Shown here: one piece after another, positions 1-38,435 of the stretch
Numbering within the stretch: the stretch's first letter is position 1
Layout: each line of letters starts with the position of its first letter
Source of the DNA: Thermoplasmata archaeon
Lineage (GTDB): Archaea > Thermoplasmatota > Thermoplasmata > Thermoplasmatales > Thermoplasmataceae
Length of the DNA stretch: 38,435 nt
Assembly: GCA_021835025.1 (NCBI GenBank)
Contig: JAKBQY010000058.1
Span: forward strand, 4,729-43,163
Reading direction: 5' to 3'
Program-made: the position numbers and the translations under genes
Notes under the pieces: model-generated
Told to the model about the DNA's origin: nothing
Databases searched by the model: none
The model's input: only the letters and a program-made list of their open reading frames with translations

Positions 1-516
1 TTTCTTTACTCTTCTAAAGAAATTCGGGAAAAAGTATCAACCCTATTTGAAATATTCCAAAGAATAAGTGGATGGATGTTTTTATACTCATGAAATCCAT
101 TCTATAATTCTGGCATTTGTTCTTTTGGTGACCTCCTCCCACGAATGAATTCGTGGGCTTCCTGCTTCAAAGGCTACTGGCGTAGTCTCCACTGGCTTGC
201 ATTCCCTACGGCCCGAAGGTACTTCGCCCTCCATACTAAGCCATTCGACTTTACGGGCGCAGGCACGCATGGAGCTATGTGTGATCCGACCTTCTTTCAT
301 TGTTTCTACCAGTGGACCGGAATCATGTTCTCCTGCGATATAAAAAAGTTAGATTTCATTCCACCCATAAATGGTGTGGGTTTTCCCGCTCACAGTGATA
401 AATTTGTAAGCAATTACATAAATAAATTTAACGTTTATTTTGACACTGTAAATGTTTCTAATTATGGAAATCTATGAATCTCCATCCCAAAGGATTGGGG
501 TTTAACTGTTTCCCTC
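1..516. other. Non-coding left flank with insertion-sequence relic
   Basis: No intact gene was found before the aIF2-gamma stop codon at 517. Positions 1-127 are AT-rich with no recognisable feature. The open frames on both strands between 88 and 477 lie inside the IS605-like element described separately and are not real genes. Confidence 0.6.
128..425 (-). mobile_element. IS200/IS605-like non-autonomous element or relic
   Basis: Read on the minus strand, this stretch ends in a hairpin (138-157, arms CCCACGAA and TTCGTGGG) followed by GGAGGAGGTCAC. The same hairpin and flank follow a clear TnpB tail at 12578-12607, so this is an IS605-type right end. The open frame just inside it reads ...EAGSPRIH, matching the EAGSPRF end of that TnpB tail. 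The other end, at 365-425, has TGGGTTTTCCCGCTCA, which recurs at three other places in the window. There is no transposase core and no TnpB zinc finger, so it is either a MITE-like derivative or a deletion product. I favour MITE-like because related copies exist at 17306-17490 and 24109-24240. Exact ends are uncertain by about 10 bases. Confidence 0.6.
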
Positions 517-1734
517 TTACAAGCCTATAATGGAACCGTAGCCTATTAATCTCCATCTGTTTGATATTCTCCTTCCTATGGCAATACGATCATTTATACT
601 GGCTGCAACAGGATACTTCAGAAAAATTTCGACCTTTCCATCCTTAATGGAGGAAACAGAGCCAACCGTGTTTGCGGTGCCTACGGTAAGCATTATTATT
701 TCATTTACCTTCAATGGCTCGACCTTAAGTTCCTCATCAAATCCCACAACTCTTTTTAGAAGGTGGGAGTCCATGGAAAGATTAAAAACGGTTGGTGGGA
801 CATGTCCTGCCCTACCAATAACCCTACCTGTGAATGAATCGCCCTTTGTAAGAAAAGGATCCAATTTTGTTCCAACCGCAGCTAATCCTCCGGGAATAAT
901 TTTTTCATAGCTTTCTGAACCCGCCATTAATGAAACAATATTTGTTGTAACATTTTCCCATATTGTCTTATTGCCCTTCGTTGTTTGTATTCCAGGGGAT
1001 ATCTCTATATCATCATCTATTGATAAAAAGCCCTTGACAAGGGAGCCCCCAAGAATTCCTCCCTTTAAATTTTCAGGCAATGATCCCGGTTTATTTATAT
1101 CAAAGGACCTTGCAACATACATCATTGGATTGTCCGATTCATTGAATTCTGGTGTTTTTATGATTTCCTCAATTGCTTCGAATACCACATCTATATTTGT
1201 ATTATGGTAAGCACTTACGGGGATTATTGGAGAATTTTCAGCTATGCTCCCCTTTAGAAATTTTTTAATTTCATTATGGCTTTCGACTGCCCTTTCTTTT
1301 GTGACAAGGTCTATTTTGTTCTGAACCACAATTATTTCCTTTATACCCATGATTTCAAGGGCAGTTAAGTGTTCCCTTGTCTGTGGCTGTGGGCATTTTT
1401 CATTAGCAGCGATTACAAGTATTGCACCATTCATTATTGATGATCCCGCAAGCATGGTTGCCATCAGTGTTTCATGGCCTGGAGCATCAACTATTGACAT
1501 AACTCTTGAAAGTTTGCAGTTTTCGTCGAGTTTTTTATTGCTATAAAATTGATTGCCATCTTTATCATAACATCTGTAAATTGGTGTATCAGCATAACCA
1601 AGTTTTATTGATATGCCCCTCTTTACTTCCTCTGAATGAATGTCAGTCTTCTTGCCTGTCAGGGCATATGTAAGTGTGCTTTTGCCATGATCCACATGGC
1701 CTACCATTCCTATATTTACGGATGGTTGTTCCAT
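517..1734 (-). CDS. eif2g: Translation initiation factor aIF2 subunit gamma
   Basis: This is the GTP-binding subunit of the archaeal initiation factor that carries Met-tRNAi to the small ribosomal subunit. All G motifs are visible in the 405 residues: GHVDHGKST (about 12-20), RGISIKLGYA in the switch 1 region, DAPGHE (about 83-88), NKID and SAYH, followed by the two beta-barrel domains of the eIF2-gamma/SelB family. The zinc-knuckle insert between switch 1 and DAPGHE looks degenerate: only two cysteines remain (YRC... and ENC), where most homologues have four. The start ATG shares one base with the S6e stop codon (TAATG), so it is translationally coupled to the ribosomal protein gene upstream. 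Function is secure from motifs and length. Confidence 0.97.
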   Translation of the reverse strand: MEQPSVNIGMVGHVDHGKSTLTYALTGKKTDIHSEEVKRGISIKLGYADTPIYRCYDKDGNQFYSNKKLDENCKLSRVMSIVDAPGHETLMATMLAGSSIMNGAILVIAANEKCPQPQTREHLTALEIMGIKEIIVVQNKIDLVTKERAVESHNEIKKFLKGSIAENSPIIPVSAYHNTNIDVVFEAIEEIIKTPEFNESDNPMMYVARSFDINKPGSLPENLKGGILGGSLVKGFLSIDDDIEISPGIQTTKGNKTIWENVTTNIVSLMAGSESYEKIIPGGLAAVGTKLDPFLTKGDSFTGRVIGRAGHVPPTVFNLSMDSHLLKRVVGFDEELKVEPLKVNEIIMLTVGTANTVGSVSSIKDGKVEIFLKYPVAASINDRIAIGRRISNRWRLIGYGSIIGL

Positions 1735-2120
1735 TATTGTTCTCCTTTATCTTCAGATATAGGCTCTTCAAGGGGTTTTGTTCCATATTGTGTGATTATG
1801 AGGTTTAATTGGGCAATATCCGAATCAATGGTATTGCCCCTGAAGGTTACTCTTTTCCTAATGCCTTTCTTTGCTTTTTCCCCCTTATCGTAAACTATCA
1901 ATAATCTTTTCTTGCCCATTATTGGAAGGTCTTTTCTCATTGGAAAACCATCTCTTGCACTTCCACCGGCTATCTTCATTTTATAGCCAGGCATATCAAA
2001 AAATATACCGTCGATTTCCTCACCAAGTCTTCTTCCAGCCAAGGAACCAAGTACTTCATCAGAAAATTCTTTTTTATATGTTTTACCGGTTTTTCTATCA
2101 GCTATAACTGCTACTACCAT
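1734..2120 (-). CDS. rps6e: 30S ribosomal protein S6e
   Basis: A 128-residue small-subunit protein with the S6e signature: LAGRRLGEEIDG, then DMPGYKMKIAGGSARDGFPM and KKGIRKRVTFRGNTI. The length fits archaeal S6e, which lacks the long basic tail of eukaryotic S6. It is the first gene of a two-gene unit with aIF2-gamma, an arrangement common in archaea. The C-terminus is acidic (EEPISEDKGEQ). It starts at the ATG at 2120, just upstream of which lies GGTGAATAAAT on the minus strand; GGTGA is a plausible ribosome-binding site. Confidence 0.97.
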   Translation of the reverse strand: MVVAVIADRKTGKTYKKEFSDEVLGSLAGRRLGEEIDGIFFDMPGYKMKIAGGSARDGFPMRKDLPIMGKKRLLIVYDKGEKAKKGIRKRVTFRGNTIDSDIAQLNLIITQYGTKPLEEPISEDKGEQ

Positions 2121-2172
2121 ATTTATTCACCATGATTATTATTTATTCCTTATTATTAGCTCATTAATAAAA

Positions 2173-2730
2173 TTATAGATTATTTTTAACATCGTTCTCC
2201 ACAATAAATCCATATAGTTTTTTAAGTGCTAAGAATCTATGTGAAATTTTATTTTTTTCATCCGTTGTCATTTCTCCAAGAGTTTTATTTGAATTGTCCG
2301 GAATAAATATGGGATCATAACCAAATCCAAGATTCCCGGATATTTTACTTGATATTTTCCCATTGAGCATGCCGGAAAACTGATAAAAATTTTTTCTCCA
2401 ATAAAGTGTTATAACTGTTTTAAAATATGCTTTTGAATCGGAAGCCATTTTTAAAATATTTTCATTCCCTATTGTATTTTGAACATAGGATGAATATGGG
2501 CCAGGAAATCCATTTAGATTGGCAATATACAATCCCGTATCTTCCAGAAAAAATGGTTGGCGTATTTTATTTGTGAGTTTCTTGCAACTATCAATTGAAA
2601 TTGTTTCATTATCATCGGCTTGAATTTCCTCATAACTCATTTGAACCCACTTTATTTCAATATGTTTTGAATTAAGGTACGAAAATATTTCCTCATATTT
2701 GTGTTTATTGCTGGTAACAAGGGATAACAT
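2173..2730 (-). CDS. XTP/dITP pyrophosphatase (HAM1/RdgB family)
   Basis: A 185-residue house-cleaning enzyme that hydrolyses non-canonical purine nucleoside triphosphates (dITP, XTP) to monophosphates. Family hallmarks are the N-terminal TSNKHKYEE (substrate-binding T/S-N-x-x-K), FLEDTGLYIANLNGFPGPYSS around residues 75-95, and FGYDPIFIPDNSNKTLGEM with SHRFLALKKL near the end. It lies between S6e and kae1-bud32 on the same strand. A short AT-rich gap before its start probably holds its own promoter. The neighbouring kae1 gene is also often near HAM1 in archaeal genomes. Confidence in the family is high; exact substrate preference is inferred. Confidence 0.95.
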   Translation of the reverse strand: MLSLVTSNKHKYEEIFSYLNSKHIEIKWVQMSYEEIQADDNETISIDSCKKLTNKIRQPFFLEDTGLYIANLNGFPGPYSSYVQNTIGNENILKMASDSKAYFKTVITLYWRKNFYQFSGMLNGKISSKISGNLGFGYDPIFIPDNSNKTLGEMTTDEKNKISHRFLALKKLYGFIVENDVKNNL

Positions 2731-2768
2731 AAATCGTTAATTATAGAGAGATTTTAAAGTTTTTTATA

Positions 2769-4361
2769 TTATACATATCTCCTACGTGCCTTTATTTCTT
2801 TCACTATTTCAAATATGTGTTGGTAATTTTCATTATATTCAGAATATTTTGATAAAAATATTCTGCTTAACTTCTGATTTCCATATAAATTATTGAGTGA
2901 ATCACTCAGTAAAAAAACGTCATCTGCAATGTCTTCATCTTCACATTTTATCCTCCCCAGGCTTGGATCAATGATATACAGCCTGTCACTGATTATAAAA
3001 TTATTTGGTGTTAAATCACCATGTGATATTCTATTCTTGTGCATTTTTGCAACTGTTTTCGCTATTATATCCAGATAGTATTCAATGTTTCCATTTTTAA
3101 GTATAAGCTCATTCAGTGTAGGTCCATAAATATACTCAAGTTTCAATGTGTTTTTATATTTATCATAATCGTAAACCACAGGCACCGGGATATCAAGGCC
3201 GTATAAATTATAAAGTATAAGGAATTCATTTCTTGTTCTTTCCTTTCTCAACAATAAGTCAAGTTTTTTATTTCTGTAACCCTTTATTAACCGATCTTTA
3301 ATAATTATTTTTCTGCCAAAGAAAGTGGAAGTTCTAATATATGACTCAGCTCCGCGATTTTTTATTATTTCGTGTTTGCCAGAGTTAATCCATGGAACAT
3401 TTACCTCGTCTATTCTGTATTTCTGATTAATCTTTGTATCCATAATGGAATCGCGTTCACCATTTTCATATAATAACATGCCCGCCTGTGCGATCATCGC
3501 GCCATTATCCATGCAGTATTTCTTATCAGTTAAATAGGCTTTATACCCGGATTCTTCTGCCATGGATAAAACCATGGATCTCAGCCTATCATTTCTCGCT
3601 ACCCCTCCGGCCAACAGAATTTCATTTTTATTTGTGTAGTACAATGCCCTCTCAAGAACCTCGATGACCATGGAAAATGAATACTCCTGAATACTATGGG
3701 AAATATCTTCCATTTTTTCACCTTGATTTAAATAATATTTGGCTGCAGTATATATTCCTGAAAATGATGTGTCCATCCCCTTAACCGAATATGGCAATTT
3801 TAATAATTTCTTTCCAGATAATGCCAATTTTTCTATCACCGGCCCTCCAGGAAATGGAATGTTTGCATCCCTTGCAAATTTATCAAGCATATTTCCAAGC
3901 CCTATGTCCATTGTTTCTCCAAGAACTCTGTATTTGCCGAATTCATGTGCTATTATTTGAGTGTTGCCACCGGAAATATACAACATTATAGGATCCTTTG
4001 CCCCAGATAATTTTCTTCCAATTTCCACATGCCCAAGTGGATGGTTAACCCCTATGATAGGAATTTTATATCTAAGGGAGAAGGCACGGGAAGCAGTAGC
4101 GGCAATACGGAGGCATGGACCCAGGCCTGGGCCTTTTGAAAATGATACCAGATCTATATCTTCAGGATTTAAACCGGATTCCTCGAATGCATTATGTATT
4201 ACTTCCATTATCTTATCAGCGTGATGTATGGCCGCTTCTCGTGGATGTATGCCGCCATTTAACGGGATATATGTGGAGGATGAATTTGAAATAATTCTAG
4301 TCTCATCAACAATTCCTGCACTTATCGTGTGTGCTGTCCCTTCTATACCTAAAACTATCAT
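2769..4361 (-). CDS. Kae1-Bud32 fusion: tRNA t6A synthesis subunit fused to its kinase/ATPase
   Basis: A 530-residue fusion of two KEOPS complex subunits, which makes threonylcarbamoyl-adenosine at tRNA position 37. Residues 1 to about 325 are Kae1/TsaD: an ASKHA fold with the metal-binding pair H107 and H111 (NHPLGHVE), SGGNTQ, GGVARND and MDNGAMIA. Residues from about 345 are the Bud32 atypical small kinase, with [10 protein letters not shown] (catalytic D449). The usual DFG metal motif reads IDPSLG (D465-P466-S467): the aspartate is kept but Phe-Gly is replaced. The same fusion is known in Methanocaldococcus and Thermoplasma. AT-rich TTTTAA-type sequence about 25 bases upstream suggests a nearly leaderless transcript. 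Confidence 0.96.
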
Positions 4362-4427
4362 TAGAACCCAATAACGTTAAAATATTTTAATTTGAAATAT
4401 ATGTAAAATAATAAATAAAAAATTAAT

Positions 4428-4700
4428 TTAATCCTTGTATTTTATTTTTGAGGATGCACGGAATACAAATTTGTCCTTTGCTGGGACTTTTATTTCGGCT
4501 CTTGTTTGTGGGTTTCTGGCTGTTCTTGCACTCTGCTTCTTTCTCTCAAATATTCCGAATCCTGCTAGGTTTATTTTGGATCCTTTGTTAACTTCAGCGA
4601 CTGTTTCATCAAGGAATTCTGTAATGATCTCTGCTGCCTTTTTCTGTGTTGTTCCTGTCTTTTTTGCTATTGTTTTAGACAATTCACTTATTCCTACCAT
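4428..4700 (-). CDS. HU-family DNA-binding protein (HTa-like archaeal histone substitute)
   Basis: A 90-residue protein of the bacterial HU/IHF family. It has the N-terminal helical part (ELSKTIAKKTGTTQKKAAEII), then INLAGFGIFERKKQSARTARNPQT, the conserved GFG turn and the RNPQT arm whose proline inserts into the minor groove, then FVFRASSKIK. Thermoplasmatales lack canonical histones and use HTa, an HU homologue acquired from bacteria, to coat DNA, so this is probably a main chromatin protein of the organism. The start is supported by GGTGA (4706-4710) five bases before the ATG. A TATA-like TTTTAATAC lies near 4734. It is monocistronic. Confidence 0.95.
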   Translation of the reverse strand: MVGISELSKTIAKKTGTTQKKAAEIITEFLDETVAEVNKGSKINLAGFGIFERKKQSARTARNPQTRAEIKVPAKDKFVFRASSKIKYKD

Positions 4701-4705
4701 TTTTT

Positions 4706-4710
4706 CACCA
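4706..4710 (-). promoter_or_regulatory. Ribosome-binding site of the HTa gene
   Basis: GGTGA lies five bases before the ATG on the minus strand and complements the 3' end of archaeal 16S rRNA. Most single genes here look leaderless, so a clear site before a highly expressed chromatin gene is worth noting. Confidence 0.6.
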
Positions 4711-4862
4711 ATACCTTAATACATACAGAAGTATTAAAATCTTTCGATTACAATTTTATTACAATATTGGAAAAACTTAATTCAGGAATATTCAATTAAT
4801 ATAATAAAAACATTTAGATAAAATACAGATAATTATTATATATTTTATAAATATAACCTTCT

Positions 4863-5681
4863 ATGAAATTGATTGAGAACTGGTTTTCAGAGAGATATTC
4901 TGACAATTTGCAGCTATCCTTCAGGGTAAGGGATCAGCTATTATCCATTAAAACGGACTATCAGAGAATAGACTTATTCGATACGTATGATTTTGGTAAA
5001 TTATTATCAATAGATGGTACAGTTCAATTAACACAAAAGGACGAATACATTTATCATGAAATGATCACCATGGTTCCATATTATTTTAATAAAAAGCCAG
5101 AATCGGCGCTTATAATAGGTGGAGGAGATGGCGGTGCTGCCAAAAGGCTTGTTGATCTTAACCTAAAAGATATTGTGAATGTTGAAATAGATGAAAACGT
5201 TGTTGAAGTTTCAAAAAAATATTTCCCTGAAATATCTGATTCTTTTAAAAATAAAAATGTAAGTTTAATAATAGGAGATGGTATAAAATACATAAACCGT
5301 ACAGACAAAAAATTCGACAGGATATTAATCGACTCAACGGATCCAGTTGGCCCTGCAGAAGGGTTATTTTCTCCAGATTTTTACAGGGAAATAAAAAATC
5401 ATCTGGCGGAGGATGGAATAGTTGTAACACAATCAGGTTCTCCATATTACCAACCAGAAGCGTTAAAAATGGCCATAGAAGGACTTTCTTCTGTTTTTAA
5501 ATATGTAAAAACATATATAGCGTTTATACCTACATACCCCAGCGGTCTCTGGTCATTTACAATGGCATCCACCAATGGTTTTAATGCCAGGGTTGAGGAC
5601 TACATAAAAGGCAGATATTTTAATGGTGAAATACTTAAAGGGTGTTTTTATTTGCCTGAATTTGTTAGAAATATAATTTAA
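4863..5681 (+). CDS. speE: Spermidine synthase-like aminopropyltransferase
   Basis: A 272-residue polyamine enzyme that transfers an aminopropyl group from decarboxylated S-adenosylmethionine to a diamine or polyamine. Features in order: N-terminal beta domain with [11 protein letters not shown] and DEYIYHEM, the nucleotide-binding [10 protein letters not shown] (86-95), VEID (107-110), the catalytic [14 protein letters not shown] (157-170) and [10 protein letters not shown]. Length and motifs are typical of SpeE. Archaeal members may use agmatine or longer amines, so the acceptor cannot be fixed from sequence. A TATA-like TTATATATT lies about 23 bases before the ATG, so the mRNA is probably leaderless. 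Its stop codon directly abuts the stop codon of the convergent gene. Confidence 0.94.
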
Positions 5682-6047
5682 TTATTTTTTTATACCTCGT
5701 TTTAATTTTGCATCCACCAATTTTTCCCCATATTTTTTTCCCATTCTTTTGGCCACTTTTTCCAGAAATGGTATGTTTTTTAAAAAAGTTTTTTTACTTT
5801 CAATTTTAATTATATTATTAAACTTAAAAATATCGCTCAAGGTTGATGTTGCCATATAGATAAAATAAATGAATAGTATTATGGATGCAATTAGTATCCA
5901 GTATTGCCAGTTTCCCTCCTTATTCAAATTGAAATCCGATATGAGCACACTATTTTGAATTATAAGATCGTTAAATGTGATAACAAAAAAAAAGGCGGAA
6001 ATAGCACTTACGGCGCTATACACAATGTAAAGCTTTTCTTTGACCAT
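5682..6047 (-). CDS. Small two-helix membrane protein, unknown function
   Basis: I do not recognise this 121-residue protein. It has a hydrophobic helix at about 8-28 (YIVYSAVSAISAFFFVITF), a short external loop (about 29-46), a second helix at about 49-68 (YWILIASIILFIYFIYMAT) and a basic cytoplasmic tail ending KLKRGIKK. The tail contains a conserved-looking VAKRMGKKYGEKLVDAKLKR. The ATG at 6047 is supported by a TATA-like TTTAAAAATG centred about 25 bases upstream, which implies a leaderless transcript. It is convergent with speE with no gap. Low-complexity, lysine-rich segments are common in this organism, so composition says little. Confidence 0.75.
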   Translation of the reverse strand: MVKEKLYIVYSAVSAISAFFFVITFNDLIIQNSVLISDFNLNKEGNWQYWILIASIILFIYFIYMATSTLSDIFKFNNIIKIESKKTFLKNIPFLEKVAKRMGKKYGEKLVDAKLKRGIKK

Positions 6048-6084
6048 AAAATGTAATATCTAAAGCATTTTTAAATTTTGCCAT

Positions 6085-6375
6085 TCATTTTGACATTAGC
6101 TTTTTTCTTTCCTTAGCGTTATATCCTGTCAATTTTTCAATTAGATCGTTGTATTTCTTCAATGTTTCATGCGGATTTTTATAATTTGTATCCGTTTCAG
6201 TGGAAATAAACAATTTCTTGCCGTCAGTCCATATTTCAATCATCGACAGTCCTGGAAAACTAGATATTATATGATCGTTTTCTCTTCTTATTTCCATCGT
6301 AAAATCTTTTAATATACTTTCTATATAACCATTTTCCATTTTTATGCCTTTTTTAACGGGATATGCCCTTACCAT
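6085..6375 (-). CDS. Conserved small protein, unknown function
   Basis: A 96-residue protein starting MVRAYPVKKGIKM. A longer frame begins at 6438 inside the upstream gene, but the ATG at 6375 is preceded by AGGTGAAAAT, a good ribosome-binding site, and leaves a 16-base gap to the upstream stop, so I chose the short form. The fold looks like a compact alpha/beta domain: HIISSFPGLSMIEIWTDGKK then KLFISTETDTNY and a C-terminal helix (NPHETLKKYNDLIEKLTGY). It forms a two-gene unit with the TIM-barrel gene just upstream. Similar short proteins occur in other Thermoplasmata as far as I recall; no function is assigned. Confidence 0.75.
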   Translation of the reverse strand: MVRAYPVKKGIKMENGYIESILKDFTMEIRRENDHIISSFPGLSMIEIWTDGKKLFISTETDTNYKNPHETLKKYNDLIEKLTGYNAKERKKLMSK

Positions 6376-6391
6376 ATTTTCACCTTTTTTA

Positions 6392-7405
6392 TTATGCTTT
6401 TTTAGCCAGTTTTTTCTGATATTTTTTGGCCATTGCACGCCAGTATATCAATTCCATATACTGGGCATCATGTTCCAGCAGTGGAGACATAGAAATTATT
6501 GTAATATCGTTTTCCATATTTACAAGAACCTCTGCAAGTGTTTCAAATTTTAAATCGCCATGTTTAATTGCCGTAATTTTTATTTCATTTCCGTTTGCAT
6601 AATCCAAGCCAGAAAATTCAGTATACAAATCGCCTTTGGCATATTTTGAAAACGCGGAAATTACATTTTCAAAATCCTTTGTTTCAATTAATGATCCGTT
6701 ATTTAATGAATGAATATGCGGAAAATTCAATATAGGTTCAACATCAGGTATATTTTCCGCCAGCGTGAATAAATCCTTTTGTGTACCAAATATATCTGTT
6801 TTTCCAGAGGTTTCTACGCCCAAATATGGATAACCCTTTTCGTGCGGGAATTCCTTGGCAAGCCCTGAATAAATTTCAATTGCTTTTTTGGTACTGGTGT
6901 TTTTTCTTTTACAGTAAAATCCTGTATGAGTTATGATTCTTTTTGCACCCATTGCTTTTCCGATAATCAATGACCATTTAAGATGGTTATGCGATTTTTC
7001 TGCCATTTCACCGCCATTTAGTAAATCCATATAATATGGAGCATGCATGGATATATCCACATCAAGCTCTCTGGCTATTTGCTTTCCCTCATTTAAATCA
7101 TCATAATTCTGGGCCATATTCCAGAATAATTCCTGTATTATATCGTCCTCTTCTATTTCTGAATCCGTACCTATGCTTTTATAATTTCCTGAATCGTCCG
7201 GCCTTAAAACATCAACAATTATTGAATCCTCAACATCTCTAGGATACATACCAGCATATTCCATAGCCGGATTTTCACTCACATTAACCCTCAGTAATTG
7301 AATTTCCAGAGAATTTAAACCAAGATTTGCTGTATCTTCAATTGAATTTATATAGGTTCTATCCTTACTAGTTAAGGGTATACCTGCAACACCAAATTTA
7401 ATCAT
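6392..7405 (-). CDS. TIM-barrel protein, endonuclease IV / sugar isomerase superfamily
   Basis: A 337-residue protein with the layout of the AP endonuclease 2 / xylose isomerase-like TIM barrel: MIKFGVAGIP at strand 1, DVDISMHAPYYMDL (the His-containing strand typical of Nfo), KRIITHTGFY, YLGVETSG, ILNFPHIHSL and ITIISMSPLL. The histidines in HAPYY, THTGF and HIHS and the glutamate in GVETSG sit where metal ligands lie in the superfamily, so a metal-dependent enzyme is likely. It is longer than bacterial Nfo (about 280), with an insert around residues 60-95. DNA repair (AP sites) or sugar isomerisation are both possible; I favour a distant Nfo-like hydrolase. It is followed 16 bases on by a conserved small gene. 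Confidence 0.8.
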   Translation of the reverse strand: MIKFGVAGIPLTSKDRTYINSIEDTANLGLNSLEIQLLRVNVSENPAMEYAGMYPRDVEDSIIVDVLRPDDSGNYKSIGTDSEIEEDDIIQELFWNMAQNYDDLNEGKQIARELDVDISMHAPYYMDLLNGGEMAEKSHNHLKWSLIIGKAMGAKRIITHTGFYCKRKNTSTKKAIEIYSGLAKEFPHEKGYPYLGVETSGKTDIFGTQKDLFTLAENIPDVEPILNFPHIHSLNNGSLIETKDFENVISAFSKYAKGDLYTEFSGLDYANGNEIKITAIKHGDLKFETLAEVLVNMENDITIISMSPLLEHDAQYMELIYWRAMAKKYQKKLAKKA

Positions 7406-7662
7406 TCTTATAATAATAGATAAACATTATTTTAATTTTTGTAATTAGCCAAATTCTTGAACGTTGCTGTTATTTAACACATTGCCATTTTTTCCATTTT
7501 TTATTTTACTTATATAAATTACTATAACAATGAAAAAAACATATTAAGATAGATTGAGGCATTTTGTTATAATGACTTCCACCTACAACTAAACAGTAGA
7601 TCAAAAATCATTTCCAGGCCTGTTGTTTGGCGGAATTAAACTTGTAACGAATGGATTGCCCT

Positions 7663-7887
7663 TTACCAGTGATGCAATGCGATAGTTTTCATTACATCGG
7701 ATATTATCATGACCCTACTTGTTATATCCATGAAAACCCAGAAATCATAAAGCAGGATTGCAGGGTAAAAGTAGAGGATCCTGATGTTTAGACTCTTTGA
7801 AGTGGTTTTAGCAAGAAACCTCCTGATTATCCTGCATCCAGTTTCGATCTCCCTCCTCTTTTTAAAGAATTTCAATATATCCTTCGA
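7663..7887 (-). pseudogene. Transposase C-terminal fragment (ISH3/IS4-like DDE)
   Basis: The open stretch reads ...RREIETGCRIIRRFLAKTT then SKSLNIRILYFYPAILLYDFWVFM. The pattern [R/K]xxIETGxR...TTS...R...YFY.AxLLYxxW is the C-terminal signature of archaeal DDE transposases of the ISH3/IS4 type, where the Glu is the third catalytic residue. An in-frame stop lies just before it (7888-7890) and there is no upstream DDE core, so this is a dead remnant, not a gene. Family assignment rests on pattern memory only. Confidence 0.6.
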
Positions 7888-7993
7888 TTACATTATTGTG
7901 TTTGTTGCAAATATGTACAAAATTCTGCCCTTTTTGTTTCTATCATACACTAATACAAGAAGAATGTTGCCTGGCTAAATTTTTGGCCTGCCG

Positions 7994-8030
7994 AAATAGG
8001 GTGGGTTTTCCGCTCAAAATGTTAAAAAAT
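7994..8030 (+). repeat. Isolated terminus of the IS605-like repeat family
   Basis: GGGTGGGTTTTCCGCTCA followed by AAATGTTAAA matches the outer end of the elements at 128-425, 17306-17490 and 24109-24240, in the same orientation. Nothing else of the element is left here. Confidence 0.5.
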
Positions 8031-8194
8031 AATTTATTGTTGCAATTTTATTACCAAGAAAATTAAAAAAAGCCAAATAATAATTAATGGTACACAACTT
8101 TACACTAATTGATCTATTTCTTCCTGAAACACATATCTTTTAATTTTTAAGAGTGGTGTAAATGCTTGTTCGTTTTTTTGGACATTTGTAAGAG

Positions 8195-8267
8195 AGCCAT
8201 CGGAGGGGTTCGATCCCCCGACCTGCTGATTACAAATCAGCTGCTCTGCCAACTGAGCTACGATGGC
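8195..8267 (-). tRNA. tRNA-Thr (anticodon UGU)
   Basis: A 73-base cloverleaf on the minus strand with no intron. The acceptor stem GCCATCG pairs with CGATGGC and is followed by discriminator U73, as in archaeal tRNA-Thr. The D arm is GCTC-AGTTGGCA-GAGC, the anticodon arm GCTGA-TTTGTAA-TCAGC with UGU at 34-36, the variable loop AGGTC, and the T arm GGGGG-ATCGAAC-CCCTC. The CCA end is not encoded. Position 54 is A instead of the usual U, and one T-stem pair is G-U. The UGU anticodon reads ACA and probably other ACN codons. Confidence 0.95.
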
Positions 8268-8335
8268 TTTGATACTGTATTAAAGAATATTATATAAAAT
8301 TTTTACATCTAAAAATAAAAAATTAAAATTTATTT

Positions 8336-8998
8336 TTAATCTTTATGGTTATAGGCTTCCATTACATATTCCGCGAATTGGTCATCAGGATATGCACCAA
8401 CAAATGTTACATCGTCGTTTATAACAATATGCGGAACCGCTGATACTCCAGCATCGGAAGCTTCCTTATCAAATTCAAGAGATTCAATCATTTCCCCCTT
8501 GATATTTTTGTTCAACAGTGCAAATTTATGTGCAGTTCCCACCGCTCTTGGGCAATACTGGCATGTGGGTGTCACATATACCTTAATTGTGATTGGTTTG
8601 TCAACCTTTGATAGAAGCTCCACAGCTGTTTTTGAAACATCAGCATCCCCAATGGATACATTTTCCAGATCTTCAATTAATGAACCAAATTCATATCCCG
8701 ATGGAATTCCATAGTAAACTATTCTGCCATCCTGTACACCAGCGGGCGCCACAACTGTTGCGGGGTATTTTTCTACACCGTATTTTTCAACCATCTCTTT
8801 GTCGTCTTCATATACATATTTCGTGAGATTTATTTTGTCATTCAAAGCGGCAACTTCATCAACAAGTTGCAGGGTTTCCTTGCAGTATTTGCAGTCATTG
8901 TTGCTTGATGTAAATACAACCAGATCCACGGCTTTCTTTATCTTTTTAGAAAATTCGTCTACCAAATACTTTTTATCTTCATCTCTTATCAATGCCAT
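8336..8998 (-). CDS. Protein disulfide oxidoreductase with two thioredoxin folds
   Basis: A 220-residue glutaredoxin-like protein of the archaeal PDO family. Two thioredoxin units are visible, each with a CxxC: C36-K-Y-C39 in the first and C146-Q-Y-C149 in the second (TPTCQYCPRAVG). Each is followed by the cis-proline loop (KYPATVV and VSAVPHIVI). Family members make or rearrange disulfide bonds in cytosolic proteins and can be reduced by a thioredoxin reductase-like enzyme, which is not in this window. The ATG at 8998 lies about 27-30 bases after a TTTAAATATATG box, so the mRNA is probably leaderless. It is divergent from alaX, with promoters back to back in about 110 bases. Confidence 0.93.
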   Translation of the reverse strand: MALIRDEDKKYLVDEFSKKIKKAVDLVVFTSSNNDCKYCKETLQLVDEVAALNDKINLTKYVYEDDKEMVEKYGVEKYPATVVAPAGVQDGRIVYYGIPSGYEFGSLIEDLENVSIGDADVSKTAVELLSKVDKPITIKVYVTPTCQYCPRAVGTAHKFALLNKNIKGEMIESLEFDKEASDAGVSAVPHIVINDDVTFVGAYPDDQFAEYVMEAYNHKD

Positions 8999-9105
8999 AG
9001 TTATCCTTTTGGTATTTAAAACATATATTTAAATATTTCTGCACAAAAATGTATATTGTTCATGGATTCAATTATATTAATATAATATACAGTTATTACA
9101 ATTTA

Positions 9106-9825
9106 ATGACCAAAAAGCTTTATTTTAATGATATGTATGGCAAAGAGTTTGATGGCAGAATAGAATACATAGAAGGAAATAAAATCATTCTCGATAAAAC
9201 TCTCTTCTATCCCACCAGCGGGGGTCAACCTAACGATACGGGAATTATAAAAAATGGGGACAAATTGTATAATGTTATAGATGTATACAAGGAAGGGGAG
9301 AATATTATACATGTTCTTGATAATTCTGACGGTCTAGCTGTAAATGACCAAATTCATGGCAAAATAAATTGGGAAAGAAGGTATATACATATGAGATATC
9401 ACACTGCCGTTCATATAATCGATGGCGTTGTGGATAATAATTATGATGGCCAGGGATTTTTAACCGGTGGCCAGATCTATGATAATAAGGCCAGGGTTGA
9501 TTTCAGCTTTGATGCAATAGATAAACAACTTATAGAAAATATAATAGAAAATGCCAATAAAATAGTGACCAAGGGACTCAGTGTTTTTCAACGTGAAATG
9601 GCAAGGGATGAAGCTTTAAAAATACCCGGTCTTGCAAGAACCGGGCCGGGAATGGAATTAATTCAAAAACTTGATCAAGTTAGAATTATAGAGATTGATA
9701 ATTTTGATTTTCAGGCTGATGGAGGTACCCATGTGGCAAATACACGCGAGGTTGGTAAAATTGTTATACAAAAAGTTGAAAATAAAGGCAAAGGCCACAA
9801 AAGATTGGCCTTTAGTTTAGATTGA
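9106..9825 (+). CDS. alaX: Alanyl-tRNA editing protein AlaX
   Basis: A 239-residue free-standing homologue of the AlaRS editing domain, which removes serine or glycine wrongly attached to tRNA-Ala. The N-terminal barrel carries TLFYPTSGGQPNDTG (33-46). The editing core has the zinc pair H99 and H103 (YHTAVH) and GGTHVANTREVG near the end. The residue before GGTH, usually cysteine in AlaRS, is Asp205; histidine H209 is kept. I start at the ATG at 9106, because LYFNDMYGKEF matches the family N-terminus. An upstream in-frame ATG at 9049 would add 19 hydrophobic residues and cannot be excluded. Its last 14 bases overlap the convergent aminotransferase gene. Confidence 0.9.
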   Translation: MTKKLYFNDMYGKEFDGRIEYIEGNKIILDKTLFYPTSGGQPNDTGIIKNGDKLYNVIDVYKEGENIIHVLDNSDGLAVNDQIHGKINWERRYIHMRYHTAVHIIDGVVDNNYDGQGFLTGGQIYDNKARVDFSFDAIDKQLIENIIENANKIVTKGLSVFQREMARDEALKIPGLARTGPGMELIQKLDQVRIIEIDNFDFQADGGTHVANTREVGKIVIQKVENKGKGHKRLAFSLD

Positions 9826-10930
9826 TGTCGTTATAAATAAAATCCGGCAATTCAGTATCTTTTGGTATTTCATTTTCATCAATAATTGTTTCATTGCCTG
9901 TGGCCTTAAAATAGGAATTGAGGAATTTTTGGACATATGTTTTATTGATAACGCCCATTGTACCAATTCTTATTGTGTTTCCGGAAATTTTTCCCATACC
10001 CTTTGAAACAATTATATTTTCCTGGCCCAGCTTATTTATTATACTATTGTTATCACCATTATAAAAACATACCACTGTATTTGAATATGTTTTTATGTCA
10101 CCAAATATACTAACATTGTTTTCAATAAGTTTTTTTCTGATAAATTCTGCGGATTTCTGAATCCTGTTTATTCTATTTTCCATTCCCTCTCTTTTTAGAA
10201 TTTTTAAAGCCACATTCAATGAGTTAAAAATGCCCATTGCCGGTGTATAAGCCGTCTCATTCTTATCAAGAAATTTTAATGATGTTTTTAAATCGAGATA
10301 AAATGGTACATCATTAATCTCGTTTTCCATTAAATAATTATATGCATCTTTTGAAAGGAATATTATGGCTATTCCGGGAACAGACGCCAGGTTTTTCTGA
10401 CTACTTGTGGCCATTGCATATATACCGTCCATGGTGAAATCGTAACCTCCAAACCCGGAGACATCATCCACCAGAAGTCTAGCACCCTTATCTTTCACTA
10501 TCTGCAATATTTCCTTAATATTGTATAATGCCGTTCCGTTTGATGTTTCATTGTGTACTAGAAATAAATAGTCAAAATCCCGCTCCTTTATATCATTTAA
10601 AATCGCTTCTGGATCTGGTTTTTCATAGTTTACATATTCAACATTGATTGTTTTTCGTTTTATCGATTTAATTAAACGTTCCCCAAAATCCCCAAAGCTT
10701 ATAGACAAAACCTTTTTACTTTTATCTATTAGTGAAAATACCATTGATTCAACCGCAAGGGTTCCGGATCCGGTAACCATTACCGATGCATATGCACCGG
10801 ATATGGCATTTAACATTTCCTTATTTTCAGCCATTATTTCCTTAAATTTTCCAGATCTATGATTATCCAGATATGTAGAAGCGTTCAATACAGAATAGGG
10901 TACTTCAACAGGGCCAGGAATCAAAAGCAT
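9812..10930 (-). CDS. Class V aminotransferase (serine/phosphoserine-type)
   Basis: A 372-residue PLP enzyme of the alanine-glyoxylate / serine-pyruvate aminotransferase group. Features: N-terminal LLIPGPVEVP (2-11), the phosphate-binding VTGSGTLAVES (52-62), aspartate D155/D156 (LLVDDVSGFGG) that pairs with the PLP ring, and the PLP lysine K179 (TSSQKNLAS). It follows serA with a one-base gap, and GGAGTGG before its ATG is a good ribosome-binding site. Some archaeal class V enzymes serve as phosphoserine aminotransferase, so in this operon it most likely converts phosphohydroxypyruvate from SerA to phosphoserine. A role with glyoxylate or alanine remains possible. A phosphoserine phosphatase is not in the window. 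Confidence 0.88.
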   Translation of the reverse strand: MLLIPGPVEVPYSVLNASTYLDNHRSGKFKEIMAENKEMLNAISGAYASVMVTGSGTLAVESMVFSLIDKSKKVLSISFGDFGERLIKSIKRKTINVEYVNYEKPDPEAILNDIKERDFDYLFLVHNETSNGTALYNIKEILQIVKDKGARLLVDDVSGFGGYDFTMDGIYAMATSSQKNLASVPGIAIIFLSKDAYNYLMENEINDVPFYLDLKTSLKFLDKNETAYTPAMGIFNSLNVALKILKREGMENRINRIQKSAEFIRKKLIENNVSIFGDIKTYSNTVVCFYNGDNNSIINKLGQENIIVSKGMGKISGNTIRIGTMGVINKTYVQKFLNSYFKATGNETIIDENEIPKDTELPDFIYNDINLN

Positions 10931-10931
10931 T

Positions 10932-11849
10932 TTACCACTCCTTCATAATATTATCTGCGGTCATGATTGCAATTCTCTTCTGTGCTTCGTAGCTCTGTGC
11001 CCCCAGATGTGGAGTTACCAGTACATTGTCCATTTTTAATATCTCAAATTCATAATCTTCTTTTGCTGGCTCATGCCAGAATACATCCGAGATCAAATAC
11101 CCTATTGTACCATCTTTAAGATATTTAACTACATCCATTACGTTTATTGCATTTGCCCTTGAGGTGTTTACTATTATTACCCCTTTCTTCAATAACGATA
11201 GCTCACCTTCGTTTAATATATATCCAGAACCATTTCTCAAAGTTACATTTATTGAAATAAAATCGGATTGCTTCAGAAGTTCTTCTAGCGTGACCTTTTT
11301 TACAAAATCCTGATATTGCACGGGCATTGGATCATATGCTATAAGTTTCATATTCAATACCTTGGCTACATCGGCTATAGAATGGCCTATTCTGCCATAA
11401 CCCAGAATGCCGAGGGTTTTTCCTGATAATTCATAACCCTTTAATTTTTTAAAATCATTCTTTTTTGTGTTTTCAATACCGTTTACAAGTTGTCTTGCAG
11501 CAATGATCATCATTGCCAATGTAAGTTCAACAACACTTTCTGTGGATGAGCCTGGTGCGTAAACGATTTTTATATTTTTTGCCTCTGCATAGTCAGTATC
11601 AATATTATCAACCCCAATACCGGCCCTGGCAATTATTCTTAATTTTTTTCCCTCGTTTATGATATCCATATCAATTTTTGTCCTGCTTCTAACAACAACA
11701 GCATCATAATCTTTTATTATTGATAATAATTCATCTCTTGTTATTTCTGGTTGATATGATATTTGAAATCTGTCTTTCAATTTATCAATTATTACTTTGT
11801 CCACCGGATCGCATATAAGAATTTTCCCATCCATGCCACCATATGGCAT
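10932..11849 (-). CDS. serA: D-3-phosphoglycerate dehydrogenase, short form
   Basis: A 305-residue NAD-dependent 2-hydroxyacid dehydrogenase, the first step of serine synthesis. The NAD-binding motif is TLGILGYGRIG (145-155). Also present are ARAGIGVDNID (74-84), VNTSRANAI with the catalytic arginine, and VTPHLGAQSYEAQKR with the catalytic histidine. The protein stops right after the catalytic fold: it has no ACT or ASB domain, so serine feedback through ACT is unlikely. The operon with the class V aminotransferase supports SerA over other hydroxyacid dehydrogenases. The start may be the ATG at 11849, or the one at 11834 (MDGKILICDP), which fits the family N-terminus better; TTTATATAG lies about 30 bases upstream of the first. 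Confidence 0.9.
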   Translation of the reverse strand: MPYGGMDGKILICDPVDKVIIDKLKDRFQISYQPEITRDELLSIIKDYDAVVVRSRTKIDMDIINEGKKLRIIARAGIGVDNIDTDYAEAKNIKIVYAPGSSTESVVELTLAMMIIAARQLVNGIENTKKNDFKKLKGYELSGKTLGILGYGRIGHSIADVAKVLNMKLIAYDPMPVQYQDFVKKVTLEELLKQSDFISINVTLRNGSGYILNEGELSLLKKGVIIVNTSRANAINVMDVVKYLKDGTIGYLISDVFWHEPAKEDYEFEILKMDNVLVTPHLGAQSYEAQKRIAIMTADNIMKEW

Positions 11850-12038
11850 TATTATTTATAAAAATTTGTTTGCTCTATATAAATTTTATATCAAAAACAA
11901 TCCATATTGTATAAATGATAACATAAAATGCAATATACACTAAATCTTTTGATAATTTTTTAAAGTTTAATGTTATTATCTAATACTACTATTATTATTT
12001 TCATATAGATTTATACATTATACGAAAAATTTAAAATT

Positions 12039-12305
12039 TTATACAATATAATTTGTTTTATCTTTCTCATCATCCTTGTTTTTTATAACAAGATTATGTT
12101 CATCAAATTCAATGTATGAAATTGAATTTATCGGTATAAGTCTTATTTTTTCCTTATCATTATTCTTTACCCTAAAGCATAATGCCCCTTCTTCACCAAG
12201 TATGGCATAACCAATATATTCGCCGTTGGTTGTTAAAGGTTTATCATCTCCACTTGCAGAAATAACACTATATGTTGCCCCTTTTTTTATTTCAATCATG
12301 TCCAT
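12039..12305 (-). CDS. Small beta-rich protein, unknown function
   Basis: I do not recognise this 88-residue protein. The segment IEIKKGATYSVISAS-GDDKPLTTNGEYIGYAILGEEG then ALCFRVKNNDKEKIRLIPINSISYIEF alternates short strands and turns, which suggests a small beta barrel. The tail is charged (KNKDDEKDKTNYIV). The start could also be the second methionine (12299), since MIEIKKG is the beginning of the structured part. It stands alone, with its own AT-rich upstream region. It looks like a real gene because codon use matches its neighbours and the hydrophobic pattern is regular. Confidence 0.65.
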   Translation of the reverse strand: MDMIEIKKGATYSVISASGDDKPLTTNGEYIGYAILGEEGALCFRVKNNDKEKIRLIPINSISYIEFDEHNLVIKNKDDEKDKTNYIV

Positions 12306-12577
12306 GGATAGATATAATATTCATCGTAAAAAGGTTTTTTATACATCAAACTCTCCGCATGTCTATTTTTTATAAATGATGGAATTTTATTGTTTATAGT
12401 TCCTAAAATAATATAGGCTCCATTATTAGATAAATTATAATGGAGATGTAATGTTGAACTGCGAAAGAAACCAATAGTATCCCATTAAAAAAGCAAAAGA
12501 GGTTAAAAAGTGTTTCTATAATTCTTATGGTGATAATTAATCTTCAAAATTTTTCCCAATTGTTTATTACATACATC
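12306..12577. other. Intergenic stretch without recognisable features
   Basis: AT-rich sequence between the small gene and the TnpB relic. Around 12330 there is a TTTTTTATAC-type box that could be a promoter. No gene, tRNA or repeat was seen. Confidence 0.5.
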
Positions 12578-12770
12578 GTGACATCCTCCCACGATTAAAA
12601 CCGTGGGCTTCCTGCTTCTGTGACCGGAGTTGCCCTTGCGGGTAGTGCCCCAATCTCCACAGGTGTAACTTCGGGAGTGCCCCTCCCTACTTTTTCTATT
12701 CCCCTATTGAGGATGTTTATCGATGCGTTGAGATCCCTATCAATCTCAAAACCGCAGGAATTAAAAATCA
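12578..12770 (-). pseudogene. TnpB (IS200/IS605 OrfB) C-terminal fragment with right-end hairpin
   Basis: On the minus strand the frame reads SCGFEIDRDLNASINILNRG and continues to EAGSPRF and a stop at 12595-12597. SCGFE carries the last cysteine of the TnpB zinc finger and IDRDLNASINI is its conserved follow-on, so the family is certain. Everything upstream (RuvC-like core and the first zinc cysteines) is missing. The stop codon lies inside a hairpin (12588-12607, arms CCCACG/CGTGGG), the IS605 right end, and GGAGGATGTCAC follows, as at 128-137. In intact elements this 3' part and right end also encode the TnpB guide RNA. The fragment ends about 35 bases before the divergent aroD gene. Confidence 0.85.
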
Positions 12771-12804
12771 GTATAATTTTATATAATAATAAAATTACAT
12801 ACTA

Positions 12805-13461
12805 ATGCCCCTGGAAATAAATAAAAGTGACATATATACATCAGTATTTTTTAACGATTATTATGATCTTAAATACAACTTCGAAAAACATCTTCAAAAG
12901 GATAACAATTATGAAATAAGGTTTGACCTTTTTGGTAAAAAAGATTTTCAAACGTTAAATAATGTGTTGGATTATCTATTAAAAAATGGGATAAATCATA
13001 TATTCACCTATAGGTCGCATAATGTTGAGGAACTTTTAGATATATATAAAAAGGCAATAAATATTTCTCCAATAATTGATATAGATATTAATTCATATGC
13101 ATTCACGAGAGATATGTTCAACAGGTCAAAGCTAATGCTTTCGTTTCACGGAGAAAATGATGACAATATAGAGGAAATTGTCAAAACAATGGTGGAAATA
13201 AAACCTGACATATATAAAATTGCATTGAATTACAGTGATTTAAGCAAATTTTTTGATGATATGCAATATTTAATAAAATTTAAAAATGAAATGGGCAAAA
13301 AAATTGCATTCATACCAATGGGAGAGAAAAATAGTTTTTTAAGGATAATATCCGGCTTTTTCCTGTCAGATATCATGTATGCATCTTATAAAAACAAAAC
13401 TGCACCGGGCCAGTTATCACTGGAAGAGTATATGAATATTTACAAAATATTTAAATTATAA
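12805..13461 (+). CDS. aroD: 3-dehydroquinate dehydratase, type I
   Basis: A 218-residue shikimate-pathway enzyme that dehydrates 3-dehydroquinate to 3-dehydroshikimate through a lysine Schiff base. The active-site residues are in place: E37-x-R39-x-D41 (YEIRFDLF), FTYRSH (67-72), the catalytic H115 (LSFHG), Schiff-base K138 (IYKIAL), R180 (FLRI) and the lid TAPGQLSLEEY (199-209). Length is normal for archaeal AroD. A TATA-like TTTTATATAATAA lies 20-30 bases before the ATG, so it is probably leaderless. It stands apart from the tryptophan/DAHP operon. Its last 11 bases overlap the convergent marC gene. An IS605 relic ends just upstream. Confidence 0.95.
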   Translation: MPLEINKSDIYTSVFFNDYYDLKYNFEKHLQKDNNYEIRFDLFGKKDFQTLNNVLDYLLKNGINHIFTYRSHNVEELLDIYKKAINISPIIDIDINSYAFTRDMFNRSKLMLSFHGENDDNIEEIVKTMVEIKPDIYKIALNYSDLSKFFDDMQYLIKFKNEMGKKIAFIPMGEKNSFLRIISGFFLSDIMYASYKNKTAPGQLSLEEYMNIYKIFKL

Positions 13462-14080
13462 ATATATGTATTATTCCTGTTGTAATCAAATCCACCGCTA
13501 TCGCTGTTAAAAGTAGGCCCATAATTCTGGATATTACTATTGAACCAGTTTTTCCCAGCTTTCCAAAAATTTTTACTGAGTATTTCAGGACAAAAAATGA
13601 AAGAATCAAAACGGTTATAACTGCAAGGATAACAATAAACCTTGATATCAATGTTATGTTGGCAGTGTTAAAAAATATGATGGCCGTTGTGATCGATCCT
13701 GGACCTGCAAGGAGGGGTGTTCCCAATGGCGCTATGGCTATTGCCTCTCTTTCAGCTGATTCATCCTTTTCCGTTTGTGTCATTTTGGTGGTTGATAGTT
13801 TGCCCTGAAGCATATCAAAACCAACTTTAAACAGTAAAATTCCACCTGCTATTTCAAAATCGTATATATTTATACCAAGGATATCAAAAATATATATTCC
13901 CAGAAACATAAAGCCAAATATCATTCCTCCAGCAGTATATATGGATCTTCTTATTATCTCATGCCTCTCCTTTAAGCTATATCCATCCGTCAATGATATC
14001 AGTACAGGTACAGCACCTATGGGATTCATAATTGCAAATAATGCAGCGAATGCAGTAACAAAAACCAGGATTAAAGACAT
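13451..14080 (-). CDS. MarC-family integral membrane protein
   Basis: A 209-residue protein with about six transmembrane helices in the MarC/UPF0056 pattern. The opening helix is followed by ALFAIMNPIGAVPVLISLT. The second half has the related APLGTPLLAGPGSITTAI, and both halves share the small-residue, proline-rich motifs that mark this inverted-repeat family. Members sit in the cytoplasmic membrane. Despite the name there is no firm role in antibiotic resistance; a transporter function is suspected. It is alone on its strand, convergent with aroD. AT-rich sequence (TAAATAGAGTATAAA) directly precedes the ATG. Confidence 0.9.
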   Translation of the reverse strand: MSLILVFVTAFAALFAIMNPIGAVPVLISLTDGYSLKERHEIIRRSIYTAGGMIFGFMFLGIYIFDILGINIYDFEIAGGILLFKVGFDMLQGKLSTTKMTQTEKDESAEREAIAIAPLGTPLLAGPGSITTAIIFFNTANITLISRFIVILAVITVLILSFFVLKYSVKIFGKLGKTGSIVISRIMGLLLTAIAVDLITTGIIHIFII

Positions 14081-14163
14081 TTTATACTCTATTTATTTAG
14101 CATATTAATTCTTTTGCAATTATAAAAATATTGTATAATAAATGAATAACCAAAAATAAAGGT

Positions 14164-15645
14164 TTATTGATATGTTCTTTCATCGTTGTAATAACGGGGG
14201 GTGCTGTACTCGCCTTTTTGTGAACCGGTTGTTTCGCCGCTGATAGCATTATACATGCTTCCATAATATTTTTTAATTTTTTCTTCAACGGGTATATACA
14301 ATGAAAGAGCTTCCTTTACATCATTTTTTTCAATTAATTTATGATTTTTTTCTACTGCCATATCACCTGCAGCCCTGATAAGACCGCCTAATTCCCTCAT
14401 TCTCAATGTTAATGAATTTTCTTTGTGATCCTCCTTGGCCCTGCGCTTACCCTCCTCTATTATAAGAGTTACCGCATCCATGGTCATGTGGGGTATTTTT
14501 CCATCTATATTTATTTCCTGTGCAATAAACTGTAAATATTTCATACGATTTTGATTGTTGTCCGGCATGGCAATATCCATCAATATTTCATAACCATTTC
14601 CAAGTATTCTGGATCTCAATGGACTTAAGATATACTGTAAATCCTGTATATTGCATGCAGCAACAAGAATAAAATCAGAAGGTACATCGTCAACCCTAAC
14701 GCTTGCACCAGCACTCTGTGGATTCCTTCCGATTATTGGGAATTTCCTTTCCTGCATTGCGGTTAAAATGAATCTCTGAAGATTTCCAAGGTGGGTGATT
14801 TCATCAATAAATAATACACCCTCATGTGCTATATGTACAGCACCGGCAACAACACGTTCATATGGCAGGGTTCCCAGTTGTGGGTGCCCCCCATATGGAT
14901 CATGCCTTACATCCCCGAGAAGTTCGGTTTCGCTTGCCCCTGTTGCCAGAACAAATGGATTTCTGTCTATAGGGACTATAACCTTGCTTGGGCTTTTCTT
15001 TTCTATTTTTCTCCTTTTTTCAAGAGTTTTTTCATCAAGAACTCTGATCTTGTCACCATATTTTTCATATACCACAATTTCCTCTCTATCCCCGATCTTT
15101 CTTGTTTGCGTTACCCTTTCATTGCCATTGTTCATTCCAAATGCCACACCAATAACATTGAAAACATCATTGAATGGCCCCTGTGCATTATTTACTATCT
15201 TGTTATTATTGCAATTTGGGCATATATTCTCTGTTGGCGAAGAATAAAATCCACAATGGGGGCACCTATAACCAAGTCTTTCAGCTACATTCTGGGGAGC
15301 ATCCTTTGGATCAATTATTTCACCCTCAATTGAATTCAATTCATGCTTTTCCCTTTCTATTTCATTGATGGTTTTTACCTCTATAAAAGGGCGTTCTGGA
15401 TAGGAAGGATTATGAACAACCCTGATTTCTTCCTTTGGCCTTTCTATATAAAATGACATTGCCTGGGCTATCATGGATTTTCCAACACCAGGCGGACCTA
15501 CGAGCAACATATTCCTTCTCTGCTTTGCTGCGAGTAGTGCCATTCGTACAGCTTCATCCTGGCCCACAACACGTTCAAGTGGACTTGATGGTATTTTTAT
15601 ATATGATGTGTCTGGAAAGTCGCTGAAATTTATATATGTTCCCAC
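14164..15645 (-). CDS. Lon-like AAA+ ATPase with zinc-ribbon insert, no protease domain
   Basis: A 493-residue AAA+ protein whose ATPase core resembles archaeal LonB. Walker A GPPGVGKS is at 50-57, Walker B GVLFIDE at 276-282, sensor-1 asparagine about 332 (AACN) and arginine fingers about 344-346 (SPLRSR). A C-terminal helical lid has sensor-2-like SLTLRMRELGGLIRAAGDMA. Between Walker A and B, where LonB has membrane helices, there is a zinc ribbon with cysteines at 128, 131, 142 and 145 (CPHC...CPNC), followed by a charged segment. The chain ends soon after the lid (EEKIKKYYGSM, then a polar tail). The Lon Ser-Lys peptidase domain is absent, so it should be a remodelling ATPase, not a protease. 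Its start overlaps the end of dnaG by 16 bases, which indicates coupling. Its partner and substrate are unknown. Confidence 0.9.
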   Translation of the reverse strand: MGTYINFSDFPDTSYIKIPSSPLERVVGQDEAVRMALLAAKQRRNMLLVGPPGVGKSMIAQAMSFYIERPKEEIRVVHNPSYPERPFIEVKTINEIEREKHELNSIEGEIIDPKDAPQNVAERLGYRCPHCGFYSSPTENICPNCNNNKIVNNAQGPFNDVFNVIGVAFGMNNGNERVTQTRKIGDREEIVVYEKYGDKIRVLDEKTLEKRRKIEKKSPSKVIVPIDRNPFVLATGASETELLGDVRHDPYGGHPQLGTLPYERVVAGAVHIAHEGVLFIDEITHLGNLQRFILTAMQERKFPIIGRNPQSAGASVRVDDVPSDFILVAACNIQDLQYILSPLRSRILGNGYEILMDIAMPDNNQNRMKYLQFIAQEINIDGKIPHMTMDAVTLIIEEGKRRAKEDHKENSLTLRMRELGGLIRAAGDMAVEKNHKLIEKNDVKEALSLYIPVEEKIKKYYGSMYNAISGETTGSQKGEYSTPRYYNDERTYQ

Positions 15646-16937
15646 GTAACCACCCTTATATTATCAGGCTTTTTGGTCACATGCCCGGTTTTTACTCCGT
15701 ATATGCTTTTTATACCAATATTATTTGCAATATCTATTAATCTCTGGGTTATAATCCCGCCGGTTATCAATACCGTAGCCCCTTTTATATTTTCCAGGGC
15801 ATCAACTCCTTCGGAAACAGGGTATCTTGCAACGGGATTGGATGATTCATCATATAACTCCATTTCCTTACTTTCATATAATTCATTTAATTTTGTTCGG
15901 ATATATTTTGGGTTATTTATATCATTGATTTCCTCAACGGTCTGTATTTCCTGGTAATGTCCTGCCTGAATTTCCTTTTCCTTTACTTTTTTTTCCCTAT
16001 CACCGTTTTTTGATGAATTTTCTTCCTTTAGATGGTCAATTTTTTGATTTTGATTTTCCTGGTTTGATTTCTCATTAAATTCTTTTAATTCATCTATCAT
16101 TCCATGGGATTCAAGATACTGTTCAACCGGAGTCTTATATTTCAATGCTTTAACTATCTGTTTGTAGGTTAATTCTTCAACCTCCGTTCCCGGTGGGGCT
16201 CTTGCAATAAAATCAACATCTGCAACCTGCAACATTTCCTTTATGATCAATTCACCACCATGGTCACCATCAACAAAGAGAGTTACAGTCCTTGACTTGG
16301 AAAGATCTTTTACAGTTTTTGGCACATTTGTACCCTGAACCGCTATTGTATTTTTTATACCATATCTTAAAAGGTTAAGAACGTCATTTCTGCCTTCTAC
16401 CACAATAATTGAATCCGAATTGTTTATTGCGGGTCCAGCTGGTAAATGTTCTTCGCCATAAGATATTATTTCCTTCTTTTCAACCTCTTCCCTTACTGAT
16501 TGAATAATGCTTTCACTCAGGCTTTTGCCATTATCTCCCATTTTTTTGTAAAGCTCTTCAGCTCTCTGGATGACTTTATCACGCTTGTTTATCCTGACAT
16601 CTTCAACATTTTCAATTTCAACCTTGGCCTTGCATGGGCCTATCCTGTCAATGGTCTCAAGGGCAGCAGCCAGAATTGAGCTTTCCACCTGGTCCAGTCC
16701 GGATGGTATAAGGGCAAAACCTTCAGTTCTACCTTTTTTGGTATCAATTTCAACCTCTATCCTCCCTATTTTACCACTTTTTTGCAAATCCCTTAAATCC
16801 AGTTCTTCACCAAGAAGACCTTCTGTTTGCCCAAAAATCGCACCAACAACATCAGGTTTTTCAACAACCCCGTCAGTAACAATTTTAGCCTTGATTAAGT
16901 ATTTTGTTATATTTGGATCGACATTCACTATTATCAC
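15630..16937 (-). CDS. dnaG: DnaG-type primase, archaeal (Toprim protein)
   Basis: A 435-residue archaeal DnaG homologue. Residues 1 to about 165 are the archaeal N-terminal domain (DPNITKYLIKAKI, DVVGAIFGQTEGLLGEELDL). The Toprim domain has the metal-binding E181 (IIVVEGRND) and D223-x-D225 (LFVDGDHGG). A Lys/Glu/Asn-rich low-complexity linker spans about 285-335, then a conserved C-terminal part (GATVLITGGIITQRLIDIANNIGIKSIYGV). In archaea this protein has RNA-priming activity in vitro and is also found with the exosome, where it helps bind poly(A), so both roles are possible. It is the first gene of a unit with the AAA+/zinc-ribbon gene. It lacks the N-terminal zinc domain of bacterial DnaG. 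Confidence 0.95.
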   Translation of the reverse strand: MIIVNVDPNITKYLIKAKIVTDGVVEKPDVVGAIFGQTEGLLGEELDLRDLQKSGKIGRIEVEIDTKKGRTEGFALIPSGLDQVESSILAAALETIDRIGPCKAKVEIENVEDVRINKRDKVIQRAEELYKKMGDNGKSLSESIIQSVREEVEKKEIISYGEEHLPAGPAINNSDSIIVVEGRNDVLNLLRYGIKNTIAVQGTNVPKTVKDLSKSRTVTLFVDGDHGGELIIKEMLQVADVDFIARAPPGTEVEELTYKQIVKALKYKTPVEQYLESHGMIDELKEFNEKSNQENQNQKIDHLKEENSSKNGDREKKVKEKEIQAGHYQEIQTVEEINDINNPKYIRTKLNELYESKEMELYDESSNPVARYPVSEGVDALENIKGATVLITGGIITQRLIDIANNIGIKSIYGVKTGHVTKKPDNIRVVTWEHI

Positions 16938-17305
16938 CGTTATTATTATTGATTTATATAGTATGATAATATTATTACCATTTAAAATGTTATGTTTAAA
17001 ATGTATATAACCTATTCGTTATTATATAATTGGCCAGTCTAATGTGCATGCTGTTTTTAATTTACCCTTATCCTATCCTTTAAATTAAACAGTTTGCATG
17101 TAAAATAAACCATTAATTATTAGGCTTGCAAGTATTATTAACTATTTAGCAAGAAGAGAGCATAGAACACGGGATAAATAAGCATTAGTAGGAAGTAGTT
17201 ATACACATTTCACTGGCCAGGTACGTTATTATCTAATAGAAATAAATGAAATATATTTTTAGGGTATGTTATTGTGATATCCAAAGGCATGAATTCTCCC
17301 CGGCT

Positions 17306-17490
17306 TGATGGTATTCTGCCATCCATGCTAAGCCACTCGGCTTTACGGGCACAGATGGAATCGTGCGCGATCCAGCCCACTTCCATTCTGTCTACTGGTT
17401 GGAAGGTTGGTATTCTCTATCACTAAAAAGGTCTAGCTTTCATTCTATCCATAAATGTGGGATTTCCCGCTCAAAGTGTTAAATTGTTAA
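17306..17490 (-). mobile_element. Partial copy of the IS605-like non-autonomous element
   Basis: Shares with 128-425, in the same orientation, the block around CTTTACGGGC, the stretch CATTCTGTCTAC...GG, the CCATAAATG arm and the terminal GGGATTTCCCGCTCA followed by AAGTGTTAAA. The right-end hairpin present in the first copy is missing or changed beyond recognition here. Frames are broken, so nothing is encoded. Confidence 0.55.
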
Positions 17491-17577
17491 GAGCCCATAA
17501 TTTTGATTAATATGCATTAACATTTTTTATTTATATATGGCATATATATTATACATCTTTGGAAATAACATATAAAG

Positions 17578-17587
17578 TATATATATT
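17578..17587 (+). promoter_or_regulatory. TATA box of the ACT-domain regulator gene
   Basis: TATATATATT is centred about 25 bases before the ATG at 17608, the standard archaeal distance to the transcription start. The mRNA should therefore begin at or next to the ATG and be leaderless. Confidence 0.55.
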
Positions 17588-17607
17588 ATCCCTGCTTTAT
17601 CATATAT

Positions 17608-18201
17608 ATGTTACTGGTATTGGAAGAATATTTTAAGGAATACCCCGTTAAAAAAAAGATAGTTGAAACACTTTATAATAATGGTGTTTCTATTAAAAAC
17701 GGCAAATTCTTTCTCAATGATATTGAAATTTCTTTATCCAGTATAGCCGAATCCATCAAGGTTAACAGGAGAACAGTATATGAAACCATAAAATTTGTCA
17801 ATAAAAATGAAGTTATTAAAAAAATTATGGAAAATGTTTTCAGCCAGACGGACACCTCCAGAGTATCATTGTTAATGGGAAGCCAGATAGTTACCATATA
17901 CATAAATAAAGGTTCATTTGCCAGGGTATATTGGGAAGTTATGTCTTTAACGAAAAAATACACACCATATATAAAGGAAATGTATTGTAAAAATTCTGAC
18001 CAGGAAGAAACGTTTATAAAAATGATATTTTATAATGAAATTGACAGCAATATTTACAGGGATATGGATGGGATTGCCGGAATAAAACATATTGTAATTA
18101 ATTCACCCGTTAAAATAAACGTGATTTGCAATAAATGTGAAATTAAAATTTGCCCTCATAAGATATCATCAGAAATTAATAAAGCAGAAATGTATCCATA
18201 A
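17608..18201 (+). CDS. Predicted regulator with HTH and ACT-like domain
   Basis: A 197-residue protein that matches the archaeal family of predicted amino-acid metabolism regulators. The N-terminal part (EYFKEYPVKKKIVETLYNNG) leads into a helix-turn-helix (SLSSIAESIKVNRRTVYETI, about 43-62). The C-terminal half has an ACT-like beta-alpha-beta pattern and ends with a cysteine pair (VICNKCEIKIC). Such proteins are thought to bind DNA and sense amino acids, but no target is known to me. The leaderless start at 17608 is well supported by the TATA box. The next regulator gene on the same strand begins 51 bases on, behind its own TATA-like box. Confidence 0.8.
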   Translation: MLLVLEEYFKEYPVKKKIVETLYNNGVSIKNGKFFLNDIEISLSSIAESIKVNRRTVYETIKFVNKNEVIKKIMENVFSQTDTSRVSLLMGSQIVTIYINKGSFARVYWEVMSLTKKYTPYIKEMYCKNSDQEETFIKMIFYNEIDSNIYRDMDGIAGIKHIVINSPVKINVICNKCEIKICPHKISSEINKAEMYP

Positions 18202-18252
18202 ATATAATTTTACACAAATATTAAAAAGGTTTTTATACAAAAATGTTAATAT

Positions 18253-19191
18253 ATGGACGTGGATGAAAGAAAAGAATTGCTAAAAAAAATTTATACTTTC
18301 TTGAGATCAAATGATTTCAATGTCTCAGAACCGGATTTATACGGACTTGTTACATTTGATATTGTTTGCAGGAGAGAGAATGAAAAATACATATTAAAAA
18401 TACTTTACAATATTGATACATTCAACAGGTTCAGCGTTTCATCTTTGCTGAAGATGGAAAAAATTACAGGCTCAATAGCCATAGTGATAGGTGAAAAAAC
18501 AGGCAATGGAAAACTTGAAAATGGTGTACTTTACTTCAGGCATGGAATACCAATATTTTCATTAATAACCTTCAAAGATTATATCAATGGCCAAAAACCA
18601 TGCATATATTCTGCCCCAGGTGGATTTTATGTTAAAATAAATGGGGAGAAAATGAGGGAAATAAGAAACATGAGGAATTACTCAATTGGTGATATTTCAC
18701 AAAAACTCGGTGTCTCAAGGAGGTCAGTATCACTTTATGAGTCCGGCAACTCCGCAACCATAGATGTATATATAAAACTTGAAAAATTATTAAATGACAA
18801 TTTAAGCAGAGAAGTTGATATAGGCCTGATGAAAAACAACATAAATATTGAAGGGGAAAGTACCAATGATGTCTTTATAAAATTTGTATTCAACATAATG
18901 GATAATCTTGGATATATTTCAGAATACATAAGCAGAAATCCTTTTGATGGCCTTTCTTATGATATGAAATCCTTTTTGATGATAGGAACATTCAATAATA
19001 TAAATGATAATATAAATAGAATCGTATCCATCAAAAAAATCAGTGATGTTTTGGAAGATGTTCCAGTTATATTCAACAGGGAAATTTCCAATAAAGAAAG
19101 CATATATGGTTGCCCTGTATTGAGCATGAAAGATATAATGAATATAAGTGATCGGGATAAATTTAGAAAATTAATTGAACAGAGATTATGA
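18253..19191 (+). CDS. Archaeal XRE-type HTH regulator
   Basis: A 312-residue predicted transcriptional regulator of an archaea-specific family. The first 130 residues form a conserved alpha/beta domain (RSNDFNVSEPDLYGLVTFDI, TGSIAIVIGEKT, FRHGIPIFSL) that resembles a nuclease-like or sensory fold. A Cro/XRE helix-turn-helix lies at about 136-165 (SIGDISQKLGVSRRSVSLYES). The remaining 140 residues are helical and unassigned. A TTTTTATAC box lies 15-22 bases before the ATG. Its stop overlaps the start of the next gene (TTATGA), so those two are co-translated and probably act together. The regulated genes are unknown. Confidence 0.85.
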   Translation: MDVDERKELLKKIYTFLRSNDFNVSEPDLYGLVTFDIVCRRENEKYILKILYNIDTFNRFSVSSLLKMEKITGSIAIVIGEKTGNGKLENGVLYFRHGIPIFSLITFKDYINGQKPCIYSAPGGFYVKINGEKMREIRNMRNYSIGDISQKLGVSRRSVSLYESGNSATIDVYIKLEKLLNDNLSREVDIGLMKNNINIEGESTNDVFIKFVFNIMDNLGYISEYISRNPFDGLSYDMKSFLMIGTFNNINDNINRIVSIKKISDVLEDVPVIFNREISNKESIYGCPVLSMKDIMNISDRDKFRKLIEQRL

Positions 19192-19808
19192 TTCTAAAAA
19201 TTAATGATGGCCTCTATATTTATGGAGGAATAAAGGGTTTAACGAGGGATGGAAACGATCTGGGGAGCCACCTAAATTCAATAAAACCGGATATTATTTT
19301 GATTACAATATCTCCGGAGGAAGTGAATGGAATTAAGTATTTTATTGAAAATCCATTTGAAATGTCACTCTCTGATTATGAAATAATATACGGAGTGAAT
19401 TTATCAAAATATGGCGAGGTTATGACGCCTTCTCCAATTTATATAGAGACTGCGAAGTATTCAAACAAAAATAACATCGATATTATAGGAATTGATATGG
19501 ATGAAGAGGAGTATCAAAAAGCTTATGCACAGAATATAAAAGTTTTTGACCTCCTCAGACACTCAATGAGAAAAAAGAAAATAAGCAGAATTAAATTTGA
19601 GAATGAAACCCCAGAGGATTATGTTGCCAAATGGAATGAAACAGTTGATGTTGGTGGATTTTATAAATTGAACCGGATAAGGTTGAATTACATGATAAAA
19701 AAAGCGGACTCAATAATTGATGAAAACGGGAACAAAAAAATAATGTTTGTGTCCGATTATGACTATTATCCAGAAATATCAGAATATTTTGACCACAAGA
19801 AAATGTAA
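19188..19808 (+). CDS. Unknown protein coupled to the XRE regulator
   Basis: I cannot assign this 206-residue protein with confidence. It has an alpha/beta pattern: strands LYIYGGIKG, DIILITISPEEV, IDIIGIDMDEEEY and KIMFVSDYDYYPE, with helices between. The order (a PDxILITIS strand, a helix-rich middle, then DIIGIDMD, and a late IMFVSDYDYYPEI strand) recalls the TraB/PrgY-type fold seen in archaeal proteins, but the key TraB motifs are not clear. No membrane segment or signal peptide is visible. It overlaps the regulator stop codon by four bases, which indicates a shared function. It is convergent with the RlmE gene, whose stop codon abuts its own. Confidence 0.7.
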   Translation: MILKINDGLYIYGGIKGLTRDGNDLGSHLNSIKPDIILITISPEEVNGIKYFIENPFEMSLSDYEIIYGVNLSKYGEVMTPSPIYIETAKYSNKNNIDIIGIDMDEEEYQKAYAQNIKVFDLLRHSMRKKKISRIKFENETPEDYVAKWNETVDVGGFYKLNRIRLNYMIKKADSIIDENGNKKIMFVSDYDYYPEISEYFDHKKM

Positions 19809-20393
19809 CTATTTTTTGCCCTTGAGTATTATATAAATTTCCCTTGATTCCTTTCTTGATGCATGTGGCTTGGTTATTTTATAAAACTGAAATTTATCTT
19901 TCCATTTATTTAGAAATTCATTTGTCATCTCTCCCTGAAACTGTTTTAACAGTACATTGCCGCCCCTCTTAAGAAATTCTTCCGAAAGAACCATTATTTG
20001 TTCACATATAGTGTATGATTCATAGCTGTCCCTTTCAGCTATGCCACTGGTTCTTACCATTGCGTCGGAAAGAAATACATCAATTGATTCAATATCATTT
20101 TTTGCCATGGTTTCCCTTATTGGCTTACCGATGTTGTAATTTAATATATCTCCTTGTATAAATAATACATTATCAATGGGTGGCATTGCATTGAGATCTA
20201 CAGATATTATAGGCATATCTGTAAACTGTTTTATTACCTGCGTCCACCCACCGGGTGATGATCCAAATTCAATTACGTATGAGTTTTTATTTATTATATT
20301 GAATTTGTTTTGAATTTCAATGAGTTTAAACGATGCCCTGCTTCTATAGTTCTGTTTTTTGGCTTTTTTATAATATTTATCCTTTCTGTTCAT
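19809..20393 (-). CDS. rlmE: RlmE/FtsJ-family 2'-O-ribose RNA methyltransferase
   Basis: A 194-residue SAM-dependent methyltransferase of the RrmJ family, probably modifying a 23S rRNA uridine ribose. The catalytic K-D-K-E set is complete: K23 (RASFKLIEI), D110 (FLSDAM), K150 (VLLKQF) and E185 (SREIYI). The SAM-binding motif is VIEFGSSPGGWTQ (40-52). Length matches the minimal archaeal form, without the TRAM domain seen in some archaeal FtsJ. It follows gcvH with a 19-base gap and has AGGAAA before its ATG. An alternative substrate is tRNA, as in eukaryotic Trm7, but the size and motifs favour the rRNA type. Confidence 0.93.
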   Translation of the reverse strand: MNRKDKYYKKAKKQNYRSRASFKLIEIQNKFNIINKNSYVIEFGSSPGGWTQVIKQFTDMPIISVDLNAMPPIDNVLFIQGDILNYNIGKPIRETMAKNDIESIDVFLSDAMVRTSGIAERDSYESYTICEQIMVLSEEFLKRGGNVLLKQFQGEMTNEFLNKWKDKFQFYKITKPHASRKESREIYIILKGKK

Positions 20394-20412
20394 ATATTAT
20401 TTCCTTTACAGT

Positions 20413-20787
20413 TTATTCGCCTGTATATTTTTTGTATTCAGATGGGGTCATTGAATCAAAGTTGTTATCATCTAATTTAATTTTAATTATCCAGTATTTG
20501 TAAGCATCCGAATTGACAAGTTCAGGGGATTTTTCCAGTTCCTGATTTACCTCGACAACAGTTCCATTCACGGGTGAATAAACATCCTCCGCAGACTTAA
20601 CAGATTCAATTGTGAGAAGGACATCGCCCTTTTTCTTCCTGTCATTAACCTTTGGTACGTCTATATAAACTATATCCGTTAACTGATTCTGCGCATAATC
20701 AGTTATGCCTATAGTAGCAATATTATTTTCCACCTTGAACCATTCATGCGTTTTCGTATATTTTAAATCATCAGGTACATTCGACAT
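20413..20787 (-). CDS. gcvH: Glycine cleavage system H protein
   Basis: A 124-residue lipoyl carrier protein. The lipoylated lysine is K64 in TIESVKSAEDVYSPVNG, and the N-terminal TKTHEWFKVENNIATIGITDYAQNQL (11-36, shown here as the family's hallmark region) is typical. It shuttles the aminomethyl group between the P, T and L proteins, none of which is in this window. It sits between thrS and the RlmE gene on the same strand. The 41-base gap to thrS includes AT-rich sequence (TTATATATTATT) that could be its own promoter. Besides glycine breakdown, H-like proteins can serve in lipoic acid handling, so the exact role here is not proven. Confidence 0.94.
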   Translation of the reverse strand: MSNVPDDLKYTKTHEWFKVENNIATIGITDYAQNQLTDIVYIDVPKVNDRKKKGDVLLTIESVKSAEDVYSPVNGTVVEVNQELEKSPELVNSDAYKYWIIKIKLDDNNFDSMTPSEYKKYTGE

Positions 20788-20828
20788 AAATCAGTATAAA
20801 AATAATATATAAAACAATATTGTATTGA

Positions 20829-22835
20829 CTAAAAAATTTGTTTAATGTTATGACTCCTGATCTCTTTGTCAACATTATTTATGAAATCGTTTATGGTATA
20901 GGTTTTTGTTCTATCACTTCTGTTTCTAACACTTATGGTTCCATTATTTTTTTCGTTTTCACCCACTACTATAATATAAGAAGGCCTCATGCTCCTGATG
21001 AGTTTTATCTTCTTTGATATGGTATTTTGAGATAAATCCAATCTTGACCTAATATGATTTTTGCCAAGTTCTCTGTGAACATATTCGGCATATCCGCTGT
21101 AATTTTCTGATACCGGTATTACATATGCCTGCACTGGCGAAAGCCATGCCGGAAGTTTTCCATTAAAATGTTCAAGCAGTATGGCTATGAATCTTTCATA
21201 GCTACCATAAATTGCCCTGTGGATGATAACGGGCCTGATCTTTTGGCCATCCGCATCTATGTAGTTAAGGTCAAAATTTATTGGCATAAAAAAATCAAGC
21301 TGGATGGTTGATACCTGCCATAATCTATCTAGAGCGTCCCGGATATGAACATCAACTTTTGGACCATAAAAAGCCGCATCTCCTGGATTTTCTTTATATG
21401 GTAATCCAAGGTTATTAAGGGCACTTTTTAAATTCTCTGTTGCATTGTCCCACATTGAAAAATCCTCTTTCAAACTGGTTGAGCCACAATTCTGACATTT
21501 CAATTCGTCTGAAGCAGCACGCATTTCAAATTTTTGATTGCATTCAAGGCACATATATGAAATCAAATAATTTTCAGGATGACTTTTATCCATTGTGCTT
21601 AAATCGTAGGATATCTCAGAATCCCCCATTATTGTGTTGAATATAAATGGCACCATTTTCAAAAGTGAGGTAACTTCTTCGGATATCTGGTCAGCCCTCA
21701 AAAAACCATGGCCATCATCTATAGTGAATACTCGCGGTCTTGTCAAACCTCCCATTTCACCTGATTTCTCATACCTGTATACTGTTCCTGCTTCGGAATA
21801 TCTAATGGGCATCTCCCTATAGCTGTGAACGTCTCTCTGGAAGATAGCAATGTGCCCGGGGCAATTCATCGGCTTTAAACCGTAATGGTCTCCATTGCTT
21901 AACTGGAATAGAAACATATCATTTTTATATTTGTCGTAATGCCCCGATTCGCGCCATATTATTTCCTTATATACATGGGGTGTCCAGACATCCTCCCATC
22001 CATTTTTTTCATTTAACTCCTTCATATAATTGATAAGTTCATTTCTTATTATAGCGCCATTTGGAGTGTAAAAAGGGAATCCAGGTGCACGTTCATTATC
22101 AAAAATAAATAAATCCATTTCATGCCCTATTCTCCTGTGGTCCCTTTTCATAGCTTCTTCTTTTCTTAATAAAAATTCCTTAAGTGATTTTTTATCCGGA
22201 AATGATGTTCCATAAATTCTTACCATTTTTTGTTTATTAATATCGCCTTCATAATTTGTGCTTGATATAGATAGCAACTTAAAGGCTTTAATAAAGCCAG
22301 TGGATGGTACATGAGGGCCTCTGCAGAATTCCATATAATTTCCTTCTTTATATACACTTGAGGATTCATTTTCCCTTACATTTTCATTTATTTTATCTGT
22401 TTTGTAAGGATTATTCTTAAAAAGTTCGAGAATGGAATTCTTATCAAGAACCATTTTTTCTATTGGCTCATTTCTTTTTGCTATTTCTTCCATTTTCTTC
22501 TCAATTGCCGGAAAATCATCAATTGATATAGGATTCATATCAAAATCATAATAGAAAGTATTGTTATCTTCATTGCTTGTGTTTGGTTTTGCATCCGGAT
22601 AGAGCTCAACGACAGCGTTTGCAAGTAAATGCGCAGTGCTGTGTCTTAAAATTTTTAGTCCTTCCTCAGAAGTAATTTCAATAAATTCAGCATCTCCGGA
22701 TGCGTCACAAACATCTAAAAGATCATGCAGAATACCTTTTTGTTTGCAGGCAACGATATTTCTCTTCAGATTGTTATCAAGAAATTCTGAATATTTTCGT
22801 CCCTTTTCAACTTTGAGAATAATATTTGAATTCAT
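20829..22835 (-). CDS. thrS: Threonyl-tRNA synthetase with bacterial-type editing domain
   Basis: A 668-residue class II synthetase that charges tRNA-Thr. After a short TGS-like start, the N2 editing domain carries H65, H69 (RHSTAHLLA) and C171, H175 (FCRGPHVPS), the residues that hydrolyse Ser-tRNA-Thr in bacterial and eukaryotic ThrRS. Most archaea instead have an unrelated D-aminoacyl deacylase-like N-domain, so this gene looks bacterial in origin. The catalytic core has the zinc site (MNCPGH), motif 2 (RYEKSGEMGGLTRPRVF) and motif 3 (GSYERFIAILLEHF). An extra CxxC pair (MCLECNQ...CQNCGS, about 425-450) suggests a small zinc ribbon insert. The anticodon-binding domain follows (QAYVIPVSENYS). 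TTAATATATATG about 25 bases upstream supports a leaderless start. Confidence 0.96.
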   Translation of the reverse strand: MNSNIILKVEKGRKYSEFLDNNLKRNIVACKQKGILHDLLDVCDASGDAEFIEITSEEGLKILRHSTAHLLANAVVELYPDAKPNTSNEDNNTFYYDFDMNPISIDDFPAIEKKMEEIAKRNEPIEKMVLDKNSILELFKNNPYKTDKINENVRENESSSVYKEGNYMEFCRGPHVPSTGFIKAFKLLSISSTNYEGDINKQKMVRIYGTSFPDKKSLKEFLLRKEEAMKRDHRRIGHEMDLFIFDNERAPGFPFYTPNGAIIRNELINYMKELNEKNGWEDVWTPHVYKEIIWRESGHYDKYKNDMFLFQLSNGDHYGLKPMNCPGHIAIFQRDVHSYREMPIRYSEAGTVYRYEKSGEMGGLTRPRVFTIDDGHGFLRADQISEEVTSLLKMVPFIFNTIMGDSEISYDLSTMDKSHPENYLISYMCLECNQKFEMRAASDELKCQNCGSTSLKEDFSMWDNATENLKSALNNLGLPYKENPGDAAFYGPKVDVHIRDALDRLWQVSTIQLDFFMPINFDLNYIDADGQKIRPVIIHRAIYGSYERFIAILLEHFNGKLPAWLSPVQAYVIPVSENYSGYAEYVHRELGKNHIRSRLDLSQNTISKKIKLIRSMRPSYIIVVGENEKNNGTISVRNRSDRTKTYTINDFINNVDKEIRSHNIKQIF

Positions 22836-22959
22836 CGCAACTTCATTTTTAACATATATATTAATTTATTTTAGAGTTTTTCTGGAGACTGATATTTCTC
22901 TTATTCCACTACCCGTGTTCATTAATCCCAAGGAAATAGGTAATGCACATGCTTGGTAA

Positions 22960-23433
22960 ATTTCAAAGTATAATACTATACTTAATGAGAATGGAATTAA
23001 TATATTAAGGAAGATAGCGGGTATATTCCTTATAGTAACTAATACATATCTATCTATGAATGATGTTATATCCTCATACAAGGAACAATGGCAAATAGGA
23101 AGATCATTCCGGACCATCAAGTCATTCATTGAGATAAAGCCAATATATCACAGGAAATCAGATAGAATAAGAGTTGATATATTTGTTTGTGTATTATCAC
23201 TCCTACTGCCAAGATTGATAGGGAAGAACATAACCATATCGTATTTTACAATAAGCAAAGTATTGAAAATACTTTCAAGCATGAAGGCAATACCCGTGAA
23301 ATAACCCATGAGGATTGTATATGGATCTGATTCTATGGATGTTATGAAACTCTTGGAAAAATTGAATGTGAAACTTCCAGAAAAGATACTTATTGGTGCG
23401 CTACAAAAAAGGATTAAAATACCATATAATTAG
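22960..23433 (+). pseudogene. IS1634/IS4-type transposase C-terminal fragment
   Basis: One frame reads ...NILRKIAGIFLIVTNTYLS, then MNDVISSYKEQWQIGRSFRT followed by IKSFIEIKPIYHRKSDRIRV. The pattern G.F.I.TN...Y...W.I...FR.IKS...I.PIYHR is typical of the end of IS1634-like DDE transposases, which carry the final catalytic acidic residue near W-x-I-E; here that position is Gly (WQIGRSF), so it is inactive. An in-frame TAA at 23302-23304 interrupts it, yet the same frame goes on with MRIVYGSDSMDVMKLLEKLN to a stop at 23431-23433. This fits the family's usual LG/LNVKLP ending and shows recent decay. The DDE core is missing upstream. Confidence 0.7.
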
Positions 23434-24075
23434 CTGGAATTGCCAGTACGGTATAAATTTACCATTTTAAATTTTGAGAAATTCAAGCTAAAGAGTTATA
23501 ATGCTGGATCATACAGGATAATGAAGTATGGCGATACAGACAGCAGAAAGGGGAAATACCTCACCGTCATAATAACGGCAGATGTAAGGGTCAAAAAGAT
23601 AATAGGTATAGAGTGGCATATGGGGGAATGGACTGTCAGAACCAGAAACCACAGCCTAACACATAAAGAATGCAATAATGCATAGAATAAATATAGGGAG
23701 TTTTATGGCGATAGTGCATTATATACAAATGATCTCTTTGATACAACACAGGGACAAAGACTATTATAAAGATAATGCAGAATGTTTCCACTGACCATTT
23801 AAGAGGTAGCAGGCACAGGAGAAAAGCAATAAGGAACTGCCATAGGAAGGGATATAAACAATGGGCGGAAGATAGCAATTATGGGATAACCGGGCACAGA
23901 AGGGATATTTTCAGCTGTTAAAAGAAAGTTTGGAGAGAACTGTTTAAGCAGGTCAGTAAAAGACCTGATTATCGAGGGATATCATAGGTTCGGGGTATAT
24001 AACTATACAAGCCAAAGAGTCAAGGGAGATGGGGATCATACATTAAAAAAAATTAAAAATTATATTAAAAAATGA
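23434..24075 (+). pseudogene. IS5-like transposase relic with frameshifts
   Basis: Begins directly after the stop of the previous relic, in the same frame, with LPVRYKFTILNFEKFKLKSY and MKYGDTDSRKGKYLTVIITA. It then breaks, continues through YGDSALYTNDLFDTTQG in another frame and ends GIFSAVKRKFGENCLSRSVK then IIEGYHRFGVYNYT. GIFSAVKRKFGE...E...YN is the C-terminal signature of IS5-group DDE transposases. Several frameshifts and stops (for example near 23685 and 23795) make it non-functional. It may be one element spliced to the preceding IS1634 fragment by recombination. Confidence 0.6.
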
Positions 24076-24108
24076 ATAAAAGTAATAGGAATTATTCAAC
24101 ACAGCATA

Positions 24109-24240
24109 TGTGTTCCGACCTTCTTCCATTATGTCTACCAGTGGACGGAAATCATGTTCTTATGTGATATAAAAAAGCTTGTTTTCATCCCACTCATAAA
24201 TGGTGTTGGGTTTCCAGCCCACTGTGTTAAAAGTAAAATT
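24109..24240 (-). mobile_element. Third partial copy of the IS605-like non-autonomous element
   Basis: The block TGTTCCGACCTTCTTCCATT and the stretch ...CTACCAGTGGACGGAAATC match positions 270-330 closely, followed by the shared ATATAAAAAAGCT, the CATAAATGG arm and GGGTTTCCAGCCCACTGTG at the end. Orientation is the same as the other copies. Only the left-end half of the element remains. Confidence 0.6.
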
Positions 24241-24274
24241 TAAATTTTCCATAAGTATTACATTTTGGTAAGAA

Positions 24275-24505
24275 ATGGTTGGAATAAGTAAAATAACTTC
24301 AAAAGGCCAGGTTACAATCCCAAAAGATATACGCGAAAAATTTAATTTAAAAAAGGGGGATAAAATAATATTTGAAGATATAAATGGAACTATTATAATT
24401 AAAAAAATTCATAAAAATAGTTTAAATTCATTTATGAATAATTGCAAACCATTTGATAATGATACAATGAAAATACTTAATAAATTAAGAGATGAGTGGC
24501 ATTAA
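24275..24505 (+). CDS. AbrB/SpoVT-type antitoxin (VapB-like)
   Basis: A 76-residue swapped-hairpin DNA-binding protein: ISKITSKGQVTIPKDIREKF (4-23) is the textbook AbrB motif, followed by LKKGDKIIFEDINGTIIIKK. The C-terminal part (NSLNSFMNNCKPFDNDTMKI) would wrap the toxin. It overlaps the start of the PIN-domain gene by 14 bases, the usual antitoxin-first order, so it should neutralise that toxin and repress the operon. GGTAAGAAATG directly precedes the start. The pair sits at the edge of a transposon graveyard, consistent with acquisition by transfer. Confidence 0.92.
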   Translation: MVGISKITSKGQVTIPKDIREKFNLKKGDKIIFEDINGTIIIKKIHKNSLNSFMNNCKPFDNDTMKILNKLRDEWH

Positions 24506-24947
24506 AATCTGTATTGATGCAAATGTTTTTTTAAATATATTAAACAAGGAAGAAAAGTTTTATTCTTCTTCAAATAAACTAATTTGCCTGCTGGAAAAGG
24601 GAATAATTTTTGTTATTATACCTTCAATAGTTCTATCCGAAATACTTACTGGCTTTTATATAGTGGGAAATGATGATGGTGCAGAAGAATTTTTATCCTT
24701 ATTGCTTGATAATAACAATATAAAAATTGTTCCATTATCAGTAAATATAGCTGTTGAAGCAGCAATTATACGCTCAAAAACTAAGCTAAAACTGCCCGAT
24801 TCTATGGTAATCGCAACTGCTATTGAAGAGAATGCAGAATATTTAATTTCAAATGATTCTAATTTCCCTGAATCAGATAAAAAGATAAAAATTTATGATT
24901 CTATTAATTTTTTAAAACTATTAAAAGATTTTAATCATATAAATTAA
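24492..24947 (+). CDS. PIN-domain ribonuclease toxin (VapC-like)
   Basis: A 151-residue PIN nuclease. The four acidic positions expected of the family are visible: ICIDANVFLNIL (Asp about 9), IVLSEILTGF (Glu about 51), KLPDSMVIATA (Asp, about 110) and LISNDSNF (Asp about 127). VapC toxins cleave RNA, often tRNA or rRNA; the target here is unknown. The gene overlaps the AbrB antitoxin gene by 14 bases, so the two are translated together. Its length is slightly above the typical 130-140. Codon use is very AT-rich, a little more than the neighbouring housekeeping genes. Confidence 0.92.
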   Translation: MSGIKICIDANVFLNILNKEEKFYSSSNKLICLLEKGIIFVIIPSIVLSEILTGFYIVGNDDGAEEFLSLLLDNNNIKIVPLSVNIAVEAAIIRSKTKLKLPDSMVIATAIEENAEYLISNDSNFPESDKKIKIYDSINFLKLLKDFNHIN

Positions 24948-25191
24948 AATAAATAATATTTTATCCACATAACAACAGACAATTTTCATTATCCTTTTGT
25001 TATTTCTTTTTTCATGTTTTATAATAGTGTTGTGACCTGTTAATTATTCGCTATGTATATATGCTATAAGAGCCATTTTCATACAATGAAAAGGATGGAA
25101 CTTGAAATGGATGAAGAGATCATATCAGGTCTGAAGGATATAGTAAGAACAGGAAAAAGAACTGTAAGGGATGTAATGGGGGCAAACTTTT

Positions 25192-25294
25192 TTATTAAGA
25201 ATAAACAATTGTGAAACACATATTTTAACGATTTTGTATGTACACGCCATTTAAGAATTGGATAAATTTATGAGGTTTTTAAAAAAGGACTATA
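25192..25294 (+). repeat. Dispersed repeat, copy A (partner at 38116-38218)
   Basis: 103 bases that align without gaps to 38116-38218, with 11 differences counted by eye. Several differences are synonymous in a shared frame that reads RINNCETHILTILY, a stop, then ELDKF(M/I)RFL. Both copies keep the same in-frame TAA. This looks like part of a decayed mobile or paralogous gene. Confidence 0.75.
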
Positions 25295-25523
25295 ATTAAC
25301 CCTCAATGATCGCCATAGGATAAAAGTTATGGGAGAAATCAGTTTTTGGGGCATTTTGACTATATGCTCAGTGTTACTGCGTGTTAAAATACTTATTTCC
25401 CTTGTGGGCAAATATGCTAATAAAGATTAACGCATTGCGGGTCAGTCAAATTCCTTGGTATTCTTGCATGAATGTGTAACCATATCCAACAGTCTTTTGC
25501 CACCATAGGCTTTTGGAAAACCT

Positions 25524-25532
25524 CTAAATATT
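25524..25532 (+). promoter_or_regulatory. TATA box of the DsrE-like gene
   Basis: CTAAATATT is centred 25 bases before the ATG at 25552. This supports that ATG over the upstream in-frame TTG at 25531 and implies a leaderless mRNA. Confidence 0.5.
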
Positions 25533-25551
25533 GTTGTATAATACTATTCAT

Positions 25552-25887
25552 ATGCACAGGGTTATTGTGAATGGGAATGAATTTAAAAATATTGATATTA
25601 TTATTAGGCAGATAAAAAATTTGAAAAATGCTTTACCAGATGCGATTATAGAGGTTGTTTTTACACGATCGGCTGTCAAGGCATTGCTGAAAAACTATGA
25701 AAAGAAAGAAACAATTAGAGAGGTTATAGATTCAGGGATACAGGTAAATGCATGCATGAATTCGTTAAGAGGGATGAAATTGACTGTAGATGACGTTGCC
25801 ACATGCATCGGAGTTGGGGTTGTTGAAACAGGTGTTGAAGAAATAGTTAAAAAACAGGCTGAAGGATACAGTTATCTTCAATTATGA
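25552..25887 (+). CDS. DsrE-like small protein
   Basis: A 111-residue protein of the DsrE/DsrF-like superfamily, found in sulfur-transfer and redox systems. The pattern is MHRVIVNGNEFKNIDIIIRQ, then DAIIEVVFTRSAVKALLKNY, then QVNACMNSLRGMKLTVDDVA. The ACMNSL segment carries the cysteine that in active DsrE-like proteins accepts persulfide, and a second cysteine (ATCIGVG) lies 17 residues later. I use the ATG at 25552, because the longer form would begin with TTG and because of the TATA box. It stands alone between a decayed repeat and tRNA-Gly. The role in sulfur metabolism is inferred from the family, not from context. Confidence 0.85.
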   Translation: MHRVIVNGNEFKNIDIIIRQIKNLKNALPDAIIEVVFTRSAVKALLKNYEKKETIREVIDSGIQVNACMNSLRGMKLTVDDVATCIGVGVVETGVEEIVKKQAEGYSYLQL

Positions 25888-25902
25888 TAATTTTAAAAAC
25901 TA

Positions 25903-25975
25903 TGCAGGTGCCGGGATTTGGACCCGGGTCGAAAGCTTGGAAGGCTTCCGTGCTACCAGGCTACACCACACCTGC
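25903..25975 (-). tRNA. tRNA-Gly (anticodon UCC)
   Basis: A 73-base cloverleaf on the minus strand, no intron. The acceptor stem GCAGGTG/CACCTGC carries discriminator A73. The D arm is GTG-TAGCCTGGTAG-CAC, the anticodon arm GAAGC-CTTCCAA-GCTTT with UCC at 34-36, the variable loop CGAC, and the T arm CCGGG-TCCAAAT-CCCGG. CCA is not encoded. Position 55, almost always U (pseudouridine), is C here, so the T loop reads TCCAAAT. It lies 16 bases after the DsrE-like gene, on the opposite strand. Confidence 0.93.
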
Positions 25976-26011
25976 ATTCTTCAGTGATTGCATTTTGTTT
26001 TATTTACTTTT

Positions 26012-26668
26012 CTATGATGCAACATATATATTATATGATTTAAAGGTATTTACATGCGTTGAGTTTTCATATATATCTAAGGTGTAACTGTTATTCACAC
26101 TTAAACCTGTTAGGTTGAAATATACATAATGGCCAGCTTTATGATACGGCACGGCAACGCCATTATCCTTTATTGATACATTTGTGATTGAATACTTGTA
26201 GTTGGTATAATATCTAAGCTCTCGCATGCTGGATGAATTTTGGGTTATGGTATATTTTCCATTTACCTCGGTAATATTTGACCATGCACCAGCATGATAA
26301 TATGACAGGTCTATGACTTCAGGGCCTGAAACAACATGTAATGGAGGATTCAATGCGATTAACCAGAATATAAACCATGTAATTATAAGTTCGGCATACA
26401 TTAAGAATTTGTGGGATGTCCTTTTTGGCATTCCTATTTTTAACAATTTTACTATTCTGTTTAACAGGTATAAAATAACTATTAACAGTAAAACACCAAG
26501 GTACCAGTAGCCATATATTTGAAAATAACCTGAAAGCAGGCCCACAAGAAGGCCTATAACAAATACAAAAATAATGGCTTTGGCTCTTTCCCTTTCATAT
26601 AATAGGAATTCTTTTTTATCGAATTTTGGTTCTACAAATATGGGTTCTTCGTTTTTTGGTTTTGGCAT
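26012..26668 (-). CDS. Membrane protein with three helices and an external beta domain
   Basis: I do not recognise a named family for this 218-residue protein. After a charged cytoplasmic start (KKEFLLYERERAK) there are helices at about 30-49, 54-70 and 90-107 (IIFVFVIGLLVGLLSG, GYWYLGVLLLIVILYLL, MYAELIITWFIFWLIAL). An external segment of about 110 residues follows, rich in Tyr, Asn, Ser and Thr, with many N-x-S/T sites (ITQNSSS, VNNSYT, YENSTH). It resembles a surface-exposed beta domain, as expected in wall-less acidophiles with glycosylated membrane proteins. It ends the unit that starts with tpiA (10-base gap), although no shared function is evident. Confidence 0.8.
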   Translation of the reverse strand: MPKPKNEEPIFVEPKFDKKEFLLYERERAKAIIFVFVIGLLVGLLSGYFQIYGYWYLGVLLLIVILYLLNRIVKLLKIGMPKRTSHKFLMYAELIITWFIFWLIALNPPLHVVSGPEVIDLSYYHAGAWSNITEVNGKYTITQNSSSMRELRYYTNYKYSITNVSIKDNGVAVPYHKAGHYVYFNLTGLSVNNSYTLDIYENSTHVNTFKSYNIYVAS

Positions 26669-26678
26669 GATTAATTCC

Positions 26679-27329
26679 TCATAGCAAATTGGTTAATGAA
26701 TTTAACTTATTTATTGGTTTCGGGTCTCTGATAATTCCAGAAGCTATTAAAACTCCAGAGGCACCGAGTTCCATGGATTTTTTCATGTCTAGTTGAGTTT
26801 TCACTCCTGCTCCAACAAGCAAATTTACCCGGTAGTAATCACATATTTTTGCCGCTGTCTCTATTATATCTGGTTTCGCGGATGAAACGGAAATATCCCC
26901 ACCTATTAAATCTGGGGGTTCATATGCTATATATGATGGTTCAAGTTTTGCGTAATCTTTTACCTCATCTATATTTTCCACACATAAAACAATGGTGAAA
27001 TTCCTCTTTTTTGAATTATTCACAATATTTATAATGTCATCTTTTTTTACCCTTTTTTCCGAATGATTCAGCAATGACCCGGTTATATTAAAATCAACCA
27101 GCGAATCCATGGATATTGATCCTGTAAATGCACCATAACTATTTGAATCCAGTGACTGAGAAAATATATTCATATCATTAAACTTTGATTTGAGGTACAG
27201 ATCCATATATGACAGGCAATAATAATAATTTTTTTTATTCACTGTGTGAAAATCAGCCATTAATTGCTCTGCACCCTTGCCAACAGCGTTTTCATAATGT
27301 TTGAAATTTATAAATATTTCAGGTTCCAT
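26679..27329 (-). CDS. tpiA: Triosephosphate isomerase, archaeal type
   Basis: A 216-residue TIM-barrel enzyme that interconverts dihydroxyacetone phosphate and glyceraldehyde 3-phosphate. Active-site residues are present: K10 in INFKHYENA, H89 in GSLLNHSEKR and E137 in AYEPPDLIGG. The phosphate-binding loop is LVGAGVKTQLD, followed by GASGVLIASGI. It is shorter than bacterial TpiA (about 250), as usual in archaea. I start at the ATG at 27329, not the TTG at 27350, because MEPEIFINFK matches the family and ATTATATTT lies about 25-30 bases upstream. It is divergent from the tryptophan operon. Confidence 0.95.
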   Translation of the reverse strand: MEPEIFINFKHYENAVGKGAEQLMADFHTVNKKNYYYCLSYMDLYLKSKFNDMNIFSQSLDSNSYGAFTGSISMDSLVDFNITGSLLNHSEKRVKKDDIINIVNNSKKRNFTIVLCVENIDEVKDYAKLEPSYIAYEPPDLIGGDISVSSAKPDIIETAAKICDYYRVNLLVGAGVKTQLDMKKSMELGASGVLIASGIIRDPKPINKLNSLTNLL

Positions 27330-27517
27330 ATATCCTGATGAGTTTTTCAAATATAATATTAATTTTTTGATACATAAAAATCGCTAATTGATAAATGATT
27401 TTTTTGTTTTTGGGCAATAATCAAAAATAATTTATTCTTAAAATCGACAGAATTTTTTAAACAGTGTTTTTATTTAAATTTATAATCATAAATTATAATC
27501 AATAATGCTTATATATT
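27330..27517. promoter_or_regulatory. Divergent promoter region of tpiA and the tryptophan operon
   Basis: About 190 bases of AT-rich sequence separate the two divergent starts. On the trp side TTATAATCA occurs twice (27480-27488 and 27493-27501, 13 bases apart), with a related AATAATCA at about 27416-27423. TTTAAATTTATAAT (27473-27486) and TTATATATT (27509-27517) are both possible TATA boxes, which makes the first start of trpB ambiguous. No RNA leader with a tryptophan-rich peptide was seen, so attenuation of the bacterial kind is unlikely. Confidence 0.4.
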
Positions 27518-28789
27518 ATGCATAAATATAGATCTATGATTTCAACAATAAATCGTGAAATAATTCCGGAAAATTGGTACAATGTTATACCTGATTTACC
27601 CGAGCCATTGCCACCACCAAGGGATTCAAAAAATGATTTTTCTTCTATTAATCTTCTGAACAGAATTCTTCCAAAGGAGATACTAAAACAGGAATTTACC
27701 TTTAGAAGATATGAAAAAATTCCAGATGAAATAATGGAACAGTATGAACAGATAGGAAGGCCGACTCCATTAATAAGGGCAAAAAATCTTGAAAAGGCCC
27801 TTGATTACAAGGGAAAGATATTTTATAAATATGAAGGTGCAACTTCAACAGGGTCACATAAAATAAATACTGCAATAGCACAGGCATATTATGCTGCCGA
27901 AGAAGGTGTCAATGGTGTTACCACTGAAACTGGTGCAGGGCAATGGGGATCTGCCACTGCACTTGCAGCATCAATTTACAACCTACCTGCACAGATATTC
28001 ATGGTCAGTATCAGCTTCAAGCAGAAACCTTTAAGAAAAACCGTTATGAACCTGTATAGGGGTAATGTTGTTCCAAGCCCCTCAAATTTAACTGAATACG
28101 GAAGAAAAATATTAAGGGAAAATCCGGACCATCCCGGAACACTTGGGATAGGCATAAGTGAGGCCATTGAATATGCCCTTGACCATAACTACAGGTACAT
28201 GGTTGCCAGTGTGATGAACTCAGCAATGACTCATCAGAGTGTGATAGGCCTTGAAACAAAAAAACAACTTGAACTCCTGGGTGAACATGCGGATGTTTTA
28301 ATTGGATGTGTTGGTGGTGGCAGTAATTTCGGAGGATTCACCTTTCCATTTTTACCAGACCATCCTGATACCGAGATATTTGCCACCACTGCCGATGAAG
28401 TCCCAAAATTTTCAAAGGGCGATTACAAATATGATTTAATGGATTCTGCGGGAGTTCTCCCTGAGATGAGAATGTACAGCCTTGGCGCGGATTTTGTTCC
28501 TCCCACAATATATGCAGGTGGTTTAAGATATCATGGTGCTTCACCTTCCCTTTCCCTTCTTATTAACAAGGGAAGGATAAAAAGCGATGAAGTCAACCAG
28601 GACGAGGTAAAGGAGGCAATAAAAACGTTTGCGAATACGCAAGGGATAATAGCAGCCCCGGAATCTGGACATGCAATAGCAACTACATTGAAATATGTTA
28701 AACAACATAAAGATGAAAATAAAACTGTTGTTGTTAATGTCAGTGGGCATGGCCTCCTTGATTTATCAATATTCGGTGACAGTAAATGA
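27518..28789 (+). CDS. trpB: Tryptophan synthase beta chain, TrpB2 type
   Basis: A 423-residue PLP enzyme that joins indole and serine to give tryptophan. The PLP lysine is in TGSHKINTA, the phosphate site is [10 protein letters not shown], and [15 protein letters not shown] lies between. The long N-terminus ([24 protein letters not shown]) and the extended internal segments mark the TrpB2 subfamily (COG1350) rather than the TrpB1 that pairs tightly with TrpA. No TrpB1 is in the operon, so this protein should be the operon's tryptophan synthase, working with the trpA product that follows with a four-base overlap. The start could be 27536 ([11 protein letters not shown]), which is nearer the family N-terminus and about 23 bases after TTATATAT. 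Confidence 0.95.
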
Positions 28790-29520
28790 AGAATTTAATA
28801 CCATATTTTACACTTGGCTATCCGGATAATGAAACCCTGTTGAAGTTTTTAAAAAACATTCCGGTTAAAAAAATCAATTATATTGAGTTTGGCTTTCCTT
28901 CAAATGACCCAAGATATGATGGCCCAACAATAAGAGCAAGCCATAAAATTGGAAATGAGAACTTTGACGGTACAAGTTACAGAAAGATTTTCGATTATTT
29001 TCATGAAAATAACATAAAAATGTATTCCCTATCGTATTATTCAGATATAAGGCCAAAATTTAAGGAATTTATAGATTATCTCAAAATGTTAAATTTTTCT
29101 GGGATTATTATTCCTGATCTAATTATAGATTATTTTGCCGAATCAACAGAAATAATAGAATACCTTAATAATGTGAAATTTGAATATATACCATTTTTTT
29201 CACCCGCAACTCCAGATGCCATCATTAAAAAAATTTCAAGTATGACCGATTCTTGGATATACTATGGATTGCAGCCTTCAACGGGAATAGATATACCATA
29301 TGAAATTGATTATACAACAGAAAGAATAAACTCTTTAATACCTGGAAGGGAAATAACATATGGATTTGGAATCAAAACCGAAAATGATATCAGGCAGCTG
29401 ATGAAAAATGGTGGTTCAGGTGTTGCAATAGGAAGTTATATAGAAAAAATGCTGGAAAAAGGTGATGAAAATGGGTTTCTTGAGTATATTGACAGAATAA
29501 GGGGTGTCCTTGATGAATAA
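28786..29520 (+). CDS. trpA: Tryptophan synthase alpha chain
   Basis: A 244-residue TIM-barrel enzyme that cleaves indole-3-glycerol phosphate to indole and glyceraldehyde 3-phosphate. The catalytic glutamate lies in [12 protein letters not shown] and the catalytic aspartate in RYDGPTIRA. The phosphate-binding loops are [11 protein letters not shown] and [11 protein letters not shown]. The family motif GxPFSDPxADGPxIQ is changed to [15 protein letters not shown], and the lid region is shorter than in bacterial TrpA. Since its partner is TrpB2, the altered surface may reflect different or weaker complex formation. It overlaps trpB by four bases (ATGA). Confidence 0.94.
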
Positions 29521-30493
29521 TGCAGAACATTTCAGCAGAAATTTATCAAAAAATGAGGCAAAAAATACCATGATAAATATTGTTGATATGCCAGACAGCG
29601 ATAAGGCAAACTTTTTGACGGATCTTCATAATAAAGGTGAAACGGCGGAAGAAATTGCAGGATTTGCGGATGCCCTGAGATCACTATCAAAATTGAAAAT
29701 AAAGTATGAAACTCTCACAGACATTGTTGGAACTGGCGGCGATAGAAAAAACACCATAAATGTAAGTACATCGGCCAGCATTGTACTTGCTTCAATGGGT
29801 ATAAAAATAGCAAAACATGGGAATTTTGGTATTACTGGAAGCCATGGAAGTGCAGATCTAATGAAATTTCTGGGATATAACTTCCGCATGCCGGAATATG
29901 AAATAGTGAAAAATTTAAATGAAAAAAATTATGTTTACATACTTGCACCTGAATACAATGAGAATTTTGCCAAATTTTCAAGAGTTAGAAAATTTCTTGG
30001 CTTCAAAACGGTATTCAATATTCTTGGGCCCTTGACAAATCCACTGAATCCTGATACAGTTGTTCTTGGTGCATATGATAACAATATAGCGGAATTATAT
30101 TCAAATATTCTTATAAAAGATTCAAAAAAGGGATTTGTAATAACGTCTGAGGATGGAATGGATGAACTTTCACCATTTTCAGTCAATTATATATATCAAG
30201 TGGATAAAGGTATCAACAAATTTAGGCTGGACCCCAGAAAATTGATGGAAGATAGTATTTCAATTGAGGATATATCATCACAAGATTCCAAAAAAAGTTT
30301 TGAAATGGCTATAGATGGAATGAAAGGCAAAAATAAAAAGGTGTCGGAATTTATAGCTTTAAATGCTGCCCCAGCCCTGGTTGCTAATGATGTTTATAAG
30401 AATATCCCTGATGCATATTTCGCCGTTATTGAACATATAAATGGCGGTAATGTTATGAATAAAATTAAGGAGGTGTTCAATTATGAAGATTAA
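29513..30493 (+). CDS. trpD: Anthranilate phosphoribosyltransferase
   Basis: A 326-residue enzyme that adds phosphoribose from PRPP to anthranilate. The PRPP-binding motif is DIVGTGGDRKNTINVSTSAS (about 80-99), followed by AKHGNFGITGSHGSADLMKF, where most TrpD have KHGNR...SSxSGSAD, so the substrate loop is slightly altered. KTVFNILGPLTNPLNPD is canonical. I start at the ATG at 29513 (MNNAEHF), because GGGGTG lies six bases upstream and the alternative is a GTG at 29504. The start lies within the end of trpA (eight-base overlap), so translation is coupled. Confidence 0.94.
   Translation: MNNAEHFSRNLSKNEAKNTMINIVDMPDSDKANFLTDLHNKGETAEEIAGFADALRSLSKLKIKYETLTDIVGTGGDRKNTINVSTSASIVLASMGIKIAKHGNFGITGSHGSADLMKFLGYNFRMPEYEIVKNLNEKNYVYILAPEYNENFAKFSRVRKFLGFKTVFNILGPLTNPLNPDTVVLGAYDNNIAELYSNILIKDSKKGFVITSEDGMDELSPFSVNYIYQVDKGINKFRLDPRKLMEDSISIEDISSQDSKKSFEMAIDGMKGKNKKVSEFIALNAAPALVANDVYKNIPDAYFAVIEHINGGNVMNKIKEVFNYED
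30467..30475 (+). promoter_or_regulatory. Strong ribosome-binding site of trpF
   Basis: AAGGAGGTG lies seven bases before the trpF ATG, inside the end of trpD. It is the longest match to the 16S anti-Shine-Dalgarno sequence noticed in the window and fits internal operon genes being initiated with leaders. Confidence 0.7.
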
Positions 30494-31076
30494 AATTTGC
30501 GGCATTACAAATATGGAAGATGCAGATTATTCCATACTGAAAGGTGCCGAATTTATCGGTGTAATTCTGGATAAAAAAATAAAAAGACATGGGGATGAAG
30601 ACCTGATAAAAGAAATTAAAAAAATCCATCCCGATATAAAGGTTGTTGGTGTATATACTGATATGCCAGTAAATAGGGATATTAACGAAGATATTTTACA
30701 GCTGCATTTTCCCCATACTTCAAGGGATATAATTCATGTTAAAAACGAGTTTAAAAAAGAGATAATTTCGGTTATAAATATAAACAATGAAAATTATCTG
30801 GACAAATTAAAAGAATATATTGGAGCAGGAAGCGATTACATCTTGCTTGAGGATAAAAACGGCATCATAAATGACCGTGAAAAAATTTCGCAATTAAACA
30901 TGAAAAGAATAGCTATAGCCGGAAAAATAGATAGTAGAAATATTACTGCCTTGATTCCCCTGAATCCTGCTTTTATTGATATAAGCAGCTCCCTGGAAGA
31001 GAGAATCGGAAAAAAATCATTCAAAAAAATAGATGAATTATTCAATATGATAGGTGATATTAATGTTATTAGATAA
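30483..31076 (+). CDS. trpF: Phosphoribosylanthranilate isomerase
   Basis: A 197-residue TIM-barrel enzyme that catalyses the Amadori rearrangement of phosphoribosylanthranilate. The start MKIKICGITNMEDADY carries the catalytic cysteine (KICGIT). VVGVYTDMP and LQLHFPHT follow as strands 3 and 4, and ISSSLEERIGKKS replaces the usual DVSSGVE...G.KD near the C-terminus. The catalytic aspartate around DYILLEDKNG is plausible. It overlaps the end of trpD by 11 bases. Sequence conservation is modest, but operon position and the CGIT motif make the assignment firm. Confidence 0.92.
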   Translation: MKIKICGITNMEDADYSILKGAEFIGVILDKKIKRHGDEDLIKEIKKIHPDIKVVGVYTDMPVNRDINEDILQLHFPHTSRDIIHVKNEFKKEIISVININNENYLDKLKEYIGAGSDYILLEDKNGIINDREKISQLNMKRIAIAGKIDSRNITALIPLNPAFIDISSSLEERIGKKSFKKIDELFNMIGDINVIR

Positions 31077-32214
31077 AATAAATAATTTTTGTGATAAGAA
31101 TATTGCGTATTTTGTAAAATTTGATGGGGAGAGGGAGTCAGGAACAGAAACTCTCTTCGTATCTGGCAAGGATCCCATTAAAATTTACCAGAATGCCCTT
31201 GATTTTATGAATGGTGAAATGAAAACATACATGAAAAATTATAAGGAAATACCACTATTCATAACGTATGATTTTATAGATGAAATTTTCCCGGATATAC
31301 ATATAATGAAATCAAAATGGCCCGAAATTGCATTTATTTTGCCTGAACAAACATTTAGGGAAAAAATTGCCAGGGAAGAAAAACCGCCATACTTTAAAAA
31401 TTTTGATATAACAGATAAAGAACTTTCTGTGTCCATTGAAGATGCAATAAACAGGATAAAAAATGGGGAATTGTTGCAGATTGTCATTTCAAAGAGATTT
31501 GATTTAAGTGAATTTGATGTTATGAACGCCATTAAAAATTTCATTTTCAATGACAAATCACTGTATGTTTATTATTATAAATTTGGTGATTTGCAGATAA
31601 TTGGAAGTTCACCTGAAAATATTTTCACGGTAATTGATAAAAAAATTATAATAGATCCCATTGCTGGAACAAGAAGACGGGGAAACACCGAAGAGGAGGA
31701 TATTAAACTTGAAATGGAGTTGAAAAATGATGAAAAGGAACTCCTTGAACATAGAATGCTTGTTGATCTTGCAAGAAATGATCTTGGGAAGATATGCTAT
31801 CCGGGCTCGGTAAACGTTGTAAAATCAATGGAAATCCAAAAATTTGCATCGGTTCAGCATCTCGTGAGCTCCGTTGAAGGGAAACTTATCAATAACAATC
31901 CTGGTGATATTTTAAAGGCTATATTTCCTGCTGGCACAGTAAGTGGTGCCCCAAAGAAAAGAGCAATATATTTGATAAACCAGTATGAAAAAATCCCAAG
32001 AGGCCCCTACGCTGGAGGGGTTGGTATAATAGGGGCAAAATATATGGACCTGGCACTTGCCATAAGGACCTTATTTAAGGATAATTATGAAAGTTACACG
32101 CAGGCAGGTGCTGGCATAGTCAAGGATTCAATTGCAGTAAATGAGGTAAATGAGATGAATTCAAAGGTTCTTACCGTAATAGGGGGGTTATATGAAAAAA
32201 ATATTGATGATTGA
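31063..32214 (+). CDS. trpE: Anthranilate synthase component I
   Basis: A 383-residue chorismate-binding enzyme that makes anthranilate with ammonia from TrpG. The C-terminal catalytic half is clear: IIDPIAGTRRRGNTEEED, HRMLVDLARNDLGKICYPGS, FASVQHLVSSVEG, FPAGTVSGAPKKRA and GPYAGGVGI. The N-terminal half, which binds feedback tryptophan in longer TrpE, is compact here as in other archaea. I start at the ATG at 31063, five bases after GGTGA, not the GTG at 31054. It overlaps trpF by 14 bases and trpG by 23 bases, so all three are coupled. Confidence 0.94.
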   Translation: MLLDKINNFCDKNIAYFVKFDGERESGTETLFVSGKDPIKIYQNALDFMNGEMKTYMKNYKEIPLFITYDFIDEIFPDIHIMKSKWPEIAFILPEQTFREKIAREEKPPYFKNFDITDKELSVSIEDAINRIKNGELLQIVISKRFDLSEFDVMNAIKNFIFNDKSLYVYYYKFGDLQIIGSSPENIFTVIDKKIIIDPIAGTRRRGNTEEEDIKLEMELKNDEKELLEHRMLVDLARNDLGKICYPGSVNVVKSMEIQKFASVQHLVSSVEGKLINNNPGDILKAIFPAGTVSGAPKKRAIYLINQYEKIPRGPYAGGVGIIGAKYMDLALAIRTLFKDNYESYTQAGAGIVKDSIAVNEVNEMNSKVLTVIGGLYEKNIDD

Positions 32215-32755
32215 TAATTATGATTCCTTTGTGTATAATATATACCAGTATGTTGCTTCCATGGGAGTGCATGTGGATATAGTTGAAAATGATAAAATAG
32301 ATAAAATGGACAATAACTATGATGGATTTATAATATCGCCTGGCCCCGGGAGCCCAAAAAATAAGGAGGATAGCGGAAAATTACTTGAATTTATTGATTA
32401 TAATAGGGAAGGTCATTTTCTTGGCATCTGCTTTGGGCACCAGATTCTTGGATATTATCTTGGTTCAGATATTAAACTGTCCGTGAGATTGATGCATGGG
32501 CAGATTGATTATATAAATCATGGTGATGGCAAGCTGTATAAAAATATTCCACCCAGATTCGAGGCAATAAGATACCATTCCCTTGTTATTACTGAAAATA
32601 AGAATATAATCGTTGACGCATACTCAGAAAAGGATAAAGAAATAATGGGCTTTCATTCCAAAAATGGAAATATATTTGGTATACAGTTCCATCCCGAAAG
32701 TTATTATTCTAAATATGGGTTTGAAATAATAAAAAATTTTGTTGGTACATTATGA
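32192..32755 (+). CDS. trpG: Anthranilate synthase component II (glutamine amidotransferase)
   Basis: A 187-residue class I glutamine amidotransferase that feeds ammonia to TrpE. The nucleophile is C80 in FLGICFGHQ, the His-Glu pair is in GIQFHPESYYS, and ISPGPGSP is the oxyanion strand motif. The start lies inside trpE and is preceded by AGGGGGGTT, a ribosome-binding site. Like other TrpG, it could also serve aminodeoxychorismate synthesis, but its place between trpE and trpC supports tryptophan. Confidence 0.95.
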   Translation: MKKILMIDNYDSFVYNIYQYVASMGVHVDIVENDKIDKMDNNYDGFIISPGPGSPKNKEDSGKLLEFIDYNREGHFLGICFGHQILGYYLGSDIKLSVRLMHGQIDYINHGDGKLYKNIPPRFEAIRYHSLVITENKNIIVDAYSEKDKEIMGFHSKNGNIFGIQFHPESYYSKYGFEIIKNFVGTL

Positions 32756-33483
32756 TAGTTGATGAAATTTACAGAAATAATAACAGCAGAATGTTGAATC
32801 TTGAGAATTTAAGAAGCAGAAATGTGATAAAATTATCGGATTCACTTAAATCCTCCAAAATTAAACCGGGCATAATAGCCGAGTATAAGAGGAAATCACC
32901 ATCGGGATTTAACAATTTGATAAATAATGATAGATTTAAATACTTTAATTCGATTAAGGAAAACATTGCAGGAATCAGCATTTTAACGGAGCCACATTAT
33001 TTTAATGGGGACCAGTTAGATGCCGCATCTGTGCAATGCTATAGCAAGCCAATATTAATTAAAGATTTCATATCAAACAGAAAAATGGTAAAATCGTCCT
33101 TCATGATTGGTGGCGATATATTTCTGCTGATAGCGGACTTCCTTGATGGCAACAAAATAAAGGATCTAGTAACATATGGGAAATCACTGGGTATGGAAGC
33201 TTTAATAGAGGTTCATAAGCCGGAAAATATAAAAAATATAATTCCGGATGAAAATGTAATAGTGGGATATAACAGGAGGAATCTTGAAACACTAAAAATG
33301 GAAGACAACTCCGAATACGTTTACGATAAACTGAAGAGCTTTGGTTTGCCCTTAATACTGGAAAGCGGAATAAACTCTGAAAATGCAAAAAATTTGCATC
33401 TGAAGAAATATGATGGCCTTTTGATAGGTTCATCGCTGCTTTCCAGTGATAGCATAAATAAAATAATAGAGGCATTGAAATGA
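32752..33483 (+). CDS. trpC: Indole-3-glycerol phosphate synthase
   Basis: A 243-residue TIM-barrel enzyme that closes the indole ring. The catalytic lysine strand is GIIAEYKRKSPSG (family EIKRxSPS), followed by ISILTEPHYFNGD, PILIKDFI, the strand-7 LILESGINSEN and LLIGSSLL. It overlaps trpG by four bases (ATGA) and trpF is a separate gene, unlike the TrpC-TrpF fusion of enterobacteria. The short N-terminus is typical of archaeal TrpC. Confidence 0.94.
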   Translation: MIVDEIYRNNNSRMLNLENLRSRNVIKLSDSLKSSKIKPGIIAEYKRKSPSGFNNLINNDRFKYFNSIKENIAGISILTEPHYFNGDQLDAASVQCYSKPILIKDFISNRKMVKSSFMIGGDIFLLIADFLDGNKIKDLVTYGKSLGMEALIEVHKPENIKNIIPDENVIVGYNRRNLETLKMEDNSEYVYDKLKSFGLPLILESGINSENAKNLHLKKYDGLLIGSSLLSSDSINKIIEALK

Positions 33484-34262
33484 TAAATATAAAAATAAAT
33501 AAAAATTTGGAACTGAATGAAAACAGTTTCCTTATGATAGCAGGTCCATGTTCGGTGGAAAGTAAAGAACAGGTTATGGAGGTGGCAAGAAACCTTAAGA
33601 AAATGGGGGTTAATGTACTCAGAGGAGGTGCCTTCAAACCAAGAACATGCCCTGACTCTTTCCAGGGACTTGGAGAGGAGGGATTGAAATTGCTTGTAAA
33701 AGCAAGGGAAGAAACGGGAATGGCAATTGTCACAGAGGTTATGGATACAGAAAATCTTTCACTTGTTGAGGAATATTCTGATATAATACAAATAGGATCA
33801 AGGAATTGCCAGAATTTTTCTCTGCTCAAGGAAGTTGGCAAATACGACAAGCCTGTGCTTCTAAAAAGAGGATTTGGAAATACAATATCGGAATTGATAG
33901 GTTCATCAAAATACATTTCCCAGAGTGGCAATAACAGGGTAATATTTGTTGAAAGGGGAATAAGAACGTTCGAAACATCAACAAGGTTCACCCTCGATGT
34001 TTCTGCCGTACCAGTGCTTCATGAGAAAACAGAATTTCCTGTAATAATTGATCCGAGCCATCCGGCAGGTGTGAACAGATATGTAGAACCACTTGCTATG
34101 GCAGGAACTGCAGCAGGTGCTGATGGCCTTATAATAGAGGTACACCCCAATCCCAAGGAAGCTTTGAGCGATGCTTCACAACAACTCACAATCCCTGAAT
34201 ATAACCATTTATATGAAAAAGTAAAGGGATTAACACCATTAATAAATAAATATGTAATTTAA
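33480..34262 (+). CDS. 3-deoxy-7-phosphoheptulonate (DAHP) synthase, type I-beta
   Basis: A 260-residue enzyme that joins phosphoenolpyruvate and erythrose 4-phosphate, the first step of the shikimate pathway. Hallmarks: MIAGPCSVES, LRGGAFKPRTCPDSFQGLG, IQIGSRNCQNF, PVLLKRGF, FVERGIRTFE, VIIDPSHPAG and GLIIEVHPNP. It is the short I-beta type with no N-terminal ferredoxin-like or chorismate mutase regulatory domain, so feedback inhibition by an attached domain is not expected. It ends the trp operon with a four-base overlap (ATGA), linking precursor supply with tryptophan synthesis. Its stop shares bases with the stop of the convergent gene. Confidence 0.95.
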   Translation: MINIKINKNLELNENSFLMIAGPCSVESKEQVMEVARNLKKMGVNVLRGGAFKPRTCPDSFQGLGEEGLKLLVKAREETGMAIVTEVMDTENLSLVEEYSDIIQIGSRNCQNFSLLKEVGKYDKPVLLKRGFGNTISELIGSSKYISQSGNNRVIFVERGIRTFETSTRFTLDVSAVPVLHEKTEFPVIIDPSHPAGVNRYVEPLAMAGTAAGADGLIIEVHPNPKEALSDASQQLTIPEYNHLYEKVKGLTPLINKYVI

Positions 34263-34870
34263 TATTTTTTGCGTTTTTCCAGTTCATTGCCTCTATTTAT
34301 CTCTTTTGAAGATTTTTTTGAAGAATTTCTATGCTTTGTTATTACATAAAATGCCCCAAAAATTATAAAAACAGCGGCAACCATTGCCCCTATGGCTACA
34401 TATGTTTTTTGGGGATCAACGGCTATTGTAATTGTTGCAGTATCTGATTGTGCATTTGGTTTTGATGGTGCAGATGTATTATAATATGGTGTTACAATTA
34501 CCGTGGGTTTCCCAGATACTGTAGGGGTAAATGTAAAACTGACTGTTTTGTTTGAGCTTGCATTTATAGTAGAATTATAACTCTGTGTATACACTTTACC
34601 CCTTATAACAAGGGACAGGTTATAATGACTGATGCTTGACGTGGTATTTGTGTTGAAAAGCTTAATGTGAAGTGTACCACTATGATATTGCAGAAATTCA
34701 CGTGGTTCGGTTATATTGGTAACGAGTAAATATGTAATATTCGCACTGGATGATTCCGGTGTTGCACCTTTATTTGTATTAACGGTATTGCCGGTATCCT
34801 GAAGGGCCATAACTGATAAACCGGTAATCATTATCATAACTATTGTAATAACTGCAATTCCTTTTTTCAT
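34259..34870 (-). CDS. Secreted, C-terminally anchored beta protein
   Basis: A 203-residue protein with a signal peptide (MKKGIAVITIVMIMITGLSV), an external domain of about 125 residues, a transmembrane helix near the end (YVAIGAMVAAVFIIFGAFYV) and a basic tail (KHRNSSKKSSKEINRGNELE). The external part (PREFLQYHSGTLHIKLFNTN, then KTVSFTFTPTVSGKPTVIVT) has the alternating pattern of a CARDB-like immunoglobulin-type fold and several N-x-S/T sites. The start is the ATG at 34870; an in-frame GTG lies nine bases upstream. A TATA box is centred about 26 bases before that ATG. Function unknown; probably a cell-surface protein. Confidence 0.8.
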   Translation of the reverse strand: MKKGIAVITIVMIMITGLSVMALQDTGNTVNTNKGATPESSSANITYLLVTNITEPREFLQYHSGTLHIKLFNTNTTSSISHYNLSLVIRGKVYTQSYNSTINASSNKTVSFTFTPTVSGKPTVIVTPYYNTSAPSKPNAQSDTATITIAVDPQKTYVAIGAMVAAVFIIFGAFYVITKHRNSSKKSSKEINRGNELEKRKKY

Positions 34871-35137
34871 AAATTCCACTTTTTTATCTTAAATATATTA
34901 AATAATATAAAGATTGCCCAGAATTTTATCTAAATTATGCAATGTGTTGTGTTTTAATTAATTTATAATCGTATTCCTTATCTTTGAAGAACGGGGTTTT
35001 CTTGCTCGAACTAATTTAATAAAGATATAATTGAAGAGGATACAGAATGCAATAAGAACCACAGATTCCATAGTATTCTCTTGCTTGAGAGGGAATTAGG
35101 CCAGGATTGGTTTAAGGCCAAAAGTTTTTGCTTCCAT
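34871..35137. other. Intergenic stretch without clear features
   Basis: Contains the promoter of the secreted protein and, near 34990-35020, GGGGTTTTCTTGCTCGAACT, a weak match to the end of the IS605-like repeat family. The segment 35030-35130 looks faintly coding on the plus strand (RFHSILLLERELGQDWFKAK) but has no start and no recognisable family. Confidence 0.4.
34891..34900 (-). promoter_or_regulatory. TATA box of the secreted-protein gene
   Basis: On the minus strand TAATATATTT is centred about 26 bases before the ATG at 34870, the archaeal standard distance. It supports that start over the GTG at 34879. Confidence 0.5.
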
Positions 35138-36562
35138 TTATCCCTTCATCACCGCCAGTGGCCTCATATTGGCAACTGGCCGGGCAATATTGGCCCCTAT
35201 TACAACCTTTATAACTTCATCAATGTCCTTGTAACTATTTGGTGATTCTTCTATTATGGCCTTTTTTGTAACGGCTTTTATATATATTCCCTTGGAGTTG
35301 AGCTCCTTGACAATATTATCTGCTGTAAAACTTTCATTGGCTTTTTTCCTGCTAATTAACCTACCTGCACCGTGACATGAACTTCCAAATGAATTTTTCA
35401 TATTTTCATTCGTGCCAACCATTACGTATGAGGCAGTTCCCATATCCCCAGGAATAATTACTGGATATCCAGTTTCACTGAAGTTTCCTCCAGCAATACC
35501 TCTTGGAAATGCCTTTGTTGCACCTTTCCTGTGAACTACAAGCTTTATTCTTTTATTATCAATTTCGTGCTCTTCAATTTTTGCCATATTATGTGTCAAA
35601 CTGTATACAAGGTTCATGCCCATGGATTCAAAATCATTCTTAAATGTATCCTCAAATACCTTCCTTATTTTATATACTATTATTTGCCTGTTAACAAATC
35701 CATAATTTGCCGCTGCATTCATGGCATCTATATAGTCCTGCCCCTCCTTGCTTTTTGTATAGACAGATATAAGCTGTTTATCCATTTCATTTTTCACTGC
35801 TTTATCCGATTCATTTAATTTAAGCATAAAATCACTGGCAACCTGATGTCCCAGACCACGTGAACCCGTATGTACCATTATCAATATTTGGTCCTTTTCA
35901 ATCCCAAATTTTTTTGCTATTTCTTCATCAAATATGGAATCTGCTCTCTGTATCTCGAGAAAATGATTTCCTCCACCAAGTGTACCCAGTTCATTTATAC
36001 CTCTTTTAAGGGCCTTTTCACCGACCTTTGAATGATCGCATTCCATTTTTCCTTGTTCCTCTGTATTGGACATATCCATTTCTGTTGCGTAGCCGTTATC
36101 GTATGCCCATGACAATCCAGATGATATGATGTCATTCAATTTATTTGAATTTAGCTGAAAACTTGATTTATAGTCTATTCCAGCAGGTATTGATTTATAA
36201 AGATCGTCAAGAATTGAATTTATTTTATCTTGGACATCAACGTAGTTCAGGGAAGTCTTTAGCAATGAAACACCACAGTTTATATCATATCCAACTCCGC
36301 CGGGTGATATGATCCCCTCATCATAATCAAATGCGGCCACACCACCTATGGGAAATCCATAACCGAGATGTAGGTCAGGCATTGCTATTGATTTTTCCAC
36401 TATCCCTGGCATTGATGCAACGTTAGATATTTGCTCCAGAGGTTCATAGTCTGTAAGTTTATTCAACAATGTATCATTTATGAAAATAGTTCCCTTTACC
36501 TTCATTGAGCCGGTTTTTGGGATTTCATATTCGTAGTCATTGATCTTTTTGAGATTGAACAT
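35138..36562 (-). CDS. rtcB: RNA-splicing ligase RtcB
   Basis: A 474-residue GTP-dependent ligase that joins 2',3'-cyclic phosphate and 5'-OH ends, needed for tRNA splicing. The manganese ligands and active site are present: GYDINCGV (D93, C96), GGGNHFLE, HTGSRGLGHQV, HNMAKIEEHE, HRKGATKAFPRG and CHGAGR with the guanylated histidine H397. No intein is present, although archaeal rtcB genes sometimes carry one. I start at the ATG at 36562 (MFNLKKINDYEYEIPK), which matches the family N-terminus; ATGs at 36580 and 36577 would add six residues. CTAAATAAT about 30 bases upstream may be the promoter. Confidence 0.96.
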   Translation of the reverse strand: MFNLKKINDYEYEIPKTGSMKVKGTIFINDTLLNKLTDYEPLEQISNVASMPGIVEKSIAMPDLHLGYGFPIGGVAAFDYDEGIISPGGVGYDINCGVSLLKTSLNYVDVQDKINSILDDLYKSIPAGIDYKSSFQLNSNKLNDIISSGLSWAYDNGYATEMDMSNTEEQGKMECDHSKVGEKALKRGINELGTLGGGNHFLEIQRADSIFDEEIAKKFGIEKDQILIMVHTGSRGLGHQVASDFMLKLNESDKAVKNEMDKQLISVYTKSKEGQDYIDAMNAAANYGFVNRQIIVYKIRKVFEDTFKNDFESMGMNLVYSLTHNMAKIEEHEIDNKRIKLVVHRKGATKAFPRGIAGGNFSETGYPVIIPGDMGTASYVMVGTNENMKNSFGSSCHGAGRLISRKKANESFTADNIVKELNSKGIYIKAVTKKAIIEESPNSYKDIDEVIKVVIGANIARPVANMRPLAVMKG

Positions 36563-36632
36563 GAATACATATTGCATCATAAGACATAATTATTTAGAAA
36601 AAATTAATAAAATAATAAAGCAATACAGATTA

Positions 36633-36881
36633 ATGTCAAAAATTTTTAATGTTAATTCATTCAGCCAGAGAAAAAAATTCGAAATTAGACTTCAGGTTGC
36701 CCTTTTAAAAAACACACTAAAGATAAAAGAAAATTCAAAAAATCCGGAAAAATATGATGAATATCTTGCTGAAAGAATACAGAAAATACGAGAACTGCTT
36801 GGTACCACATCAAAATTTACTATTATGGATGGAGACAATGTTTTATTCACCCTGGAAGAAAATGTGAAAAACATTAAATAG
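36633..36881 (+). CDS. Small conserved-looking protein, unknown function
   Basis: An 82-residue basic protein: SKIFNVNSFSQRKKFEIRLQ, then helices VALLKNTLKIKENS and PEKYDEYLAERIQKIRELLG, and a C-terminal hairpin KFTIMDGDNVLFTLEENV. I do not recognise the family. A longer frame opens at 36540, but its first 31 residues read across the rtcB start and are probably shadow sequence. The ATG at 36633 is about 21-25 bases after TAATAAAATAATAA, consistent with a leaderless mRNA. It is divergent from rtcB and upstream of the regulator gene on the same strand. A role in nucleic acid binding is a guess from the basic N-terminus. Confidence 0.65.
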   Translation: MSKIFNVNSFSQRKKFEIRLQVALLKNTLKIKENSKNPEKYDEYLAERIQKIRELLGTTSKFTIMDGDNVLFTLEENVKNIK

Positions 36882-36922
36882 AATTTAACAAATAATATAT
36901 AAATAGTTGACATATGTAAATC

Positions 36923-37243
36923 ATGGAAGAATATTCAATATTTAAGGAGATAAACGAAGATGTAGAAACTCTAAAAAGACATATTTTGATTATTCAAACA
37001 CTATTGAAGGAACAGCCTCTTGGGATTATAAAAATTGCACAGCACACAGGATTGCCGGAGCATAAGATAAGGTATTCGCTCAGAATACTTGAAAGGGAGG
37101 GGATTATTGAAGCATCTCGTGAGGGAGCAATTTTAACCTCGACATTTCTTGACCAGAAGGAAAATATATTGAATTCCGGCAGGACACTTATGGAAAAAAT
37201 TAATTCAATATATACAGATATAAAAAATATCTTGGAGAATTAA
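36923..37243 (+). CDS. Winged-helix transcriptional regulator, archaeal
   Basis: A 106-residue DNA-binding protein. The winged helix has IIKIAQHTGLPEHKIRYSLR as the helix-turn-helix (about 36-55) followed by ILEREGIIEASREGAILT as the third helix and wing. An acidic N-terminal helix (EEYSIFKEINEDVETLKRHI) and a C-terminal helix (SGRTLMEKINSIYTDIKNIL) probably form a dimer. This layout is common among archaeal one-domain regulators. It is followed two bases after its stop by an acetyltransferase gene, so the pair is co-transcribed. ATATAAATAG, 20-30 bases upstream of the ATG, is a good TATA box. Confidence 0.82.
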   Translation: MEEYSIFKEINEDVETLKRHILIIQTLLKEQPLGIIKIAQHTGLPEHKIRYSLRILEREGIIEASREGAILTSTFLDQKENILNSGRTLMEKINSIYTDIKNILEN

Positions 37244-37245
37244 TA

Positions 37246-37755
37246 ATGTTATGGAAGAAAAAAGAGACAATTAGTTTAGACATTAGAAAAGCGTATCCCT
37301 CTGATGCTAGAGGAATAATTAACTGCATGCAAAGCGTTATGGATGAAAAAATTTATCTTGTAAGCGAATACTATTTATTGACTGAAAGGGGGGAGCAGGA
37401 AAGACTGAAAAATCCAGATGAACTTACACTTGTATGCAATGATAATGAGTTAATAGTTGGTGTCCTTACACTTCAAAGAGGTATGTATAAAAAGAACCGG
37501 CATGTTGCAAATCTTGGAATTGCAATAAGACGGAATTACAGGCATATGAATGTGGGTACAAGGATGATAGGGAATGCTCTGGAATGGGCAAAGGACAATG
37601 GAATAAAAAAGATTAACCTTGAAGTATTTTCCACTAATGTAAATGCAATAAAAACGTATAGAAAACTTGGATTTGAATATGAGGGGATGAGAAAAAACCA
37701 GTTTTTTATAAACGGCCAATACGTGGATGATGTGTTGATGACCTATATGTTATAA
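37246..37755 (+). CDS. GNAT-family N-acetyltransferase
   Basis: A 169-residue acetyltransferase. Motif A, which binds acetyl-CoA, is RRNYRHMNVGTRMI (family R/QxxGxG/A; the first glycine is Asn here). It is followed by LEWAKDNGIKKINLEVFSTN and NAIKTYRKLGFEYEGMRKNQ, the standard motif B with its tyrosine. The C-terminus VDDVLMTYML fits the amino-acid or protein N-terminal acetylating branches related to RimJ/RimL and phosphinothricin-type enzymes. The substrate cannot be told from sequence. It starts two bases after the regulator stop, behind GGAG. Confidence 0.9.
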   Translation: MLWKKKETISLDIRKAYPSDARGIINCMQSVMDEKIYLVSEYYLLTERGEQERLKNPDELTLVCNDNELIVGVLTLQRGMYKKNRHVANLGIAIRRNYRHMNVGTRMIGNALEWAKDNGIKKINLEVFSTNVNAIKTYRKLGFEYEGMRKNQFFINGQYVDDVLMTYML

Positions 37756-37980
37756 TTGTATATTCGGCCAATGTTGTATTCTCTATTGCCTAATGAAACA
37801 CTATTTCAAATTTTGTGTTAAAAATTAAATTGGACATCTTATATTTCACTATATATTGTTATGTTATGTGTAAAAATATATTTTTAAGATATAATTATTT
37901 GATATAGATATACATAACATTACAACCTTAATGTTTTTGCAGTGAAAGTATATAGCAATTTTAAAATAATACCTATTTCT

Positions 37981-38241
37981 GAACGCTATAAGATTGTTAT
38001 GACCAGTTTAAAAGTGCATAAAATTGAAGGTGTTGTATAATGGGAATTAATAAAAAATGGACTGTCGAATAGGGATATAATATAGGCATTTTCTATTAAC
38101 CTAAAAAAGATGTTTTTATTCAGGATAAATAATTGTGAAACACACATTTTAACGATTTTGTATGCACCCCCCATTTAAGAATTGGATAAATTTATAAGAT
38201 TTTTAGAAAAGGCCTATAGCAATGGAATCGTTATAGAATAA
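37981..38241 (+). pseudogene. Decayed gene with a helix-turn-helix-like segment
   Basis: One frame runs ERYKIVMTSLKVHKIEGVV, stop, WELIKNGLSNRDII, stop, AFSINLKKMFLFRINNCETH then ILTILYAPPI, stop, ELDKFIRFLEKAYSNGIVIE and a final stop at 38239-38241. Three single in-frame stops interrupt an otherwise protein-like frame. LIKNGLSNRDII-AFSIN has the helix-turn-helix look of resolvases and small regulators. The second half is the dispersed repeat shared with 25192-25294. I cannot name the parent family. Confidence 0.55.
38116..38218 (+). repeat. Dispersed repeat, copy B (partner at 25192-25294)
   Basis: Same 103-base repeat as copy A, in the same orientation, gap-free, with 11 differences by eye. 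It lies in the middle of the pseudogene at 37981-38241. Confidence 0.75.
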
Positions 38242-38365
38242 TATATTTATAACAGAAATATGCAGATAAAATGTAATACCACCTAAAAGCTTTAGAATAT
38301 AGAGTTACTAATTCACACAAATGTGATATATAAACATTTAAATTTTAATTTTACATTATGCAATT

Positions 38366-38435
38366 ATGATAAAGAATAAATACGGGATGCTGATGATAAA
38401 ATATATTTCAACGTTCATTGGCATTACAATTATCC
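38366..38435 (+). CDS. Start of a possible membrane protein, cut by the window edge
   Basis: An open frame from the ATG at 38366 to the window end reads MIKNKYGMLMIKYISTFIGI and then TII, a basic start running into a hydrophobic stretch like a first membrane helix. TATATAAAC about 30-40 bases upstream supports transcription. With only 23 residues visible no family can be named and it may not be real. Confidence 0.4.
   Translation, partial: MIKNKYGMLMIKYISTFIGITII

Follow-up and report, generated by a model that had tools for sequence, protein, structure and literature searches.

A dnaG-linked, protease-less LonB-type AAA+ ATPase with an inserted zinc ribbon in archaea: a candidate remodeller in RNA and ribosome surveillance

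The window analysed here is a stretch of 38,435 nucleotides from a contig of a Thermoplasmata archaeon (JAKBQY010000058.1, positions 4,729 to 43,163). Its span 14164-16937 is occupied by two minus-strand genes, encoding a AAA+ ATPase and DnaG, which share the 16 bases 15630-15645, as the earlier note had read them. The features of this span and the ordinary neighbours on both sides are as follows:

14164..15645, minus strand: LonB-like AAA+ ATPase of 493 aa that carries a zinc-ribbon insert and has no protease domain; start codon GTG
15630..16937, minus strand: dnaG, 435 aa, a Toprim protein of the archaeal DnaG type; start codon GTG
15630..15645, minus strand: overlap of the dnaG 3' end with the ATPase start, 16 nt
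15475..15498, minus strand: Walker A GPPGVGKS, ATPase residues 50-57
14962..15360, minus strand: inserted domain, ATPase residues 96-228, at the position of the LonB membrane anchor
15211..15264, minus strand: CPHC...CPNC zinc ribbon, Cys 128, 131, 142 and 145
14800..14814, minus strand: Walker B LFIDE, residues 278-282
14608..14616, minus strand: Arg-finger region RSR (R344, R346), assigned by homology to LonB
14395..14397, minus strand: sensor-2 arginine R417, assigned by homology
16173..16412, minus strand: DnaG Toprim domain, about residues 176-255
15633..15917, minus strand: DnaG C-terminal domain, about residues 341-435
12805-13461, plus strand: type I 3-dehydroquinate dehydratase, ordinary neighbour
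13451-14080, minus strand: MarC/NAAT transporter, ordinary neighbour
17608-18201, plus strand: TrpY-like regulator, ordinary neighbour
18253-19191, plus strand: HTH regulator PRK04140, ordinary neighbour
19188-19808, plus strand: unassigned 206-aa ORF, ordinary neighbour

The identity of the DnaG neighbour is unambiguous (NF003108, archaeal DnaG, 524 bits against a cut-off of 300), and with its N-terminal, Toprim and C-terminal domains it represents an authentic archaeal DnaG. For the ATPase the best NCBIfam family is LonB (TIGR00764), at 338.5 bits and under the equivalog cut-off of 516.6, and the Pfam LonB_AAA-LID model reaches its cut-off. Current family models thus give this protein as a sub-threshold LonB, with the risk of its being misnamed as a protease. 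The Pfam search of the 493-aa protein gave no match to Lon_C, the Ser-Lys peptidase, and little of the chain is left beyond the AAA+ lid. The Walker A-B interval carries CPHC at residues 128-131 and CPNC at residues 142-145, and no transmembrane stretch was found in the protein, the maximal 19-residue hydropathy being 1.29 versus 3.39 in the LonB of the same genome. That LonB is a stand-alone paralogue, a single complete protein of 652 aa on contig C54, whose two hydrophobic helices fall precisely between its Walker A and Walker B, and which also has Lon_C and GDSAS; the ATPase is about 49% identical to it over the C-terminal AAA half. Family scores, hydropathy and the missing Lon_C agree with the earlier description of this protein as a LonB-like ATPase lacking the peptidase domain and support its being LonB-derived and soluble, and the motifs, hydropathy and contrast with the own-genome LonB bear out its claim that a zinc ribbon takes the place of the LonB membrane helices.

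Judged from sequence, the zinc-ribbon ATPases are a clade distinct from LonB. In a tree of 98 rows, made by a quick method with few LonB rows and midpoint rooting, the 89 zinc-ribbon sequences group together on a single branch (SH-aLRT 100), which none of the nine LonB rows joins. The bit scores obtained in the genome surveys separate in the same way, at about 465-855 for the zinc-ribbon family (lower for fragments) versus at most 313 for LonB matches; one protein of 668 aa, from genome G209, reaches 375 bits and falls with LonB in the tree. Identity with MCM or another replicative helicase was considered and rejected, since the PF00493 match (23.5 bits) is just at the cut-off and LonB fits far better in both sequence and fold.

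For the full-length protein AlphaFold2 gives a confident model with a pLDDT of 89.7 and a pTM of 0.83, and its best PDB match by Foldseek is the LonB ATPase of Thermococcus onnurineus (3k1j/4zpx, E 6e-36). The AAA+ proteins MCM and RuvBL are also among the matches, MCM with a far weaker E of about 1e-8. In the insert (residues 96-228) the zinc ribbon is predicted to precede a beta unit of three strands and a helix; the pLDDT of the insert-only model is 72.6. Neither Foldseek nor profile search gave a significant relative of this domain; Pfam returned weak generic zinc ribbons only, and the viral fold library distant AAA+ matches only. Homology therefore gives no lead on the binding target of the insert, nor on the earlier note's suggestion that the zinc ribbon recognises nucleic acid or the partner.

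An alignment of 60 diverse homologues from across the surveyed groups shows no variation in the four cysteines, in either Walker motif, in the sensor-2 arginine R417 or in R346, and R344 is nearly invariant. Since these residues are invariant in 60 sequences, both the ATPase function and the metal site appear to be under selection. Chance is excluded because the four cysteines are invariant in the 60 homologues and five phylum-level groupings share the gene order.

A scan of the genome collection yielded 76 loci of the zinc-ribbon ATPase. The family is present in 88 of 243 Thermoplasmatota genomes, and within this phylum its distribution is uneven: the class Thermoplasmata has 70 positive genomes out of 71, compared with 18 of the 172 other Thermoplasmatota (154 are without it). 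Altarchaeota (22 of 29 genomes) and Micrarchaeota/Iainarchaeota (47 of 116) also carry it, and among Asgard genomes 43 of 148 are positive, so most of those sampled are without it. These statements are valid for the groups sampled; Sulfolobus and other Crenarchaea, Methanobacteriota, methanogens of other phyla and Halobacteriota (haloarchaea) lie outside the survey. DnaG is described as universal in archaea, and since most other Thermoplasmatota and Asgard are without the ATPase, DnaG does not need it.

For the linkage to dnaG each protein was counted once, identical copies being dropped, provided that its upstream flank reached 1 kb or more or that dnaG itself was present in the locus, and loci were grouped by source. 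Of the 172 loci that could be scored in this way, 118 have dnaG as the immediate upstream gene on the same strand, and such loci occur in every surveyed group: 64 of 64 for Thermoplasmata, 16 of 18 for other Thermoplasmatota, 20 of 30 for Asgard, 12 of 20 for Altarchaeota and 6 of 40 for Micrarchaeota/Iainarchaeota, where 34 loci keep the ATPase without the adjacency. Adjacent pairs are invariably ordered dnaG-ATPase on one strand, and overlaps of 4-23 nt between the genes recur in most Thermoplasmatales loci. The functional tie to DnaG that the earlier note had proposed thus gains support from a linkage conserved far beyond the genus, and coupling of the ATPase to DnaG appears, on this genomic evidence, to be right. 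We found no paper on the dnaG-ATPase pair in the open literature searched, a search outside which many subscription journals lie, and within that literature this LonB-type AAA+ protein is uncharacterised.

Some other genes were observed around the pair in single groups. In several Thermoplasmatales an AP_endonuc_2 gene (endonuclease IV-like TIM barrel) lies divergently upstream of dnaG (L010:3391-4401, minus strand; L014, L023, L038, L045). Directly upstream of dnaG at the Micrarchaeota/Iainarchaeota loci L059, L069 and L219 are genes for a CBS-domain protein and for a small, free-standing Toprim-like protein of about 140-160 aa, the latter with a Pfam Toprim match obtained in L069 and L219 only. 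In one Thermoplasmata lineage (L040:7537-10099) genes for a TerY-like vWA protein, a PP2C-like phosphatase and a kinase, recognised by eye, follow the ATPase.

One may suppose that the protein is a general unfoldase or chaperone, for example feeding the 20S proteasome, and is merely co-expressed with dnaG. In favour of such a role, its nearest relatives, the Lon ATPases, translocate proteins, several AAA+ unfoldases are in use in Thermoplasmata, and 54 of the 172 scored loci have the ATPase without dnaG adjacency. We nevertheless consider it unlikely. Clustering of the neighbours revealed no gene besides dnaG that is conserved between phyla, and this sole partner keeps a fixed order on one strand, while no proteasome gene was found as a recurrent neighbour. 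In addition, the pore-loop region is unlike that of LonB, being one residue longer and reading HDPYGGHPQLGT (HDPYGGHPxLGT) in the ATPase versus HDPFQSGGLGT in LonB.

The neighbours restricted to single lineages point mostly to RNA and the ribosome. In an Asgard group (L118-L139) the gene for aPelota, with eRF1_1/2/3 domains, lies 15-73 nt downstream of the ATPase in 22 of 22 loci, with dnaG upstream of the ATPase-aPelota pair in most of them; these ATPases score 470-527 bits and keep the zinc ribbon. The tRNA intron endonuclease EndA is encoded about 100 nt upstream of the ATPase in four Jord/Freyarchaeal loci. In Altarchaeota the context is mixed: gins51 adjoins the ATPase in four loci (L063, L073, L097/L222, L221), at a distance of 1-44 nt downstream or with an overlap in L063, L097 and L221 and beside a truncated ATPase in L073, and in L222 the ATPase is followed by gins51 and then by the gene of ribosomal protein eL42/L44e. 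An RfcS-like gene is found near the ATPase in L063, L073 and L221. Some Altarchaeota genomes have a second zinc-ribbon ATPase, and it is one of the two copies that stands beside gins51 (L063, L221, L097/L222, G041). Since each is limited to one lineage, these associations are suggestive, and the Pelota, EndA and gins51 linkages could reflect shared expression alone.

The gins51 loci slightly favour the role in priming that the earlier note had offered as one of two options. In this case the ATPase would be a replication factor, a loader or remodeller of the DnaG primase acting at the fork with GINS and clamp-loader proteins, which would accord with gins51 in the four Altarchaeota loci and the RfcS-like gene in three of them, with MCM and RuvBL among the Foldseek matches, and with Berthon et al., who read a hint at replication in the gene context of DnaG (PMC2643942). 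However, gins51 accompanies only the Altarchaeota paralogue, and at least G041 has a second copy next to dnaG; L222 belongs to the gins51-L44e cluster, which mixes replication and ribosome genes (PMC2643942); the MCM match is far behind that of LonB; and the 2014 study of DnaG revealed links to RNA metabolism and not to replication (PMC4227792). For these reasons a replicative function seems to us distinctly unlikely.

The second option of the earlier note was a role in the exosome. In Sulfolobus DnaG is an exosome cap subunit with an RNA-binding N-terminal and an exosome-binding C-terminal domain, which binds RNA and enables rRNA tailing (PMC4227792), and the ATPase might be an obligate cofactor feeding the archaeal exosome through DnaG. 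Rrp41 is indeed present in 81 of the 88 ATPase-positive Thermoplasmatota genomes and in 78 of 78 Micrarchaeota/Iainarchaeota genomes sampled, although in the latter group the co-occurrence is uninformative because all of them have it. An ATPase devoted to the exosome alone would be expected to disappear along with it. However, seven ATPase-positive Thermoplasmatota genomes (G323, G332, G339, G345, G375, G379, G383) gave no Rrp41 at the search threshold of 1e-60. Four of these are 93-95% complete, G383 is 91% complete and two are 69-79% complete. A relaxed search of the seven yielded nothing beyond two-domain proteins resembling PNPase, single frames resembling RNase PH, or a fragment, and neither Rrp42 nor the N-terminal domain of Rrp4/Csl4 was detected in them. 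Five of the PNPase frames (G379, G323, G332, G345, G383; L253, L255-L258) exceed the bacterial PNPase equivalog cut-off TIGR03591. The dnaG-ATPase adjacency is kept in six of the seven genomes, with G345 as the exception, and its persistence without exosome genes argues that the pair is centred on DnaG and not on the exosome. Many exosome-positive genomes, moreover, are without the ATPase. The role in the exosome as the earlier note had put it is thus not borne out, since the pair survives without Rrp41, Rrp42, Rrp4 and Csl4, and with ATPase-positive genomes existing without an exosome we reject an obligate exosome cofactor as very unlikely.

The exosome-less genomes keep the C-terminal domain of DnaG in well-conserved form, which suggests that this domain has a partner other than the exosome; the alternative is that the exosome was lost recently. 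The apparent absence of the domain in Altarchaeota proved to be a trimming artefact. As a separate observation, several Thermoplasmatota families appear to have a bacterial-type PNPase replacing the archaeal exosome, and two genomes of one PNPase-bearing family of this phylum (G354, G362) carry both.

Finally, that the ATPase is a decayed LonB paralogue devoid of function, as the loss of the protease domain and membrane anchor might suggest, has a negligible probability and is rejected, because the catalytic residues, the cysteines and the reading frame are kept across five phylum-level groupings within a single supported branch.

We tentatively propose, with a confidence somewhat short of even, that the ATPase may be a DnaG-dependent remodeller of ribonucleoproteins or ribosomes, acting in RNA and ribosome surveillance. 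This proposal draws on the invariant or nearly invariant Walker A/B, sensor and Arg-finger residues, the confident LonB-like model, the cross-phylum adjacency to dnaG, the RNA binding and rRNA tailing activity of DnaG (PMC4227792), the neighbourhoods with aPelota, the tRNA endonuclease and the ribosomal protein of L222, the adjacency that survives the replacement of the exosome by PNPase, and the DnaG C-terminal domain conserved in those genomes. Against it stand the 34 of 40 Micrarchaeota/Iainarchaeota loci that have the ATPase away from dnaG, its absence from most other Thermoplasmatota and most sampled Asgard genomes, the restriction of Pelota, EndA and gins51 to one lineage each, and the mass spectrometry of Thermoplasma acidophilum chromatin, in which DnaG (Ta0097) was detected and the list contains no such ATPase (PMC7325993).

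The surveillance role might be realised in the following manner. The ATPase would have arisen from a LonB ATPase that lost its peptidase domain and exchanged the membrane anchor for the zinc-ribbon/beta domain, giving a presumably active, soluble AAA+ remodeller that assembles into a ring. Being translationally coupled to DnaG, it would probably share substrates with it. DnaG, as the RNA-binding partner, may mark or hold structured RNA or stalled ribosomal particles, to which the ATPase could dock either through its zinc ribbon or through the DnaG C-terminal domain. By threading or unfolding the bound proteins the ATPase would expose the RNA of such a particle, and a phosphorolytic exonuclease (the exosome, or PNPase where the exosome was lost) would then tail or degrade it.

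For the role of DnaG beyond the exosome, an operon partner that is shared across phyla and has its own ATPase motor offers a direct handle, the more so as this partner is retained when PNPase replaces the exosome. The Asgard gene order dnaG-ATPase-pelota points towards ribosome rescue and RNA surveillance close to the root of the eukaryotes.

Among known systems, LonB (TIGR00764; T. onnurineus 3k1j/4zpx; T. acidophilum Ta1081) is the nearest, with a common AAA+ core, Walker A/B and LonB-type lid; the ATPase differs in having neither the Ser-Lys peptidase nor membrane helices, and in its zinc-ribbon/beta insert at the anchor position. RuvBL1/2 and ComM are AAA+ rings whose client-binding domain is inserted between the two Walker motifs. 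Their plan is similar and they appear among the distant Foldseek matches, but the core of the ATPase is of the Lon clade, its zinc ribbon is not the OB-fold of RuvBL, and the sequence relation is only that of generic AAA+ proteins. With respect to the archaeal exosome, the ATPase corresponds to no known subunit, and the dnaG-ATPase pair occurs also where exosome genes are lacking. Cdc48/p97 in ribosome-associated quality control resembles it in the proposed mode only, as an unfoldase without a protease of its own; the ATPase belongs to a different AAA+ clade, with a single AAA+ domain and without the N-domain, so that the analogy would be functional and not one of homology. A wider and rather unlikely picture is that DnaG and the ATPase constitute an ancient archaeal machine for ribonucleoprotein remodelling upstream of the exosome or PNPase, coupled in Asgard to Pelota-dependent ribosome rescue, which would make it a counterpart, in function and not by descent, of the eukaryotic Ski/TRAMP or Cdc48 helpers.
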